A DNA stretch of 64,000 nt from the NCBI RefSeq assembly GCF_900231165.1, contig NZ_LT960614.1, forward strand, positions 3,473,501 to 3,537,500, given 5' to 3'. The notes under the pieces are model-generated. The model made no database searches and was not told the DNA's origin. It was given only the letters and a program-made list of their open reading frames with translations. Source of the DNA: Hartmannibacter diazotrophicus. Its GTDB lineage: Bacteria > Pseudomonadota > Alphaproteobacteria > Rhizobiales > Pleomorphomonadaceae. Positions 1 to 64,000 of this stretch are shown piece by piece. A program made the position numbers and the translations under genes. Position 1 is the first letter of the stretch. The number at the start of each line of letters is the position of its first letter.

Positions 1-460
1 GCCGCTCGACGTGCTCAAACGCTCGCGCGCGTCCCACCGGGAGACGGTGGCCGAACTCGTCCGCCTCGTCGGCCTTGCCGGTTTCGAGAAGGCCTTGCCG
101 GGCGAACTCTCCGGCGGCATGCGCCAGCGCGTCGCCATCGCCCGCTCGCTCGTCACCCACCCGCAGGTGCTCTTCCTCGACGAACCCTTCGGCGCGCTCG
201 ACCAGATCCTGCGCCGTCAGATGAACATCGAATTGCAGCGCACTTGGATGGAAAGCGGGGCAACCGCCCTTCTCGTCACCCATGGCATCGACGAGGCCGT
301 CTTCCTCGCCGACCGGGTCGTCGTGATGCAGAGCCGGCCGGGCCGCATCGGGCGCATCATCGACATTCCTCTACCCCGTCCGCGCCATCCCGACATTTTC
401 ACAAGCCCCGAGTTCCACCGCCTGGAGGCCGACGTGGCGGAGGCGCTCGATGGGCACTGA
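1..460 (+). CDS. ABC transporter ATP-binding protein, NitT/TauT type (5' truncated by window edge)
   Basis: This is the C-terminal part of an ATPase that powers a nitrate/sulfonate/taurine-type importer. The reading frame is open from the first bases of the window, so the Walker A half lies upstream. Visible are the ABC signature [15 protein letters not shown], Walker [12 protein letters not shown] and the H-loop [17 protein letters not shown]. The tail, which places a segment ending RPRHPDIF before an acidic helix, resembles SsuB/TauB-class proteins. The stop codon overlaps the start of the permease gene by 11 bases, so the two are translationally coupled. The transported substrate cannot be read from the sequence. 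Confidence 0.93.
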
Positions 461-2072
461 CGCGCTGGCCGGCAACGTCACCTCGGTTGCGTCGAACCTC
501 TGGACCCGGCTGACCGGGCCTGAACACGCCACGCTGCGCAACTGGATCGTCCTGCTCGCCGCCTGGGAAATCCTCGGCCGGCTGAAGCTCGTCGCCGGCG
601 GCGCGCTGCCCGCGCCCTCCAGCGTGCTCTGGCGGCTCTGGATCGACCGCGCCGACTATCCCGACCACATCCTTGCGACGCTTCAGGGGGCAAGCGCGGG
701 CTTTCTCATCGGCAACCTGCTGGCGATTGCCGCCGGCGCCGTCTTCGCGCTCTTTCCCCTCGCGGCCCGGCTGTTCCGAGGCGTCAACGTCGCTCTCTTC
801 GCCCTGCCGCCCATCGCGCTGTCGCCGATCCTCGTCATCACCTTTTCCGGCATGACGCCGCGCATCATCCTCGCCGCCATAGCCTGCTATTTCATCACAA
901 TGACGGCGACGGTCACGGGCATTTCCCAGACCGACAAGCGCACCATCGACGTCGTGCGCGCCTATGGCGGCGGGCGCTGGCCGACGCTCAGGCTCGTGCA
1001 GGCGAGAAGCGCCCTGCCCTCGATCCTCGCGGGCCTCAGGATCGCCGCGCCCAATGCGGTTCTGGGCTCGATTCTGGCGGAGTTCGGCGGCGGCGGACGC
1101 CACGGCCTCGGCGTCTATCTCATCGGCTCGCTCGGCCGCGCCGAGCCGGACCGGCTCTGGGGCATCGGCCTGATGGCGACCGCCATGGCCGGCCTCGCAT
1201 ACGCGCTCTTCTCGGTGATCGCGTCGCGCCTCACCGGCTCGTCGAGGGCCGTGACGGTGCCCGCGAGCCCGCCGGCAAGCGCAGCCGGCAGCAAGTTCAC
1301 GGCGGGCGAGATCGCGATTGTCGCCGCCTCGATCCTGTTGCCCTTCGCCCTCTGGTGGCTGGTGCTGATCGCGATGGGCACGCCAGCGATGATCGCCAAG
1401 AACCCGGTCGATCTCTTCGCCTATCTGTTCCTTGCGCCCAACTCGGTGGTGACGCAGGCGAAGCTGCTGGCAGCCCTTGCCCAAACGCTGCCCATGACCC
1501 TGATCGGCATGGCGCTCGGCCTTGGCTTCGCCTTCCTGCTCGCGCTCTCGTCCGTACTCTATCCGGCGATCATCCGCGGCTTCATGCCGGTGGCGCTCGT
1601 CACCCAGACGATGCCGCTCGTGGCCCTGACGCCCCTGCTCGTCCTGATGCTCGGGCGCGGGCCTTCGGTCATCCTCTGGATCACCGTCTCGGTCACCTTC
1701 TTTCCCGCCTTCGTGACGATGGCGCAGGGCCTTTCGATGGTGCCGCACGCGGCCCTCGACGTGCCCCGCGCCTATGGCGCAAGTCCGCTCGCGCAGATGC
1801 GGCTCGTCTCGATTCCGGCGTCCCTGCCCTATCTCTTCGCCGCAACGCGCCTTGCCGTGCCGCGTGCCCTCCTTGGCGTGATGATCGCCGAATGGCTCGC
1901 GACGGGCACCGGCCTCGGCAACCTTCTCAACCAGTCGCGCGGTTATCTCGACTACGGAATGATCTGGTCCGTCGCCGTCGTCTCCGTGCTCATCTCCGTC
2001 GCCTTCTATCAGATCGTCGTCGCCGTCGAGACGCGCGTCCTCGCGCGGCGCGGCATGGCGCCCGCTCAATGA
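450..2072 (+). CDS. Fused double-domain ABC transporter permease (SsuC/TauC type)
   Basis: The 540-residue product carries two complete inner-membrane permease domains in one chain. Usual family members are about 250-270 residues and dimerise. Each half has several hydrophobic segments and an EAA-like coupling loop: [16 protein letters not shown] in the first half and [16 protein letters not shown] in the second, each followed by a conserved stretch ending in ALLG or AVLG. A polar Ala/Pro/Ser-rich linker near residues 265-285 joins the halves. It overlaps the upstream ATPase gene. A single polypeptide probably forms the whole pore. The substrate is unknown; family members import sulfonates, pyrimidines or similar small molecules. 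Confidence 0.92.
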
Positions 2073-2105
2073 TGCCGATGGCACGCAATACCGACATTCG
2101 GATGA

Positions 2106-2231
2106 TGTCATTCCCGGCCGAGGTCCGCAGGACCGAGGAGAAGGGAATCCAGAAATCGGCCAATGAGATCTTCGGCTTGCTTCTGGATCCCCTTCCCTCG
2201 CCTCGCGTTGCTCGGCTCGCCGGGGATGACA
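2106..2231. repeat. 126-bp intergenic palindromic repeat, copy 1
   Basis: The element begins TGTCATTCCCGGC and ends GCCGGGGATGACA, so its ends form a 13-bp inverted repeat with one G-T type mismatch. Nested inside are GAAGGGAATCC and GGATCCCCTTCCC, which also pair. A second copy of exactly the same length lies at 35569-35694. It has no coding potential of its own. This looks like the short palindromic repeats common in alphaproteobacterial intergenic DNA. Confidence 0.8.
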
Positions 2232-2292
2232 CCGACAAAGGCATAGGCGGCTCATGAAACCAATCCCGTCAAAAAATCAGGGAACCAACGCT

Positions 2293-3033
2293 ATGGATGT
2301 CATCGACCACAAGAGTTCCGTCCGCGAACGCGTCTGGAGCGAACTGCGCAAGGTGGCGGTGCCGGACAGCCGCTTTCACTTCGACTTCGGCGAATTTATC
2401 GCCGACTTCGAGGGCGGCGAGGAGGCCGTCGCGCGGCTCGTCGCGCACGACTTCTACCGGAACTCGAACTATATCTTCATCACGCCGGACAATTGCCTCG
2501 ACCGCCTGCGCCTGCGCGCGCTGCAGGACGGCAAGACCGTGCTGATGACCACCTATTCCATCAAGCGCGGCTTCTGGCTGCTCGACCCGGCGCTGATTTC
2601 GCCTGACCTTTACCTCTACGCCTCGACCCTCGACGGCATGGAGCGCGTCGGCAAGCCATTGACGCTGAAGGAAATCGAGAAGATGCCGACGGTCGACTAC
2701 ATGGTCACCGGCACCGGCGCCATCAACCTGGAGGGCGTGCGCTTCGGCAAGGGTCACGGCTTTTTCGACGCCGAATGGGGCATGCTCTACCAACTCGGCC
2801 GCATTTCGGTCGAAACGCCGTCGGCTGCCGTCGTCCACGACTGCCAGGTGCTCGACGAAAAACTCGTTCCGGACGTCTACGACACCGTCGCCGACGTCAT
2901 CTTCACGCCGACGCGCACGATCGCGGTCGAAAGCCCGCACAAGCCCACCTGCGGCATCCTGTGGGACAGGCTCGACCCGCACATGTACGAGACGATCCCG
3001 CCCCTGCAGGAACTGAAGGCGATGGGTCTCTGA
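2293..3033 (+). CDS. 5-formyltetrahydrofolate cyclo-ligase family protein
   Basis: The protein resembles the MTHFS/5-formyl-THF cyclo-ligase family, which closes formyl-folate to methenyl-THF with ATP. Recognisable blocks are the nucleotide-side region YIFITPDNCLDRLRLRAL, the middle VDYMVTGTGAINLEGVRFGKG, and the C-terminal block with DVIFTPTRTIAV. The enzyme itself is usually about 190 residues, so this 246-residue form belongs to a longer, less characterised branch and its exact substrate is uncertain. The start at 2293 is preferred because AGGGAA lies 8 bases upstream; an in-frame ATG at 2254 would add 13 residues. It follows the importer genes in the same direction, suggesting a shared role. 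Confidence 0.75.
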   Translation: MDVIDHKSSVRERVWSELRKVAVPDSRFHFDFGEFIADFEGGEEAVARLVAHDFYRNSNYIFITPDNCLDRLRLRALQDGKTVLMTTYSIKRGFWLLDPALISPDLYLYASTLDGMERVGKPLTLKEIEKMPTVDYMVTGTGAINLEGVRFGKGHGFFDAEWGMLYQLGRISVETPSAAVVHDCQVLDEKLVPDVYDTVADVIFTPTRTIAVESPHKPTCGILWDRLDPHMYETIPPLQELKAMGL

Positions 3034-3355
3034 CATCCGCAATGACGACCGAAGGAAAACGCCAGAATTGGCCCACCCGTTTCGCCCATAAGATGGTCAT
3101 AACATGCTTATTTTATTGTCATATTGACTATCGCATAGGCTTTTGAAATCGCGCTTTGGAAATTGGCGCATTTTGGGCTTCATTTGGCGGAAAATGTACT
3201 ATGAGCGGCGTTGTGCACTGACGCCGTTTGGCCTGTAATCCTACGTACGCGCTGCTCGATAGCAGCGACTTCTCGAAAAATCAGTCGGGCGCCGAGCGCC
3301 TCGACCCGGCCATCGCCGGGAACGGGGACGTGCGTCCTGGCCGAAGGAGAATGGC
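3034..3355. other. Intergenic region upstream of the nitrile hydratase operon
   Basis: About 320 bases without a supported gene. The stretch 3085-3150 is clearly more AT-rich than its surroundings and includes TTGACT, which could be a -35 element, so it probably carries the promoter of the operon starting at 3356. No convincing -10 box, riboswitch fold or cobalamin-type box was found by eye. Confidence 0.45.
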
Positions 3356-4327
3356 ATGCGCAGGACAAAGGCCACCATCATCACCGGCTTTCTGGGCGCC
3401 GGAAAGACGACGCTCCTCAACCACATCCTTTCCCAATCCGAAGGCGAGCGGATCGCCGTCATCGTCAACGAATACGGCGAGGTCGGGATCGACGGCCAGC
3501 TTGTCGTTGGAACGACGGACAACGTGATCGAACTGAACAACGGCTGCATCTGCTGCGCCGTTCGCGACGACCTCATCACCGCGATCACGGAGCTGCTGGC
3601 GTCCGGCCGGATAATCGACCGCTTCATCATCGAGACCTCGGGGCTCGCCGACCCTGCCCCCGTGATCCAGTCCTTCGTGCTGGACGAGACCTTGTCGGCA
3701 AGGCTCGAACTCGACGCCATTGTCACCGTGGTCGATGCCCGCCATGTCGCCAATCAGCTCTCGCAGGATGAAGCGGTCGAGCAGATCAGCTTTGCGGACG
3801 TCCTGCTCCTCAACAAGTCGGATCTCGTTTCACCGGAAAGCCTTGAGGAGACGGAGACGCTGCTTCGGCGGATGAATCCGATCGCCAGGATCAAGCGCAC
3901 GCAGGCCTGCGACGTCGAACGGGAGGGCCTTCTCGACATCGGCGCCTTCGACCTTCGCAACATCCTCGCGATCGATCCGGAAATACTGGAAGACCACGAG
4001 CATGAGCACGACCAGAGCGTCGGCTGCATTGCCATCCGCGAAACGGCCCCGCTCGATCCGAAAGCCTTCAACGGCTGGCTCGTTCGCCTGACCCAGGACA
4101 TCGGCGCCGATCTCTTCCGGATGAAGGGCGTCTTGAACTTTTCCGGCGAGCCGCGCCGCTATGTCTTCCACGCCGTCCACATGACGCTGGAGGGCCGTCC
4201 GGGGCGCCCTTGGGGAAGCGACCGGCGGCTCAATGAAATCGTCTTCATCGGCCGCAATCTCGATGAAGCGATGCTCCGAGACGGTTTTTCAGGCTGCATG
4301 GCCCAAATGCCTGCCCTCGCCTCCTGA
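3356..4327 (+). CDS. CobW/COG0523-family GTPase, probable metallochaperone of nitrile hydratase
   Basis: This is a G3E-family P-loop GTPase that inserts or handles metal for a partner enzyme. The P-loop GFLGAGKT is at residues 11-18, the CxCC metal-binding motif (CICC) is at residues 64-67, and the guanine-specificity motif NKSD is present. A His/Glu-rich patch EDHEHEHD near residues 210-220 could bind metal. The C-terminal CobW domain follows. The 323-residue length is normal. It is the first gene of the nitrile hydratase operon. COG0523 activators are best known from Fe-type nitrile hydratases, whereas the alpha subunit here has a cobalt-type motif. Confidence 0.9.
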   Translation: MRRTKATIITGFLGAGKTTLLNHILSQSEGERIAVIVNEYGEVGIDGQLVVGTTDNVIELNNGCICCAVRDDLITAITELLASGRIIDRFIIETSGLADPAPVIQSFVLDETLSARLELDAIVTVVDARHVANQLSQDEAVEQISFADVLLLNKSDLVSPESLEETETLLRRMNPIARIKRTQACDVEREGLLDIGAFDLRNILAIDPEILEDHEHEHDQSVGCIAIRETAPLDPKAFNGWLVRLTQDIGADLFRMKGVLNFSGEPRRYVFHAVHMTLEGRPGRPWGSDRRLNEIVFIGRNLDEAMLRDGFSGCMAQMPALAS

Positions 4328-4359
4328 CCTCTTCCCTCTCAACCCCAAGGAGACGTCCC

Positions 4360-4860
4360 ATGCCCCCGCTTGTCGCAGCCATGGTCAGCCTCGGCGTTCT
4401 CGGCGCCATCGACACCTACATCACCGCCACCGTCTTTCCCGTTCCGGTCTGGGTCACCTTCATCGCCTGGGCGTCCTTCTTTGCCTGCGGAGGGGGAACC
4501 CAGGGCTTCGTGAAGTCCGTGGCCAGAAACTGGACCGGCATCCTGATCGCCAGCCTCACACTTCTGATCATTGCATCCGGTCCGCCAACGCCGGTCTTCG
4601 CCGCGATCCTCGTAGGCCTCGGCACCTCGGCCATGGTGTTCGCGGCCAACTTCGGCCTTCTCAATTTCCCGCCCGCCATCGTGTTCGGCTTCGCCTCCTT
4701 CGTTGGCACGACGGCCGCGACCGGCACCTCGATCTTCACGACCGGGATCCAGCATCCGACGCTTGTCGCAATGGCGGCGATGCTGCTCGGCGCAGCCTTC
4801 GGCTACGTCTCCGAACTCGGCACCCAGATGCTCACGTCGAAGAAGACCGCAGCAGCCTGA
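4360..4860 (+). CDS. DUF1097 family small membrane protein
   Basis: The 166-residue protein is almost entirely hydrophobic, with about five transmembrane segments and short glycine-rich turns such as FFACGGGTQGFVKSV. It matches the DUF1097 pattern of small bacterial membrane proteins of unknown function. It lies between the CobW-type GTPase and the nitrile hydratase beta subunit in the same operon, which suggests a transport role such as movement of metal, nitrile or amide. That role is inferred from context only. Confidence 0.75.
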   Translation: MPPLVAAMVSLGVLGAIDTYITATVFPVPVWVTFIAWASFFACGGGTQGFVKSVARNWTGILIASLTLLIIASGPPTPVFAAILVGLGTSAMVFAANFGLLNFPPAIVFGFASFVGTTAATGTSIFTTGIQHPTLVAMAAMLLGAAFGYVSELGTQMLTSKKTAAA

Positions 4861-4925
4861 GCGGCAGCGATCGATCCCGATCGATCGATTGGCTCCTCAT
4901 CCAACTTCCAACGAGAGAACCCGAC

Positions 4926-5669
4926 ATGAAACTTCAGCATTATCTCGGAGGCCTTGAGGGTCTCGGGCCGGTTTGGACGGAAACCCGCGTCTTTGTCGAA
5001 CCCTGGGAGACCCGCATCTTCGGCATCCATACGGCGATGATGGCGCTGTCGACCCAGTTGCCGCTCCCCGAAACGCCCTCGACCTTCAAGACGGTCTGGA
5101 CCTGGGCCGATCTGCGCAAGGGCGCGGAAAGTCTCAATCCCTTCGACTATTTCAAGTTCCGCTACTACGAGAAATGGCTCGGCGGCATCTCCGGCTACTT
5201 CATCGAGAACGGCTACATCACGGCCGAGGAACTCGATGCCCTGACGGAAGAATATTACGCCGACCCGGCCAAGCCCCTTCCGGACGGCGGCGACGGCGCG
5301 ATCGACGAGCGGATCATCCAGTATCTCGTCGAGGGCGACAGCCCGAAGCGCAGCGACATGACCGAGACCAACCTGGCGGTCGGCGACACGGTCTCGATCC
5401 GCAATGTTCCAAGCGTCGAGCACACGCGCCTGCCCGGCTTCTTGCGCGGCAAGACCGGCACGATCGAGACCGTCTACGAGGGCACCTACGTCTACCTCTG
5501 CGACACGGGGCCGGACGGCATCGGTCCGGCAATGCCCGTCTACTGCATTGCCTTCGACCCGGACGTGCTCTGGCCCGGTAACGCCGAGCCGAACTTCACG
5601 CTCTATGCCGATCTCTACGCAACCTATGTCGAGGCGCCTGCGGACGACGAGACCGCAAAGGCCGCCTGA
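4926..5669 (+). CDS. nthB: Nitrile hydratase beta subunit
   Basis: This is the non-catalytic beta subunit that, with alpha, hydrates nitriles to amides. The N-terminus MKLQHYLGGLEGLGPV is a variant of the family opening MNGIHDLGGMHGFGPV. The C-terminal SH3-like barrel contains LPGFLRGKTGTIETVYEG and YCIAFDPDVLWPGNAEPN, as expected for NHase beta. The length of 247 residues fits. The ATG at 4926 is chosen because homologues start at this position; a longer open frame upstream has no family similarity. The order beta then alpha is typical of cobalt-type operons. Confidence 0.92.
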   Translation: MKLQHYLGGLEGLGPVWTETRVFVEPWETRIFGIHTAMMALSTQLPLPETPSTFKTVWTWADLRKGAESLNPFDYFKFRYYEKWLGGISGYFIENGYITAEELDALTEEYYADPAKPLPDGGDGAIDERIIQYLVEGDSPKRSDMTETNLAVGDTVSIRNVPSVEHTRLPGFLRGKTGTIETVYEGTYVYLCDTGPDGIGPAMPVYCIAFDPDVLWPGNAEPNFTLYADLYATYVEAPADDETAKAA

Positions 5670-5693
5670 TCCGAGCCTCAGGGAGAAAGACCA

Positions 5694-6311
5694 ATGGATG
5701 ACCGTTTCAAATATCGGGGTGACCGCGAGGCCTACAGTGCGGCCCGGGTGCGCGCCCTGGAGGCGCTCCTGATCAAAAAGGGCATCATCACCGACAAGTC
5801 CGTGAACACCGTGCTCGACTTCTTCGAAACGAAGATGGGCCCCTTCAACGGCGCCAAGATCGTCGTACGGGCATGGCTCGACCCGACCTTCAAGGACCGC
5901 CTCGTCGCCGATACGCCCAAGGCCATCGCGGAACTCGACCTGCCGGACGGCATGGCGGGCGCCGAGGGCGAGCACATGCGCGCGGTGGCGAACGCGCCCG
6001 GCATTCACAACCTCATCATCTGCACGCTCTGCTCCTGCTATCCCTGGCCCGTTCTGGGTCTGCCGCCCTACTGGTACAAGGACCCGACTTTCCGCAGCCG
6101 CGCCGCCCGCGAACCCCGCGCCGTTCTTGCTGAATTCGGCCTGCCGATCTCCGAGGACATCGAAGTGAAGGTCTGGGACTCCAGCGCCCAGATCCGCTGG
6201 TTCGTCATCCCGGAGCGGCCCGAAGGCACCGAAGGCCTGTCGGAGAGCGAACTGGAGGCGCTGGTCACGCCCGAGGCGATGATGGGCGTCGCCGTCGCCA
6301 AGGCAGCGTGA
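5694..6311 (+). CDS. nthA: Nitrile hydratase alpha subunit, cobalt type
   Basis: This is the catalytic subunit that holds the low-spin metal in a claw of modified cysteines. The metal site is C-T-L-C-S-C followed by YPWPVLG, with Cys110, Cys113, Ser114 and Cys115. Thr after the first cysteine and Tyr after the last are the marks of cobalt enzymes; iron enzymes have Ser and Thr there. Downstream blocks YKDPTFRSRAAREPRAVL and the conserved strand ending IRWFVIPERP match the family. The 205-residue length is normal. It is 24 bases after nthB and 3 bases before the accessory gene. Confidence 0.95.
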   Translation: MDDRFKYRGDREAYSAARVRALEALLIKKGIITDKSVNTVLDFFETKMGPFNGAKIVVRAWLDPTFKDRLVADTPKAIAELDLPDGMAGAEGEHMRAVANAPGIHNLIICTLCSCYPWPVLGLPPYWYKDPTFRSRAAREPRAVLAEFGLPISEDIEVKVWDSSAQIRWFVIPERPEGTEGLSESELEALVTPEAMMGVAVAKAA

Positions 6312-6314
6312 ACC

Positions 6315-6650
6315 ATGTCCATGCTCACGCAGTTCGAGCATTTCGCCGTCACCGAGATGCTCGGCGACCCCGACAGCCCGCCTCGGGCGAACGGAACCCT
6401 GTGCTTCGGGTCCGATTGGGAGCGTTCGTCCTTCGGGATGGCTCTCGCCTTGGCGAAGGACGGGTTCTTCGAGTGGGACGACTTCCGCGACGAACTGATC
6501 GCCTCGATCAGGGAATGGGAAGAGGCCCATCCGGACGACCATTCGTCCTGGAACTACTACGACCAGTTCCTGAGCGCCCTTGAACGCGCGGTCGTCAAAT
6601 GCGGCCTCGTCGACCCGGCAGAACTTCCCGCTTTCCCGGCTCTCGCCTGA
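6315..6650 (+). CDS. Nitrile hydratase accessory protein (beta-subunit-like, P14K/NhlE type)
   Basis: The 111-residue protein resembles the N-terminal half of NHase beta and matches the small activator proteins that shuttle the metallated alpha subunit into the enzyme. The block NGTLCFGSDWERSSFGMALA, then FEWDDFRDELIASIREWE, is characteristic of the accessory family. It begins 3 bases after the alpha gene, indicating tight co-translation. Cobalt-type systems use such proteins for self-subunit swapping. Here it coexists with a CobW-type GTPase, which is an unusual double set. Confidence 0.88.
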   Translation: MSMLTQFEHFAVTEMLGDPDSPPRANGTLCFGSDWERSSFGMALALAKDGFFEWDDFRDELIASIREWEEAHPDDHSSWNYYDQFLSALERAVVKCGLVDPAELPAFPALA

Positions 6651-6695
6651 CCCGGGCAGCGCTCGCCATTCCCGACAGTTTACGGAGATAAGATC

Positions 6696-7373
6696 ATGCA
6701 CATCGAACCAGGGCTCGTTGACGGAGCCAAGATCGTCCTCAGCTACGCGACGGCCGCGGCCGCCGGCATCCACGCCTTGAAGCTCGGCGTTTCGACCATC
6801 GTCAAACGCGGGCTGGTCTCCTTCGCGGGCCGGACCGCGCTCGCGACAACGCTCGTCTTTTCCTTCTTCGAACTGCTGCCGCACTATCCGGTGGGCGTTT
6901 CCGAAGTGCACCTCATCCTCGGCTCGACGCTGTTCCTGCTCTTCGGCGCCGCGCCGGCAGCCTTCGGCCTAGCGCTGGGCCTGCTCATCCAGGGGCTGTT
7001 CTTTGCCTCCTTCGATCTGCCGCAATACGGCATGAACATGACAACGCTGCTTGTGCCGCTCTTTGCCGTCTCCGCCCTCGCCGACCGGCTGATCGCGCCC
7101 TCGACGCCCTATGTCGACTTGAAATACCGTCAGGCGCTGGCCATTTCGACCGCCTATCAGGCCGGCATTGTTGCATGGGTCGCGTTCTGGGCGTTCTATG
7201 GTCAAGGGTTCTCGATCGAAAACCTGGCGGCCGTCGGCAGCTTCGGCGCGGCCTATATGCTGGTCATCGCCATCGAGCCTCTTGCTGACCTCGCCGTGCT
7301 TGCGGCCGCCAAGTCTCTCCGCGGCATTGGCCGGAGCCCGCTGCTCGAAACACGCCTGATCCAGGCGGCCTGA
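6696..7373 (+). CDS. cbiM: CbiM-like cobalt permease, energy-coupling-factor type
   Basis: The protein is an inner-membrane permease of 225 residues with about six hydrophobic segments. It starts Met-His-Ile (MHIEPGLVDGAK); in CbiM/NikM the N-terminal Met-His forms the metal-binding site, so this start (ATG 6696, with ACGGAGAT upstream) is well supported. A block GSTLFLLFGAAPAAFGLALG is also typical. No CbiN, CbiQ or CbiO gene is adjacent, so it either borrows an ECF module from elsewhere or works alone. Its place as last gene of a Co-type nitrile hydratase operon indicates cobalt supply, the role that NhlF plays in Rhodococcus. Confidence 0.85.
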   Translation: MHIEPGLVDGAKIVLSYATAAAAGIHALKLGVSTIVKRGLVSFAGRTALATTLVFSFFELLPHYPVGVSEVHLILGSTLFLLFGAAPAAFGLALGLLIQGLFFASFDLPQYGMNMTTLLVPLFAVSALADRLIAPSTPYVDLKYRQALAISTAYQAGIVAWVAFWAFYGQGFSIENLAAVGSFGAAYMLVIAIEPLADLAVLAAAKSLRGIGRSPLLETRLIQAA

Positions 7374-7396
7374 CGTCCGCCCGGCACCACCGAAAA

Positions 7397-7430
7397 CCAC
7401 CTGCCGGCCTGTGTAATGGCCGGCAGGTGG
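7397..7430. terminator. Perfect 13-bp stem-loop after cbiM
   Basis: CCACCTGCCGGCC (7397-7409) pairs perfectly with GGCCGGCAGGTGG (7418-7430) across an 8-base loop. There is no T-run on the right side, but AAAA lies just left of the stem. It lies 24 bases after the cbiM stop and 57 bases before the GlxA-type regulator start. It is probably a transcript end or attenuator; a regulator-binding palindrome is the alternative. Confidence 0.6.
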
Positions 7431-7486
7431 CAAAGCGCTGTTCTCACGGTAAGTCCAATCTGTCTCAGGCTTTGAAGGGAGGTCCC

Positions 7487-8527
7487 ATGCGCATTGTGAT
7501 CCTTGCTCCGCCGGGCGTTCAGTCACTCGACATCGTAGGGCCGGCAGAGGTTTTCTGGGAAGCTGCCCGCCGTCTCGGCGACATGAGCAAATACGACATC
7601 CAGATCATGTCGACCGGTGCCGCATCCATCGGCGGCACCGGGCAGCTGCGCTTTCTGGCCGACCGGACGATCTTCGATCCCGACGAGCCGATCGACACGC
7701 TGCTCGTCGCCGGCGATCCCTCCTTTCAGGAGGTCGATCAGGAGGTCATCGACTGGCTGCGGCGCAGGGTTCCCACCGTCAGGCGATACGGCTCGATCTG
7801 CACCGGGGTGTTCCTGCTCGCCGCCGCCGGCCTCCTCGATGGCAAGCGGATCACGACGCACTGGGAATGCGCCCCGAAATTCAGCAAGGACTTTCCGCAT
7901 ATCCAGCTCGACGCCGACGCCATCTTCCTGCGGGATGGCGCCTTGATCACAGCGGCCGGCGTCACGGCTGGCATCGATCTCGCCCTCTCGCTGGTCGAGG
8001 AAGACTATGGCCGGGAGGTGGCCCTCATCGTGGCGCGCTACATGGTCATGTTCATGAAGCGGCCGGGCGGCCAGTCGCAGTTCAGCGCACATCTCGTTGG
8101 CCAGATGTCCGAGACGACCCTGATTCAGAAGGCCCAGGAATACATCCTCTCCCATCTCGGCAGTTCGCTGGCGATCGATACGATCGCCCAGCAGGTCGGC
8201 ATGAGCACGCGCAACTTCGGACGCGTGTTTCGCCAGGAACTCGGGATCACGCCGGTGGACTTCATCGCTGCGGCAAGGACGGACGCGGCGCGGCGGTTGC
8301 TGGAGGACACGAACCAGCCATTGCAGCGGATCGCGACGTCCTGCGGCTTCGGCGACGTCAGCGCCATGCGCCGCGCCTTCGCCAAGACGATTGGCGTCAG
8401 CCCTAACGAATATCGTCTGCGGTTTCAGAACAACCAGACGGGGGGACGAAGCCGAACCCTGCCGCCTGTCCTTGCCATGCAGACGGCCCTGAAGGCGATG
8501 GCCCACGCAGAATCCGGCCCGGCCTGA
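7487..8527 (+). CDS. GlxA family transcriptional regulator (DJ-1/PfpI-like domain plus AraC HTH)
   Basis: Residues 1-170 form a DJ-1/PfpI amidase-like sensor domain; the nucleophile-elbow cysteine lies in YGSICTGVFLLAAAGLLDG. Residues 215-320 form an AraC-type double helix-turn-helix, with AIDTIAQQVGMSTRNFGRVF and the C-terminal block CGFGDVSAMRRAFAKTIG. The ATG at 7487 follows a strong site (GGGAGG, 4 bases upstream) and gives 346 residues. An in-frame ATG at 7427 is less likely. Position right after the nitrile hydratase operon makes it a candidate activator of that operon, but this is inference. Confidence 0.9.
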   Translation: MRIVILAPPGVQSLDIVGPAEVFWEAARRLGDMSKYDIQIMSTGAASIGGTGQLRFLADRTIFDPDEPIDTLLVAGDPSFQEVDQEVIDWLRRRVPTVRRYGSICTGVFLLAAAGLLDGKRITTHWECAPKFSKDFPHIQLDADAIFLRDGALITAAGVTAGIDLALSLVEEDYGREVALIVARYMVMFMKRPGGQSQFSAHLVGQMSETTLIQKAQEYILSHLGSSLAIDTIAQQVGMSTRNFGRVFRQELGITPVDFIAAARTDAARRLLEDTNQPLQRIATSCGFGDVSAMRRAFAKTIGVSPNEYRLRFQNNQTGGRSRTLPPVLAMQTALKAMAHAESGPA

Positions 8528-8707
8528 CCGGCCCCGTGCCGGTGTCGTGCGCGACCGGCCGAAGGTCCGATATCAGTCCCTTTTCCTGCGGGGGTCTTTG
8601 ACGACCCTCAATGCCGAAGCGCCTGGACCATGCCTCAATGACCCTGTTCACGAGCGATCTTTCTTCGATTGCCCGTGTGAACCTGAGGGAAGACGGAGGA
8701 GGGTCCG

Positions 8708-8940
8708 ATGGCGCGCGTATCGACGCAGGACATCAGGCGAGTGTGCGGCGCACTGCCCGAGCGCAAAATCCAGGAAATCCTCGAGTGCGACGCCGAACTC
8801 GAGGAACTGGAAGAAGCCGTGGCCTGGGCCTCGGGCGACAACGAACATACCCCGTGCGCCATTTGCCTCCTGCGAGCGCGGCCGCGAAAATCTACGATAT
8901 TCTTGTCGCCGACGAAGAGGAATTCGGTGACGAGCCTTAA
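8708..8940 (+). pseudogene. Small hypothetical gene with apparent frameshift
   Basis: A strong ribosome site (GGAGGAGGG) precedes ATG 8708. The first 50 or so codons read MARVSTQDIRRVCGALPERK and continue into an acidic helical region ending AWASGDNEHT. The natural-looking C-terminus, AAAKIYDILVADEEEFGDEP, is in the next frame and ends at the TAA at 8938-8940. As written, the first frame continues into unrelated sequence to 8953. A one-base deletion (or two-base insertion) near 8860-8885 would explain the split. The intact protein would be a roughly 77-residue acidic cytosolic protein of unknown function. Sequencing error is possible. Confidence 0.55.
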
Positions 8941-8987
8941 TGCGGTTCGGTGACGGGTGGCCGTGCTGCGATGGGATTGTCATCCCG

Positions 8988-10097
8988 ATGGACCTTGCCA
9001 CGATCATGCACGAACAATCGGAAAAACGGCCCCGCGCCCGCGATCTTGGCCTGCCGCTGCAGGGAACGCCGGGGGCCGACAACGCCATCACGGACGTGCC
9101 GGGCCTCACGGTGGGCATGACGACGCTGAAGGACGAAGGTCAGGGCATTCATACCGGCGTCACCGCCATCCTGCCTCGCCCGTCGGCCGATCTGCTCCAC
9201 CCCTGCTGGGCCGGAAGCTTTTCCATGAACGGCAACGGCGAGATGACCGGCGTTCACTGGATCCGGGAGGCCGGATGGATGACCGGCCCCGTCACTATCA
9301 CCAACACCTTTTCCATCGGGATCGCCCACCACGCGAGCGCGCGATGGATGGCACGGCGTTTCCCTGATGTCGTCGGCGAGGACGTCTGGGTGCTGCCCGT
9401 CGCTGCCGAGACTTATGACGGCTATCTGAGCGACATCGCCGGCTTCCACGTCACTGAGGATCACGTGCTCGCTGCCATCGACAACGCCGCAGGAGGACCG
9501 GTTCCCGAGGGCTCGGTCGGCGGCGGCACGGGCATGATCGCCTACGAGTTCAAGGGCGGCACCGGCACATCGTCGCGGGAGGTCACCATCGGTGGTGAGA
9601 CCTACACCCTCGGCTGCCTCGTTCAGGCCAACCACGGCCTCCGCCCCTGGCTGACCGTCTGCGGCAAGCCGGTCGGCGAGCAGATGGCGGAAAACCGCAT
9701 CTACGAGGCCGAGCGTGGCTCCATCATCGTGGTACTGGCGACCGACGCCCCGCTGCTGCCGACCCAGCTCGACCGCCTCGCCCGCCGCGCCTCCATCGGC
9801 ATCGGCCGTGGCGGCACACCGTCCGGCAACAACTCCGGCGACATCTTCCTCGCCGTCTCCACCGCGAACGATCCAGGCCCCCTGCCCGAGCCTCCAAGGT
9901 TCAAGCTGGACGCCCTCTCCAACGACCGTCTCGACCCGATGTTCATGGGCGTCGTCGATTGCGTCGAGGAAGCCGTTCTCAATGCGATGCTCGCCGCAAC
10001 ACCGGTCACCGGGCGCAAGGGACGCTTCGTTCCGGCCCTTGACACCGACAGGCTGATGGCGGCGATGGGAATGGCGCCGTCAGGCCATAAAACGTGA
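8988..10097 (+). CDS. P1 family peptidase (DmpA/BapA-type aminopeptidase)
   Basis: This enzyme belongs to the Ntn-hydrolase-like P1 family (L-aminopeptidase D-Ala-esterase/amidase, beta-peptidyl aminopeptidases), which matures by self-cleavage. The cleavage/nucleophile site is GNNSGDIFLAVST, with Ser283 as the predicted new N-terminus. The family opening block NAITDVPGLTVGMTTL and the GSVGGGTGMIAYEFKGGTGT block are present. The start is uncertain: ATG 8940 overlaps the preceding stop, ATG 8988 or ATG 9006 also fit; 8988 gives 369 residues, normal for the family. In principle it could cleave beta-peptide or isopeptide-like bonds. It sits 0.7 kb before the poly(amino acid) synthetase locus, but no link is shown. 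Confidence 0.88.
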   Translation: MDLATIMHEQSEKRPRARDLGLPLQGTPGADNAITDVPGLTVGMTTLKDEGQGIHTGVTAILPRPSADLLHPCWAGSFSMNGNGEMTGVHWIREAGWMTGPVTITNTFSIGIAHHASARWMARRFPDVVGEDVWVLPVAAETYDGYLSDIAGFHVTEDHVLAAIDNAAGGPVPEGSVGGGTGMIAYEFKGGTGTSSREVTIGGETYTLGCLVQANHGLRPWLTVCGKPVGEQMAENRIYEAERGSIIVVLATDAPLLPTQLDRLARRASIGIGRGGTPSGNNSGDIFLAVSTANDPGPLPEPPRFKLDALSNDRLDPMFMGVVDCVEEAVLNAMLAATPVTGRKGRFVPALDTDRLMAAMGMAPSGHKT

Positions 10098-10790
10098 ACA
10101 GAGCGGACAGGGAGGCAACGCGCCGAAGCTCCGGTGCGGGACCGTGCTGCGGAGAACCCGATTGTGGATTGAAATCAGGTACTAAGGACAGAAAGCAAGG
10201 CGAATATATTCACGAAAATTCATTGATGGCCATCAATGCAAACTCCCAAGACATCACAGATATTTAAACGTTTATTTGATTATAAATACTTACAATTTTC
10301 TAACATTACAGAAAAACTTATTGATTAAATGGCCTTTTGTTGGTAAGTCTTTCACGGGGGAGGCAATCGATCCTTTCATTATAGAGTAGAGGGCCACGAC
10401 GGTCTGTTGGGCGAGTTTGTCCGGCGCGTCGGGGAAAGGCTCTGTTGGAGCCGGTTCTGGGCCCGTTTCACTCCGAAATCGCTTTTCAATCGGCAGACTG
10501 GATCGTGCCGAACAGTCATCATTCGTAAAAACAGAACTGCTCCGATGGAGTTTTCGGACATCGCGCGATGATGCGGTGAACGATGCCCGGAGCAATACGC
10601 ATCCGTCCGATCATCCGATCCATTGCGGGAAGAAGGCACGGATTTTGGTGTGGGTATAAGAGCGCGAGTAGACTTCGCGCCGTACGCCATGAAGGCGCCT
10701 CATCAAATGTACGCGTAATGAGTCCGGCACCTCTGTGGCTGCGGCGCGCAACAAGAATGCCCGTATCGGCATCAATCCTGGAGCGCGGCG
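10098..10790. other. AT-rich intergenic region before the Pls-type cassette
   Basis: About 690 bases with no supported gene. The part 10180-10350 is much richer in A and T than anything near it, including runs such as TTTAAACGTTTATTTG, while 10360-10780 is closer to average. Short open frames here show no recognisable family. The composition break may mark a promoter region or the edge of acquired DNA. Confidence 0.5.
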
Positions 10791-12182
10791 ATGTTCAGAA
10801 ACGCAGATCAGCAAAGTCGACAAGACAGCAAAAGCATATTCACGAGGCGCGAGTCCGGCGTGCGTTCATACGCCCGCACGTTTCCCGCCATCTTTACGCG
10901 CGCCGTCGGCACCGAGATTTGGGACGGCGACGGCCGCCGGTATCTCGACTTTCTGGCCGGGGCGGGATCGCTCAATTACGGCCACAACGATCCGCCCTTG
11001 AAGGAGGCGTTGCTCTCCTATGTCGAGGGCGACGGGATCGCCCACAGCCTCGACCTCCACACCAGCGCCAAGCAACGGTTTCTCGAGACATTCGACAGCA
11101 CGATCCTGCGACCCGAAGGGCTCGACTACGTCGTTCAGTTTACCGGGCCGACGGGCACGAATGCCATCGAGGCGGCCCTGAAACTCGTCCGCAAGTTCAC
11201 CGGTCGCACGAATGTCATCGGATTTACCAACGGCTTTCATGGCGTGACCATGGGGGCCCTCTCGCTGACGACCAATCCGCATTTCCGCAATGCGTCCGGA
11301 TTGCCGGCCCAGGGGGCCACGTCCCTGCCCTACGACGGCTATTTCGGCCCCGGCGTGGATACCATGGACTATATCGAACGGTTGGTCGGCTCGCCATGCA
11401 GCGGGATCGACAAGCCCGCGGCCTTCTTCGTCGAGACGATCCAGGGCGAGGGCGGCCTGACGGCAGCCGGCATCGGCTGGCTGCAGCGTCTGGCAGCCTT
11501 CTGCCGCAGTCAGGAGATCCTGCTGGTCGTCGACGATATCCAGGCCGGATGCGGCCGCTCCGGGCGCTTCTTCAGTTTTACCGAAGCAGGCATCACGCCC
11601 GATATCGTGACGCTCTCGAAGTCTCTCTCCGGGCTCGGTCTTCCGCTTGCCGTCGTGCTCATGAAGCGGGAATGCGACATCTGGAAGCCCGGCGAACACA
11701 ACGGCACCTTTCGCGGCAACAATCACGCCTTCGTCACCGCCACCGCCGCGCTCAATCAGTACTGGAGCGACGGGCGCTTCGCCTCGGAGATCATGGAGAA
11801 GGCATCGCATCTGGACGAGCGCCTGCATGAGATCGCCGGCAAATATCCGCAAGCCATGCCGCAAGTGCGTGGCCGGGGCATGATGAAGGGCCTCTTGTTC
11901 GCCGAGCCGGACGAAGCGGCCGCCGTTTGCGCGCTCGCCTACCGCGAGGGTCTCATCATCGAGCGTTCCGGCCCCCGCGACGAGGTCGTCAAGTTCCTCA
12001 TGCCGCTCAACACGCCGCCGGAGCAGCTTGACGAAGGCCTGGACATCATCGGCTGGGCCGTCGACACCGTGATCGGCTCGCCGGGGGGCCGCACAACGGC
12101 AAGGCGTGCCAGAAAGAGCCCCGTTCGGCCGAGACCGACGCCGCTTCATGTCGCCCACACCAGTCGCGCGACACGTCACTGA
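10791..12182 (+). CDS. Diaminobutyrate--2-oxoglutarate aminotransferase (EctB/Dat-like)
   Basis: This class III PLP enzyme is predicted to convert aspartate semialdehyde plus glutamate into L-2,4-diaminobutyrate. The PLP lysine is Lys277 in TLSKSLSGLGLPLAVVL, and the preceding LLVVDDIQAGCGRSGRFFSF block is close to EctB. GPTGTNAIEAALKLVRKFTG and TNGFHGVTMGALS are also EctB-like. No ectA or ectC is nearby, so ectoine synthesis is unlikely. The next two genes are a Pls-type synthetase and its PPTase, so the product is probably the monomer. The C-terminus has an unusual tail of about 35 residues rich in Arg, Thr and Pro beyond the normal end. Confidence 0.88.
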   Translation: MFRNADQQSRQDSKSIFTRRESGVRSYARTFPAIFTRAVGTEIWDGDGRRYLDFLAGAGSLNYGHNDPPLKEALLSYVEGDGIAHSLDLHTSAKQRFLETFDSTILRPEGLDYVVQFTGPTGTNAIEAALKLVRKFTGRTNVIGFTNGFHGVTMGALSLTTNPHFRNASGLPAQGATSLPYDGYFGPGVDTMDYIERLVGSPCSGIDKPAAFFVETIQGEGGLTAAGIGWLQRLAAFCRSQEILLVVDDIQAGCGRSGRFFSFTEAGITPDIVTLSKSLSGLGLPLAVVLMKRECDIWKPGEHNGTFRGNNHAFVTATAALNQYWSDGRFASEIMEKASHLDERLHEIAGKYPQAMPQVRGRGMMKGLLFAEPDEAAAVCALAYREGLIIERSGPRDEVVKFLMPLNTPPEQLDEGLDIIGWAVDTVIGSPGGRTTARRARKSPVRPRPTPLHVAHTSRATRH

Positions 12183-12326
12183 AAAAAGAAAAACAATCGG
12201 CTGACAGCCCGGGCGGTCACGGCCGCGGGCAACGCTTCCAAAGAAGGCTGTCGTGCAGCCGGTCCCGGGTCCCGATCCGGGGCTGGCCGCATGACCCCTT
12301 GTGCGTGGAGCGGGAGGGGCAGGTCC

Positions 12327-15300
12327 ATGTTCGCAGGCAAAATTCAGGATTCCAGGATTCGCTGGACGGCCGGGGAACGGCTCGATCACCTTTGGGAAGA
12401 CCAGTGCGACCGCATCGAAGCCCTCGGCACCAACCGGTATCCGGCGGTAATCGACGACAGCGCGAGCCACGGCTATCGCGATCTGGACGATCTCGCCAAC
12501 CGAATGGCCCGGCATTTCGCCAGCCGCGGAATTCGGCAGGCCGACCGGGTCGCCCTGCTTCTGGACCGTTCGATCGAGGCCTATGCATCGATCCTGGCGG
12601 TCCTGAAGCTCAATGCCGCCTATGTCCCGCTCGATCCGGTATTTCCCGACGACCGCATCGACTTCATCTTGCAGGACGCCGGTGCGAGCGCCGTGGTGAC
12701 CTTCGCCAGACATGCGGACCGGCTGTCGCGCATTTCGCAGCGCCTGATCGTGCTCGACCGTGAGCGTACGGCCATCGCGCAATGCTCGCCGGCCCGCATC
12801 GCTGCCGGGGACCGCGAAGCGCCGACCGACGAACTGGCGTATATCATCTATACGTCCGGCACGACGGGCCGGCCCAAGGGCGTGGCGATCGAGCATTCGA
12901 GCATCTGCAATTTCGTTCGCGTCGCGGCCGAGACCTACGGTATGAGGCCGGGCGACCGCGTTTATCAGGGCCTGACCCTCGCCTTCGATTTCTCGGTGGA
13001 AGAGATCTGGGTATCCCTGTTCTCGGGCGCGACGCTGGTGCCTGCCCCTGCGTGCAGCAACCTCGTCGGCGAGGACCTCGGTACCTTTCTCCAAGACCAG
13101 CGGATCAGCGTCCTCTGCTGCGTGCCGACCCTGCTTGCGACGATCGAGCAGGATTTGCCGGACCTGCGCATCCTGCTGGTCTCCGGCGAAGCCTGTCCGC
13201 AGGAATTGGTCCGGCGCTGGCACAGCCCGTCCAGGACCATTCTGAATGCCTACGGTCCGACCGAAGCCACCGTGACCGCCACGCTCACCGAACTCCATCC
13301 CGGCAGGCCTGTGACGATCGGCCGTCCGCTTCCAAGCTATACCATCGTCATTCTGGCCGAAGACCGGCCGGAACTGGTGCCCGCGGGTGACGTCGGTGAA
13401 ATCGGAATTGCCGGGATCGGCCTCGCACGCGGTTACCTGAACCGGGACGATCTGACGGCCGCCAAGTTCGTTCCCGATTTCGCGAGCCTTCCCTCCAATC
13501 CCTCGCACCGCATCTACAGGACGGGGGATCTCGGCCGCTACAACGACGCCGGCGAGATCGAATACCTTGGCCGCAAGGACACGCAGGTCAAGATCCGCGG
13601 ATACCGCATCGAGCTCGGTGAAATCGAGGCCGTCCTGCTCGCCGTCCCGCAGGTATCCCAGGCCACCGTCGGCACGTTCGCAACCGAAGCCGGCGAGGTC
13701 GAACTCGTCGCCTACTATGTGATCAGGTCAGGCCTTGAGGAGGTAAGCGCCGCCGAAATCAGGGCGCAACTGCGCGAGCGGCTGCCCGCCTACATGGTGC
13801 CCGCCTATTACGAGCGCCTGCCGACCATTCCCATGACATCCGCCAGCAAGGTGGATCGCAGGAGCCTTCCCGTCCCCTCCGGCCCCCGATCACTGGGGGA
13901 GACGGAATACAAGGCGCCAAGAACCTCTATGGAACGGGAGCTGGCGACACGAATGGCCGACATCCTGAAGCTGCCGCATATCTCGATTTCCGACAATTTC
14001 TTCGACGATCTCGGCGGCCATTCCCTGCTGATGGCGAGATTTTGCACCGTCGCCCGGCGCATTCGCGGCGCGGAAAGCCTGTCGATGCGCGAGATCTACG
14101 AGCACCCGACCATCGAGCGGCTGGCGACCCATCTGGCGGACAGCGATGCATCGGAAAAGGTCATCGTCCCTTCTATCGAGCACCATGTTCCGAGCCGCCT
14201 GCAATACTGCACATGCGGTGCGCTGCAACTCGCCACGCTCCTTGCTCTCGGGTGCGGCACGGTGGCGCTTGTCCTGGAAGGCGCGGAATGGGTTCATGAG
14301 GCGAAGGGCGACCAGCGGACGCTCTATGTGCGAACAGAGTTGCTTCTCCTCGCGGTTCTCTGGACCGGGGCGCTGTTTCCGATCGCCGCCAAGTGGCTCC
14401 TTGTCGGTCGGTGGACACCGTCCAGCATCCCGGTCTGGAGCTGGCGCTACTTCCGCTTCTGGCTCGTCAAGTTGCTGATGCGGGCCTCTCCGATGAACCT
14501 TTATCGCGGCACGCCGCTCTATAATCTCTATCTTCGGCTTCTCGGCGCCCGCATCGGCAGGAACAGCGTCATCCAGAGCCCGGCGCCGGTCTGCACCGAC
14601 CTCTTCTGCGTCGGTGACGACACCTTCGTGCGCCGCGACACCCTGCTGCCCGGCTACTACGCGGAAGGCAACATCATCCACATCGGATCGATCCGGATCG
14701 GCAGCAACGCCTACGTCGGCTCGGCCTGCGTCATCGAGCCGGATACCCGGATGGGCGACCGATCGCAGCTCGGGCACTCGTCCTGCCTTGGCCGCGGCCA
14801 GGAAATCCCCGCCGGCAAGCGCTTTCACGGAACGCCCGCCATCGAGACGGAAACGACCTACTGCCCGCTTGAGGGACGGCAATGCTCGGCGTTCCGGCGC
14901 TGGGCCTACACAGCGCTGACCAGCGGCCTGCAGGTGTTCGTCGTTCTTCCGCTGATCGTCGGCGTGAGTTTCAGTTTCGCCGAGGCCGGCTATGAACACG
15001 CGACGATGGGACACGGAACCGCCCCCCTGCCCTGGTCGGACATCTTCGATCCTGCGCCGTCGATCGCGGCAACGGCGGCGCTGATCTTCGCGTCGGTCAT
15101 GATCTTCCAGTTTGCGTCTGTTGCACTCGTCCCGCGGATTGCCCGGCATCTTCTGGAAGAAGGCCGCGAATATCCCCTGTTTGGCTGGCACTACTTCGTG
15201 CACAGGGTCGTGGAGGTCGCCAGCAACTCCCGGTTTCTCAACACCGTCTTCGGCGACAGCTCCTTTATCGTCCACTACCTGAGGCTTGTCGGCTATCGCC

Positions 15301-16427
15301 TCAATAAGGTGCATCAGACCGGCTCCAATTTCGGCCTCGAACAGCGCCACGAGGAGCCGTTCCTCTGCAGCGTCGGCCATCGCGCCATGGTCTCGGACGG
15401 TCTCACTGCGGCGAACGCCGAATTCTCCAGCTCATCGTTTCGGCTGCGGCCGGTTCACATTGGCGAGCGGAGCTATCTCGGCAACCGGATCTTCTTTCCC
15501 GCCGCCAGCCGGACCGGCGCCAATCTTCTCATTGCAACCAAGGCCATGGTCCCGATCGACGGCAAGCTGCGGGAGAACACCGGGCTCTTGGGCTCGCCCT
15601 GTTTCGAGATACCCCGCATTGTCGATCGGGACCGGCAGGCGAGCCCGTCGGCTGGTGAAGTCGACCCGAAGCTCCTGCACAAGAAGAACAAGGCCAACCT
15701 GACGACAATGGCGCTCTATCTGATGGCGCAATGGCTGGTCGGGTTCCTCCTGTTCTTTCTCATGACCGCCGTCGTGCTGCACTATCCCGATCACATTCCT
15801 CTGGTGGAGGCCGCGATGCTGCCGGTCATGCTCGCCGTGCACGCCACCTTCTGGCTGGTGACCGAGCGCGCGAGCCTCGGTTTCGGCCGGCTGCAATCGC
15901 GCACGGTGGGTCTTTACGACGACTATTTCCTGTTCCACGAGCGGCACTGGAAATTCTGCGCCCATCCCTTCGCGCAGGCGCTCGCGGGCACCCCGTTCAA
16001 GAATGTGATTTCCAGGCTGCTTGGCGTCCGGATCGGCAAGATGGTCTTCGACGACGGCGCCAATCTTTTCGACAAGACGTTGCTGACGATCGGCGACCTG
16101 ACCAATCTCAATGCCGGCTGCATCCTGCAGGCTCATTCCCTTGAGGAGGGCCTTTTCAAGTCCGACCAGGTCCGGATCGGCAGCAACTGCACTATCGCCT
16201 CCTCGGCCTTCGTGCACTACGGCGTCTCGATGGGCGACGGCACCATGCTGGGGCCGAACGCCTTCCTGATGAAGGGAGAACAGCCCGATCCCGGCAGCAT
16301 CTGGATCGGCAATCCGGCAAGAGTGGTCAACGCAGCAAACGCGGCCAGGGCGGAGACCGCACAGCCTCCGGCACCCGAGGAAGCGCCATCCGCGCCCTCT
16401 CTTGTGCCTCACGAAAGGGCGGCGTGA
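12327..16427 (+). CDS. Pls/PosA-type single-module membrane NRPS (cationic homopoly-amino-acid synthetase)
   Basis: The product is a 1366-residue integral membrane NRPS with the layout of epsilon-poly-lysine synthetase. An adenylation domain fills residues 1-510: A3 loop YTSGTTGRPKG from Tyr175, A5 NAYGPTE at 307-313, A7 YRTGDLGRY from 397, A10 Lys508. The carrier domain has GGHSL with Ser566 as phosphopantetheine site. Then come three pairs of transmembrane segments (about 630-695, 862-940, 1122-1185), each followed by a soluble hexapeptide-repeat domain (about 738-838, 989-1098, 1232-1335). There is no normal condensation or thioesterase domain. ATG 12327 is chosen for GGGAGGGGCAGG just upstream; ATG 12291 is an alternative. 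The upstream aminotransferase suggests diaminobutyrate as substrate. Confidence 0.92.
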   Translation: MFAGKIQDSRIRWTAGERLDHLWEDQCDRIEALGTNRYPAVIDDSASHGYRDLDDLANRMARHFASRGIRQADRVALLLDRSIEAYASILAVLKLNAAYVPLDPVFPDDRIDFILQDAGASAVVTFARHADRLSRISQRLIVLDRERTAIAQCSPARIAAGDREAPTDELAYIIYTSGTTGRPKGVAIEHSSICNFVRVAAETYGMRPGDRVYQGLTLAFDFSVEEIWVSLFSGATLVPAPACSNLVGEDLGTFLQDQRISVLCCVPTLLATIEQDLPDLRILLVSGEACPQELVRRWHSPSRTILNAYGPTEATVTATLTELHPGRPVTIGRPLPSYTIVILAEDRPELVPAGDVGEIGIAGIGLARGYLNRDDLTAAKFVPDFASLPSNPSHRIYRTGDLGRYNDAGEIEYLGRKDTQVKIRGYRIELGEIEAVLLAVPQVSQATVGTFATEAGEVELVAYYVIRSGLEEVSAAEIRAQLRERLPAYMVPAYYERLPTIPMTSASKVDRRSLPVPSGPRSLGETEYKAPRTSMERELATRMADILKLPHISISDNFFDDLGGHSLLMARFCTVARRIRGAESLSMREIYEHPTIERLATHLADSDASEKVIVPSIEHHVPSRLQYCTCGALQLATLLALGCGTVALVLEGAEWVHEAKGDQRTLYVRTELLLLAVLWTGALFPIAAKWLLVGRWTPSSIPVWSWRYFRFWLVKLLMRASPMNLYRGTPLYNLYLRLLGARIGRNSVIQSPAPVCTDLFCVGDDTFVRRDTLLPGYYAEGNIIHIGSIRIGSNAYVGSACVIEPDTRMGDRSQLGHSSCLGRGQEIPAGKRFHGTPAIETETTYCPLEGRQCSAFRRWAYTALTSGLQVFVVLPLIVGVSFSFAEAGYEHATMGHGTAPLPWSDIFDPAPSIAATAALIFASVMIFQFASVALVPRIARHLLEEGREYPLFGWHYFVHRVVEVASNSRFLNTVFGDSSFIVHYLRLVGYRLNKVHQTGSNFGLEQRHEEPFLCSVGHRAMVSDGLTAANAEFSSSSFRLRPVHIGERSYLGNRIFFPAASRTGANLLIATKAMVPIDGKLRENTGLLGSPCFEIPRIVDRDRQASPSAGEVDPKLLHKKNKANLTTMALYLMAQWLVGFLLFFLMTAVVLHYPDHIPLVEAAMLPVMLAVHATFWLVTERASLGFGRLQSRTVGLYDDYFLFHERHWKFCAHPFAQALAGTPFKNVISRLLGVRIGKMVFDDGANLFDKTLLTIGDLTNLNAGCILQAHSLEEGLFKSDQVRIGSNCTIASSAFVHYGVSMGDGTMLGPNAFLMKGEQPDPGSIWIGNPARVVNAANAARAETAQPPAPEEAPSAPSLVPHERAA

Positions 16428-17132
16428 TTGAACGACATTCCATCCGTCGCCCGCATCCTCCACCCCTTTGACGGCGTCGAGGTCTTGACGCTGGCCGTCG
16501 ACGACGCCTTCGAGATGACGAGAGGCGCGACTATCTTGAGCGAGCAGGAAAAGTGCCGCCTCGCCCGGATACGGCATGGCGCGACGCGCCGCCGGTATGC
16601 CGCCGCACATTGCCTGTTGCGCCAGGCGCTGACGCGCTACGCCGAAGGCGCGCTCAGGCCCGAGGAATGGCGTTTCGTCTTCGGAGCGCATGGCAAGCCG
16701 GCGGTCGCGCCGGGTCTGCCCGAAATCCGGTTCAACCTTTCGTTCGCCGACGACTGCATTGCGATGTCCCTCACGCGGTCGCGCGAGATCGGGATCGATA
16801 TCGAGCCGATGCCCGGCGACATCGACGAACCGATGCCCTTCGGTATATCGCCCCGGGAAGAAGCGCTTCTTCGCCGGTTGCCGGTCGACGCCCGGGCGCG
16901 CCAGATCGCCAGGGTCTGGACATTCAAGGAGGCAATCGCCAAGGCAATCGGTTGCGGCATCGACGACAGGTTCACGCAGATCGACGCCTGCCCGGTGCTG
17001 CTGACAGCAAGATCGGATTATTGGGCCACTGTGGATGGCGAGACATTCGATGTGCGCCTCGCTGACGTTCAGTTCCGCGGCAAGACCTACTTCATGGCCG
17101 TCGCCGTTGGACCTGTTGCCGCCAGTGGCTGA
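16428..17132 (+). CDS. Sfp-type 4'-phosphopantetheinyl transferase
   Basis: This enzyme would load the phosphopantetheine arm from CoA onto Ser566 of the adjacent synthetase. Sfp-family motifs are visible: GKPAV, the strand IGIDIEPM with the Mg-binding Asp and Glu, and WTFKEAIAKAIGCGI. In the FNLSxx motif the usual His is replaced (FNLSFADD), which is a small departure. The gene starts with TTG directly after the TGA of the synthetase, so the two are translationally coupled. The length of 234 residues is normal. It ends 21 bases before the convergent ROK gene. Confidence 0.9.
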   Translation: MNDIPSVARILHPFDGVEVLTLAVDDAFEMTRGATILSEQEKCRLARIRHGATRRRYAAAHCLLRQALTRYAEGALRPEEWRFVFGAHGKPAVAPGLPEIRFNLSFADDCIAMSLTRSREIGIDIEPMPGDIDEPMPFGISPREEALLRRLPVDARARQIARVWTFKEAIAKAIGCGIDDRFTQIDACPVLLTARSDYWATVDGETFDVRLADVQFRGKTYFMAVAVGPVAASG

Positions 17133-17153
17133 CGGCCGGACACTCGCCCCATG

Positions 17154-18359
17154 TCACTTCGACATCTTCCAGATGGCAGAAAAGCGCGGATCGAAGGTCT
17201 GGCCGATGGGAGCTGCCGCTGCCCCCAGCGCGACCGACCATGGGTCCGTGAGTCCAAGCTGCAATCGTGGCAGTCGTCGGTCCGGTCGATCGGCAATGGA
17301 GGTCAGCAGGGGCTCCATCGCCTTGATCAGGCATTCGCCAAGCGCCTTCGGCGCCCCGCCGCACAGGATCACCGTCTCCGGATCGAACAGCGTCTCGATC
17401 AGATGCACACTCCAGCGAAGATTGGCGGCGGCCTCCTCGACCCAGGACAAGAGCCGGACGTCCCTGTCCATCGCCAGACGGTCGATCGTGTCGCGCAATG
17501 CCGGGTCGGCGGCGTCCAGCGTCAGATGCTGGTAGAGCGAAGCGAGCGAGGCGCGATGTTCCAGCGCCGTATAGCGATCCGGCCCGCCGAGCAGCGCCAT
17601 GCCGATCTCGCCGGCATTGCCGTTGGCGCCGTTGTAGAGTTCGCCGTTGATGATGAGCCCGGCGCCGAGACCGTAGCCGAGATAGAGGCACACCGCATGG
17701 TCGAGACCGTGGGCGGCGCCAACGATCCGCTCGGCGGTCGCGGCGGCGGCGGCATCGTTCTGCAGGCTGACCGCAAGCCCGGTGCCGGCCGAAAGCGTCT
17801 CCAGCAGCGGAAAGGCCTGCCAGGCCGCCATCATCCAGGGATCGTCGCCCTCCTGCTTGAGGCCGAAGGGGCCCGGCATCGCGAGCCCGAGGCCGACGAG
17901 TCGGTCTTCCGATTGCGGAAAAACCAGCTGGAGTTGGCGCCGCGCATTATCGACGAGCGCGAGCACCACCTCCACGCCGGACGACGGGCCGCCAGCCGGC
18001 AGCTTTGCTTCCACATGCACGTGCACGCTGCCGACGAGATCGACAGCAATGGCGCGGGCGAGATGGCGGTCGATCTGGAGACCGATGGCGAAGGCCCCCG
18101 CCGGCACCAGTTCGTAGGGCGTCGATGGCTGCCCCCTGCCCTTGCGTACCACGGCGCCGGAGGCGACGAGCCCGTCCTGCTCCAGTTCCTCGATGATGTT
18201 CGAGACCGTCTGTTTCGTCAGCCGGGTGGCCCGGGCGAGATCCGCGCGCGACAGCGGTCCGTTCAGCCTCAGGGCATCGACGATGACGCGCCGGTTGTGT
18301 GCGCTGGCGCCTTCCTGATTGGTCCCGCTCGTGGCCCGGATCGGGCGAATGTCGTTCAT
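17154..18359 (-). CDS. ROK family transcriptional repressor
   Basis: The N-terminal winged helix-turn-helix (LSRADLARATRLTKQTVSNI, near residues 34-53) is joined to a ROK sugar-kinase-like domain with GLGLAMPGPFG, the glycine-rich LYLGYGLGAGLIINGELYNG and the GEIGMALLG segment. The canonical zinc-binding Cys cluster of ROK proteins is not evident, as often in degenerate repressor forms. ATG 18359 has GAGGT 9 bases upstream; an in-frame ATG at 18401 would overlap the operator. It is divergent from a sugar ABC operon and very likely represses it, with a phosphorylated or free sugar as inducer. Confidence 0.9.
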   Translation of the reverse strand: MNDIRPIRATSGTNQEGASAHNRRVIVDALRLNGPLSRADLARATRLTKQTVSNIIEELEQDGLVASGAVVRKGRGQPSTPYELVPAGAFAIGLQIDRHLARAIAVDLVGSVHVHVEAKLPAGGPSSGVEVVLALVDNARRQLQLVFPQSEDRLVGLGLAMPGPFGLKQEGDDPWMMAAWQAFPLLETLSAGTGLAVSLQNDAAAAATAERIVGAAHGLDHAVCLYLGYGLGAGLIINGELYNGANGNAGEIGMALLGGPDRYTALEHRASLASLYQHLTLDAADPALRDTIDRLAMDRDVRLLSWVEEAAANLRWSVHLIETLFDPETVILCGGAPKALGECLIKAMEPLLTSIADRPDRRLPRLQLGLTDPWSVALGAAAAPIGQTFDPRFSAIWKMSK

Positions 18360-18400
18360 CCGCTGATTACCTCTTGACTCATCCGGATTATTGGCCACCA

Positions 18401-18427
18401 TATTAAGTCAAAACAATTGACTTAATA
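18401..18427. promoter_or_regulatory. Perfect 11-bp-arm operator between ROK gene and sugar operon
   Basis: TATTAAGTCAA (18401-18411) and TTGACTTAATA (18417-18427) form a perfect inverted repeat around AACAA. The AT-rich palindrome lies 41 bases upstream of the ROK start and 86 bases upstream of the binding-protein start. It stands out from the GC-rich surroundings and is the natural ROK binding site for both divergent promoters. Confidence 0.8.
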
Positions 18428-18513
18428 AAGAGCCATCAGAGCTCGGGGAATGGGTTGATGCGGAAGTGAACCGCCCAGCCCGAATGTGCAAGGTCCATCA
18501 GTTGGAGGCAGGA

Positions 18514-19752
18514 ATGTCGAAGTCTTTCAGAAATTCGCTTCTCGGCGCCGTGATCATCAGCGCCTCGCTCGTCCCGCATGCCTTCGCGGAGACGACGCTC
18601 AATGCCCTCTTCATGGCCCAGGCGGCCTATAGCGAGGACGACGTCCGCGCGATGACGGAGGCGTTCCAGAAGGCCAATCCGGACATCAAGGTCAATCTGG
18701 AGTTCGTCCCCTATGAGGGCCTGCACGACAAGACCGTTCTGGCGCAGGGCTCCGGCGGCGGCTACGACATCGTGCTCTTCGACGTCATCTGGCCGGCGGA
18801 ATACGCCGAGAACAAGGTTCTCGTCGACGTCTCGTCGCGCGTGACCGACGAGATGAAGAAGGGCGTCCTGCCGGGTGCCTGGACGACGGTGGAGTATAAT
18901 GGCGCCTACTACGGCATGCCGTGGATTCTCGACACCAAGTATCTCTTCTACAACAAGAAGATCCTGAAGGAAGCCGGCATCGACGCCCCGCCGAAGACCT
19001 GGGACGAGCTGACGGCCGACGCCAAGATCATCAAGGACAAGGGGCTGCTCGAAACCCCGATCGCGTGGAGCTGGGCGCAGGCGGAAGCCGCCATCTGCGA
19101 CTACACCACCCTCGTCAGCGCCTATGGCGGCGACTTCCTGAAGGACGGCAAGCCCGACTTCCAGAACGGCGGCGGCCTCGATGCGCTGAAATACATGGTC
19201 TCCAGCTACGAGTCCGGCCTCACCAATCCGAACTCCAAGGAGTTCCTGGAAGAGGACGTGCGCAGCGTCTTCCAGAACGGCGAGGCGGCCTTCGCGCTCA
19301 ACTGGACCTACATGTACAACCTCGCCAACGACCCCAAGGAAAGCAAGGTCGCGGGTGATGTCGGTGTCGTCCCTGCGCCGGGCGTTGAAGGCAAGAGCAC
19401 GGTGTCGGCCGTCAACGGCTCCATGGGCCTCGGCATCCCGACGGCCAGCAAGCATCCCGACGAGGCCTGGAAATACATCGTCTACATGACCTCGCAGACG
19501 GTCCAGAACCAGTACGCCAAGCTGAGCCTGCCGATCTGGGCGTCGTCCTATTCCGACCCGGCCGTCACGGCGGGTCAGGAAGAGCTGATCGCGGCCGCCA
19601 AGGAAGGTCTCGCGGCCATGTATCCGCGCCCGACCACCCCGCGCTATCAGGAGCTGTCCGCCGCCCTGCAGCAGGGTATCCAGGAAGCCCTGCTCGGTCA
19701 GGCATCGCCTGAGGATGCCCTCAAGGCAGCCGCCGACAACAGCGGCCTCTGA
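18514..19752 (+). CDS. Sugar ABC transporter substrate-binding protein
   Basis: This is a periplasmic family-1 extracellular solute-binding protein of 412 residues. A Sec signal peptide is visible, with a basic start, a hydrophobic core and a cut after PHAFA. The mature part contains typical blocks YDIVLFDVIWPAEYAENK, YYGMPWILDTKYLFYNKKIL and GEAAFALNWTYMYN. The ATG at 18514 has GGAGGCAGGA right before it; an in-frame ATG at 18466 would spoil the signal peptide. It is the first gene of a ROK-controlled operon. The SIS isomerase and PfkB kinase downstream suggest the ligand is a sugar or an amino-sugar conjugate. Confidence 0.92.
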   Translation: MSKSFRNSLLGAVIISASLVPHAFAETTLNALFMAQAAYSEDDVRAMTEAFQKANPDIKVNLEFVPYEGLHDKTVLAQGSGGGYDIVLFDVIWPAEYAENKVLVDVSSRVTDEMKKGVLPGAWTTVEYNGAYYGMPWILDTKYLFYNKKILKEAGIDAPPKTWDELTADAKIIKDKGLLETPIAWSWAQAEAAICDYTTLVSAYGGDFLKDGKPDFQNGGGLDALKYMVSSYESGLTNPNSKEFLEEDVRSVFQNGEAAFALNWTYMYNLANDPKESKVAGDVGVVPAPGVEGKSTVSAVNGSMGLGIPTASKHPDEAWKYIVYMTSQTVQNQYAKLSLPIWASSYSDPAVTAGQEELIAAAKEGLAAMYPRPTTPRYQELSAALQQGIQEALLGQASPEDALKAAADNSGL

Positions 19753-19762
19753 CGATCTCCCT

Positions 19763-19791
19763 CGGACCCGGCCCATCGACCGCCGGGTCCG
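19763..19791 (+). promoter_or_regulatory. Stem-loop just after the binding-protein gene
   Basis: CGGACCCGGC (19763-19772) pairs perfectly with GCCGGGTCCG (19782-19791) over a 9-base loop, 10 bases after the stop codon. No T-run follows. It probably protects the upstream mRNA end or partly ends transcription, giving more binding protein than permease. Confidence 0.65.
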
Positions 19792-19948
19792 GGGATGTCT
19801 GCCACAACAAGCAGGATTGTGCTGTGACGGCCTCCCATGGCCTCGCAGGCGGGTTCTGCTGTCTTGAGTGCAGGCAAATCCGGCGCAGCCGACGGCGACA
19901 CCCGGTATGCTGTCGTAACGTTCAATCACCAAGGAAAGCCCCAGTCCC

Positions 19949-20833
19949 TTGTCCGATCGCTGGCTGACATTCCGCGCCTGGGCTTTGATGCTGCCCCTGC
20001 TCATCGTGATGGTGGCGGTCATCGGCTGGCCGCTCGTCGATACGGTGGGCCTCTCCTTCACCGACGCACGCCTGATCGGCACCTCGGGCAAATTCGTCGG
20101 CATCGACAACTACGTCCGAATGCTCTCCAATTCCGGCTTCCAGCGCACGCTCTGGACCACGACGCTCTTTGCGGTCATCTCGGTGACCGCCGAGATGGTG
20201 ACCGGCGTCCTCGCGGCCCTGCTCCTCAATCAGCAGTTCTATGGCCGCACCGTTCTGCGCGGGCTGATGATCCTGCCCTGGGCGCTGCCGACGGTCGTCA
20301 ACGCCACGCTCTGGCGCCTCATCTACAATCCCGAATACGGCGCCCTCAATGCCCTGCTGACGCAGCTCGGGCTCATGGACAGCTACCGCTCCTGGCTCGG
20401 CGAGCCGGGCACGGCGCTTGCCGCCCTGATCGTTGCCGACACATGGAAGAATTTCCCGCTGGTGGCCTTGATCGCCCTTGCCGCGCTACAGGCGGTGCCG
20501 CGCGACATCACGTCCGCCGCGCTCGTCGATGGCGCAGATCCCTGGGCGCGCTTCCGCTTCGTCACGCTGCCCTATCTCGCCGGCCCGCTGCTCGTCGCCC
20601 TCGTTCTGCGCACGATCGAGGCCTTCAAGGTCTTCGACATCATCTGGGTGATGACGCGCGGCGGCCCGGCCAACAGCACGCGGACGCTCTCGATCCTCGT
20701 CTATCAGGAGGCCTTCTCCTTCCAGCGGGCGGGATCGGGCGCCTCGCTCGCCCTCATCGTGACATTGATCGTCACCGTCCTGGCCGCGACCTACGCGGTC
20801 CTTGTGAAGAAAGCCGCAGGGAGCACGAGCTGA
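19949..20833 (+). CDS. Sugar ABC transporter permease (MalF type)
   Basis: This is an inner-membrane permease of 294 residues with six predicted membrane segments. The coupling loop reads ITSAALVDGADPWARFRFVTLPYL, a typical EAA region. It contains the usual WALPTVVNATLWRLIYNPEYG block. The likely start is TTG 19949 with AAGGAAA about 11 bases upstream, since the family N-terminus begins shortly before RAWALMLPLL. Its stop overlaps the start of the next permease by one base. It forms the pore with the following gene. Confidence 0.9.
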   Translation: MSDRWLTFRAWALMLPLLIVMVAVIGWPLVDTVGLSFTDARLIGTSGKFVGIDNYVRMLSNSGFQRTLWTTTLFAVISVTAEMVTGVLAALLLNQQFYGRTVLRGLMILPWALPTVVNATLWRLIYNPEYGALNALLTQLGLMDSYRSWLGEPGTALAALIVADTWKNFPLVALIALAALQAVPRDITSAALVDGADPWARFRFVTLPYLAGPLLVALVLRTIEAFKVFDIIWVMTRGGPANSTRTLSILVYQEAFSFQRAGSGASLALIVTLIVTVLAATYAVLVKKAAGSTS

Positions 20834-21678
20834 TGGAACGCCGCAATCTGCCCTTCACGATCTTCATCCACGGCGCCGCGCTGCTGCTCGCCGTCATCAT
20901 CCTGCTGCCGCTCCTCTGGCTCTTCATCATGAGCATCTCGCCCGCTGCGGATCTGGCGGCAAAGCCCCTGCGCTGGTGGCCGGAAACCATCGACTTCTCG
21001 CGTTATCACACGCTGCTGACGACGCTGGAGAACAGCGCTGGCGAGGCCTTCATGGCCTCGCTCCGAAACAGTATCCAGGTGGCCGGCATGGCGGCCGTGG
21101 CTGCGGTGCTTGTCGCCATCCCCGCCGGCTGGGCCGTCTCGCGCACGCCCTCCGTCGGCTGGTCGCTGTCGATGGTGATCGCGACCTACATGCTGCCGCC
21201 GGTCGCCCTCGCCGTGCCGCTCTATATGGCCCTTGCCCATTTCGGGATGCTCAACAACGTCTTCGGCCTCGCGCTCGTCTACCTGACGATCCTCGCCCCC
21301 TTCACGACCTGGCTGATGAAATCCGGCTTCGACACGATCCCGCGCGAAATCGAGGCGGCGGCCATGATCGACGGGGCGGGCCTGTTCCGGACGCTGAAGA
21401 CGATCACGCTGCCGCTCGCCGCCCCGGTGATCGGAACGTCGGCGCTTTTCGCCTTCCTTCTCGCCTGGGACGAATTCTTCTACGCGCTGCTCTTCACCTC
21501 CGACCAGCGCGCCAAGACGCTGACCGTCGCCATCGCGGACCTCGCGGGCGGACGCGTCACCGACTACGGACTGATCGCAACCGCCGGCGTCCTCGCCGCC
21601 CTCCCCCCGGTTCTGGTCGGTCTTCTCATGCAACGCACCCTGATCTCGGGGCTGACAAGTGGTGGTGTCAAAGGATGA
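20833..21678 (+). CDS. Sugar ABC transporter permease (MalG type)
   Basis: This is the 281-residue second permease of the importer. It has six predicted membrane spans and the coupling loop EIEAAAMIDGAGLFRTLKTI, followed by TLPLAAPVIGTSALFAF. The opening FTIFIHGAALLLAVIILLPL is usual for MalG-like proteins. The start codon shares a base with the previous stop (TGATG), which indicates translational coupling. The next gene begins 5 bases after its stop. Confidence 0.92.
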   Translation: MERRNLPFTIFIHGAALLLAVIILLPLLWLFIMSISPAADLAAKPLRWWPETIDFSRYHTLLTTLENSAGEAFMASLRNSIQVAGMAAVAAVLVAIPAGWAVSRTPSVGWSLSMVIATYMLPPVALAVPLYMALAHFGMLNNVFGLALVYLTILAPFTTWLMKSGFDTIPREIEAAAMIDGAGLFRTLKTITLPLAAPVIGTSALFAFLLAWDEFFYALLFTSDQRAKTLTVAIADLAGGRVTDYGLIATAGVLAALPPVLVGLLMQRTLISGLTSGGVKG

Positions 21679-21683
21679 CTGTG

Positions 21684-22697
21684 ATGGCTGAACAGAGACG
21701 ACCGGCCGGACTGCTGGCCGTCGAAAAGGAAATGGCGCGCCAGCACGCCGACGCGCTCGCGTCCTTCGAGGGCAACAGCGATGTCGCACAGAAGGTTGCC
21801 GCCTCCCTTGGCAAGACACGACGCCTGCTGCTGCTCGGCATGGGCGGCTCCCACGCCGTCGGCCGCGCCGTCGAGCCGCATTATCGCTCGCTCGGCATCG
21901 ATGCGATCGCCCTGCCGCTGTCGGAACAGCTGACGGCGACGCTCTCGCTCGAAAACGCAACGATCCTCGTGACCTCGCAATCGGGCGAGAGCGCCGAGGT
22001 GCTGCGCTGGTTTAGGGAGACAGGCGGCACGGCCGACACCTTCGGCCTGACGATGGAGGGCGGCTCCTCGCTGGCAAAAAGCTGCCCGTCGCTCATCGGC
22101 AGCGGCGGCACGGAACACGCCTTTGCGGCAACGCGCAGCCTCACGGTGACCTTCGCGCTGCATCTCGCGATCCTGGCGGCGCTCGGCCAAAACCCGGCCT
22201 CCGCCCTTGAGCGGCTGAAGAACCCCGAAGAGCCTTCGATCGGCGCGGCGCTGAATGCCCTGTCGTCCGCTGCGACGGTCGTCACGTCCGGGCGACGCCT
22301 GCAGGGCGTTGCGGAGGCCATCGCGCTCGGCTTCACCGAACTCTCCCGGCTGCCCTGTTTCTCGCTCGAAGGCGGCCAGTTGCGCCACGGGCCTGTCGAG
22401 ATGTTGGGCCCGAAGGTCGGGCTCCTCATGTTCCGCGCCGACGATGCGACGGCCGGCCTTGTCGGTGCCATGGCGACAACCGCCATCGACGCCGGCTCGC
22501 CCGTGATCCTCTTCGATTGTTCCGGCGAATCGGCGGTGCCGGGCGCGGTCACGATCCGCGTCGCCCCGGCCTCGGATCTCGCCGCCGTCTTTGCCCTGCT
22601 GCCGGTGGCGCAGAGCCTGATGGTGGCCTTCGCCGAGACCCGCGCGCCGAACGCCGGCACGCCCGTCCGATCCACCAAGATTACCCGGGTCGAGTGA
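21684..22697 (+). CDS. SIS domain sugar-phosphate isomerase or deglycase (FrlB/AgaS-like)
   Basis: The 337-residue protein has two SIS (phosphosugar-binding) lobes. The first contains LLLGMGGSHAVGRAVEPHY and TSQSGESAEVLRWF; the second contains GGQLRHGPVEMLGP. This layout is shared by the isomerase half of GlmS, by AgaS and by fructoselysine-6-phosphate deglycase FrlB. No glutaminase domain is present. The ATG at 21684 is chosen because AAGG lies 9 bases upstream; ATG 21675 leaves no room for a ribosome site. With the kinase and importer beside it, a role in cutting a phosphorylated amino-sugar or Amadori compound in the cytoplasm is plausible. Confidence 0.88.
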   Translation: MAEQRRPAGLLAVEKEMARQHADALASFEGNSDVAQKVAASLGKTRRLLLLGMGGSHAVGRAVEPHYRSLGIDAIALPLSEQLTATLSLENATILVTSQSGESAEVLRWFRETGGTADTFGLTMEGGSSLAKSCPSLIGSGGTEHAFAATRSLTVTFALHLAILAALGQNPASALERLKNPEEPSIGAALNALSSAATVVTSGRRLQGVAEAIALGFTELSRLPCFSLEGGQLRHGPVEMLGPKVGLLMFRADDATAGLVGAMATTAIDAGSPVILFDCSGESAVPGAVTIRVAPASDLAAVFALLPVAQSLMVAFAETRAPNAGTPVRSTKITRVE

Positions 22698-23623
22698 ATG
22701 CGCCCTCTGGCAGTGATCGGCAACGTCAACGTCGACCTGATCCTCGGCCCCGCCGCGCCCTGGCCAGCGCCGGGCACCGAGATCATGGTCGATCATGACG
22801 AGTTGCGCGTCGGCGGCGCGGCCGGCAACAGCGCCCTCGTCTGGCAGGCGCTGGGTCTCGATTTCCAGATCGCCGCCAACGTCGGCAGCGACGAATTCGG
22901 CCGCTGGCTGAAGAACGCCTTCGCGGACAAGGCGGCCGGGTGGCCCGAGCGCCCCGAAGCGACGACCCTTTCGGTCGGCATCACGCATCCGGACGGCGAG
23001 CGCACGTTTTTCACCACACGCGGCCACCTGCCGCGCTTCTCGCTGGCCGATGCCCTCTCCTGCCTCGACCGACAGGCTCTTTCCGGCGGCTTCCTGCTGC
23101 TTTGCGGATCCTTCCTGACCGACGACCTGACCGGGGACTACGAAGCCCTTTTCGACTGGGCCGATGCAAACAGCATCACGGTCGCGCTCGACACCGGCTG
23201 GCCGCTCACCGGCTGGACCGGCGCGATCAGGCTCGCCGCCCGGTCCTGGCTGAAACGCTGCGGCCTCGTCCTGATGAACGAGGTCGAGGTCACGACGCTT
23301 GCCGAAGTCGGTGACGCCGACATGGCCGCGCGGCTGATCCGCTCGTGGATGCCCGAGGGCGGCATCGTCGTCGTCAAGCGGGGCGGCGCCGGGGCGATGG
23401 CCATCGACGCCGACGGCTCGCGTGTTTCCGCCGCCGCGCCGCCCGTGCGCGTCATCGACACCATCGGGGCCGGCGATGTCTTCAACGCCGCCTTTCTCGG
23501 CAGCTTTGCCGATGGAGCATCCCTGACGCAGAGCCTTGCGGCCGGCGTCTCGATCGCCTCCCACGCCGTTTCCACCCACCCGAGAGAATACCGCGCGGTG
23601 CCGGTCGCGGTGGAGGCAACCCC

Positions 23624-23627
<4 letters not shown>
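22698..23627 (+). CDS. PfkB family carbohydrate kinase
   Basis: This 309-residue ribokinase-like enzyme would phosphorylate the imported sugar. The N-terminal signature GGAAGNSALVWQALG and the C-terminal active-site motif DTIGAGDVFNAAFLG, with the catalytic Asp, are clear. It starts at the base after the SIS gene stop and overlaps the next ATPase by 4 bases, so it is tightly embedded in the operon. FrlD, the fructoselysine 6-kinase, belongs to the same family, but the sequence alone does not fix the substrate. Confidence 0.9.
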
Positions 23628-24700
<1,073 letters not shown>

Positions 24701-24729
24701 GCGGGGGCAGCCAGCTCGCATGACAAAAC

Positions 24730-24765
24730 GGCCGCCGGAGCATATCGCCCGGCGGCCTTCTTCTT
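24730..24765. terminator. Bidirectional Rho-independent terminator
   Basis: GGCCGCCGG (24730-24738) pairs perfectly with CCGGCGGCC (24749-24757). TTCTTCTT follows on the right, and AAAA lies on the left, giving a T-run for the other strand. It sits between two convergent operons. Confidence 0.82.
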
Positions 24766-24773
24766 GGCCGGCC

Positions 24774-26060
24774 TCAGGCCTCGGCGCTTGTCAGTAGCTC
24801 CGCGATGATCGCCGCCGTCCAGGTGAAGTTGCCGCCGCCCAGACCTTCGCCGGTCGTCGGGTCGTAATATTCGGCAAAGCCGCTTTCCTCGATCAGCGCC
24901 ATGCTGTCGGCAACCACTTCGCCTGCCACGTCGTCGAGCCCGCAGCGCCGCAAACCATCGATCAGCAGGTAGTTGACGATGATCCAGACCGGGCCGCGCC
25001 AGTAGCGCTTCGGCTCGAAGCGCGGATCGGCGGGATCATGGCTGGCAACGCCAAAGCGCGAACGCGCCCGCCATTCGCGGATCCGCTTCGCCAGCAGGCC
25101 CTGCTGCTGCGCAGTCCCAAGACCGGCGAGCAGCGGCAAAAGCCCGCCGACGGAAGCGCTGTCGACCAGCTTGCCCGCAACACGGTTGAGGCAGACGAAC
25201 TGGCCATGCTTTTCGCTCCAGAGCCGCGCGAAGGCCTTGCGCGCTTTCGCTACCCGAGCCTCGGCAACCTCAGCAATCTCGGACGCACCAAGACGACGGG
25301 CGAGAGAGGCCAGATCCTCGTCGGCGCGGATCAGGATCGCGTTGAAGCCGGGATCGACCACCTGGAAGGGCGAGGCGTCATGCAACTGCGCATTGTCCCA
25401 GCCAAGGCTGCGAAAGCGCTGGACGAGCCACATGTAGCGGTCGTAATCGCTCCGATGCGGGCGATGCGAGGCATCGACGTGGGTCGTGTCCCGGCGGACA
25501 TAAGGCTCCACCCCCTCGGTCGGCACACCGGCAAGCGCCTCGTCCCAGTCGATGGAATTGTCTCGCCCCGATTCCCACGGGTGCAGGATGGCGACGAGCC
25601 CTTCCCCCTTCGGATCGCGCATCGCATAGAACCATTCGTGCCAGGCGTTGGCCTTCGGCAGCATCGCCCTGGCGCGGTCCTCGGCTTTTGCCGTTTCGCG
25701 GCAAGTCTCAACAAGACGCCTCAGCACGAAGGCAAGAACCGGCGGCTGGGTGATGCCGGAGGTCGGCGTCGGACGTCCCGTCCTCCACACGCCGGGCCCC
25801 GGAAAATAGCCCTCGTCATCCACGTGGAAGACGATATGCGGCACCATGCCGTCGGGCCACTGGTGGGCCAGCAGCGTCTCGATCTCGGTGAAAGCTCGGT
25901 CCTCGTCGAAATGGCGCTGGCCGAGCGCGGTCAGGCAGCTGTCCCAATTCCACTGGAAGGGATAGAGCCCCTTGGTCGGGATGGTGTAGCTGCCGCGATC
26001 GTTTTCGAGCATCACGGAACGGGCGCGCTCGAAGGCCGCCGAACGGTCGATCCGGGTCAT
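24774..26060 (-). CDS. MGH1-like / GH63 family glycoside hydrolase
   Basis: The 428-residue protein looks like an (alpha/alpha)6-barrel glycosidase of the GH63/MGH1 group, which includes mannosylglycerate and glucosylglycerate hydrolases and alpha-glucosidases. Diagnostic blocks are KGLYPFQWNWDSCL near the start, GVWRTGRPTPTSGITQPPVL, YWRGPVWIIVNYLLIDGL and the C-terminal GGNFTWTAAIIAELL. No signal peptide is seen, so it acts in the cytoplasm on an imported glycoside. It is the last gene of a LacI-controlled importer operon and overlaps the ATPase gene by 4 bases. The exact sugar is not known. Confidence 0.83.
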   Translation of the reverse strand: MTRIDRSAAFERARSVMLENDRGSYTIPTKGLYPFQWNWDSCLTALGQRHFDEDRAFTEIETLLAHQWPDGMVPHIVFHVDDEGYFPGPGVWRTGRPTPTSGITQPPVLAFVLRRLVETCRETAKAEDRARAMLPKANAWHEWFYAMRDPKGEGLVAILHPWESGRDNSIDWDEALAGVPTEGVEPYVRRDTTHVDASHRPHRSDYDRYMWLVQRFRSLGWDNAQLHDASPFQVVDPGFNAILIRADEDLASLARRLGASEIAEVAEARVAKARKAFARLWSEKHGQFVCLNRVAGKLVDSASVGGLLPLLAGLGTAQQQGLLAKRIREWRARSRFGVASHDPADPRFEPKRYWRGPVWIIVNYLLIDGLRRCGLDDVAGEVVADSMALIEESGFAEYYDPTTGEGLGGGNFTWTAAIIAELLTSAEA

Positions 26061-27112
26061 GCCGCAACTCCCGACGTGGCGACGGCCTTGCCGCTTTCAG
26101 CCTCGAACCAGCGCACGGTGCCGGGCCTCGGTGCCAGCGCGACGGCCGCACCCGACTTGACGTCCGCCTCGTTCGGAAGCACGGCCCTCAGCAGATGCCC
26201 ATCGACATCGACCGAGACCAGCTTGTGAGGCCCGAGCGGCTCGACGACCCTGACCTTGCCGTGCAGCCCGTCTTCGGCAATGTCCATGTCTTCCGGCCGG
26301 ATGCCGAGTTCCAGAGACCCTCCGCCGGCGGGCGCGGCGAGACGATAGCCAGCCACCTCCGCCTCGTTGCCGGAGCGCTTGGCGGGCAGGAAATTCATCG
26401 GCGGATTGCCGATGAAGCCGCCGACGAAACGGTCCGCCGGATTGGCATAGACGGTCGTTGCCGGCGCGGCCTGCACGATCCGGCCGCCGTTCATCACCGA
26501 AATGCGGTCGGCGAGCGACATCGCCTCCACCTGATCGTGGGTGACGTAGATCGTCGTCGTCTTGCTCTCGGCCAGAATGCCCTTGAGTTCGGCCCGCATC
26601 TCGAGCCGCAGCAGGGCGTCGAGGTTGGAGAGCGGCTCGTCCATCAGGAGCACGGACGGCTCGACGGCAAGCGCCCGCGCCACCGCGACGCGCTGGCGCT
26701 GGCCGCCGGAAAGCTGCGCCGAATAGCGCTCCAGATAGGGATCGATGTGCATGAGCGTCGCCGCCCGGGTCACCTTGTCCTTGATGTCGGCCTCGCTCAC
26801 CTTCTTCATGCGCAAGCCGAAGGCGATATTCTCGAAGACGGTCATGTGCGGGAAAACGGCGTAGTTCTGGAACACCATCGCGATGCCCCGCTCGCGCGGC
26901 GGCAGGTGATCCACACGCCGTCCACCGATGGACACCTCGCCGGAGGACAGCGTCTCCAGCCCGGCGATGATGCGCAAAAGCGTGGTCTTGCCGCAGCCCG
27001 AGGCTCCGAGCAGGACCATGAATTCCTGGTCCTTGATGGTGAGGTCGATGTCGTGGAGCGCCGTGTGGCTCCCGAAGCGTTTGGCAACGCTCTTGATGAC
27101 GATGTCTGCCAT
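26057..27112 (-). CDS. Sugar ABC transporter ATP-binding protein (MalK/UgpC type)
   Basis: The 351-residue ATPase has Walker A GASGCGKTT, signature [15 protein letters not shown], Walker [16 protein letters not shown] and switch His in YVTHDQVEAM. A TOBE domain fills the C-terminal third. The start at MADIVIK is where family homology begins; a longer open frame upstream runs into the permease gene. It overlaps the glycosidase gene downstream, so import and hydrolysis are co-expressed. Confidence 0.93.
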   Translation of the reverse strand: MADIVIKSVAKRFGSHTALHDIDLTIKDQEFMVLLGASGCGKTTLLRIIAGLETLSSGEVSIGGRRVDHLPPRERGIAMVFQNYAVFPHMTVFENIAFGLRMKKVSEADIKDKVTRAATLMHIDPYLERYSAQLSGGQRQRVAVARALAVEPSVLLMDEPLSNLDALLRLEMRAELKGILAESKTTTIYVTHDQVEAMSLADRISVMNGGRIVQAAPATTVYANPADRFVGGFIGNPPMNFLPAKRSGNEAEVAGYRLAAPAGGGSLELGIRPEDMDIAEDGLHGKVRVVEPLGPHKLVSVDVDGHLLRAVLPNEADVKSGAAVALAPRPGTVRWFEAESGKAVATSGVAA

Positions 27113-27159
27113 GACGTTTGGTCCCGAATGGCGCAATGAGGCTCTTCGATCCGCCGTTG

Positions 27160-27981
27160 TCAGCGGTTCGAAATGCCCCAGAGCGAGAAGAGATATTTGC
27201 GCACGAGGAAGAGGAAGATTAGCGCCGGCAACACCAGCACGAAGGCGCCGGCGAACTTGAGCGGCAACGGCGAGACGTCGATGCTCGTCAACAGAAACGC
27301 TGTCAGCGTCTGGTTGCGCACGGTCAGCACAGACGCCGCGAAGACCTCGTTCCACGAGGTGACGAAGGCAAAGACGCCGGAGGCCGCGATGCCCGGCACC
27401 GCGAGCGGCAGCACGATCTTGCGAAAGGCCTGGAGCCGCGTGCAACCGAGCGTCCAGGCCGCCTCTTCCAGTTCCAGCGGAATGCCCTCGAACAGCGAAG
27501 CCGTGATCAGCACCGCGAAGGGCAGTGCCAGTGTCGTATGCACGAGGGCAAGCCCCAGCGCGCTGTCGTCGAGGCCGAAGCGGATGTAGTAGACCGCGAG
27601 CGGCAGGGCGAGCAGCGGCAGCGGAAAGGCGCGCGTCATGATTACGAGCAGCCGGAAGGCCCCTTGCCCCTTGAAGCGGAAGCGCGCCAGTGCATAGCCT
27701 GCCGGCGCGCCGAGCCCGATGGACAGGAGCATCGTCAGGACCGCCACCAGCACCGAGTTGACGAGGGCCTGCGCGACGCCCGCGTAGCCCGCAAAGAAGC
27801 TCAGGCTCTCAAGGTCGAAGGACGGAAAGAAGGACTTCGGCCAGGCCGTCACCTCGGCGGGGGAATCCAGCGTGTTGACGACCAGAAGATAGATCGGCAG
27901 CAGCACCCACAGGATGAGCACTCCGGTGGCGATGCGCAGCGGCCAGCGGCCGAAGCCGGCGGACGATGTCACGGTACTCAT
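27160..27981 (-). CDS. Sugar ABC transporter permease (MalG type)
   Basis: The 273-residue permease has six predicted membrane segments and the coupling loop LELEEAAWTLGCTRLQAFRK, followed by IVLPLAVPGIAASGVFAF. The start at MSTVTSS (27981) overlaps the stop of the upstream permease gene by 4 bases. A longer open frame upstream is only a shadow of that gene. It pairs with the product of the upstream gene to form the pore. Confidence 0.92.
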   Translation of the reverse strand: MSTVTSSAGFGRWPLRIATGVLILWVLLPIYLLVVNTLDSPAEVTAWPKSFFPSFDLESLSFFAGYAGVAQALVNSVLVAVLTMLLSIGLGAPAGYALARFRFKGQGAFRLLVIMTRAFPLPLLALPLAVYYIRFGLDDSALGLALVHTTLALPFAVLITASLFEGIPLELEEAAWTLGCTRLQAFRKIVLPLAVPGIAASGVFAFVTSWNEVFAASVLTVRNQTLTAFLLTSIDVSPLPLKFAGAFVLVLPALIFLFLVRKYLFSLWGISNR

Positions 27982-28832
27982 GCCGTCTCTCCTTTCGTCC
28001 GGTCGCGCAGCAGCCAGAGGATCGCGACGGTGAAGGCGATCGAAAGGCCGAGAACGATCATCGCGTAGGCGGCGGCGCCCTTGCTGTCCTGCAGGTTGAA
28101 CTGCCACTCGAAGGTCTCGCCCATGAGCACTGGCAGGTTGGAACCGGCCAGAACCGCGACGACCGCGAAGACCTCGAAGGAAAGAATGACGCGCAGGATC
28201 AGCGCCGTCTGGAGGCTGGGCCTCAGCAGCGGCAGGGTGATCTTGCGAAAGCGCGTCCAGCGCCCGGCGCCAAAGACCTCGGCCGCCTCGTGATATTCCT
28301 TCGGGATCAGCCCCATGCCGGCGACGAGAATGACGAGGATGATCGCCGTCGCGCGCCAGATTTCGGCAGCGACCACAGCAACAAAGAGCGCCGGAAGATT
28401 GTTGTAGGTCAGAAGGTTCTGCGGTCCGTCGATCAGCCCGAGCGCATGCAGGAATCCGTTGAGGAAGCCGTTCTGTTCCAGGATCGCGAGCCACACGATG
28501 CCGGCGGCAAGATCGGAAATGCCGAGCGGGATCGTGAAGATGTAGAGGACGACGTCCCGCCCCGCCTTCAGCGACATGACGAGGCTCGCCATCGCGAGCG
28601 CCAGCGCAAGCTGGATCGGCACGACGAGGGCCGTCAGCGTCAGCGTGTTGGTGATCGCCGGCCAGAACTTCCAGTCGAAGGCGATGGACTGGAAATTGGC
28701 AAAGCCAAGCTCTCCGCCGGGCCCGGTAAAGGCCTCGACTGCCACGCCGAAGAAGGGCAGCAGGAAGAAGACGAGGAGAAAGGCCGTGGCCGGCAGAAGC
28801 AGCAGATACGGCAGGGTTCGGACGTTATTCAT
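27978..28832 (-). CDS. Sugar ABC transporter permease (MalF type)
   Basis: The 284-residue permease has six predicted membrane spans and the coupling loop EYHEAAEVFGAGRWTRFRKI, followed by TLPLLRPSLQTALIL. The start at MNNVRTLPYLLLLP is chosen since homologues begin just before this first span; the ribosome site is weak. A 157-base gap with a perfect stem-loop separates it from the binding-protein gene upstream. Confidence 0.9.
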   Translation of the reverse strand: MNNVRTLPYLLLLPATAFLLVFFLLPFFGVAVEAFTGPGGELGFANFQSIAFDWKFWPAITNTLTLTALVVPIQLALALAMASLVMSLKAGRDVVLYIFTIPLGISDLAAGIVWLAILEQNGFLNGFLHALGLIDGPQNLLTYNNLPALFVAVVAAEIWRATAIILVILVAGMGLIPKEYHEAAEVFGAGRWTRFRKITLPLLRPSLQTALILRVILSFEVFAVVAVLAGSNLPVLMGETFEWQFNLQDSKGAAAYAMIVLGLSIAFTVAILWLLRDRTKGETA

Positions 28833-28940
28833 CTTGTTGTCCCGAATGGGAAGTCTGGTGCCAGCGGTGGGAAGATTGGCCAACGCGCCGGATCGTGGGC
28901 GTCTACCATGGGAGCGCCAGCAGGCTGGACAGACCGGATC

Positions 28941-28967
28941 GTCCCCCTCCCGAAACGGGAGGGGGAC
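28941..28967 (-). promoter_or_regulatory. Perfect 12-bp stem-loop between binding-protein and permease genes
   Basis: GTCCCCCTCCCG (28941-28952) pairs perfectly with CGGGAGGGGGAC (28956-28967) over a 3-base loop. It lies about 20 bases after the binding-protein stop in the direction of transcription, without a T-run. It is likely an mRNA-stabilising or partial-termination element, as in malE-malF type gaps. Confidence 0.7.
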
Positions 28968-28989
28968 ATCGTCGTTTGGAACCGGGTGA

Positions 28990-30270
28990 TTACTCGACCG
29001 GGCAGGCACCCTCGCTGGCCGCGTCCGGCGCCCAGCAGGGAGCCCCGCTCTGCTTCATGATCGCGGCAAGCGCCTGGGCCTGCTGGTTCAGCACGTCCGG
29101 GATCGGCTGGCCGGCGAGCACGATGCGCTGGAAGGTGTCGGTATAGACCTTGTTGAACTTGCCGTTCGCTTCGCCAAGCCCGGTCGGCAGCAGCGTGTTG
29201 ACGCCATCGGCGGCCTTGGCCTGCGCGGCGATGGCAGGCTGGAAGGCCTTGGCGCTCGCCTGCGCATCATCGGGCAGCGTCAGGTCGACGACCGGGAAGA
29301 AGCCGGTGGCCTTGAGGGTCGCCGCCTGCGCCTCGGGCGTCAGCAGATAGGCGATCAGCTTCTTGGCCGTCTCCGGATCGGGCGAGGTCTTCGGGATGGC
29401 AAGACCGGCGACCACCGGCATGTTGCCGCGACCGGCCGGGCCGGCGGGCACCGGGAAGGCGACAAAGTCGTCCGGCTTTTCGTTGAACGCCTGCTTCAGG
29501 CGCGCGGCGTGGTCCCAAGCGATCCAGACGTCGCCGGTCAGCAGCGGCTCCTGCATGAAGGCGTAGCTGGTCGCGGCCGGATTCACCTGCTCCCAAAGCG
29601 TCTTGAACGAGGCCCACATGTCCTCCGCTTCCTTGGAGCGGAATTTGGTGACCACGGAATTGGTGTAGGAGGGATAGAGATACCCCTCGAAGAAGCGGTG
29701 CATCAGACCCTTCGGACCAGCCGGAAAGCCGAGCTTCTTGGAGCCGGTCGCCTCGTTGACGGCTTTCGCCCAGGCGGCAAGCTGGTCGTAGGTGAGTGCG
29801 TTGAGGTCGGCGCCCTCGGGCAGATACTGCAGCGCCTTCTTGTTGGCGGCCATCAGATAGGTCGCCTGCATCCACGGCACATAGTGGGCCTCGCCCATGC
29901 CGAGCTTGGACAGATCCATGAAGGCCGGGCTGATCGTATCGGTCCCGGCAGTGCCGGAAATCGGCGTCAGGCCATCGGCAAAGCTCGCGAACTGGCCATG
30001 CAGCGCGCCGAGGAGGCCGATGGCGCCGGAGCCGGCCTCAAGTTCGGCCTGAACGCGCGTCATGAAGGGCGCGCCGTCCTGGCTCTTGAAGCTGACCGAC
30101 AGACCGGAACCGGCGAGAACATCGTCGCGCACGGCCTGGGCTTCCTCCACCGGCGCTGCCTGACTGGAGAAAAACAGGAGATCGTCGGCACGGGCCGTGC
30201 CGGCCTGAAGGCTGACGCCTGCGACGGCGATCGCTGCGACGCTTAAGAGCGAAGTCTTGACGGGTTTCAT
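28990..30270 (-). CDS. Sugar ABC transporter substrate-binding protein
   Basis: This 426-residue periplasmic binding protein has a Sec signal peptide: MKPVKTSLLSVAAIAVAG, then a cut near TARA. Later blocks include YLMAANKKALQYLPEGADLN, LTGDVWIAWDHAARLKQAF and VVAGLAIPKTSPDPETAKKL. Two Cys near the C-terminus (PCWAPD and GACPVE) may form a disulfide. The start at 30270 has GGGAGGAACCAC just upstream; an ATG at 30294 has no good site. It is the first transport gene after the LacI repressor in the same direction. Confidence 0.9.
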   Translation of the reverse strand: MKPVKTSLLSVAAIAVAGVSLQAGTARADDLLFFSSQAAPVEEAQAVRDDVLAGSGLSVSFKSQDGAPFMTRVQAELEAGSGAIGLLGALHGQFASFADGLTPISGTAGTDTISPAFMDLSKLGMGEAHYVPWMQATYLMAANKKALQYLPEGADLNALTYDQLAAWAKAVNEATGSKKLGFPAGPKGLMHRFFEGYLYPSYTNSVVTKFRSKEAEDMWASFKTLWEQVNPAATSYAFMQEPLLTGDVWIAWDHAARLKQAFNEKPDDFVAFPVPAGPAGRGNMPVVAGLAIPKTSPDPETAKKLIAYLLTPEAQAATLKATGFFPVVDLTLPDDAQASAKAFQPAIAAQAKAADGVNTLLPTGLGEANGKFNKVYTDTFQRIVLAGQPIPDVLNQQAQALAAIMKQSGAPCWAPDAASEGACPVE

Positions 30271-30327
30271 GTGGTTCCTCCCTTTCTTGAACAAAAGACG
30301 ATTTGAAGGTTTGGAGCGCCGAACCGC

Positions 30328-31425
30328 TCAGGGTGTCTTGCGGCCGGGCTGGTGCCGGCGCTCGGGGCTGGCGGCCCTGCGGGCAAGCGGATCGGGCGCC
30401 GGCCCATGGCTGCCGCGCGGAATGAAGGTCGGCGCGATGAGCCGCGGCGGCACGGCGTCGTTGCCGGCCGTGATCGCCATCTCCAGCATTTCAGCGATCG
30501 AGGCCGTCACCTCGCGGATGCGCTGGCTGAAGGTGGTGAGCGCGGGCCCCGCATAGGCTGCGGTCGGCACGTCGTCGAAGCCAGTAACCGACAGGTCGCG
30601 CGGGATGACGAGGCCGCGTTGACGAGCCGCTTCCATGGCGGCAAAGGCAAGACGGTCGGTAAGACAGACGATGGCTGTCGGGCGCGGGTCGAGATCGAGC
30701 AGCCGGGCAACCGCGGCAACAACCGCCTCGCGGTTCGCGACATCCACCTCGACGCTAGCGTTCGGATCGAGCGCAAGGCCGCGATCGGCCAGCCCCTGCT
30801 CCAAACCGAGACGGCGAAAATGCGCGTAGGTGTAGGGCAGATCGGGACCGAGCACGGCAAACTGCGTGTGGCCGAGATCGGCCAGAAGATGCGCCAGATC
30901 GCGGAAGGCATCCTCGCCACTGGTGTCGATCCAGGGAAATTGTAGGTCGTGATCGAGCACGCGGCCGTGTGCGACGAAGGGCACCTTGCGCTCGATCAGA
31001 AAGCGCACGCGCGGATCGTCCCTTGTGATGCGGTTGATCACCACGGCGTCCGCCGAAAGGCCGTCCACCATGTGGCGCAGCGTGTCCATGTCGCTGTGGT
31101 CCGGCGGCACGGCGGCAAGAAAGAGATCGAGCTGACGGCGCGTCAGGTTCTCCGAGAGGCCAACCATGAACTCGCCCATGAAGGCGTCGATCACCTCGCC
31201 GGAACGCAACGGCAGTACCATGCCGATGAAATTGCTGCGGCCGGAGACGAGCATGCGGCCCATGCGGTTCGGCACGTAGCCATGGGCGGCGGCGGCCTCC
31301 ATGACGCGCTGGCGCGTGGCCTCGCTGACGTCGGAATAGCCGGCCATGGCGCGCGAGACGGTCGTGACCGAGAGATTGAGTTCGGCCGCGATATCCTTCA
31401 GTCCGATGGGCCGACGCTTCGCCAT
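30328..31425 (-). CDS. LacI family transcriptional repressor
   Basis: The 365-residue regulator has the LacI helix-turn-helix and hinge at its start (GLKDIAAELNLSVTTVSRAM, then the hinge near YVPNRMGRMLV) and a periplasmic-binding-like sensor domain. The ATG at 31425 has GGGGAGAGA just upstream; an earlier ATG at 31569 would run through the operators and is rejected. It is upstream of the importer and GH63 gene in the same direction and is only 57 bases from the next gene, so it may be co-transcribed. A sugar or glycoside is the expected inducer. Confidence 0.92.
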   Translation of the reverse strand: MAKRRPIGLKDIAAELNLSVTTVSRAMAGYSDVSEATRQRVMEAAAAHGYVPNRMGRMLVSGRSNFIGMVLPLRSGEVIDAFMGEFMVGLSENLTRRQLDLFLAAVPPDHSDMDTLRHMVDGLSADAVVINRITRDDPRVRFLIERKVPFVAHGRVLDHDLQFPWIDTSGEDAFRDLAHLLADLGHTQFAVLGPDLPYTYAHFRRLGLEQGLADRGLALDPNASVEVDVANREAVVAAVARLLDLDPRPTAIVCLTDRLAFAAMEAARQRGLVIPRDLSVTGFDDVPTAAYAGPALTTFSQRIREVTASIAEMLEMAITAGNDAVPPRLIAPTFIPRGSHGPAPDPLARRAASPERRHQPGRKTP

Positions 31426-31512
31426 TCTCTCCCCGTTCCCGCTCTTCGGCTTGTCCGTTTCTGGCCCGTTGTCAGGACCGGTGGCGCCGATATTTGATGG
31501 GGGAGTCGTAAT

Positions 31513-31548
31513 CCAAAACGTTTTCGGGATCAATCCAAAACGTTTTGG
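31513..31548. promoter_or_regulatory. Two tandem LacI-type operators
   Basis: CCAAAACGTTTTGG (31535-31548) is a perfect 14-bp palindrome and CCAAAACGTTTTCG (31513-31526) matches it at 13 of 14 positions. Both are preceded by AAT, and their centres are 22 bp apart, close to two helical turns. The central CG and 14-bp size are classic for LacI-family proteins. They lie about 90-120 bases upstream of the repressor start. Confidence 0.85.
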
Positions 31549-31648
31549 TTCATTGGTATGAGAAATCAACCGAGGGCTTCGGGGTCAAAAAATGCGGGTC
31601 AAGACTTGCGGGAGCCTGGCGCAACCGGACGCGGCCAAACCGTTGGGG

Positions 31649-32644
31649 TCAGATCGAAAATCCCTCGATCCGGCAGACGATCATGTCGTGATCGGAAAGC
31701 GGCGTGCCGTCGTCGTCGAGCGAGGGCACGATGGCGCTGGAGCCGATCGCAAGCCCGCGCGACAGGAACCAGTCGAGCTTCATCGCCCGGTCCGGATGGC
31801 GGGTGATCAGGCTCGGCCGGGTCGTCATCTGGTCCATGGGACCGCTGTGGCGGAGAAAGCCGCGCGCCGCGCTTGCGGCAAAGAGGCCTTCCTTCTCGAA
31901 ATCGCCGCCGATGTGATTGCCCGTGTTGAGATCCCCGCCAATGAGGATCGGCAGCCCCGGCGCATGGGCTTCGACGGCATCGATCAGAGCCATTATCTGG
32001 CGCTCGCGGTAAGGACTGTCGGCATTGCTTTCCAGATGCACCGAGACGGCCACGAAAGGCCCCTCCTCCGTCTCGATGACGGCACCGACCGCCATGCGCT
32101 CGCCGATGCGCGACTGCTCGCCGCCACCGAACCAGACACGCTCGCCGGGAAGCCGAAACAGGAACGGGCGAACCAGCGGGCCCGCTGCCAGCAACCCGTT
32201 GCCGTGAAAGCCCTTCTCGTTGCTGGCGTCCTTGCAGAACTGCCGTTCCGACTGCGAACCGAGCCCAAGCTCCAGAAACTCGACACCATAGGCGTAGGCC
32301 ATGCCGAGGGCATCCGCGACGGCCGCCGTCGTGTGGCGCTGGCCGCTGCGCGACATGCCGTCGTCCATCTCCGACAAGAGAACGACCGAGGCGCCACTTG
32401 CCGCGATCTTCGCCGCCGAGCGCTCGGGGAACAGGCAGCGCTCCAGGTTCCAGGCCGCAACCGTGAGCGGGAACCCAAGCGGTGCCATCTCCTTCGCGCT
32501 GCCGGCAACCTCGACGGCGCCGAAGCAATCAAGCCCGGCCATCGCCTTGTCATGCGCCGCGACCGAAGGCTCCAATGCTGCCAGCGCCTCACGCTCGCGG
32601 GTCGTTGGCACCGCAAGAGCTGCCACCGTCTTGTCGATGATCAC
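31649..32644 (-). CDS. Endonuclease/exonuclease/phosphatase family hydrolase
   Basis: The 331-residue protein has EEP-fold motifs in order: the start of the fold AAWNLERC, the metal-binding SEMDDG, the HLESN strand, GGDLNTGN and the C-terminal LSDHDMIV. Such enzymes are metal-dependent phosphodiesterases or phosphatases on nucleic acids, phospholipid headgroups or inositol phosphates. No signal peptide is seen. It follows ugpC in the same direction after 33 bases, where other genomes often place the glycerophosphodiester phosphodiesterase UgpQ, so a role on an imported phosphodiester is a reasonable inference. Confidence 0.85.
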   Translation of the reverse strand: MIIDKTVAALAVPTTREREALAALEPSVAAHDKAMAGLDCFGAVEVAGSAKEMAPLGFPLTVAAWNLERCLFPERSAAKIAASGASVVLLSEMDDGMSRSGQRHTTAAVADALGMAYAYGVEFLELGLGSQSERQFCKDASNEKGFHGNGLLAAGPLVRPFLFRLPGERVWFGGGEQSRIGERMAVGAVIETEEGPFVAVSVHLESNADSPYRERQIMALIDAVEAHAPGLPILIGGDLNTGNHIGGDFEKEGLFAASAARGFLRHSGPMDQMTTRPSLITRHPDRAMKLDWFLSRGLAIGSSAIVPSLDDDGTPLSDHDMIVCRIEGFSI

Positions 32645-32677
32645 GATTGTGCTCCGGGAGAATGAAAATGAGACCGG

Positions 32678-33751
<1,074 letters not shown>

Positions 33752-33764
33752 GGTGCGATACGTC

Positions 33765-34607
33765 TCACTTGTCGCTTTCGGTCAGGCCCTTGATGAACCA
33801 GCTCTGGAAGATGACGACGACCAGAACCGGCGGCAGCATTGCGAGGACCGCAAGCGCAAAAGCCTGATTGTAATCGGGAATCTGTGCGCCGACCCAGACG
33901 AGCAGGATCTGCTTGATGCCGCGCACGAGGGTGAAGAAGCTCTCGTCGGTCGTCATCAGCATCGGCCAGAGATACTGGTTCCAGCCGTAGACGAACATGA
34001 TGACGAAGATCGCCGCGATCATGTTGCGCGACAGCGGCACGAGAACGTCGATGAAGAACTTGACCGGCCCCGCTCCGTCGATGCGCGCCGCTTCCAGGAG
34101 TTCGTCCGGCACCGACTTGAAGAACTGGCGGAAGTAGAAGGTGCCGGTCGCCGAAGCGAGCAGCGGAACGACGAGCCCGGTATAGGTGTCGACGAGGCCG
34201 AGCCTGGTCATCACCTCGTAGGAGGGCAGGATGCGCACCTCAAGCGGCAACAGCAGCGTCGTGAAGATCATCCAGAAGAAGACAACGCCCATGCGGAAGC
34301 GGAAATAGACGATGGCATAGGCCGCCAGCATGGAAAGGACGATCTTGCCGACGGCAAAGCCGATGCCGAGGATGAAGGAGTTCTTCAGCATGGCGAGCCC
34401 CGTCACCTTGCCGGTGAAGCCGCCCTTCTCGAACAGCACCTTGTCGTAGGTCTCCGCGAAATGATCGCCCCAGGTCGCCATCAGCCCCTGCATGTGGACC
34501 TCGACGGCGGTGTGCGTGGAGGTGAGAAAGGCCACGACCACCGGCCCGATCATGAAGAGGACACCGAGGATGAGGATCAGGTGATCGAAGATGCGCGTTC
34601 GGTTCAT
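33765..34607 (-). CDS. ugpE: sn-Glycerol-3-phosphate ABC transporter permease UgpE
   Basis: The 280-residue permease has six predicted spans and the coupling loop [20 protein letters not shown]. Segments [16 protein letters not shown] and [20 protein letters not shown] are characteristic of UgpE. The start at 34607 ([15 protein letters not shown]) matches UgpE; a longer open frame lies inside ugpA. It sits 10 bases after ugpA. Confidence 0.92.
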
Positions 34608-34617
34608 CGCCCGGCCC

Positions 34618-35499
34618 TCAGTTGTAGTGGACGCGCCGCTCGATAAAGCGGAACTGGAAGAAGGTAAGGACGAGGACAACGATCATCAGGATCACCGACT
34701 GGGCCGAGGAGCCGCCGAGATCGTTGCCGCGGAAGCCGTCCATGTAGACCTTGTAGACAAGCGTGATCGGGTTGTTCGCCGCCTTGTCCTTCACGGTCGT
34801 GTCGATGATGCCGAAGGTATCGAAGAGCGCGTAGGTGACGTTGATGATCAGCAGGAAGAAGGCCGTCGGCGAAAGCAGCGGCAGCACCACCGTCCAGAAG
34901 CGGCGGAAGCCCGAGCGGCAGTCGATCGAGGCCGCCTCGACGATCGAGGCCGGGATGCCCTGAAGACCCGACAGGAAGAAGATGAAGTTGTAGGGAATCT
35001 GCTTCCACACCGCGATCGTGATCATGGTGATCGCCGTGTCCCAATAGTTGATCCCGACCTTCATGTCCCAGCCGAACATGGCCGCAAGCTTCACGAAGGG
35101 GCCGACATGCTGGTCGAAGAACATCACGCCGATGAGGCCGGCGACCGGCGGCGCCACGGCATAGACGGAGATCAGCAGCGTCTTGTAGGCGCTCGCCCCG
35201 CGCAGGACCTTGTCGGCCTTCACCGCCAGCAGGAGCCCTATCGCCAACGAGAAGACCGTCACCAGCACCGTGAAGAGGACGGTGAAATTGGCGATCTTCA
35301 GGTATTCCGACGAGGCGAAGATATCGCGGTAGTTGTCGAGACCGACAAAGGACGAGCCAAAGCCGAAGGGGTCCTCCAGATAGAAGGACGACTGGATCGC
35401 CTGGGCGGACGGCCAGTAGAAGAAGATGAAGACCACCGCCATCTGCGGCAGCAGAAGCAGATAGGGCAAAAGGGGACGGGAAAACTGTACGCGCTTCAT
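34618..35499 (-). CDS. ugpA: sn-Glycerol-3-phosphate ABC transporter permease UgpA
   Basis: The 293-residue permease has six predicted spans. MKRVQFSRPLLPYLLLLPQM and the loop IVEAASIDCRSGFRRFWTVV, as well as NVTYALFDTFGIIDT, closely resemble UgpA. With UgpE it forms the inner-membrane channel for glycerol-3-phosphate or its diesters. A gap of 259 bases containing the 126-bp palindromic repeat separates it from ugpB. Confidence 0.93.
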   Translation of the reverse strand: MKRVQFSRPLLPYLLLLPQMAVVFIFFYWPSAQAIQSSFYLEDPFGFGSSFVGLDNYRDIFASSEYLKIANFTVLFTVLVTVFSLAIGLLLAVKADKVLRGASAYKTLLISVYAVAPPVAGLIGVMFFDQHVGPFVKLAAMFGWDMKVGINYWDTAITMITIAVWKQIPYNFIFFLSGLQGIPASIVEAASIDCRSGFRRFWTVVLPLLSPTAFFLLIINVTYALFDTFGIIDTTVKDKAANNPITLVYKVYMDGFRGNDLGGSSAQSVILMIVVLVLTFFQFRFIERRVHYN

Positions 35500-35568
35500 G
35501 GGCCGGGATGTTCCGGTTTCGGGAGGCGGGCGGAACTCGTGCCTGCCTCATTCCCTCGCTCGGCTCAG

Positions 35569-35694
35569 TGTCATTCCCGGCCAAGGCCGAAAGGCCAAGG
35601 GGAAGGGAATCCAAAAGCCGGCGACGGAACGCATTGATTGAAGTCTGGATCCCCTTCCCTCGCCGAATGGACATTCGGCTCGCCGGGGATGACA
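35569..35694. repeat. 126-bp intergenic palindromic repeat, copy 2
   Basis: The element begins TGTCATTCCCGGC and ends GCCGGGGATGACA, as in copy 1 at 2106-2231, and has exactly the same length of 126 bases. The inner parts also match in pattern (GGGAAGGGAATCC and GGATCCCCTTCCCTCG), while the centre differs. It occupies the ugpB-ugpA gap and can fold into a long hairpin. Confidence 0.82.
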
Positions 35695-35758
35695 CAAGAA
35701 AAACGGCAGACATCCGGGCACGCAGGCCCGGATGTCCGAATTGAAGTCCGGTTGGTAA

Positions 35759-37057
35759 TCAGCCAGACGTCTTGGCGAAGCGGGCGAGCAGTGCGTCGCC
35801 TTCCTTCTTGATCGTCTCCATGGCGTCCTTGACGGTGGTCTCGCCGGCGAAGATACGGCCGTACTCGCGCTCCATGACTTCACGGATCTGCGGGTAGAAG
35901 CCCATGCGGTAGCCCTTGTCCCATTCGGCGCCCGGCAGCGAAAGCTGCTGGATGCCAACTTCGGCGACCGGCTTCTCCTTGTAGTAGCCTTCTTCCTTGG
36001 CCATCTCGTAGGCGGCCTTGGTGATCGGCACGTAGCCGGTCGCCTTGTGCCAGAAGACCTGGATTTCCGGCGAGGTCAGGAACTGGAAGAAGGAGGCTGT
36101 GCAGTTGTTTTCCGCTTCCGGCTTTCCAGCCATGGCAAAGAGCGCCGCGCCGCCGATGAACGAGTGCACACCGGCGCCCTTGATCGAGTTCCAGTAGGGC
36201 AGGAAGGTTGCCGAGAAAGGCATTTGGGCGGTCTTCTGCAGGCCGCCGAAGGAGCCCGACGAGCCGATCCAGAGCGCGGCCTTGTTTTCCTCGAAGACCT
36301 TCTGGTTGTCCGACCAGCCGGCGCCGTAATAGCCGAAGTAGCCCTCGTCGGACCAAGCCTTCAGCTTGTCGTACATCATCACGTGGTTCGGATCGGTGAC
36401 GTTGATCGTCGTGTCGATGACGCTGTCGTAGCCGTTGTTGTTCGATGCGAACTGGATGTTGTTGCGCGAGAAGAAGTTCTCGGTGAACTCCCAGGTCAGC
36501 TGCGACTGGACGAGCGGAACGTAGCCGGCGGCCTTGAGCTTCGGCGCGATCGCCTCGAACTCTTCCCAGGTCTTCGGCGCCTCGACGCCGGCCTTCTTCA
36601 GGGCCTCGTCGTTGATGTACATGATCGGCGCCGAGGAGTTGAACGGCATGCCGATGAACTTGCCGTCGCTGTCGGCATAGAAGTAGCGCACGCCGTCGAT
36701 GAAGGCGTTGCGGTCGAAGTCGTGACCAGCGGCCTTGATCAGGTCCTCCGCCGGGATGGCCGCGCCCTTGGCGTTGATGATGGTCGCGGCGCCGGCATCG
36801 AAGACCTGCAGGATGTTGGGCTGCTCGCCGGAGCGGAAGGCGGCGATGCCGGCGGCAAGAGCCTCCTCATAGGTGCCCTTGGAGACCGGGGTCAGGCTGC
36901 AGGCGCTCTGCGAGTCGTTGAATTTCTTCGAGATTTCGTTGATCACGTCGCCATTGTGGCCGCTCATGCCATGCCACCAGGTGATTTCGGTGGCGGCGTG
37001 CGCCGTCGAGCTCAGGATGGCAAGCGAAAGGCTTGCAGCAAGGGTCTGCTTGATCAT
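35759..37057 (-). CDS. ugpB: sn-Glycerol-3-phosphate-binding periplasmic protein UgpB
   Basis: The 432-residue protein starts with a Sec signal peptide, cut after STAHA. The mature start, ATEITWWHGMSGHNGDVINE, is a UgpB hallmark. MPFNSSAPIMYINDEALKKA and YWNSIKGAGVHSFIGGAALF are also family-typical. It captures glycerol-3-phosphate or glycerophosphodiesters in the periplasm. It is the first gene of the minus-strand operon ugpB, ugpA, ugpE, ugpC and an EEP hydrolase. Confidence 0.94.
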   Translation of the reverse strand: MIKQTLAASLSLAILSSTAHAATEITWWHGMSGHNGDVINEISKKFNDSQSACSLTPVSKGTYEEALAAGIAAFRSGEQPNILQVFDAGAATIINAKGAAIPAEDLIKAAGHDFDRNAFIDGVRYFYADSDGKFIGMPFNSSAPIMYINDEALKKAGVEAPKTWEEFEAIAPKLKAAGYVPLVQSQLTWEFTENFFSRNNIQFASNNNGYDSVIDTTINVTDPNHVMMYDKLKAWSDEGYFGYYGAGWSDNQKVFEENKAALWIGSSGSFGGLQKTAQMPFSATFLPYWNSIKGAGVHSFIGGAALFAMAGKPEAENNCTASFFQFLTSPEIQVFWHKATGYVPITKAAYEMAKEEGYYKEKPVAEVGIQQLSLPGAEWDKGYRMGFYPQIREVMEREYGRIFAGETTVKDAMETIKKEGDALLARFAKTSG

Positions 37058-37370
37058 GGTTTTGACCTGCCGTTAGGGATTGGACCGAGGCAGGTGTACG
37101 GATGTCAGATGACAGTTTCCCAAAGCTATTGTGACAATTATTTGTCGATTCAATTCTCAAAACATGAGAATTACCCTTAGCTGTCAAACAATATATATCC
37201 AATAATACACGAGATTGTGCAGAAATTATTATTTCACCAGCAAAATAACGACGCGGAAATTCACTTCACAGTCGTCGCGATCGATCAAAAATTGAGCACT
37301 GAGCCCGGGTACCCATGCAGTCCGAACGAGGATCGGGACCGTGGATCGCTCTCGCCGCTGCCAGGAATGC
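37058..37370. other. Intergenic promoter region upstream of ugpB
   Basis: About 310 bases without a supported gene. The part 37120-37260 is strongly AT-rich and should hold the ugpB promoter. A short palindrome ATTGTGACAAT lies at 37128-37138, and CTGTCA-like hexamers occur on both strands, but no pair with the 11-base spacing of a true PhoB box could be confirmed by eye. Confidence 0.45.
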
Positions 37371-38615
37371 TCACTCCGAAGCCAGTTTCGAGATGACATC
37401 CAGGAGCACGTTTGCGCCCGCCGTGACGTGTTCCGGCTCGGCCCATTCCTCCTCGGCGTGGCTGACGCCGTCCCGGCAGGGAATGAAGATCATGGCGCTC
37501 GGCGCCAGCGGCGCCATGTGCCGGGCATCGTGGCCGGCGGCCGAGAGGAGCCGCAGGAAGGCAATGCCGCGCGCAACCGCCGACGCCTCGATGAGATCGC
37601 CGATCACCGGATCGAAGCCGTTCGAGGGCGCGTCCACCAGCGGCACGATATCGACCGAACAGCGCCCCGCGCCGTCGCGGCAGATGCGTTCCAGCAAGGC
37701 CCCTGCCGCATCGAGACGCCCGTTGTCCGGGTGGCGCAGGTCGACGGAAAAGGTCACCCGCGAGGGAATCACCGACGGCGCGTTGGGTTCGACCACGACG
37801 CGGCCGATCGTGAAGCGCATGTCGTCGTCGCCAGCGCCGATTTCGTCATACAGCCGCGCGGCGATGCGGGCAAAGGCGGCGAGCGCGTCCCGGCGATCCG
37901 CAGGTGGAACCGTACCGGCATGGCCCTTCTCGCCGGAAACGACGATCCGCCACGTCTTCTTGCCCTGAATGCCGGCGACGATGCCGATGGGGCAGTTCGC
38001 CGTCTCCAGCATCGTTGCCTGCTCGATATGCGGCTCGACATAGGCCGCGAAGGGAAAGCCGAGCGCGCGCTGCGGCACGTCCGGGAATGCCGCGTGAAGA
38101 CGGTCGATCTCGGCGCCCACCGCAATGCCTTCCGCATCCACGACGGCGCGGATGGCATCGAGCGAGCGAACGCCGGCAAAGACCTCCGAGCCCATCATGC
38201 CCGGCGCAAAGCGCGAGCCTTCCTCGTTCATCCACGCGACGACCGCGATATCCCGCTTTGGCGTGACACCGGCCTCGTGCAGCCGCGTCACGGCTTCCAG
38301 CGCTGCCAGCACACCGAAGGCACCATCGAACTTGCCACCCGTCGGCTGGCTGTCGAGATGACTGCCGGCAAGCACGGGCAAGGCACCCGGATCGGCCCCT
38401 TTCAGTGTCAGAAACAGGTTGCCGACCGGATCGGTCGATGGCGCAAGCCCCACCGCCCTGCCCCAGCCGATCACCAGCCGCCAGGCCTCGATCTCGCCGT
38501 CGCTGAGGGCCTGCCGGTTGACCCCGCCGCCCGGCAGCGCACCGATCTCGGCAAGGCGCATCAGGCGCAACCAGAGCCGGTCGCCATCGACGGAAAGGCT
38601 GGGACTGGCGGTCAT
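37371..38615 (-). CDS. M20 family amidohydrolase, hydantoinase/carbamoylase type
   Basis: The 414-residue enzyme resembles N-carbamoyl-L-amino-acid hydrolase, allantoate amidohydrolase and ureidopropionase relatives, which release CO2 and NH3 from ureido compounds. Di-metal motifs are present: GSHLDSQPTGGKFDGAFG, NEEGSRFAPGMMGS, and a distal SAAGHDARHMA. GKKTWRIVVSGEKGHAGTVP marks the lid/dimer domain. It is the last gene of a minus-strand operon with a hydrolase, an aminotransferase and an amidase. This suggests stepwise breakdown of a nitrogen-containing compound, though the substrate is unknown. Confidence 0.9.
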   Translation of the reverse strand: MTASPSLSVDGDRLWLRLMRLAEIGALPGGGVNRQALSDGEIEAWRLVIGWGRAVGLAPSTDPVGNLFLTLKGADPGALPVLAGSHLDSQPTGGKFDGAFGVLAALEAVTRLHEAGVTPKRDIAVVAWMNEEGSRFAPGMMGSEVFAGVRSLDAIRAVVDAEGIAVGAEIDRLHAAFPDVPQRALGFPFAAYVEPHIEQATMLETANCPIGIVAGIQGKKTWRIVVSGEKGHAGTVPPADRRDALAAFARIAARLYDEIGAGDDDMRFTIGRVVVEPNAPSVIPSRVTFSVDLRHPDNGRLDAAGALLERICRDGAGRCSVDIVPLVDAPSNGFDPVIGDLIEASAVARGIAFLRLLSAAGHDARHMAPLAPSAMIFIPCRDGVSHAEEEWAEPEHVTAGANVLLDVISKLASE

Positions 38616-38618
38616 CGG

Positions 38619-39497
38619 TCAGTCCGTCCGCATGATCTGGGCCGGATTGGCGCGCGGGTCGCGCTCGCCCCAGCGTCCGGCCTCCACCTGCGCCAGGAAA
38701 TCGGCCAGCAGGAGATTGAAGAAGATGGGTTCTTCGAGGTTCAGCGTGTGGCCGGTCTTCGGCAGAATCGCGAGGCCCGCCGCAGGTAGCACCCGCTTCA
38801 GGAACAGCCCCGGCTTCAGGCAGTGGTCGTCCTCGTCGCCGACCATGACGAGGGTCGGCACCATCATCTCTTTCAGTTCGGCTTCGAGATCGTAATAGGA
38901 CGGCCGCCGCGCCTGCACGCCGCGCATGGTCATCGCCGCGCCGAGCGAGGAATGGGTCGCAAGGCGATCGGCAAAGGCCTGCCAGCCGCGCGGGTCCTTG
39001 TTCTGGAACTGCACCCGGCTTGCCCCGAGGGCGTAAACCTTGGCAAAGGCCTCCGAACCCTGCTTTTCGAAATTGTCGGCGACGTTGAGCGAGACCTGCC
39101 GGAAATACTCCTCCGTCTCCTTCTCGCAGCCGTAGCCTGCGCCCGCGACGGTGAGCGACAGGCAGCGCTCCGGCGCGATGAGGCCGACATGCAGCGTCGC
39201 GAAACCTCCCATCGACAGGCCGACGATATGCGCCTTGTCGATGCCGAGCCCGTCCAGCACATCAACGGCATCCTCCGCCGCGATCCGCTGCGAATAGCGC
39301 TCGATATCCTCGGGCACGTCGGACGGCGGATAGCCCCGCGCCGCATAGGTGATCACGCGGTGATTGCGGGCAAAGTGAGTAAGCTGCGGCTCCCAGGAGA
39401 GATGATTGCCGCCGAACTCGTGGATGAAGAGGATCGGCGTGCCGCTGCCGGCTTCCTCGACGTGAAGACGGGTCCCATCGCGTGCAGTGACGAACAT
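38619..39497 (-). CDS. Alpha/beta hydrolase
   Basis: The 292-residue protein has the alpha/beta-hydrolase fold: oxyanion region ILFIHEFGGNHLSW, nucleophile elbow GLSMGGF, an acidic residue in VMVGDEDDHCLKPG, and the catalytic His in LPKTGHTLNLEEP. The position 3 bases before the carbamoylase-like gene shows co-translation. In ring-degrading operons such enzymes often open lactones, amides or C-C bonds after oxygenation. The actual substrate is not known. Confidence 0.9.
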   Translation of the reverse strand: MFVTARDGTRLHVEEAGSGTPILFIHEFGGNHLSWEPQLTHFARNHRVITYAARGYPPSDVPEDIERYSQRIAAEDAVDVLDGLGIDKAHIVGLSMGGFATLHVGLIAPERCLSLTVAGAGYGCEKETEEYFRQVSLNVADNFEKQGSEAFAKVYALGASRVQFQNKDPRGWQAFADRLATHSSLGAAMTMRGVQARRPSYYDLEAELKEMMVPTLVMVGDEDDHCLKPGLFLKRVLPAAGLAILPKTGHTLNLEEPIFFNLLLADFLAQVEAGRWGERDPRANPAQIMRTD

Positions 39498-39507
39498 GTC
39501 GTTCTCC

Positions 39508-40641
39508 TCAGAACTGCGACTGGACGTCGTTGATGGTGCGCGCGGTCTCGATCGCCTTGGGCAGCACGGCGCAGAACTTCTCCGCCCAGGCCTTGGGCAC
39601 CGTCGTCGACACCTTGATGAAGCGGTCGCCGAAGGTCTCGGTGTGGTAGCTTCCCTGCCGGATCATGACGCCCTCGCGGGAGAAGGCCGCCACCAGCGCC
39701 TCCGGGCGAAGGCCGCTCTCCGTCGTCTCGATCACCAGGAAATTGCCCTGGGACGGCCACACCGGCAGCGAGAAGCCGGGCAGCTTGGCAAAGGCGCCCC
39801 GGATCATCGCCTTGTTGGCGGCATCGATGGCAAGCACACTGGCCATCCAGTCCCTCTTGACCCGGAGCCCAGCTTCGGCGGCCCGCTGCGCGATGACGGA
39901 GGACCCGAGAACCCCCGAGGCATAGGGCGCCACGGCTTCGAGCAACTCTTGCCGCGCAACGAGCGCTCCGACGCGAAGGCCGGCAAGGCCGAGCCACTTG
40001 GAAAAGCTCATCGAAACGATGGAGACATCCGGCGCCACCGTGATGGCGGGCGTATGATCGCTCGCAAAATCCCGGTAGGTGCAGTCATGCACGAGCAGCG
40101 CCCCGCAGGAGCGGGCGATCTCGGCGAAGGCCTCGATCTCCTCCCCGGGATAGGTGATGCCGAGCGGATTGTTCGGGTCGACGAGATAGATGATCGCCGT
40201 CCGCTCATCGACATGGGCCGCGAGCGCCTCGGGCGTCAGCCGATAGTTGCAGGCCGGATCGTAGATCGGGATGCGGATCACCTCGGCGCCCATCTGCTCA
40301 GCGAACTGGCACGGCCATTTCCAGGTGGGGTCGGTCGTCACGAAGGTCGTGCCCGGGCGGCAATGCGCGCGCGTCACCATGGCGAGCGCGTTGACGCCGC
40401 CCTCGGTCACGATGGCCTCAACGCCGTCGACGCCGAAATCCGCGATGATTGCCTTGCGCAGGGATTCAAAGCCGAGCGGCGGCGCATAGGCGTTGAATTC
40501 CAGCGCCGCGACCGAGGCCGTGATCGCCTCGATCACAGCCGGATGGGCCGGAATGTGGTTGGTGTTCTGCCCCATCCAGGCCAGATCCGGCGTGGCAAAA
40601 AGGTCGTCGAAATAGCGGTTGCGGACAAGCATGTCGGACAT
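39508..40641 (-). CDS. Class I/II aminotransferase (PLP-dependent)
   Basis: The 377-residue protein belongs to PLP fold type I. Visible are the substrate-side block YAPPLGFESLRKAI, YLVDPNNPLGITYP, LLVHDCTYRDFASD and the PLP lysine in MSFSKWLGLAGLRVGAL. It is similar in layout to HisC-like and aspartate-type transaminases. It lies 10 bases before the hydrolase gene and 25 bases after the amidase gene, so it works in the same pathway, probably on an amino acid released from the substrate. Confidence 0.88.
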   Translation of the reverse strand: MSDMLVRNRYFDDLFATPDLAWMGQNTNHIPAHPAVIEAITASVAALEFNAYAPPLGFESLRKAIIADFGVDGVEAIVTEGGVNALAMVTRAHCRPGTTFVTTDPTWKWPCQFAEQMGAEVIRIPIYDPACNYRLTPEALAAHVDERTAIIYLVDPNNPLGITYPGEEIEAFAEIARSCGALLVHDCTYRDFASDHTPAITVAPDVSIVSMSFSKWLGLAGLRVGALVARQELLEAVAPYASGVLGSSVIAQRAAEAGLRVKRDWMASVLAIDAANKAMIRGAFAKLPGFSLPVWPSQGNFLVIETTESGLRPEALVAAFSREGVMIRQGSYHTETFGDRFIKVSTTVPKAWAEKFCAVLPKAIETARTINDVQSQF

Positions 40642-40666
40642 GAATGGGCTTTCGTCTTGCGTCGCG

Positions 40667-42079
40667 TCAGGAAAGGTCAGGGCTAAGGCGGTGATGCGTC
40701 GTCACCTGCTGGTAGGCGTGTCCCGCACGGCAGATGAGGCCCTCGTCGAAGGCCTTGCCGGCAAACTGGAAGGCGATGGGAATGCCGGCCGAACTCTGCC
40801 CGCAAGGCAGCGTGATGGTCGGCAGACCGGCGACATCGAAGGGCGCGGTGAACGGACCGATGGCGAGGATCGCCGCCGGGTCCTCGCCGAGCGAGGCCAT
40901 GAAGTCGAGACTGGGACCGGCGACGGGCAGCGCCGGGCAGAGATAAAGATCGATCCCGGCCATCATCGCCGCCATCTCGCCCCGGAAACGGCGGCGGGCC
41001 TCCTGCGCGCGCGCCAAATCGAAGGCCGTATAGCGGTGACCACGCTCCAGGAGGGACGAGAGGCGCTCGCCATAGTCGGTCTTGCGCGCGGGATAGGTGT
41101 CGGCGTGCGCCAGCGCCGCCTCGACGGCGCATTCCACCGCCCAGCCGTGCAAAATGGCGTCCGTTTCGGGAAAACGGACGGGAACGATCTGTGCTCCGAG
41201 CCGGCGCACGACCTCAAGCGCAGCTTCGATTGACGCCAGCACCTCGCCGTCGGCCTTGCGGGCGATAAGATCGCGGTCGACGCCGATCTTCAGGCCCGCG
41301 ATGCCGCCGTCGATGCCGGCAAGATAGTCGGGAACCGCCGTAACGGATGCCGTCGGGTCATGGCTGTCGGCACCTGCGATCACGGAAAGGATCGCCGCCG
41401 CATCTGCCGCGGTGCGGGCCATCGATCCGACATGGTCGAGCGAATGGGCCAGCGGAAAGACACCGTGCCGCGAAACCCGCCCCCAGGTCGGCTTGATGCC
41501 GGTGACGCCGCAACAGGCGGACGGCAGCCGGATCGAGCCTCCGGTGTCCGTGCCGAGCGAGCCGTAGCAAAGACGGCTGGCGAGCGCGACGCCGGAGCCA
41601 GACGAGGAATTGCCCGTCCAGTGCTTCGCGCCATAGGGGTTTATCGGTTCGACGACGCTCGGGTGATAGCCCGCGTAGACGCCTTCGGTCAGCGTCAGCT
41701 TGCCAAGAAGAACGGCACCGGCCGCCTCCAGCCGGCGGATGACCGTCGCATCCTCCGGCGCGGTCCAGTCGTCGAAGACCGTCGTGCCGAAGCGCGTCGG
41801 CATGCCTTTGGTCCAGAAGACATCCTTCACGGCAATCGGAATGCCGTGCAGCGGGCCGCGATCCGTCCCCGAGGCACGCTCGCGGTCCATCGCCTCGGCG
41901 CGCGCCAGCGCCGCGTCGGCCGCAACATGCACATAGGCATGCAGCCGGCCGTCATGGCGCTCGATGCGATCGAGCATCGCCTGCGTCAGCGCGCGCGACG
42001 AGGTCTTGCCGGCGCGAAGCGCCCCGGCAGCCTCCATCAGGCTGAGATCGGCAAGGGAATCAAGGATGTCGTCGTTCAC
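40667..42079 (-). CDS. Amidase signature family protein
   Basis: The 470-residue amidase has the Ser-cisSer-Lys triad motifs: Lys in GIPIAVKDVFW, the cis-Ser in GNSSSGSGVALAS and the nucleophile Ser in GTDTGGSIRLPSACCGVTG. The length fits GatA-like amidases. It is the first gene of a minus-strand operon with an aminotransferase, a hydrolase and a carbamoylase-like enzyme. It could hydrolyse an amide or ureide from the imported compound. Nitrile hydratase operons often hold an amidase, but that operon is 33 kb away and this one has its own context. Confidence 0.92.
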   Translation of the reverse strand: MNDDILDSLADLSLMEAAGALRAGKTSSRALTQAMLDRIERHDGRLHAYVHVAADAALARAEAMDRERASGTDRGPLHGIPIAVKDVFWTKGMPTRFGTTVFDDWTAPEDATVIRRLEAAGAVLLGKLTLTEGVYAGYHPSVVEPINPYGAKHWTGNSSSGSGVALASRLCYGSLGTDTGGSIRLPSACCGVTGIKPTWGRVSRHGVFPLAHSLDHVGSMARTAADAAAILSVIAGADSHDPTASVTAVPDYLAGIDGGIAGLKIGVDRDLIARKADGEVLASIEAALEVVRRLGAQIVPVRFPETDAILHGWAVECAVEAALAHADTYPARKTDYGERLSSLLERGHRYTAFDLARAQEARRRFRGEMAAMMAGIDLYLCPALPVAGPSLDFMASLGEDPAAILAIGPFTAPFDVAGLPTITLPCGQSSAGIPIAFQFAGKAFDEGLICRAGHAYQQVTTHHRLSPDLS

Positions 42080-42302
42080 GATGCGGCCAGGAGAAACGGC
42101 GCCGCGGAAGCGTTCGGCGCCCGATTTGAACTCTCATTATACAAAACACGGATTTTTGGATAATCAATGCCCATATTTCAGGCGGCACATGCGCAGGAGG
42201 CAGTCAATTCCGCACAGATACGGACCCTTGCACGCAAGAAGACCGGCCTCGAGTCCACCACACGAAGCCCAGAACCGGCGGCAATCCGGCACGCGCCGTC
42301 GA

Positions 42303-42354
42303 TTGGCATGCATATTGATAGGCGATTTCTGCATACATGAATTTCGACATGCAT
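42303..42354. promoter_or_regulatory. Candidate GntR operator A, upstream of the importer
   Basis: GCATGC (42306-42311) and GCATAC (42331-42336) occur with centres 25 bp apart, and a third ATGCAT lies at 42349-42354. TTGGCATGCAT at the left and ATGCATTGCCAA at the right end are near-inverted copies. Related pairs occur at 45938, 50855 and 51175. The site lies between the divergent amidase and importer operons, close to the importer start. Confidence 0.65.
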
Positions 42355-42375
42355 TGCCAACGTGAGGGGACCTTC

Positions 42376-43383
42376 ATGCGATCCATCAAAAGCCGCCTAG
42401 CCGCTGCCGCCGTTGCGACGATTGCCTCGGTCGCAACGCTCCTGCCCGCACACGCCGGGGAGGCGGTCTCCGTCCGCCTCAAGTGGCTGCCGCAGGCCCA
42501 GTTCGCCGGTATCTACGTCGCCAAGGCCAAGGGCTTCTACGAGGAAGCCGGCATGGACATGACCATCAATCCGGGCGGCCCGAACCTCAATGCCGAAACC
42601 CTCGTCGGGTCCGGCAACGACACCTTCGGCATCGCCAGCGGCACCGAGGGCGTTCTTTATGCCCGCGAAAAGGGCCTGCCGATCGTCTGCATCGGCATGG
42701 ACCAGCAGGTCACGCCCTTCGCCTTCGTCACCTACGACGACTCAGGCATCAATTCGGTCAAGGACTTCAAGGGCAAGAAGGTCGCCGTCTGGTTCACCGG
42801 CGTCCAGTACACGCTCTATTCGGTGCTGGCCGCCAACGGCCTGTCCAAGGAAGAGGTCGACATCGTCTCCCAGCCCTTCTCGATGCAGCCCTTCATCGAC
42901 AAGCAGTATGACGTGGCGACCGTCACGCTCTACAACGAGTTGAACACCCTGAAGGAACAGGGCATCAACAACATCAAGCTCTTCATCCCGGACGACAGCG
43001 GCATCACCACCCAGCAGGACTCGATCATCACCTCCGAGACGATGATCAAGGAAAAGCCGGAGATGGTGCAGGCCTTCCTCGATGCCACCCTCAAGGGCTG
43101 GAAATACGCCTTCGAGAACAAGAAGGAGGCCGTCGACATCATCATGGCCGCCGCCGATGGCCTCGACCGCACCCACCAGGAACTGATGCTCGACAAGGTC
43201 CAGGAGCTGATGACCTCCAACCTCGGCGGCACCGTCGGCCTCGGCACGCTCGACATGAAGTCGATCGAGGCGGTCCAGGAACGTCTGCTCGGGTTTGAGG
43301 CTCTCAAGGCGCCGGTCGATCTCTCCAAGGCCTTCGACACCAGCTTCGGCGAGAAGGTTCCGGACGAGAACAAGAAGCTCTGA
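42376..43383 (+). CDS. NMT1/THI5-like ABC transporter substrate-binding protein
   Basis: The 335-residue periplasmic protein has a Sec signal peptide, cut after LPAHA. The next block VRLKWLPQAQFAGIYVAKAK is a hallmark of the NMT1/THI5-like family, which binds pyrimidines, riboflavin-like or other small heterocycles. Later blocks include GSGNDTFGIASGTEGVLYAR and KKVAVWFTGVQYTLYSVLAA. The ATG at 42376 has GAGGGG 7 bases upstream; ATG 42337 is less likely. It heads an operon with an ATPase and two permeases. The ligand is probably the compound degraded by the neighbouring enzymes. Confidence 0.9.
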   Translation: MRSIKSRLAAAAVATIASVATLLPAHAGEAVSVRLKWLPQAQFAGIYVAKAKGFYEEAGMDMTINPGGPNLNAETLVGSGNDTFGIASGTEGVLYAREKGLPIVCIGMDQQVTPFAFVTYDDSGINSVKDFKGKKVAVWFTGVQYTLYSVLAANGLSKEEVDIVSQPFSMQPFIDKQYDVATVTLYNELNTLKEQGINNIKLFIPDDSGITTQQDSIITSETMIKEKPEMVQAFLDATLKGWKYAFENKKEAVDIIMAAADGLDRTHQELMLDKVQELMTSNLGGTVGLGTLDMKSIEAVQERLLGFEALKAPVDLSKAFDTSFGEKVPDENKKL

Positions 43384-43403
43384 GCTTTTCCGAAACGCCC
43401 ACC

Positions 43404-43437
43404 GTTTTGCCGGTTGCTCCCCTGTTACCGGCCAAAC
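43404..43437 (+). promoter_or_regulatory. Stem-loop just after the binding-protein gene
   Basis: GTTTTGCCGGT (43404-43414) and ACCGGCCAAAC (43427-43437) pair at 10 of 11 positions over a 12-base loop, about 20 bases after the stop codon. It resembles in position the stem-loops after the other binding-protein genes of this window and may set relative expression. Confidence 0.55.
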
Positions 43438-43571
43438 TGCCCGCGCCGGATCGTGCCCGAGATGGCGCGGGCCCCTTGCCCAACACGATCAGCCGGCGGC
43501 GCATCGCCCGCCTGGCACGGTTTTCGGATCCTGGAACGACGATGACAGCTCTCAAAGGAGCCACCTTGCAG

Positions 43572-44447
43572 ATGGACGATCCAACGCCCGAGGTCGCCGA
43601 CCAGGAGGCGCCCTCCTCCGGCATCGCAAAGGCCCAGCCCGAGGTAGGCCCGCCCCTCGTCGAGATGGTCAATGTCTGGAAGCGCTTTGGCCAAGGTGCA
43701 GGCGAGACCGTGGCGCTTGCCGGCGTCGACCTTGCCATCCAGCCCGGCGAATTCGTCACGCTGATCGGCCCGTCCGGCTGCGGCAAGTCCACGCTCTTCA
43801 ACATGATCGCCGGCCTCACCGACACCGATTCGGACGGCTCGGTCGTTTTCAAGAACAAGCCGCAGCGCGACGGCGAACTGCTCGGCAAGGTCTCCTTCAT
43901 GCCGCAAAAGGACCTGCTCTTTGCCTGGCGCACGGTGCTGGACAACGCGACGCTTGCCCTTGAGATCGAGGGCGTGCCGCGCGCCAAGGCCCGCGCAAGA
44001 GCCGAGGCGATGTTCCCCGAGTTCGGCCTCGCCGGCTTTGAAAAGCACTATCCCCACCAGCTTTCCGGCGGCATGCGCCAGCGCGTCGCCCTGATGCGCA
44101 CCTTCCTCTTCGAGCGCGAACTGATGCTGCTCGACGAGCCCTTCGGCGCCCTCGACGCCCTGACGCGCGCGATGATGCAGCGCTGGCTCCTGGAAATCTG
44201 GGAAAAACACCGCCGCACGGTGCTGTTCATCACCCATGACATCGACGAGGCGATCTTCCTCGGCGACAAGGTGGTGGTCATGACCGCCCGTCCCGGCCGC
44301 ATCAAGACCGTTGAGACCATCGACCTGCCGCGTCCGCGCGGCGCCGAGGTGATCACCTCGCCGGAATTCATCGAGATCAAGCGCCGCCTGCTTGGCATCG
44401 TCGAGGAAGAAAGCCTGAAGAGCTTTGCAAGCGCGGGCGCCTCATGA
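43572..44447 (+). CDS. ABC transporter ATP-binding protein, NitT/TauT type
   Basis: The ATPase has Walker [10 protein letters not shown], signature [15 protein letters not shown], Walker [16 protein letters not shown] and switch His in FITHDIDEAIFLGDKV, with the RPRGAEVITSPEF tail of SsuB/TauB relatives. The start is unclear: AAAGGAG at 43554-43560 is 5 bases from TTG 43566 and 11 from ATG 43572, and ATG 43542 is also in frame. From 43572 it has 291 residues. Its stop overlaps the first permease gene by 4 bases. Confidence 0.9.
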   Translation: MDDPTPEVADQEAPSSGIAKAQPEVGPPLVEMVNVWKRFGQGAGETVALAGVDLAIQPGEFVTLIGPSGCGKSTLFNMIAGLTDTDSDGSVVFKNKPQRDGELLGKVSFMPQKDLLFAWRTVLDNATLALEIEGVPRAKARARAEAMFPEFGLAGFEKHYPHQLSGGMRQRVALMRTFLFERELMLLDEPFGALDALTRAMMQRWLLEIWEKHRRTVLFITHDIDEAIFLGDKVVVMTARPGRIKTVETIDLPRPRGAEVITSPEFIEIKRRLLGIVEEESLKSFASAGAS

Positions 44448-45193
44448 CGATCCGGGGCTTTCTCCAATCGCCTGCGATGGCCATCCTCGTGCTGGCCCTC
44501 ATCTGGCTCGCCGTCGTGCCGGTGCTCGGCATCTCGCCGCGCATCCTGCCGCCGCTTCAAACCGTTCTCGCCGACGGCTGGAAGATCGCGCCGGGTCTGG
44601 CATCAAGCTTCCTGCGCACGCTCACCGAGACCCTTTTGGGTTTTGCCGCCGGCGCGGCCTTCGGCTTCCTCTGCGGCACCGGCTTTTCCTATGTCCGCTT
44701 CCTGGAGCGCTCGCTCTTTCCGATCTTCGTTGCCTCGCAGACGGTCCCGGTCATCGCCTTCGGCGCGGTCGTGGTCATCTCCTTCGGCAACACCATCCTC
44801 GCCAAGGTCGTGATTGCCTTCTATCTCACCTTCTTCCCCGTGACCGTGAACACGCTGCGCGGCCTCAGGTCGGCCGATCCGCAGAAGATCGACCTGTTGC
44901 AGAGCTTCGGCGCCAGCCGCTTCCAGATCTTCTGGAAATACGCCCTGCCCTCGGCGCTTCCTACCATCTTCGTGGGCCTCAAACTCGGCATCGCGCTCAG
45001 CCTCATCGGCGCCATGGTCGGCGACTGGTTCGGCGAAACCGTCGGCCTCGGCGTCCTGCTGCTCCAGGCGATGTATATGGAGCAGGTCCCCCGCATCTGG
45101 CTGCTCATCATCGTCTGCGGCGCTCTCGGCGGCATGCTCTATGGCGCGCTCGTCCTCATCGAACGGAGGTTCATATGGTGGCGCGGCGACTGA
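44444..45193 (+). CDS. ABC transporter permease (SsuC/TauC type), subunit 1
   Basis: The 249-residue membrane protein has six predicted spans and the coupling loop KIDLLQSFGASRFQIFWKYA, followed by LPSALPTIFVGLKLG, typical of this family. It overlaps the ATPase gene at its start and the second permease gene by 19 bases at its end. The two permeases probably form a heterodimer, unlike the fused double permease at 450-2072. Confidence 0.92.
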   Translation: MTIRGFLQSPAMAILVLALIWLAVVPVLGISPRILPPLQTVLADGWKIAPGLASSFLRTLTETLLGFAAGAAFGFLCGTGFSYVRFLERSLFPIFVASQTVPVIAFGAVVVISFGNTILAKVVIAFYLTFFPVTVNTLRGLRSADPQKIDLLQSFGASRFQIFWKYALPSALPTIFVGLKLGIALSLIGAMVGDWFGETVGLGVLLLQAMYMEQVPRIWLLIIVCGALGGMLYGALVLIERRFIWWRGD

Positions 45194-45936
45194 CCGATAT
45201 GGCGCTGAGCGCCTGGCCCGTGGTCGCGGGGCTCGCCGCGCTGCTCCTCGTCTGGGAAGGCAGCGTGCGCCTTTTCGACATCCCGACCTTCGTCCTGCCC
45301 GGCCCCTTCGCGATCCTCGGCACGATGGTCCTCAAATCAGGCTCGCTCCTGCCGCAACTCGCCATCACGCTCGGCGAAGCCCTCGGCGGCTTTGGCATCG
45401 GCTCCGTCATCGGATTGGCCTTCGCCATCGTCCTGGTGCTCGCCCCGCCGCTGGAGCGGGCCTTGCTGCCGATCGTGGTCATGCTGAATTCCGTGCCCTC
45501 GGTCGCCTTCGTGCCGCTGGCGCTGATCTGGTTTGGGCTCGGCGTTTCGTCGAAGATCGCGCTCGCGGCCCTCGCCGTCAGCTTCGCCGTCCTGCTCAAC
45601 GCCCTGCAGGGCCTGAAGAAGCCCGAGGCCGAGAGCATCAACCTCATGCGCAGCTTCGGCGCCGGACCGCTCGGCATCCTCTGGCGCCTGCGCCTGCCGG
45701 CGGCGATGCCCGCCATCGTCACGGGCCTGCGCGTCGGCCTTGCCCGCAGCACGATCGCCGTCATCGTTGCGGAAATGATGGGTGCCTATGCGGGCATCGG
45801 GCAGGTTATCTACCAGTCTACCGCGCAGATCGACTATCTTGCCGTCTGGGCGGCGGTCTTCCTCTCCTCCCTCGGCTCCCTGGCGCTCTACGGCGTCCTC
45901 ACCCTCATCGACAATCGCCTCGTCTGGTGGCGGTGA
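45175..45936 (+). CDS. ABC transporter permease (SsuC/TauC type), subunit 2
   Basis: The 253-residue membrane protein has six predicted spans and the coupling loop SINLMRSFGAGPLGILWRLR, followed by LPAAMPAIVTGLRVG. ATG 45175 follows GGAGG by 5 bases and so is the likely start, giving a 19-base overlap with subunit 1. It is the last importer gene, and the candidate operator of the regulator gene begins right after its stop. Confidence 0.92.
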   Translation: MVARRLTDMALSAWPVVAGLAALLLVWEGSVRLFDIPTFVLPGPFAILGTMVLKSGSLLPQLAITLGEALGGFGIGSVIGLAFAIVLVLAPPLERALLPIVVMLNSVPSVAFVPLALIWFGLGVSSKIALAALAVSFAVLLNALQGLKKPEAESINLMRSFGAGPLGILWRLRLPAAMPAIVTGLRVGLARSTIAVIVAEMMGAYAGIGQVIYQSTAQIDYLAVWAAVFLSSLGSLALYGVLTLIDNRLVWWR

Positions 45937-45937
45937 C

Positions 45938-45968
45938 TTGCATGCAGAAAATAGATATATGCATACAA
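45938..45968. promoter_or_regulatory. Candidate GntR operator D, upstream of the regulator gene
   Basis: TTGCATGCA (45938-45946) and TGCATACAA (45960-45968) have core centres 21 bp apart. The same pair with the same spacing occurs at 50855 and 51175. It starts two bases after the permease stop and lies 80 bases before the GntR start, which fits autoregulation. Confidence 0.68.
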
Positions 45969-46048
45969 ACGACCGAAAAGACTCGCACGGCAGGCGGACC
46001 ATGGCGCGACGCGCAAAAGACCGGAACGGCACGAAAGAGAGTGAAACG

Positions 46049-46762
46049 ATGACTGAGGCGTCGATACTGGAGATCGCCAGCACGGAGCCCGGAACCTTGC
46101 GCGCCGGCACGCGCTCGGAGGAACTGCGTGCCAAGCTTGAGGAAATGATCGTCAGCGCCGAACTGCAGCCGGGCGAACGGCTGGACGAGGCCGAGCTTGC
46201 CGCCCGCTTCAAGGTCTCCCGCACACCCGTTCGCGAGGCCCTGAAGGCGCTCGCCGCCATGGGCCTTGTCGAGGTGCGCGGCCGTCAGGGCGTTACCGTC
46301 GCCTCGATCTCCATCCCGGTCCTGATCGAGATGTTCGAGATGATGGCGGCCATGGAAGGCCTCTGCGCCAAGCTCGCCGCGCGCCGCGCCACGGTCGCCC
46401 AGAAGGCCGAAATGCGGGCGATCCACGCCCGGCTCGTCGAGGCGCTCGAAGACGGCGACCCATCGCGCTTCTACGACATCAACCGCGAATTCCACGAGGT
46501 GCTCTACGACGCCTCGCATGCCCAGTTCATCGCCCAGCAGACCCGCGCCCTGCGCAAGCGCGTCGCCGCCTACCGCCGCTACGTCACCTACCAGCCGGGC
46601 CGCATGGCCTCCACCATCGGCGAGCACGAGAAGATCATGACGGCGATCGAGAAGGCCGACGCGGAGGGCGCCTTCAAGGCCGCCAGCGACCACGTAATGC
46701 TGCTTGGCGACGACATGGCCGACTTCATCGCCGCCCTGCCCAAGGGCCTGATGCTGGCCTGA
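46049..46762 (+). CDS. GntR family transcriptional regulator, FCD/FadR subfamily
   Basis: The 237-residue regulator has an N-terminal winged helix (ERLDEAELAARFKVSRTPVR, then EALKALAAMGLVEVRGRQG) and a helical FCD ligand domain with metal-ligand candidates in FYDINREFHEVLYDASH and STIGEHEKIMTAI. ATG 46049 gives the usual family length; ATG 46001 is an alternative. It lies between the importer operon and an SDR gene. Shared palindromic sites upstream of four transcription units make it the likely regulator of the whole island. Confidence 0.92.
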   Translation: MTEASILEIASTEPGTLRAGTRSEELRAKLEEMIVSAELQPGERLDEAELAARFKVSRTPVREALKALAAMGLVEVRGRQGVTVASISIPVLIEMFEMMAAMEGLCAKLAARRATVAQKAEMRAIHARLVEALEDGDPSRFYDINREFHEVLYDASHAQFIAQQTRALRKRVAAYRRYVTYQPGRMASTIGEHEKIMTAIEKADAEGAFKAASDHVMLLGDDMADFIAALPKGLMLA

Positions 46763-46806
46763 AATTTACACGCTGACCGTCAAAAACACGAAGTGGGACG
46801 ACATCC

Positions 46807-47643
46807 ATGAAGCTTGACCTTGAAGGCAAGACCGTTCTCATCACCGGGGCATCGAAGGGCATCGGCCTTTCCGCCGCCCGCGCCTTCGCCGCCGAGGGAT
46901 GCAGCCTTCATCTTGCCGCCCGCAATGGCCCGGCGCTTGAAGCCGCCAAGGTGGAAATCGAAGCCGAATACGGCGTTTCGGTCACGGTTCATGCCGTCGA
47001 CCTTGGCGCCGACGGCGCCATGGAGAGCCTGGCCGAAACCGTCGGCGACGTCGATATCCTCATCAACAACGCCGGCGACATCCCCTCCGGTCCGCTCGAT
47101 TCGCTGGAGCCTGCCGCTGTCCGTCGCGGCTTCGCGCTCAAGGTCTTCGGCTACATGGAGCTGACCAAAGCCTATTTCGCCCGCATGCAGAAAAAGGGCT
47201 CCGGCGTCATCATAAACGACATCGGCAATTCCGGCGAAAACTGGGACGCCGACTATATCGCCGGCTCCACCGGCAACGCGGCGCTGATGGCCTTCACCCG
47301 CGCTCTTGGCGGCGTCAGCCTCGACGATGGCGTCCGCGTCGTCGGCGTCAATCCGGGCCCGGTCGCGACCGATCGCATGATCAAGCTGATGAAGCGCCGC
47401 GCCTTCGACCGCCATGGCGACGAGAGCCGCTGGGAAGAACTGTTCGACGACTATCCGGGCGGCCGTCCGGCAACGCCGGAAGAGGTCGCCGACCTGATGG
47501 TCTTCCTTGCCTCGCCCCGCGCCGGCTACATCACCGGCACGATCGTCACCATCGACGGCGGCATCGCCGCACGTGGCTCGATCATCAAGACGTCGAAGAA
47601 GAAGGCGGCCAAGCTCGCCGAGCCGATCGCCAAGGCGGGGTGA
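46807..47643 (+). CDS. Short-chain dehydrogenase/reductase with altered active site
   Basis: The 278-residue protein has a good NAD(P)-binding start (TVLITGASKGIGLSAARAFA) and the NNAG motif (ILINNAGDIPSGPLD). The active-site region reads DADYIAGSTGNAALMAF: the Tyr is kept, but the Lys of YxxxK is Ser. The preceding strand reads IINDIGNSGENWD, so the usual catalytic Ser is also not in place. The C-terminus IVTIDGGIAARGSIIKTSKK is normal up to the basic tail. It follows the GntR gene by 44 bases. It may be a divergent reductase or may have lost catalysis. Confidence 0.88.
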   Translation: MKLDLEGKTVLITGASKGIGLSAARAFAAEGCSLHLAARNGPALEAAKVEIEAEYGVSVTVHAVDLGADGAMESLAETVGDVDILINNAGDIPSGPLDSLEPAAVRRGFALKVFGYMELTKAYFARMQKKGSGVIINDIGNSGENWDADYIAGSTGNAALMAFTRALGGVSLDDGVRVVGVNPGPVATDRMIKLMKRRAFDRHGDESRWEELFDDYPGGRPATPEEVADLMVFLASPRAGYITGTIVTIDGGIAARGSIIKTSKKKAAKLAEPIAKAG

Positions 47644-47646
47644 CGG

Positions 47647-48384
47647 CTATTCGGCCGGCATCGGACTGAGCGCCGCGCCGAGCAGACGATTGAAGGCATC
47701 GGGCGCCTCCAGCATCGGAAAGTGCCCGACACCCGCCATGCGGATCACCTTGAGGTCCGTGAGCGTAGGGATCAGGCTCTCGTCGCCCTCCCCCATCAAC
47801 ATCGCGGCGTTGATGGTCGCCGCCGGACACCGCAGAAGCGGCCAGCGCTGCGAGATATCGTAGTCGAGCAAGGACGCAAGCGAACGCAAGGCATCGGCCG
47901 GTGGACGGGAGGCCATGCGGTCGGCAATCCAGTTGCGCACGCTAGGCTCCGTCGCGGGCGCCGTGATCGTCTCGATCATCCCCCGCATCGTGCCCTCGAA
48001 GGCATTGCGGAAATAGGCAAGGCGCTGCTCGCGCACGGTCGCATCGAGTGGCAGATAGAAGCGCGGGTCGGTGAACGTGTCGACGCCGACAATCCCTCGG
48101 CAGCACAGCCCCAGCAGAATGGCTGTCTCGATGGCGACGGGCCCGCCCATCGAATGGCCGACCAGCACGACATCCTCAAGGTTCAGCTCTTCGACGAGCC
48201 CCAGCACCAGATCCGCGCGGTCCTCGATCGTCGCGCCCGGCGGAAACTCCGGCGCGATCAGGCGGAAACCATCAATCCCTTCAAGCTGAGGCCGCCAGAA
48301 TTCGCCGTCGCAGCACCAGCCGTGAATGAGGATCACGGCCGGGCCGCTGCCCGTTTCAAGGAAGGGAGCGGGCGTGCCGCTCAT
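47647..48384 (-). CDS. Alpha/beta hydrolase
   Basis: The 245-residue hydrolase has the oxyanion region VILIHGWCCDGEFW, nucleophile elbow GHSMGG, an acidic Asp/Glu-rich segment MLMGEGDESL and the catalytic His in MAGVGHFPMLEAP. The start at 48384 has GGAGGCGCA directly upstream; the longer open frame from 48420 overlaps the monooxygenase gene. It is the last gene of the minus-strand operon aldolase, LLM monooxygenase, hydrolase. It converges with the SDR gene with 3 bases between stops. Confidence 0.9.
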   Translation of the reverse strand: MSGTPAPFLETGSGPAVILIHGWCCDGEFWRPQLEGIDGFRLIAPEFPPGATIEDRADLVLGLVEELNLEDVVLVGHSMGGPVAIETAILLGLCCRGIVGVDTFTDPRFYLPLDATVREQRLAYFRNAFEGTMRGMIETITAPATEPSVRNWIADRMASRPPADALRSLASLLDYDISQRWPLLRCPAATINAAMLMGEGDESLIPTLTDLKVIRMAGVGHFPMLEAPDAFNRLLGAALSPMPAE

Positions 48385-48397
48385 TGCGCCTCCACGC

Positions 48398-49684
48398 TCA
48401 GGCGGGCCTTGCAAGGCCAAGATTGTCGCGCAGCGTCTTGCCCCCGTATTCGGTGCGGAAGAGCCCGCGCCGCTGCAATTCCGGCACGACGAGGTCGACG
48501 AAATCCTCGAACCCCTTGTGGAAGAAGGGCGGCATCACGTTGAAGCCGTCGGCGGCCCCGGTCGTGAACCATTCCTCCAGCGTGTCGGCGATCGTCGTCG
48601 GCGAACCGCAGAGCACCCAGTGGCCGCGCGCCGCCGCCGTCAGATTGTAGAGGTCGCGCAGCTTCATGTTTTCGCGCCGCGCCTTGGACAGCATCACGCT
48701 GGCGAAGCTGTGGTAGGTGTCGGGCAGCGGAATATCCGGGATCGGTCCGTCGAGGTCGTAGCCGCTCATGTCGATGCCGAGGCGATCCGAGAGCAGCGCC
48801 AAGCCGTTGGACGAGTCGATGAAGCCCTGCAGCACGGCCAGCGTCTCGAAGGCCTCCTCGTCCGTGCGCCCGACGACCGGCATCACGCCCGGCAGCACCG
48901 TCACGTCCTCCGGCGCGCGGCCGAAGCCGGCAAGGCGATCCTTCAGCGACGCGTAGCCCTTGCGGGCCTCGCCGATCTCCTGCACCACGGAAAAGACGAC
49001 ATCCGCGGTCCGCGCGGCGAGTTGCTGACCGGGCTCCGATCCGCCCGCCTGCAGGATGATCGGCCGGCCCTGTGGCGCGCGGCCGATGTTCACCGGCCCC
49101 TTCACCTTGAAGAAGGCCCCCTCATGGTCCAGCGAATGGACCTTCGCGGGATCGATGTAGACGCCGCTCTCGACATCGGCGACCACCGCATCGTCCTCCC
49201 AACAATCCCAGAGGCCGGTAACGACGTCGATGAACTCGCCGGCCATCTCGTAGCGGCGGGCATGGTCGGGATGGACCGTGCCGAAATTCGCCGCCGCCGC
49301 CGGATTGGCGGTCGTCACCGCGTTCCAGGCCGCACGGCCGCCGCTGATATGGTCGAGCGAGGCGAAGACGCGGGCGACCGAGAAAGGATCGGAATAGGTC
49401 GTCGAGACGGTGGCCCCGAGCCCGATATGCTTGGTGGCCGTCGCAACGGCGGCCAGCATCGTCAGGGGTTCGAGCCGAAGCGTATAGGACGGATGTGCGG
49501 CCGGATCGGCGTTGAGATTGTCGCCCATGAAAATGAGGTCGAACTTGCCGCGCTCGGCTGTGCGAGCGATGTCGGCAACGGCGGAAAAATCCTGGAAACT
49601 CTTCACCGCGCCGGGATAGCGCCAGCCGGCGATATGGCTGCCGGTGCCGAGAATGAAGAGACCGAGGTGCATCTGGCGGGGCAT
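48398..49684 (-). CDS. LLM class flavin-dependent monooxygenase (NtaA/SnaA/DszA type)
   Basis: The 428-residue enzyme belongs to the bacterial luciferase-like group that uses reduced FMN and O2. Family blocks are LGLFILGTGSHIAGWRYPGA at the start, FDLIFMGDNLNADP, RLEPLTMLAAVATATKHIGL, ISGGRAAWNAVTTANPAAAANFG and PIILQAGGSEPGQQLAARTA. Relatives hydroxylate or cleave nitrilotriacetate, EDTA, dibenzothiophene sulfone or pyrimidine-like rings. It needs a flavin reductase, which is encoded at 51248 on the other strand under a similar operator. It probably starts degradation of the imported compound. Confidence 0.93.
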   Translation of the reverse strand: MPRQMHLGLFILGTGSHIAGWRYPGAVKSFQDFSAVADIARTAERGKFDLIFMGDNLNADPAAHPSYTLRLEPLTMLAAVATATKHIGLGATVSTTYSDPFSVARVFASLDHISGGRAAWNAVTTANPAAAANFGTVHPDHARRYEMAGEFIDVVTGLWDCWEDDAVVADVESGVYIDPAKVHSLDHEGAFFKVKGPVNIGRAPQGRPIILQAGGSEPGQQLAARTADVVFSVVQEIGEARKGYASLKDRLAGFGRAPEDVTVLPGVMPVVGRTDEEAFETLAVLQGFIDSSNGLALLSDRLGIDMSGYDLDGPIPDIPLPDTYHSFASVMLSKARRENMKLRDLYNLTAAARGHWVLCGSPTTIADTLEEWFTTGAADGFNVMPPFFHKGFEDFVDLVVPELQRRGLFRTEYGGKTLRDNLGLARPA

Positions 49685-49754
49685 GAAAAAGCCTTGGACT
49701 TCTATGGAAACAGGAGAACGGGGAATGACGCTGCGGCCTCGATGCCGCCGGTCG

Positions 49755-50534
49755 TCAGGTGCGGTAGCTCGGGTCGTGCCGGTCGAGATCCCGCATCAGC
49801 GCGGGCCATTCGCGCTCGCCGGGGATGAGAATGTCGCCCTGGAGTTCCCAGAACTGCCGCGCCGCCTTTTCGCAGACCTCATGCGTCGGCAGCACCAGCG
49901 GCCCGGCCGAGGGGGCAGCCGCCTGCATCGCAAGCTGGATCTTCGCCGCCCGCTCGAAATAGTAGAGCAGCATGAAGGCCTCGCCCGGCGTCCGCCCGAC
50001 GGTCAGGATGCCGTGGTTGCGCATCAGCATGACCGGGTGGCTGCCGAGGTCGCGCACGAGGCGCGTCTGCTCGTCGAGATCGATGGCGACGCCCTCGTAG
50101 TCGTGAAAGCCCTGCCGGTCATAAAAGCGCATCGCGAACTGGCTGAGCGGTAGCAATCCCTTGTCCTGACCCGAGACAGCGACGCTTGCATCGGAATGGG
50201 TGTGCAACACGCAGGCCGCGTCATGCCGGCTCTTGTGGATCGCCGCATGGATGACGAAGGCCGCGACGTTCACCTCATAAGGGCTCTCGGCGATCTTCCG
50301 GCCCTCGGTGTCGATCTTGACGAGGCTGGAGGCCGTGATCTCGCTGAAGAGCAGGCCGTAGGGGTTGATCAGGAACTGGTCCTCGTGGCCGGGCACGCGC
50401 AGCGAGATATGGTTGTAGATGAGATCGTCCATGCCGAGACGGGCCACCATCCGGTAGCTGGCCGCCAGCTTCACGCGGGCATCCCATTCGCTCTCGTCCA
50501 TGGCCTCCGGCCGGTTCGCCATCACTGCGCTCAC
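49755..50534 (-). CDS. Class II aldolase/adducin family protein
   Basis: The 259-residue protein has the zinc-dependent aldolase fold. Visible blocks are YNHISLRVPGHEDQFLINPY, the HxH zinc site in VLHTHSDASVAVSG, and the third His in VMLMRNHGILTVGRTPGEAF. The GTG at 50534 is preferred because GAGGAG lies about 9 bases upstream; ATG 50522 and ATG 50612 are in frame. It is the first gene of the minus-strand operon with the LLM monooxygenase. Such proteins act as aldolases, epimerases or decarboxylases; the role here is unknown. Confidence 0.88.
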   Translation of the reverse strand: MSAVMANRPEAMDESEWDARVKLAASYRMVARLGMDDLIYNHISLRVPGHEDQFLINPYGLLFSEITASSLVKIDTEGRKIAESPYEVNVAAFVIHAAIHKSRHDAACVLHTHSDASVAVSGQDKGLLPLSQFAMRFYDRQGFHDYEGVAIDLDEQTRLVRDLGSHPVMLMRNHGILTVGRTPGEAFMLLYYFERAAKIQLAMQAAAPSAGPLVLPTHEVCEKAARQFWELQGDILIPGEREWPALMRDLDRHDPSYRT

Positions 50535-50854
50535 AATCCTGTCTCCTCTGGAACATGCCGCACGCAAGGCCGGAACCGGCATTGCGCCAACGACATGCAT
50601 GACATGTGTCACTCGCTATATCCCGCATGAACCCGGCCCGGCGTGTTGCACGCCAACCGACCCCGGGTCTCGATCCCAAGCGCCCACCACGACCGGCGGG
50701 CACCAATTCGGGTCAGCAAGACATATGCCAAGCCTCCCGCACGCGCAGGGCAACCGCAACCTTCGAAAAAGGCGAAAGAAGCCCAATTTCATCAATACAA
50801 AACAGATACTTATGAAAATCCCATTCGCCGAATGGATTTCACTGCGATTCTTAT

Positions 50855-50904
50855 TTGCATGCATAAATTAGAAATTTGCACACATTATGTTTTCATATGC
50901 ATAT
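50855..50904. promoter_or_regulatory. Candidate GntR operator B
   Basis: TTGCATGCAT (50855-50864) and TTGCACACA (50876-50884) have core centres 21 bp apart; a third palindrome ATATGCATAT lies at 50895-50904. The site is about 320 bases upstream of the minus-strand aldolase/monooxygenase operon. Confidence 0.65.
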
Positions 50905-51174
50905 TAAATGCGCAACCGCACGGCGCTTGCCCGGTCGCCGAACGGCACGGTCTGCGGCGTCCTATCGCCCGGAACCGTCACCGACTCAGGCCTACACCAT
51001 GGCCGGACGGACGCAGAACGCAGGTCCGCGAGGACCGAGAGCGAGACCGGGATTCCGGCGCTGACGCGGCATTGCCCGCGCATTTCGGCCCCATCCACCA
51101 CTCCAGCCGTTTCCCATTCCGCTCCCCCAATGCCGAAACGGCACCTCTCCCGTGCCGATGGATCGCTACCAATC

Positions 51175-51203
51175 GGCATGCATTTTGCTGATTTTTGCAT
51201 ACG
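51175..51203. promoter_or_regulatory. Candidate GntR operator C
   Basis: GGCATGCAT (51175-51183) and TTTGCATACG (51194-51203) have core centres 21 bp apart, as at 45938 and 50855. The site is about 45 bases before the flavin reductase start. Confidence 0.68.
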
Positions 51204-51247
51204 CTCGAAATCGCATCCCAGCCTGTCCAGTCGCGAAAGATCGTTGC

Positions 51248-51787
51248 ATGACCCAGCCAGCCCTCGCCCTCCCCACCTCCTTCGTGGAAGACGCCGACAT
51301 CCTTCGCGCGCCGGACGACAAGGCCTACCGCGAGGCCATGGCGCGCGTTGCCTCCGCCGTGCATGTCATCACCACCGACGGACCGGCCGGCCGCGCGGGC
51401 ATGACCGCAACGGCGGTGTCGAGCGTCACCGATACACCGCCGACACTCCTTGTCTGCGTCAAGCGGACAACGGCCGCCTATCCGGCGCTCGTCGCCAACG
51501 GGCAATTCTGCGTCAACACGCTGGCGGCCGACATGGAGGCGGTGGCGGCGGCCTTCGGCGGCAAGACGGCTATGGACGAACGCTTTGCCGCCGGGGACTG
51601 GTACGATCTTGCCACCGGTTCCCCCGCGCTCGTCGGCGCCCTCAGTTCCTTCGCCTGCCGCGTGACGGCCCGTCACAGCGTCGGCACTCACGATGTCTTC
51701 TATGGCGAGGTCGTCGCCATCGGCCTTGGGCAGCCATCCGGCGGATTGAGCTATTTCGCGCGCGGATATCGCACGCTCGCTCCTTGA
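51248..51787 (+). CDS. Flavin reductase family protein
   Basis: The 179-residue protein is a FMN-binding split-barrel flavin reductase (HpaC/RutF/NtaB type) that supplies reduced FMN to a monooxygenase. Diagnostic blocks are ASAVHVITTDGPAGRAGMTA, TAVSSVTDTPPTLLVCVKRT and NGQFCVNTLAADM, with the C-terminal HDVFYGEVVAIGLG. ATG 51248 marks where homology begins; the longer frame upstream would run over the operator. Its partner is very likely the LLM monooxygenase at 48398-49684. Confidence 0.9.
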   Translation: MTQPALALPTSFVEDADILRAPDDKAYREAMARVASAVHVITTDGPAGRAGMTATAVSSVTDTPPTLLVCVKRTTAAYPALVANGQFCVNTLAADMEAVAAAFGGKTAMDERFAAGDWYDLATGSPALVGALSSFACRVTARHSVGTHDVFYGEVVAIGLGQPSGGLSYFARGYRTLAP

Positions 51788-51936
51788 CCCGTCCCGGACC
51801 GAAAGCGATTGTCAAAGCCATGGACCACCGGCCGGCAATGCTCTAACAATATGCCTATACAATTGCTTTGGCAGGCATCGGCCCCATCGTTTCCTCGATC
51901 GCCGGTGGCTTCGGGCAGGCAAGAGGCGGAGCGATC

Positions 51937-53073
51937 ATGAACATTCGCACGAACCCGATCGAAGAGCTTTCCGAAAACGTCTCCACGCCCTTCGAGCAGG
52001 CCCACGCCATGCCGAAGAGCGTCTACACGACCGAAGCCTTCCTCAAGGCGGAACTCGAAACGATCTTCTCCCGCGAATGGATTTGCGCCGGACGCGCCGA
52101 CAGCCTGAAAAAGCCCGGCGACTACAGAACGATGGAGATCGCCGGCGAGCCGATCATCATCCTGCGCGACGGCGACGGCCAGCTTCGCGCGATGTCGAAT
52201 GTCTGCCGCCACCGCATGTCGACCATCATGGAAGGCTGCGGCAACGCCAAGGCCCTCGTTTGCCCCTATCACGCCTGGACCTATGGCCTCGACGGTCGCC
52301 TGCGCGGCGCCCCGGCCATGAACCAGAACACCGACTTCCGCCGCGAGGACCACCGCCTGCCCCCCGTCCGCTGCGAGGAGTGGCAGGGCTGGATCATGGT
52401 CAGCCTTGATCCGGACGCCAAGCCGACCAGCGAGCAGTTCGGTCAGGTCGCCGAGCTTCTCGGTAACCTCGACATGACGGACTATCGCGAGACGTTTCGC
52501 GAGGAACATCGCTGGGACACCAACTGGAAGGTGCTCGGCGAGAATTTCATGGAGAGCTACCACCTGCCGGCCTGCCACTCCGGCACCATCGGTCATTCCT
52601 CCAAGCTGGAAGAGATGCACTGCCCGCCGGGCTTCGAGACCTTCAACTACCACTGGATCCTGAAGGACGACTCGATCCCGCTGGCCCTCGCCCACCCGAA
52701 GAACACGAAGCTCACAGGCGACGAGCGCCGCCGCACCTGGCTGCTGTCCATCTACCCGGCCCTCTTCATCACCCTGACGCCCGGCTACTTCTGGTATCTC
52801 TCGCTCCATCCCGATGGACCGGGGGGCGTGAAGATCATCTATGGCGGCGGCATGTCGACCGACTACCTCGGCGACCCGGAGGCGGCCGAGCATCTCGCCA
52901 AGGTCAAGGCGCTGCTGGATGACGTCAACGTCGAGGATCGCGGCTGCACCGAACGGGTCTATCGCGGCCTTTGCAGCCGCATGTCGGAGCCGGGCCAGTT
53001 GTCGCATCTGGAACGCCCGAACTTCGAATTCGCGCAGTATGTGATGTCGAAGGTGGTGTCGGCAGGCGCCTGA
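51937..53073 (+). CDS. Rieske aromatic ring-hydroxylating oxygenase, alpha subunit
   Basis: The 378-residue protein has an N-terminal Rieske [2Fe-2S] site, CRHRM...CPYHAWTYGLDG, and a catalytic domain with the mononuclear iron motif ENFMESYHLPACH. The length suits a one-component-type alpha subunit; no beta subunit, ferredoxin or reductase gene is adjacent. ATG 51937 has GGCGGAG upstream. It may hydroxylate or demethylate the compound imported by the neighbouring transporter. It could also act on betaine-like substrates, since such enzymes share the fold. Confidence 0.9.
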   Translation: MNIRTNPIEELSENVSTPFEQAHAMPKSVYTTEAFLKAELETIFSREWICAGRADSLKKPGDYRTMEIAGEPIIILRDGDGQLRAMSNVCRHRMSTIMEGCGNAKALVCPYHAWTYGLDGRLRGAPAMNQNTDFRREDHRLPPVRCEEWQGWIMVSLDPDAKPTSEQFGQVAELLGNLDMTDYRETFREEHRWDTNWKVLGENFMESYHLPACHSGTIGHSSKLEEMHCPPGFETFNYHWILKDDSIPLALAHPKNTKLTGDERRRTWLLSIYPALFITLTPGYFWYLSLHPDGPGGVKIIYGGGMSTDYLGDPEAAEHLAKVKALLDDVNVEDRGCTERVYRGLCSRMSEPGQLSHLERPNFEFAQYVMSKVVSAGA

Positions 53074-53078
53074 GCAAA

Positions 53079-53148
53079 TCCAGGAAAAGCATGCCCTCGT
53101 GAAGATGAGGGTGGGAACCGGTTTTCCGTCCGGATTCGCGACAAAATA
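53079..53148. repeat. REP-like palindromic element between convergent genes
   Basis: GGAAAA (53083-53088) pairs with TTTTCC (53122-53127) around an inner CCCTC/GAGGG stem. The surrounding text, with AACCGGTTTTCCG and GATTCGCGACAAAA, has the look of a common rhizobial intergenic palindrome. It may serve as the transcript end of both convergent genes. Confidence 0.5.
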
Positions 53149-53159
53149 AAAGCTTTGCG

Positions 53160-54053
53160 CTAACCGGCCGCCGCGAAATCGATCTCGCGCAGCCAGTCGA
53201 GAAAGACCCGCACCCGCGGCGACAGCTGCCGGTCGCGCGGATAGAGCGCCGAAACGGGCGTCGGCGTCGGCGGTGTCGACGCCAGCACCTCGACAAGCGT
53301 CCCGGCCTTCAAATCCGCATCGAGACGGTAGCGCGGCACCTGGATCAGGCCGAGGCCGAGCCGGGCGGCCGCGACCATGGATTCTGCCGCCGTGAACATC
53401 ACCGACACCGGCAGGCGGCGCTCAATCACCCGCTCGCCTAAGTCGAACTCCAGCGGCAGCGGCGCGCCCGTCCGCGACGACAGGAAGCCGACCATCCTGT
53501 GGCCATCGAGGTCGTCGGGATGCTTCGGAACGCCGTGTCGGGCGAGATAGTCCGGCGAGGCCACGGTGATCTCGGCAAGCGTGCCGAGCCGGCGTGCGAT
53601 CAGGTCGCTATCGGCCGGAATGCCCGCCCTCACCACGCAATCGACGCCCTCGCGGACGAGATCGACGATGCGGTCCCCCTCCGAAAAAAGCAGGTCGATC
53701 TCCGGATAGCGTTCGAGAAAATCCGGCAGGCGCGGGATCAGGAAATGTCGCGCCAGCGTTCCGTGGGCATTGACGTGAAGCCGGCCCTTTGGCGGCCCCG
53801 ACCGGAAGGCCGCCTCCGCATCCTCCATCTCCGAGACGATCCGAAGGCTGCGCCGGTACCAGGCCTCGCCGTCCAGCGTTGGCGCGACGACGCGTGTCGT
53901 CCGCTCCAGCAGCCGCACGCCAAGCCGCGCCTCCATCCGCTTCACCGCATCGGTCACCGTGGAGGCCGGCAATCCCAAATCCCGTGCCGCCCCGCGAAAG
54001 CTCCGCGTCTCCACCACCCGGATGAAGAGGCGCATGTCGTCGATACGATCCAT
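53160..54053 (-). CDS. LysR family transcriptional regulator
   Basis: The 297-residue regulator has a typical N-terminal helix-turn-helix (MRLFIRVVETRSFRGAARDL, then GLPASTVTDAVKRMEARLGV) and a LysR substrate-binding domain. It is divergent from the SDR gene at 54174 with 120 bases between starts, so it most likely controls that gene. Members of this subgroup often regulate a single neighbouring oxidoreductase. No inducer can be inferred. Confidence 0.92.
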   Translation of the reverse strand: MDRIDDMRLFIRVVETRSFRGAARDLGLPASTVTDAVKRMEARLGVRLLERTTRVVAPTLDGEAWYRRSLRIVSEMEDAEAAFRSGPPKGRLHVNAHGTLARHFLIPRLPDFLERYPEIDLLFSEGDRIVDLVREGVDCVVRAGIPADSDLIARRLGTLAEITVASPDYLARHGVPKHPDDLDGHRMVGFLSSRTGAPLPLEFDLGERVIERRLPVSVMFTAAESMVAAARLGLGLIQVPRYRLDADLKAGTLVEVLASTPPTPTPVSALYPRDRQLSPRVRVFLDWLREIDFAAAG

Positions 54054-54173
54054 TATCCGAAATTTCCGAACAGAGAAGCCGAATTTAAGTCAATTGTCCG
54101 ATCATACTCCGCAGTCCATCTTCCGGGCAACGGCCAGCGACTGGCCGCCCCACGCAATCGAAGGAGATGAGAC

Positions 54174-54914
54174 ATGAGCAACCCGGACCAGAAAATCGCA
54201 ATCGTGACCGGCGGGTCGCGCGGCATAGGCGCCGCGATATCCAGGCGGCTCGCGACCGATGGCTTTGCAGTGGTCGTCAACTATGCCGGCAACGAAAAGG
54301 CAGCCCTCGAGGTCGTCGCTGATATCGAGGCAGCCGGCGGACGGGCGCTTGCGGCAAAGGCCGACGTCAGCAACCCGGCGGAGGTCGCCGCCCTCTTCGA
54401 CCGCACGGAGGAGGCCCTTGGCATCCCTTCGGTGCTAGTCAACTCGGCCGGCATCATGCAGCTTGCCCCGGTAGCGGAAAGTTCAGATGCGCTCTTCGAT
54501 AGTATCGTCGACATCAACCTCAAGGGCACCTTCAACACCCTGCGCGAGGCGGCCCGGCGCATGCAGGACGGTGGCAGGATCGTCAATCTCTCAACGTCGG
54601 TCGTGGGCACAAAGCTGCCCGGCTATGGCGTCTACACGGCGACGAAGGCGGCCGTCGAAGCCCTGACCGCGATCCTCTCCAAGGAACTGCGCGGCCGCAA
54701 CATCACGGTCAACGCCATCGCCCCCGGCCCGGTCGCAACGGAGCTGTTCCTGAACGGCAAGAGCCCGGAACTGATCGATCAACTCGCCAGGATGGCGCCG
54801 CTGGAACGGCTCGGCGAACCGGAGGACATTGCCAGCGCGGTCGCCTTCCTCGCCGGCCCGGACGGCGGCTGGATCAACGGCCAGACCCTGCGCGCCAACG
54901 GCGGCCTGGTCTGA
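54174..54914 (+). CDS. Short-chain dehydrogenase/reductase (classical SDR)
   Basis: The 246-residue enzyme has all classical SDR motifs: IAIVTGGSRGIGAAISRRLA, VLVNSAGIM (a variant of NNAG), the active-site Ser in IVNLSTSVVG and Tyr-Lys in YGVYTATKAAVEALT. The NAIAPGPVATELF segment and the end WINGQTLRANGGLV are usual for the FabG-like group. GGAGATGAGAC precedes the start. It is divergent from the LysR regulator. The substrate is unknown. Confidence 0.92.
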   Translation: MSNPDQKIAIVTGGSRGIGAAISRRLATDGFAVVVNYAGNEKAALEVVADIEAAGGRALAAKADVSNPAEVAALFDRTEEALGIPSVLVNSAGIMQLAPVAESSDALFDSIVDINLKGTFNTLREAARRMQDGGRIVNLSTSVVGTKLPGYGVYTATKAAVEALTAILSKELRGRNITVNAIAPGPVATELFLNGKSPELIDQLARMAPLERLGEPEDIASAVAFLAGPDGGWINGQTLRANGGLV

Positions 54915-54927
54915 GCAACACGATTGG

Positions 54928-54949
54928 CCGAGGGCCACCCGGCCCTCGG
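54928..54949 (+). terminator. Stem-loop after SDR gene
   Basis: CCGAGGGCC (54928-54936) pairs perfectly with GGCCCTCGG (54941-54949) over a 4-base loop, 13 bases after the stop codon. No T-run follows. It probably ends or attenuates the SDR transcript before the nhaA gene. Confidence 0.6.
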
Positions 54950-55049
54950 TCAGGGCCTGCGGAAGCTGTGTTCAAGCCAACCGAATGCATTGACGAAACC
55001 AGGGGAACCTTCTCTATATCCCTGCTTCATTGCCGCCCCTGGAGCCCGG

Positions 55050-56879
55050 ATGAATTCTGCGTCCCTGACCAACCGCCTTGACCGCGCCGTCGACGACACC
55101 CGAGACCATATCCTTGGGCATGCCGATGCGCAGATCACGCTGGTCGAATACGGCAGCTATGCCTGCCCGCACTGCCGCGCCGCCAACGAGCGGATCGCCG
55201 AACTGCGCGACGAATTCGGCGAGCGGATGCGCTATGTCTTCCGCCATCGCCCCCTCACCGGCATCGACCTTGCCCGCCGGGCGGCCGAACTCGTCGAGCG
55301 CGCGCCCGACCCGGAAAGCTTCTGGAACGCCCACATCAAGCTGATGACGCGGTCGCACGACCTGACGGAAGAGGATCTTGCCGCGGTCGCGCTCGATCTC
55401 GGGATCGAGGACGAGGAGGCGCGCGAGGACCACGACGCCGTCGAACGGGCGCGGGCCCGCGTCGAGGCGGACGAGCGCAGCGCCCGGGCGAGCGGCGTCA
55501 TGTTCACGCCCACCTTCTTCATCAACAGCCGCCGCTACGATGGCCCGTGGGATGAGAACTCGCTCGCCGACGCCATGGTCGGCCGCCTCGGCCACCGCGT
55601 GCAGACGGCGGCCCTCGATTTCGTGAGCTGGGGTCCGTCAGCCGGTCTGCTTCTCCTGCTGGCAACGATCATCGCCGTCGTCGCCACCAACTCCCCCGCA
55701 GGTCCGGCCTTCGAGAATTTCTGGCACCACGAATTCGGTCTCGCCTTCAACGACGCCTATTTCGGCCTTTCGCTGCTCCACTGGGTCAACGACGGCCTCT
55801 TGACCTTCTTCTTCCTGGTCGTCGGCCTCGAGATCAAGCGCGAGTTCACCGTCGGTCACCTCGCCGGAAAGCGCTCGGCGGCCCTGCCGATTGCGGGGGC
55901 TCTCGGCGGCATGGTCGTGCCAGTTCTCATCTATCTCGCCATCATTCCCGCCGGTCCCTGGCAGGCGGGCTGGGGCATTCCGATGGCGACCGACACCGCC
56001 TTCGCCGTGGCGCTCATCGTCGTGATGGGCCGAAGGGTGCCCGTCGAACTGCGCGTCCTTCTCACCGCCGCCGCCATCGTCGACGATATCGGCGGCATTC
56101 TCGTCGTCGCGGTCTTCTATTCCTCCGACCTGCATCTGATGCCGATGGCCGGCGCGGTTCTCGCCACCGGCGCTCTTGCGCTTCTCAACAAGATGCGGAT
56201 CTACCGCGTCGCCCCCTACATGCTCGTCGGTCTCGTGCTCTGGGCCTTCGTCCATGCCTCGGGCCTGCATGCGACGCTGGCCGGCGTGATCCTGGCGCTC
56301 TTCATCCCCGCGCGGCAGCCGCCCAACTACCGCGCGCTGATGGTGCAGGCGACGACGATCATTTCGGCCGAGGCGCTGCAGGGCCGCGAGGTCCTGCGCC
56401 ATGGCCCCTCCTCCCCGGCCCTGCGCTCGCTCGATGCGATCCACGACCGGTTGGAGTCGCCCTCAGCCCGCCTGCTGCGCCATGCGGTCGTCCGGTCCAG
56501 CTTCGCCATCCTGCCGCTGTTCGCGCTCGCCAACGCAGGCGTCGAGTTCTCGGGCAGCGCCTGGAATGGCCACCTACCGATGTTCCTCGCCATCGTCCTC
56601 GGCCTCAGCGTCGGAAAGCCGGTTGGGCTGACGCTTGCCGCCGCCCTCGCGGTGCGAATGGGCATCGCCGTCAAACCGGCGGAATATTCCTGGCGTCAGC
56701 TGGTGGGCGCCGGCGCGCTTGCCGGCATCGGCTTCACCATGTCGCTCTTCATCGCCGGCGAGGCCTTCCCCGTGCCGGCCGATTTCGCCGCCGCAAAGAT
56801 CGCGATCTTCGCCGCCTCCATCCTTTCCGCGCTCATCGGCGTCGCGATCCTGTGGAACGCGCAAAAGGAAAGCGACTGA
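55050..56879 (+). CDS. nhaA: Na+/H+ antiporter NhaA with N-terminal DsbA/thioredoxin-like domain
   Basis: The 609-residue protein is a fusion. Residues 1-185 form a DsbA-like thioredoxin domain with the redox motif Cys39-Pro-His-Cys42 and the cis-Pro segment GVMFTPTFFIN. Residues 195-605 form a complete NhaA with FFFLVVGLEIKREF, PMATDTAFAVALIVVMGRRV and the ion-binding Asp pair Asp345-Asp346 in IVDDIGGIL. NhaA exchanges sodium for protons in the inner membrane. ATG 55050 has GGAG just upstream; a longer frame from 54924 runs over the terminator. No signal peptide precedes the thioredoxin domain, so it should be cytoplasmic. Confidence 0.93.
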   Translation: MNSASLTNRLDRAVDDTRDHILGHADAQITLVEYGSYACPHCRAANERIAELRDEFGERMRYVFRHRPLTGIDLARRAAELVERAPDPESFWNAHIKLMTRSHDLTEEDLAAVALDLGIEDEEAREDHDAVERARARVEADERSARASGVMFTPTFFINSRRYDGPWDENSLADAMVGRLGHRVQTAALDFVSWGPSAGLLLLLATIIAVVATNSPAGPAFENFWHHEFGLAFNDAYFGLSLLHWVNDGLLTFFFLVVGLEIKREFTVGHLAGKRSAALPIAGALGGMVVPVLIYLAIIPAGPWQAGWGIPMATDTAFAVALIVVMGRRVPVELRVLLTAAAIVDDIGGILVVAVFYSSDLHLMPMAGAVLATGALALLNKMRIYRVAPYMLVGLVLWAFVHASGLHATLAGVILALFIPARQPPNYRALMVQATTIISAEALQGREVLRHGPSSPALRSLDAIHDRLESPSARLLRHAVVRSSFAILPLFALANAGVEFSGSAWNGHLPMFLAIVLGLSVGKPVGLTLAAALAVRMGIAVKPAEYSWRQLVGAGALAGIGFTMSLFIAGEAFPVPADFAAAKIAIFAASILSALIGVAILWNAQKESD

Positions 56880-56897
56880 GGCCGCACCGCCGGTCCG

Positions 56898-57662
56898 TCA
56901 GGACGCGGCGGGCTTGCGGTGGACCTGATACGGCGCCCAGGACTGGCTCACCGGCATGATCTCGATGCTGTTGATGTTCACGTGGGCCGGGAGCGAGGCG
57001 ACCCAATGGATTGTCTCGGCGATGTCCTCCGGCTGCAAGGCGTCGGCACCGCCATAGAGCTTGTCATAGGCTTCCTGGCTGCCGCCGGTCCGCACGATGG
57101 TGAATTCGCTCTCCGACAGGCCGGGCTCAATCGACGTGACGCGCACACCCGTTCCGTGAAGATCGGACCGCAGGCCAAGCGAGAACTGGCGCACGAAGGC
57201 CTTGGTGCCGGCATAGGTATTGCCGCCCCGGTTGGGCCAATGGGCGGCAATCGACGAAAGGTTCACGATCAGGCCGCCCTGCGCGATGATCCCGTCGATG
57301 AGCAGACGCGTGATGGTGACGAGCCCGGTCACGTTGGTGTCGATCATCGTCTTCCACTGATCGAGGTCGCACTCCTGGATCGGCCCGGTGCCGAGCGCTA
57401 GACCGGCATTGTTGATCAGCGCATCGATTGTGCTAAATGCCGGCGGCAGGCTCTCAAGGGCCGCGCGGGTCGCTGCTTCGTCGCGAATGTCGAAGCAGAG
57501 CGGAAAGGCTTTTTCCCGGCCGCCGAACTCTTCGACGAGGGCGTCGAGACGGTCCTGCCGCCGGCCGGTCAAGATCAGCGTCCAGCCTTCCTTGGCAAAA
57601 CGGCGGGCGATGGCGGTGCCGAAGCCGGCGGACGCTCCGGTGATCAGGGCGATTTTGGACAT
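56898..57662 (-). CDS. Short-chain dehydrogenase/reductase (YdfG-like)
   Basis: The 254-residue enzyme has motifs ALITGASAGFGTAIARRFA, DALINNAGLALGTGPIQE, IVNLSSIAAHWPNRGGNTYA and the YAGTK active site. The proximal blocks and the C-terminal VNINSIEIMPVSQSWAP resemble YdfG-type 3-hydroxy acid dehydrogenases that reduce malonic semialdehyde, serine or threonine derivatives with NADP. The start at MSKIALITG is clear. A long open frame upstream only shadows the next gene. It follows the TauE/SafE gene by 20 bases. The beta-alanine-type transaminase nearby would produce malonic semialdehyde. Confidence 0.9.
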   Translation of the reverse strand: MSKIALITGASAGFGTAIARRFAKEGWTLILTGRRQDRLDALVEEFGGREKAFPLCFDIRDEAATRAALESLPPAFSTIDALINNAGLALGTGPIQECDLDQWKTMIDTNVTGLVTITRLLIDGIIAQGGLIVNLSSIAAHWPNRGGNTYAGTKAFVRQFSLGLRSDLHGTGVRVTSIEPGLSESEFTIVRTGGSQEAYDKLYGGADALQPEDIAETIHWVASLPAHVNINSIEIMPVSQSWAPYQVHRKPAAS

Positions 57663-57682
57663 GAAAGCCTCCCGGTTGTCTG

Positions 57683-58420
57683 TCAGGTGATGAGGAGTTG
57701 CGCGGTCTGGATCGCACCGACAAGAGCGATGGCGACCAGTCCGCCGGTGGAAATCCGGTGCCAGGCGGCGGGGGAGAGCCGCTTGTGCACGACATAGCCG
57801 ATGCCGTATCCGGCCAGCGTCAGCGGCAGGCAGAAGAGCAGCAGCGTGAAGAGCTCGGAGCCGATGTGACCGAGCGCGGCATGGGTCGCGATCCCGAACA
57901 GGTCGACCGCGCCGAAGAAGACGGCGAGCGTGCCGCGCACCGCCTGCCGTTTCGTGCCGCCGGCAAGGATCCAGGCGGCGATCAGCGGGCCACCGACACC
58001 GAAGGCGCCGAGCGCCACGCCGACCACGAAACCGATCGCGACGCCGAAGCCGCGGCTTGCCAGAAAGGCCGGCGGCTCGCGCACGAGGGCGACCAGCGCG
58101 GCAACGAGAACGACAGCGGCAATGAGCATGCGGGCCGTCGCCTCGTCCAGGAAACCCGAAAGGGTGCCTCCGACGATCGCGCCGGCAAATCCGGCCGCGA
58201 GCAACCATCCGGCGACGGACCAGTCGACGGCGCCATGCTTGCGATCGAGCAGGATGAGCACGGTGATCGCAAGATCGTTGACGAGGATGAGCGGCACCAG
58301 TTCGGTCGGCGCCAGAAAGGCGGCAAGGCCGAGCGCGGCGATCAGGGCATAACCATAGCCGGTGATGCCGCGAAATGCGGCGGCGAGAACCGTGACGAAG
58401 GCCGCGACCGCAAGGGCCAT
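57683..58420 (-). CDS. TauE/SafE family sulfite/organosulfonate exporter-like permease
   Basis: The 245-residue protein is mostly hydrophobic, with about eight predicted membrane segments. It has the two-repeat glycine pattern of the family, GITGYGYALIAALGLAAFLA near the start and GVALGAFGVGGPLIAAWILA in the second half. Such proteins move sulfite, sulfoacetate or other organic anions. ATG 58420 has GGAAGA nearby; ATG 58492 is also in frame. It is co-directional with the YdfG-like gene. Confidence 0.85.
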   Translation of the reverse strand: MALAVAAFVTVLAAAFRGITGYGYALIAALGLAAFLAPTELVPLILVNDLAITVLILLDRKHGAVDWSVAGWLLAAGFAGAIVGGTLSGFLDEATARMLIAAVVLVAALVALVREPPAFLASRGFGVAIGFVVGVALGAFGVGGPLIAAWILAGGTKRQAVRGTLAVFFGAVDLFGIATHAALGHIGSELFTLLLFCLPLTLAGYGIGYVVHKRLSPAAWHRISTGGLVAIALVGAIQTAQLLIT

Positions 58421-58501
58421 GAATGTCTTCCGGAGAGTTGCGGGGGATGATGCCGAGGGCGGAGCGACACCCGGCCCGTTCGATGCCGTCATACCGTCGG
58501 C

Positions 58502-58564
58502 TCTGGACTGCCCATAGGTCCAGACGGGCTCCATTCATGGTTCCAGACGGTTCGCTGGCACCAT
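58502..58564. promoter_or_regulatory. Repeat-rich control region upstream of the transaminase
   Basis: TCTGGAC (58502-58508) and GTCCAGA (58518-58524) are inverted copies, and TCCAGACGG is directly repeated at 58519-58527 and 58542-58550, 23 bases apart. CTGGCACCAT follows at 58555-58564 and also occurs at 61704-61713 before the MocR gene. This is a candidate MocR binding region. Confidence 0.5.
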
Positions 58565-58645
58565 CGATTCCTGTCCGTGGACCTAGCGCCCGGGCCACCG
58601 GAGAAGCTAGCCGTTTAACAAAGACATCGCTCTGGAGGCCACATC

Positions 58646-59956
58646 ATGAACGCCCCGCTGAACATGGACCATCACTGGCTCCCCTTCACCAACAACCGCC
58701 TCTTCCACGAAGAACCGCAGATGTTCGAGCGGGCCGAGGGCCGCCGCTACTGGACGCCGGAAGGCCAGGAGATCCTCGACGGCGCGTCGGGCCTTTTCTG
58801 CTGCGCCGCCGGCCATGGCCGGACCGAGATCGCCGAAGCCGTCTATGAGCAGTTGAAGACGCTCGACTACACGCCGCATTTCCAGCGCGCCGCTCCGATC
58901 TCCTTCAAGTTCGCCGAAAAGCTCGCCAAGATCCTGCCGGAAGGCCTCGACCGCGTGTTCTTCGGTGGCTCCGGCTCGGAAGCCGTGGATACGGCCATGA
59001 AGCTCTGCCTCGCCTACCACCGAGCGGCGGGCGAAGGCCAGCGCACGCGCTTCGTCTCGCGCAACTGGGCCTATCATGGCGTCAACCTCGGCGGCACGTC
59101 ACTCGCCGGCATGGTCAACAACAGGCGCGACTTCTCGGGCGTCACCTGCGACGTCGTCCACATGCGCCACACCTGGACGGAAGAGCAGCGCTACACCCGC
59201 GGTCAACCGGAGACCGGCGCGGACATTGCCGACGATCTTGAGGAGCTTTGCAGGACGTACGGTGGCGAGACCATCGCGGCGGTCTTCGTGGAGCCGATCG
59301 CCGGCTCCGTCGGCACCATCGTCCCGCCGAAGGGCTATCTCCAGAAGCTGCGCGCCACCTGCGACAAATACGGCATCCTGCTCGTCTTCGACGAGGTCAT
59401 CACCGGATTCGGGCGCACCGGATCGGCCTTCGCCTCCCAGGAATTTGGCGTCACGCCCGACGTCATGACCATGGCCAAGGCGCTCACCAACGGCTGCGTG
59501 CCGATGAGCGCGGTGGCGACGACCTCGGCCATCCAGGACGTCGTCTACAAGGCGGCCAATGGCGACCGGCCGGAATTCTTCCACGGCTACACCTATTCCG
59601 CCCACCCGGTCGCCTGCGCCGCCGGCATCGCCACCCTCGACATCTACGAGCGTGACGGCCTCTTCGCCCGCGCCAAGGCGATGTCCGACACCTTCCTCGA
59701 CGCGGTCTTCTCGCTGCGCAACCTGCCTAACGTCTCCGACCTTCGCGGCTACGGCATGATGTCCGGCATCCAGCTGACGCCCGGCGCGGCTCCCGGCGCC
59801 AAGGGAAGCTGGGCCCAGCGCGAGCTTTTCAAGGCCGGCCTGCATCTAAAGGCCACCGGCGACGCGCTGATCTTCGCGCCGGCTCTCACGGTGACCGAAG
59901 AAGAGATCGCGGCGATGACCGATATCCTGCGGTCGGTGCTCGGCCGCAGCGTCTGA
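58646..59956 (+). CDS. Class III aminotransferase, beta-alanine:pyruvate / omega-amino acid type
   Basis: The 436-residue PLP enzyme has DHHWLPFTNNRLFHEEPQMF and GASGLFCCAAGHGRTEIAEA at the start, PLP-phosphate and ring-binding blocks FFGGSGSEAVDTAMKLCLAY and LLVFDEVITGFGRTGSAFAS, and the PLP lysine in TMAKALTNGCVPMSAV. These match beta-alanine:pyruvate transaminases, which use beta-alanine, taurine-like or polyamine-derived amines. It has an upstream repeat region and a MocR regulator gene on the other strand after it. The nearby PotD-type importer suggests amine or polyamine use. Confidence 0.9.
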   Translation: MNAPLNMDHHWLPFTNNRLFHEEPQMFERAEGRRYWTPEGQEILDGASGLFCCAAGHGRTEIAEAVYEQLKTLDYTPHFQRAAPISFKFAEKLAKILPEGLDRVFFGGSGSEAVDTAMKLCLAYHRAAGEGQRTRFVSRNWAYHGVNLGGTSLAGMVNNRRDFSGVTCDVVHMRHTWTEEQRYTRGQPETGADIADDLEELCRTYGGETIAAVFVEPIAGSVGTIVPPKGYLQKLRATCDKYGILLVFDEVITGFGRTGSAFASQEFGVTPDVMTMAKALTNGCVPMSAVATTSAIQDVVYKAANGDRPEFFHGYTYSAHPVACAAGIATLDIYERDGLFARAKAMSDTFLDAVFSLRNLPNVSDLRGYGMMSGIQLTPGAAPGAKGSWAQRELFKAGLHLKATGDALIFAPALTVTEEEIAAMTDILRSVLGRSV

Positions 59957-59975
59957 GGGGCCAAGGCACCCGGCC

Positions 59976-60106
59976 CCATCCTTCGAGATGGCCCTCGCGG
60001 GCCTCCTCAGGATGAGGCCTTTGAGAATGGAGCCATGTCCGAGGCGGCCTTGCTCTTCACCCCCATCCTGAGGAAGGCGCAGCGCGACTGTCTCGAAGGA
60101 CGAGGG
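59976..60106. repeat. Imperfect inverted-repeat element in the intergenic region
   Basis: The left arm carries CCATCCTTCGAGA and CTCCTCAGGATGAGG; the right arm carries CATCCTGAGGAAG and TCTCGAAGGACGAGGG, so the two arms of about 45 bases are inverted copies with a 45-base centre. Similar ATCCTGAGG and CTCGAAGGA elements are widespread between alphaproteobacterial genes. No gene is present. Confidence 0.65.
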
Positions 60107-60143
60107 TGAAGCCGAGGGGCCGATCGCCTGAATCAGGCAGCTT

Positions 60144-61634
60144 CTATTGCCGGCTCGCCGCAATGGCCTCGGCCAGCAGCCCGATCCCCGTCGCGATCTT
60201 GTCCTTGTCGATGGCCGCAAAGCCGGCCCGGATCGATCGCCGCTCCGGCAGATCGCCAAGAAAATGCACGTCGCCTGGCTCGATCAGCACGCCGCGCCGG
60301 GCAGCCTCCTTCTGCACCGTCCAGCTCTCGACGCCCTTCGGCAGCGTCAGCCACAGCGACGAGCCGCCCGACGTCTCGCGACAATAGATCTCCGGCATCC
60401 GGCGCGAGATCTCGTTCAGCATCAGCGACCATTTCGCGGCCAGTTGCGTGCGTGCCCGCCGGATGTGACCGTCCAGATGCCCCTCCGCGATGAAGATCGC
60501 CATCGCCCGCTGGTCGAGCGCGGAAGGGTGGCGATACATCAGGCGGCGAAGCGCGCGAAGCTCGGAGATGACCGCGCGCGGCGCCACGATGAAGCCGAGC
60601 CTGAGACCCGGAAACAATGTCTTCGTGAGGCTGCCGACATGGATCACCCGGTCGGCGTTGTCGTAGCTCTTCAGCGCTGCATGCGGGGCGCCGAGATAGT
60701 TGAGTTCGTGCTCGTAGTCGTCCTCGAGAATGAGGAAATCGTCCGCCCGCGCCTGCTCGATCAGCTTGAGGCGGCGGTCGAGCCCGAGCGTGACGCTGGT
60801 CGGCGCCTGATGCGAGGGCGTGACATAGATGAGGTCGCAGCCGTCCAGTTGCTGGCCGAGAACGAGACCGCTGGCATCGATCCTGAGCGGCTTCAGGCTC
60901 GCGCCGGTGCTGCGGAAAATGTTGAAGGCATCGACATAACCGGGACTTTCGATGCCGACGACCGTCGAGGCCTGCGTCAGCAGGCACGCCACCAGATAGA
61001 TCGCGTTCTGCGCCCCGACGGTGACGATCACCTCCTCCGGGCTCGCCTTGATGCCGCGGCCGGGCAGGATTTGGGTCAGGATTTGCTCCACCAGTATCGG
61101 ATCGTCGCTGTCGACCTGATCGGTCACCCAAGCGGCGACATGACGGCTAGTGCCGGCAAACCGGCTGCAGTCACGCCAGCGCGCCGCCGAAATCTTGTCC
61201 GGGATGACCTGCCCGTAGATGAAGGGATAGGGATAGTCGCGCCAGTTGGCCGGCTTGGTGATGTTCTGCCAGGCCGTCGGGCGGATGGCGAAGCGCTTCT
61301 CCCAGATCCCGGCATTCTGCTCCGGCTCGAACAGGGAGGCGGTGCGGGTGTCGCCGCGAAGGCTGAGCTGCTGCTTGATATACTGCTCGTTGATGAAATG
61401 CCCCCGGCGCGGCACCGGGGTGAGATACCCGTCGTCGACGAGCCGCTGATAGACGAGGACGACCGTATTGCGCGAGACGCCGAACTGTTCGGACAACTCG
61501 CGCGACGACGGCAGCGGCTCGTGCGGCTTCAGCGCCCCCTGCAGGATCGCCTTGACGAGACGCTCGTGCACCTGCTGCTGCAGCGTGCGCTCGGTGGTCA
61601 TCGGCGCCTTGAGATGGGAATTGAGAACGGGCAT
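60144..61634 (-). CDS. MocR family regulator (GntR HTH plus aminotransferase-like domain)
   Basis: The 496-residue regulator has an N-terminal GntR-type winged helix (LPSSRELSEQFGVSRNTVVL, then VYQRLVDDGYLTPVPRRGHF) and a C-terminal fold-I aminotransferase-like domain with the PLP-binding lysine in HVGSLTKTLFPGLRLGFIVA. MocR proteins such as GabR, TauR and PdxR sense an amine or PLP-aldimine. ATG 61634 is taken; ATG 61601 (MTTERT) and ATG 61778 are in frame. It is divergent from the PotD-type gene and next to the transaminase, so it likely controls both. Confidence 0.92.
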   Translation of the reverse strand: MPVLNSHLKAPMTTERTLQQQVHERLVKAILQGALKPHEPLPSSRELSEQFGVSRNTVVLVYQRLVDDGYLTPVPRRGHFINEQYIKQQLSLRGDTRTASLFEPEQNAGIWEKRFAIRPTAWQNITKPANWRDYPYPFIYGQVIPDKISAARWRDCSRFAGTSRHVAAWVTDQVDSDDPILVEQILTQILPGRGIKASPEEVIVTVGAQNAIYLVACLLTQASTVVGIESPGYVDAFNIFRSTGASLKPLRIDASGLVLGQQLDGCDLIYVTPSHQAPTSVTLGLDRRLKLIEQARADDFLILEDDYEHELNYLGAPHAALKSYDNADRVIHVGSLTKTLFPGLRLGFIVAPRAVISELRALRRLMYRHPSALDQRAMAIFIAEGHLDGHIRRARTQLAAKWSLMLNEISRRMPEIYCRETSGGSSLWLTLPKGVESWTVQKEAARRGVLIEPGDVHFLGDLPERRSIRAGFAAIDKDKIATGIGLLAEAIAASRQ

Positions 61635-61686
61635 TCCGGGTTGCTGCCGCCAAGGGTCTGCACAAGAAAGGTCCACGCCCGCTTTT

Positions 61687-61715
61687 ATGGCATTTGGGGC
61701 TATCTGGCACCATAG
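61687..61715. promoter_or_regulatory. Inverted repeat in MocR/PotD divergent promoter
   Basis: TATGG (61686-61690) and CCATA (61710-61714) frame the site, and CTGGCACCAT (61704-61713) also occurs upstream of the transaminase gene at 58555. It lies in the 243-base divergent gap and is a candidate MocR site. Confidence 0.45.
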
Positions 61716-61877
61716 AAATTCGCCTTTGGATCTATGAAGCCGCAGGTCCGCCGAAATAGCCTTTTTGCATTGCGGCATGTGGGCGCGGGGGGATCACGCA
61801 CGCGCTCGGCCACAAGCAGCATCGAGCATGCTCCGACAGACCGGAATGGCGCGGGGCCATCCAAAAAGGGGAACAGC

Positions 61878-63020
61878 ATGAGTGACAGGATTTCGAACAG
61901 GTCGGCCTCGCGGCGCTCTGTTCTCAAGGGCGGCGTCGCGGCCGGCGCGGCGCTGGCGATGCCGGCGATCATCAGCTCGAAGGCCCTCGCCTCCTCCGGC
62001 GAGATCAACATCCTGATGTGGTCCGACTACCTGCCCGACACCTTCATCAAGACGTTCCAGGACGGCACGGGCATCAAGCTCAACTACACCGGCGTCGGCT
62101 CCAACGAGGAGATCATCAACAAGCTGAAGGCCACCAAGGGCCGCGGCTTCGACATCTGCTCGCCGACCAACAACCGCTCGCTGCAGTGGCAGCCGCTGGA
62201 ACTGCTGCAGCCCTTCGACATGTCCAAGGTCGAGATCGACAAGGTCAACCCGGCGATGGCCAAGATCGGCTCCACCGACTGGGCCTTCACCGACGGCGCG
62301 ATCTACTGGGTTCCGCACATCTGGGGCACCGAGGGCATCGCCTGGCGCACCGACAAGTTCAAGCCAGCCGGCGAGTTGCCGAGCTACGGCGACGTCTGGA
62401 AGGACGAGAACGCCGGCAAGACCATGGGTCGCGGCCACTCCATGATGCTTGGCGCCGGCCTCTACATGGAGACCATCGGCGAGCTTGAGCCCGGCTCCGT
62501 CTGGAAGGCCTACAAGTCGATCGAGGACATGACCCCGATCTGGACCAAGATCACCGACTGGTGCATCGCCCGCAAGAAGAACATCAAGGTTCTTTGGAAC
62601 GACGCCGACACCCAGAAGAACGGCCTCCTCAACGAGGGCGTGATCGTCGGCCAGACCTGGGACGGACCGCCGCTGGCGCTGAAGAACTCCGGCGAGCCGG
62701 TGATGTATGCCGCTCCGGTTGAGGGCGCGATGGCCTGGGTCGACGGCATGGCGATCCCGTCCGGCGCCGAGAACATCGACCAGATCTACGAGTTCCTGAA
62801 ATACGCCTACAACCCGGAATACGCCGGCGAAGCCATCGACCATCACGGCTACAATTCGCCGGTCAATGGCGCCGACAAGTTCGCCGGCGCCTCCTACGCG
62901 AAGAATTTCGCCGAGGCCTATCCGGGCGCCGCGCTGGAAAACCTCAACCCCTGGCCGGCCGAACCGCAGTGGTACGCCGATGCCCGCACGGAATTCGTGA
63001 ACAAGTTCACGAGCGCCTGA
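61878..63020 (+). CDS. Spermidine/putrescine-type (PotD-like) ABC substrate-binding protein
   Basis: The 380-residue periplasmic protein has a twin-arginine signal: SASRRSVLKGGVAAGAALAM, with a cut near SSKALA. The mature part opens INILMWSDYLPDTFIKTFQD, a PotD hallmark, and contains WVPHIWGTEGIAWRTDKF and GQTWDGPPLALKN. ATG 61878 has AAGGGGA just upstream; the longer frame from 61734 lacks a signal. It likely binds a polyamine or related amine. The Tat route implies folding before export. A stem-loop and an ATPase gene follow. Confidence 0.92.
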   Translation: MSDRISNRSASRRSVLKGGVAAGAALAMPAIISSKALASSGEINILMWSDYLPDTFIKTFQDGTGIKLNYTGVGSNEEIINKLKATKGRGFDICSPTNNRSLQWQPLELLQPFDMSKVEIDKVNPAMAKIGSTDWAFTDGAIYWVPHIWGTEGIAWRTDKFKPAGELPSYGDVWKDENAGKTMGRGHSMMLGAGLYMETIGELEPGSVWKAYKSIEDMTPIWTKITDWCIARKKNIKVLWNDADTQKNGLLNEGVIVGQTWDGPPLALKNSGEPVMYAAPVEGAMAWVDGMAIPSGAENIDQIYEFLKYAYNPEYAGEAIDHHGYNSPVNGADKFAGASYAKNFAEAYPGAALENLNPWPAEPQWYADARTEFVNKFTSA

Positions 63021-63026
63021 CGGTGC

Positions 63027-63061
63027 CAGGCCCCGGTGTCAGGAAGCGGCACCGGGGCCTG
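63027..63061 (+). promoter_or_regulatory. Perfect 12-bp stem-loop after the PotD-like gene
   Basis: CAGGCCCCGGTG (63027-63038) pairs perfectly with CACCGGGGCCTG (63050-63061) over an 11-base loop, 6 bases after the stop codon. No T-run follows. The other 253 bases of the gap before the ATPase gene show no gene. Confidence 0.68.
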
Positions 63062-63314
63062 CCCGTTCTCTGGGCAATGTGACCGGCAGCCACGCAGCAC
63101 CGACACCGGTGCGCCTCCCCTCGGCCAGCCGATCGCATGGTTCTGGCCGTTTCCCGAAGACATGCAGCCGGCGCTGGACAGGGCGCATGCGGCCTCCACG
63201 GCTGCATGCCACCGAGGCGACGTCTCCTGCCTCAACCGGCGCGGCAATTGCTTGGCGCTGGACGATGGACGCACCCGCGTTCCGATCCCGACCCCCTTTG
63301 CCCCCGGAGGCTGG

Positions 63315-64000
63315 ATGACCAAAGACATCACGCTGGACCATGTTTCCGTAACCTTCGGAAACTACACGGCCGTCGACGATGCCCATCTCACGATCGCGGG
63401 CGGTGAATTCTTCTCCTTCCTCGGCCCGTCGGGCTGCGGCAAGACCACGCTATTGCGTTGCATCTCCGGTTTTCAGGACCCGAGCTGGGGCCAGATCCGC
63501 ATCGGCGGGCAGGACATGAAGGGCATCGGTCCCAACAAGCGCTCGACGGCGCTGATCTTCCAGAATCTCGCGCTTTTTCCCCTGATGACCGTCGCCGAAA
63601 ACATCGCCTTTCCGCTGGAGGTGCGCGGCGTCGACAAGAAGGCGCGCCGCAAGCGTGCCGACGAGCTTCTGGAGCTGATCGCCCTGCCCGGTCAGGGCGA
63701 CAAGAAGGTCAGCGAAATGTCCGGCGGTCAGAAGCAGCGCGTCGCGATCGCCCGCGCGCTCGCCGTCGAACCGGATATCCTCCTCCTCGACGAGCCGCTG
63801 TCGGCGCTCGATCTCAAGCTGCGCCAGCACATGCGCCGCGAATTGCGCGCCATCCAGAAGCAGGTCGGCCTCACCTTCATCTACATCACCCACGATCAGG
63901 GCGAGGCGCTCACCATGTCGGACCGCGTCGCGGTGATGAGCCGCGGCAAGATCGAGCAGGTCGGCGATCCGAAGTCCGTCTACGACCGCCCGGCGACGAG
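63315..64000 (+). CDS. Spermidine/putrescine-type (PotA-like) ABC ATP-binding protein, 3' truncated by window edge
   Basis: The open frame starts at ATG 63315, with GGAGG 5 bases upstream, and runs off the window with no stop. The visible 228 residues have Walker A GPSGCGKTT, the Q-loop LIFQNLALFPLMTVAENIAF, signature MSGGQKQRVAIARAL, Walker B ILLLDEPLSALDLKL and switch His in YITHDQGEALTMSDRV. The end, GKIEQVGDPKSVYDRPAT, is typical of PotA. With the PotD-like gene it forms an importer whose permease genes should follow outside the window. Confidence 0.92.
   Translation, partial: MTKDITLDHVSVTFGNYTAVDDAHLTIAGGEFFSFLGPSGCGKTTLLRCISGFQDPSWGQIRIGGQDMKGIGPNKRSTALIFQNLALFPLMTVAENIAFPLEVRGVDKKARRKRADELLELIALPGQGDKKVSEMSGGQKQRVAIARALAVEPDILLLDEPLSALDLKLRQHMRRELRAIQKQVGLTFIYITHDQGEALTMSDRVAVMSRGKIEQVGDPKSVYDRPAT

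Follow-up and report, generated by a model that had tools for sequence, protein, structure and literature searches.

The 64,000-nucleotide stretch of Hartmannibacter diazotrophicus DNA analyzed here (the window) carries three genes that, judging from sequence comparison and from analogy with known synthetases, probably form a cassette whose product would be a homopolymer with isopeptide bonds and positive charge, gamma-poly-L-2,4-diaminobutyrate (poly-Dab) being the likeliest. Arranged head to tail on the + strand, they encode an EctB-type transaminase (10791-12182), a synthetase of the Pls/PosA family (12327-16427) and an Sfp-type 4'-phosphopantetheinyl transferase (PPTase; 16428-17132), and all three ORFs are far above chance expectation. 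The system is best read as a variant, in a Gram-negative bacterium, of the pdd system known from actinobacteria. Window DNA and one window protein have their best plasmid matches in Paroceanicella, Rhizobium, Sinorhizobium and similar genera, which indirectly points to Alphaproteobacteria; a 16S search found nothing in the window's genome, although its control gave matches in 9 of 14 genomes.

The three gene products

The transaminase is a class III enzyme of 463 aa (PF00202) of the L-2,4-diaminobutyrate--2-oxoglutarate type. It scores 605.9 bits against the NCBIfam EctB profile TIGR02407 (cut-off 552.2), and its best PDB relative is 6rl5, a diaminobutyrate--2-oxoglutarate transaminase (E 1e-150). 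The PLP lysine, Lys277, sits in the motif TLSKSLSG and is conserved in all 38 aligned rows.

The second gene encodes a single-module NRPS-like synthetase of 1366 aa; an earlier ATG at 12291, the start in the ORF list, would give 1378 aa. Pfam assigns it AMP-binding (PF00501), AMP-binding_C (PF13193), PP-binding (PF00550) and hexapeptide-repeat domains, and finds neither a condensation nor a thioesterase domain at E 0.001. The adenylation (A) domain spans 12429-13850 and the carrier (T) domain 13938-14135; the attachment residue of the latter, placed by motif position, is Ser566 in DDLGGHS and is invariant in ten aligned rows. In the profile search proposed by the first-pass annotation, the 'Pls/PosA family' model TIGR02353 covers aa 629-1331 with 633.8 bits against a cut-off of 423.1, and the synthetase is the sole match above that cut-off across the genome. 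Its membrane polymerization domain (14211-16319) has six hydropathy segments in three pairs (aa 632-650/670-688, 867-885/917-935 and 1132-1150/1160-1178), each pair followed by a hexapeptide region (about aa 743-845, 1008-1091 and 1230-1332) that matches solved left-handed beta-helix proteins by profile. An AlphaFold2 model repeats this layout (pLDDT 86.9, pTM 0.88), and Foldseek gave partial matches with low TM-scores for the membrane domain. Conserved residues of this domain include Glu1205, His1270, Glu1273 and Lys1316. A weaker hydrophobic segment lies at aa 75-93, inside the A domain.

The PPTase gene begins with a TTG that directly abuts the TGA of the synthetase gene, with zero gap and in the same frame. 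Its product scores 53.3 bits against PF01648; the nearest NCBIfam model is HetI, with a score far below the HetI cut-off. GIDIE and WxxKEAxxK are both present, in line with the D-x-E and WxxKEAxxK motifs of the ACPS domain in Sfp-type PPTases. Together these results bear out what the first-pass annotation had read at this locus, namely a diaminobutyrate-type aminotransferase with PLP Lys277, a 1366-residue Pls-type NRPS with A and T domains, six membrane segments and three hexapeptide domains, and an adjoining Sfp-type PPTase.

Proposed route to the polymer

In the proposed route, the EctB-type enzyme would convert aspartate semialdehyde and glutamate to L-Dab, and the PPTase would arm Ser566 with phosphopantetheine. 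The A domain would then adenylate Dab and load it onto Ser566, and the membrane domain, with its three transmembrane pairs under three hexapeptide-acyltransferase-like beta-helices, would iteratively bond the alpha-carboxylate to the gamma-amine of Dab, the chain probably being released at or across the inner membrane. By analogy with Pls, PosA and PddA, we infer that activation, isopeptide bond formation and polymerization all belong to the synthetase. The L configuration of Dab in the product is presumed solely because the cassette has no racemase.

In profile comparisons, and partly also in fold, the membrane domain is similar to hexapeptide O-/N-acetyltransferases, and such enzymes acylate diverse acceptors. 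Dab might thus be loaded and joined as proposed, yet end up in short oligomers or on a lipid, glycan or other acceptor. Two papers fit this picture, with 7-12-mers as the in vitro products of PosA (PMC10522769) and a recombinant Pls whose chain is esterified with glycerol and PEG (PMC9606270). However, Pls, PosA and the poly-Dab (PDAB) and poly-2,3-diaminopropionate (PDAP) synthetases share this terminal domain and yield isopeptide homopolymers, again according to PMC10522769, and the compared stretches around the cassettes have no recurring gene for glycan or lipid metabolism. We regard a product other than a long free homopolymer as unlikely, and favor poly-Dab.

Extent and recurrence of the cassette

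Upstream of the transaminase gene lies a 693-bp intergenic stretch (10098-10790, assigned to neither strand) with a G+C content of 0.51 that falls to 0.284 at 10200-10340, and we presume that the promoter is located here. A promoter and terminator scan gave scores no better than shuffles, and an Rfam scan of the window at gathering score matched no riboswitch or other known RNA. Four flanking genes were considered as further members: those for an AraC-type regulator (7427-8527) and an S58 peptidase (8940-10097) upstream, and for a ROK regulator (17154-18401) and a solute-binding protein (18466-19752) downstream. All four were excluded, since the stretches around 13 other cassettes contain no match to any of them.

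Of 347 genomes of the window's order, 16 have both EctB and the synthetase, and in 13 of these the two are encoded within about 5 kb of each other. The PPTase gene was found in 9 of 14 cassettes examined, the window's included. It is missing from two (L013 and L130) although their flanking stretch is full; in the others its absence says little, as two stretches (L139 and L140) end within the synthetase gene and one (L127) keeps just 1.1 kb downstream. This neighborhood search, which the first-pass annotation had proposed, favors its reading; the complete trio is not universal. Beyond these three, every sense-strand family is confined to at most 3 of the 14 cassette stretches. A contig scan for the synthetase gave 5 near full-length matches among 80 loci listed, most of the others being ordinary NRPS adenylation domains.

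The first-pass annotation also called the system nearly minimal. That stands insofar as transaminase, synthetase and PPTase adjoin, but neither an aspartate kinase nor a racemase lies alongside, and aspartate semialdehyde must be drawn from primary metabolism. One aspartate kinase query (pddD type) was unmatched in the window and in the stretches of the 13 other cassettes. The three-gene form is small enough for transfer into a laboratory host.

Substrate pocket and monomer

Aligned with a PosA control and with the synthetase of a pdd cluster, the A domain of the window's synthetase (P0002) has the pocket DFECLSAVTK, formed by residues 221, 222, 225, 264, 284, 286, 308, 316, 317 and 508; Asp221 and Glu225 fill positions 1 and 3. 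The same procedure applied to the PosA gene gives DMEHNGTVSK, which is the published code. The genome with the pdd cluster was located by an exact 34-base match to the published Streptoalloteichus hindustanus pddB primer sequence, and its cluster holds all four pdd gene types; from this sequence match we infer that the genome is that of S. hindustanus. The pocket of its synthetase, DFECLSCVSK, agrees with that of the window in 8 of 10 residues.

PMC10522769 assigns Phe at position 2 and Glu at position 3 to both PDAP and PDAB synthetases, and describes PDAP, PDAB and poly-beta-lysine synthetases as hard to tell apart by alignment. The shared Phe leaves room for a different short diamino acid as the monomer, above all L-2,3-diaminopropionate (Dap), with the adjacent EctB serving something else. 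Moreover, a lineage nested in the clade of the window's synthetase (Shinella, Phyllobacterium, Aureimonas and Rhizobium rhizoryzae) has the pocket DFEALG[TS]VTK and no adjacent EctB, so that changes of substrate within this clade are quite plausible. The window, however, shares Cys4-Leu5-Ser6 with the pdd-cluster synthetase rather than having Ala4-Gly6, and in the order EctB adjacency follows this split. Dap is supplied by homologs of cysteine synthase and ornithine cyclodeaminase, as described in PMC4668381, and a scan of six neighboring genes in the window showed no gene of either type. A Dap polymer is accordingly improbable.

The poly-Dab reading, which the first-pass annotation had advanced, gains support from the pocket match and from the linkage of pocket to EctB. 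Across the window's order, EctB is adjacent to 13 of 13 synthetases with a DFExxS pocket and to 0 of 47 with other pockets, 43 of the latter being in genomes without any EctB match; these rows are related, so that a Fisher p-value for the association overstates their independence, and the count omits one locus that lacks an A domain (L129) and an additional fragment from one genome (G218) and includes among the 47 two whose A domain is on a separate NRPS (L094 and L095). In the Amycolatopsis family, a Dab transaminase is encoded in the fetched stretch for 27 of 31 DFExxS synthetases and 0 of 6 others, the six including one with an implausible pocket (L290) and one at a contig edge (L291); an aspartate-kinase-like neighbor is present at 22 of the 37 loci. 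No Dab transaminase was found in the stretch searched for the remaining 4 of the 31, nor within those searched around the DFExxS synthetases of a Paenarthrobacter plasmid and of Ornithinimicrobium, and the rule linking pocket to transaminase is therefore not strict outside the order. In a class-level sample of 308 genomes, 8 had a match to the synthetase (E 1e-100) and 23 to EctB (E 1e-120), with both only in the window's own genome; as three of the other seven synthetase genomes were order genomes already counted and four had pockets unread, the sample gave no additional relative near enough for a fresh trial of the rule. A DFExxS pocket with a neighboring Dab transaminase predicts the monomer in a testable way.

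Relation to known systems

The pddABCD poly-D-Dab system of S. hindustanus is said to have been described by Yamanaka in 2020. Like the window, it has a Pls-type synthetase beside a Dab:2-oxoglutarate transaminase (PMC8225329). The pdd-cluster synthetase is 33% identical overall to that of the window, and the pdd transaminase is DAT-type, 38% identical to the window's EctB-type enzyme. The pdd system also has an aspartate kinase (PddD) and a translationally coupled, DapF-like Dab racemase (PddB), whereas no DapF domain or racemase gene is among the six window neighbors scanned. Conversely, a PPTase adjoins the window synthetase and none was seen in the pdd loci with the P0003 query.

Pls, the epsilon-poly-L-lysine synthetase of Streptomyces albulus, shares architecture and family with the window's synthetase, and in the pocket region the structure of its A domain, 7wew, ranks directly behind PosA among the matches; it has Ala at pocket position 2, where the window has Phe, and lysine as substrate. 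PosA, the delta-poly-L-ornithine synthetase of Acinetobacter baumannii, has the same A-T-membrane layout with Asp1 and Glu3 but differs by Met at position 2 and by the residues H-N-G-T-V-S at positions 4-9; according to PMC10522769, it is a single-gene operon, and actinomycetes were the only identified source of cationic isopeptide homopolymers before it. The cassette and its relatives would bring a predicted poly-Dab system to Gram-negative bacteria as a recurring gene set, and it becomes a testable question how such cells can produce a polycation and send it out without self-harm.

Ectoine and the history of the Dab-making slot

The EctABC ectoine pathway also uses an enzyme of the EctB family and passes through Dab, as the cassette would. 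One EctA query had no match in the whole window and one EctC query found no homolog within it; ectC is absent from the window's genome, whereas each of four control genomes (4/4) has one. Both EctA and EctC are absent from the stretches of 14 cassettes and both are present at 14 of 30 EctB loci fetched out of 50 EctB matches in the order. An ectoine operon was rejected on account of the missing ectC in the genome and ectA in the window, and the earlier judgment that ectoine is unlikely holds.

It might still be argued that EctB is an ectoine operon remnant lying next to the synthetase by chance: the transaminase exceeds the EctB equivalog cut-off, two Skermanella records have a gene annotated ectB immediately upstream of the synthetase gene, and a small group of synthetase-linked EctBs (L222 and L278) branches among those of ectABC loci. 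The absence of ectC, the adjacency in 13 of 16 genomes and the placement of the window's EctB within a nine-member clade of EctBs linked to synthetases (support 96/97) make chance extremely improbable. Genes labeled ectB are thus not necessarily ectoine genes.

As a tentative joint reading, somewhat short of even likelihood, Alphaproteobacteria would own poly-Dab lineages in which the Dab-making slot was refilled from the pool of ectoine-type EctBs, with a DAT-type enzyme in actinobacteria, and the DFEALG branch would make a different, unnamed homopolymer. Synthetase-linked EctBs distribute over three clades in the tree, and most actinobacterial relatives have a DAT-type transaminase in place of EctB, which suggests that the slot was filled more than once. 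A single clade for all synthetase-linked EctBs was rejected (AU test, p 7.75e-5), and two changes among the three EctB clades are forced by well supported branches.

The three-gene unit and its products

Three genes lie head to tail on the plus strand at 10791-17132, encoding an aminotransferase of 463 residues (10791-12182), a synthetase of 1366 residues (12327-16427) and a phosphopantetheinyl transferase (PPTase) of 234 residues (16428-17132). In a profile search, the aminotransferase scored above the EctB equivalog cut-off (605.9 versus 552.2 bits), and the solved protein closest to it is a diaminobutyrate--2-oxoglutarate transaminase. Its C terminus extends past the EctB-profile match by some 34 residues (12078-12182), forming an Arg-rich tail. 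Pfam assigns the synthetase adenylation, carrier and hexapeptide parts, and the domain scan found neither a condensation nor a thioesterase domain in it. Residues 629-1331 match TIGR02353, "Pls/PosA family non-ribosomal peptide synthetase", which bears out the Pls-type enzyme that the first-pass annotation had proposed with this profile as a check; a genome search returned the synthetase as the single match above cut-off. The PPTase has D-x-E and WxxKEAxxK motifs, and its TTG start follows the synthetase TGA immediately and in the same frame (16425-16430), so read-through would fuse both proteins.

Hydropathy places six hydrophobic segments, as three pairs, in the terminal part of the synthetase, and each of the three soluble regions of that domain matched hexapeptide proteins of known structure when a 24-sequence profile was searched against the PDB. 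In the AlphaFold2 model (pLDDT 86.9, pTM 0.88), a pair of long helices leading into a beta-helix occurs three times. PMC10522769 describes the same arrangement in models of PosA, the polyornithine synthetase. The best PDB matches from Foldseek were hexapeptide acetyltransferases and designs derived from one, covering only one region, with TM-scores by query length of 0.09-0.16. Gln1268, His1270 and Glu1273 are among the residues invariant in this domain across the 24 sequences; kept in 70, 71 and 71 of 75 rows, respectively, they are candidate catalytic residues.

The predicted monomer

The ten-residue specificity code of the adenylation domain (the pocket) was read by alignment at positions that we take from PheA numbering. 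The procedure was checked on an A. baumannii record, whose synthetase gene gave DMEHNGTVSK, the code that PMC10522769 prints for PosA. That paper also places a Phe at PosA Met218 in PDAP/PDAB synthetases and describes Glu221 (PosA numbering) as conserved. The window synthetase has the pocket DFECLSAVTK, and direct alignment to PosA and Pls (epsilon-poly-lysine synthetase) structures puts its F222 and E225 at those Phe and Glu places.

To find a characterised poly-diaminobutyrate (poly-Dab) synthetase, the unmutated form of the pddB mutagenesis primer was searched for in 390 genomes from the family to which an Amycolatopsis belongs (taken to be Pseudonocardiaceae). The primer sequence, printed in PMC8225329, matched one genome with 0 mismatches and one with two. 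Each of the two loci combines a synthetase with an open reading frame that has the racemase motif MCGNALRC, a Dab transaminase of the DAT type and a gene resembling aspartate kinase, the four gene types of pddA, B, C and D in that paper, and we infer that the exact match is Streptoalloteichus hindustanus. Its synthetase has the pocket DFECLSCVSK, identical to that of the window synthetase at 8/10 positions, while overall identity is 33%. By analogy with Pls, PosA, the PDAP synthetase and PddA, the window synthetase would adenylate Dab and load the adenylate onto its carrier domain, and the membrane domain would join Dab iteratively via the gamma-amine.

An ectoine pathway as the cassette's function is made unlikely by the missing EctA and EctC in the window and the missing ectoine synthase in the genome. 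A single query for each of EctA and EctC, both of confirmed identity, detected no homologue in the window or around the 14 cassettes compared below; of 30 EctB loci from the order, 14 have both genes. The whole-genome search returned no ectoine synthase here and one in each of 4/4 control genomes, extending the earlier view that ectoine was unlikely without ectA and ectC in the window. EctB without ectA or ectC also occurs at L058 and L059 (genomes G209 and G309) and L080 (G044), a third setting for EctB; one neighbour in L058 and L080 is weakly similar to the isoleucine dioxygenase family.

Linkage of EctB and synthetase

The order was sampled with 347 genomes: TIGR02353 matched in 60 of them at E 1e-60 (58 above cut-off) and EctB in 41 at E 1e-130 (38 above cut-off). 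Sixteen had both, and in 13 of these EctB and synthetase share a contig and are no more than about 5 kb apart, so the gene-neighbourhood search proposed earlier upholds the linkage; G120, G209 and G309 hold both genes, not together within that distance. Sixty synthetase regions were taken from the order, one further fragment being left out, and pockets were read in 59 and the window. EctB is adjacent in 13/13 cases with a DFExxS pocket and in 0/47 with other pockets (DLED 26, DFExxG 9, DAE 4, DGE 3, DME 2, DIW 2, DYE 1), a Fisher p of 1.9e-13 that ignores the relatedness of rows; 43 of the 47 are in genomes without any EctB match. Outside the order, ectB is directly upstream of the synthetase on two Skermanella plasmids, one with the pocket DFECLSVVTK. 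Downstream of the synthetase, both plasmids (L013 and L296, from two species) encode a small hypothetical protein, then an S41 peptidase and a porin, possibly with roles in export or the envelope.

Fourteen cassettes were compared: the window, 12 of the order and Skermanella rosea. All 14 contain EctB and synthetase, and 9/14 the PPTase (eight, including the window, by BLAST clustering and L092 by HMM), so that the trio proposed as a conserved unit holds for its first two members and only partly for the third. The PPTase is about 4 kb away in L110 and follows EctB rather than the synthetase in L098 and L105. Since PPTases are also found next to Pls-like genes whose pockets differ, the pairing is not special to Dab. 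No further sense-strand family occurs in more than three of the 14 stretches, one found in three including the Skermanella S41 peptidase, and these stretches showed no exporter or resistance gene recurring alongside the cassette.

PMC10522769 reports that Proteobacteria, among them rhizobia, have Pls homologues, and that many genera carry codes in agreement with those of PDAP synthetases; the synthetase as such is therefore not new. We recognised no description of an EctB-linked Pls-family cassette in Proteobacteria in the openly available portions of the literature searched.

Proteins like the window synthetase (E 1e-250) occur in 36/249 genomes of the Amycolatopsis family. Thirty-seven loci were fetched, 31 with a DFExxS pocket; a Dab transaminase lies in the stretch of 27 of these 31 (26 DAT-type, one EctB-type) and of 0/6 with other pockets. 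None was found in the stretches of the DFExxS loci L272, L281, L285 and L286 or, outside the family, L017 and L143. The 37 loci showed no racemase motif and may therefore be clusters for poly-L-Dab. In Arthrobacter bambusae, genes for aspartate kinase, DAT-type transaminase and synthetase are consecutive. L017 is on plasmid pTC1 of Paenarthrobacter aurescens TC1, typed as conjugative, and encodes a synthetase with the pocket DFECLSVVTK (5887-10110); the plasmid has no EctB-profile match at E 1e-100.

Assembly of the cassette

In an EctB tree of 38 rows, the 15 synthetase-linked enzymes fall into three groups, and forcing them into a single clade was rejected (cost 59.3 log units, p-AU 7.75e-5). 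Three changes of setting are required, two forced by well-supported branches, with gain and loss indistinguishable. The largest group (9 rows, support 96/97) includes the window EctB, and one group of two is positioned among ectABC enzymes.

In a quick-method tree of the synthetase terminal domain alone (75 rows), the row closest to the window is L107, an EctB cassette (support 100). Loci with the pocket DFEALG[TS]VT[KN] (L012, L014, L015, L016, L081-L086, L088-L090) are nested among EctB cassettes (support 93), yet have no EctB adjoining. The actinobacterial L284, with the pocket DFEYLGTVTK, has no transaminase in its stretch either; its sister L291 stops at a contig edge. Pocket change and absent Dab gene thus coincide in one 13-row group and perhaps a second time, which we interpret as a switch of monomer; the DFEALG group probably uses another one.

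In two further loci, L094 (G011:C96, 2410-8306) and L095 (G156:C188, 1585-8138), the Pls/PosA terminal domain is on a protein without its own adenylation domain, preceded in L094 by four tandem carrier domains. A separate C-A-T or C-A-T-TE synthetase adjoins, an unusual trans arrangement.
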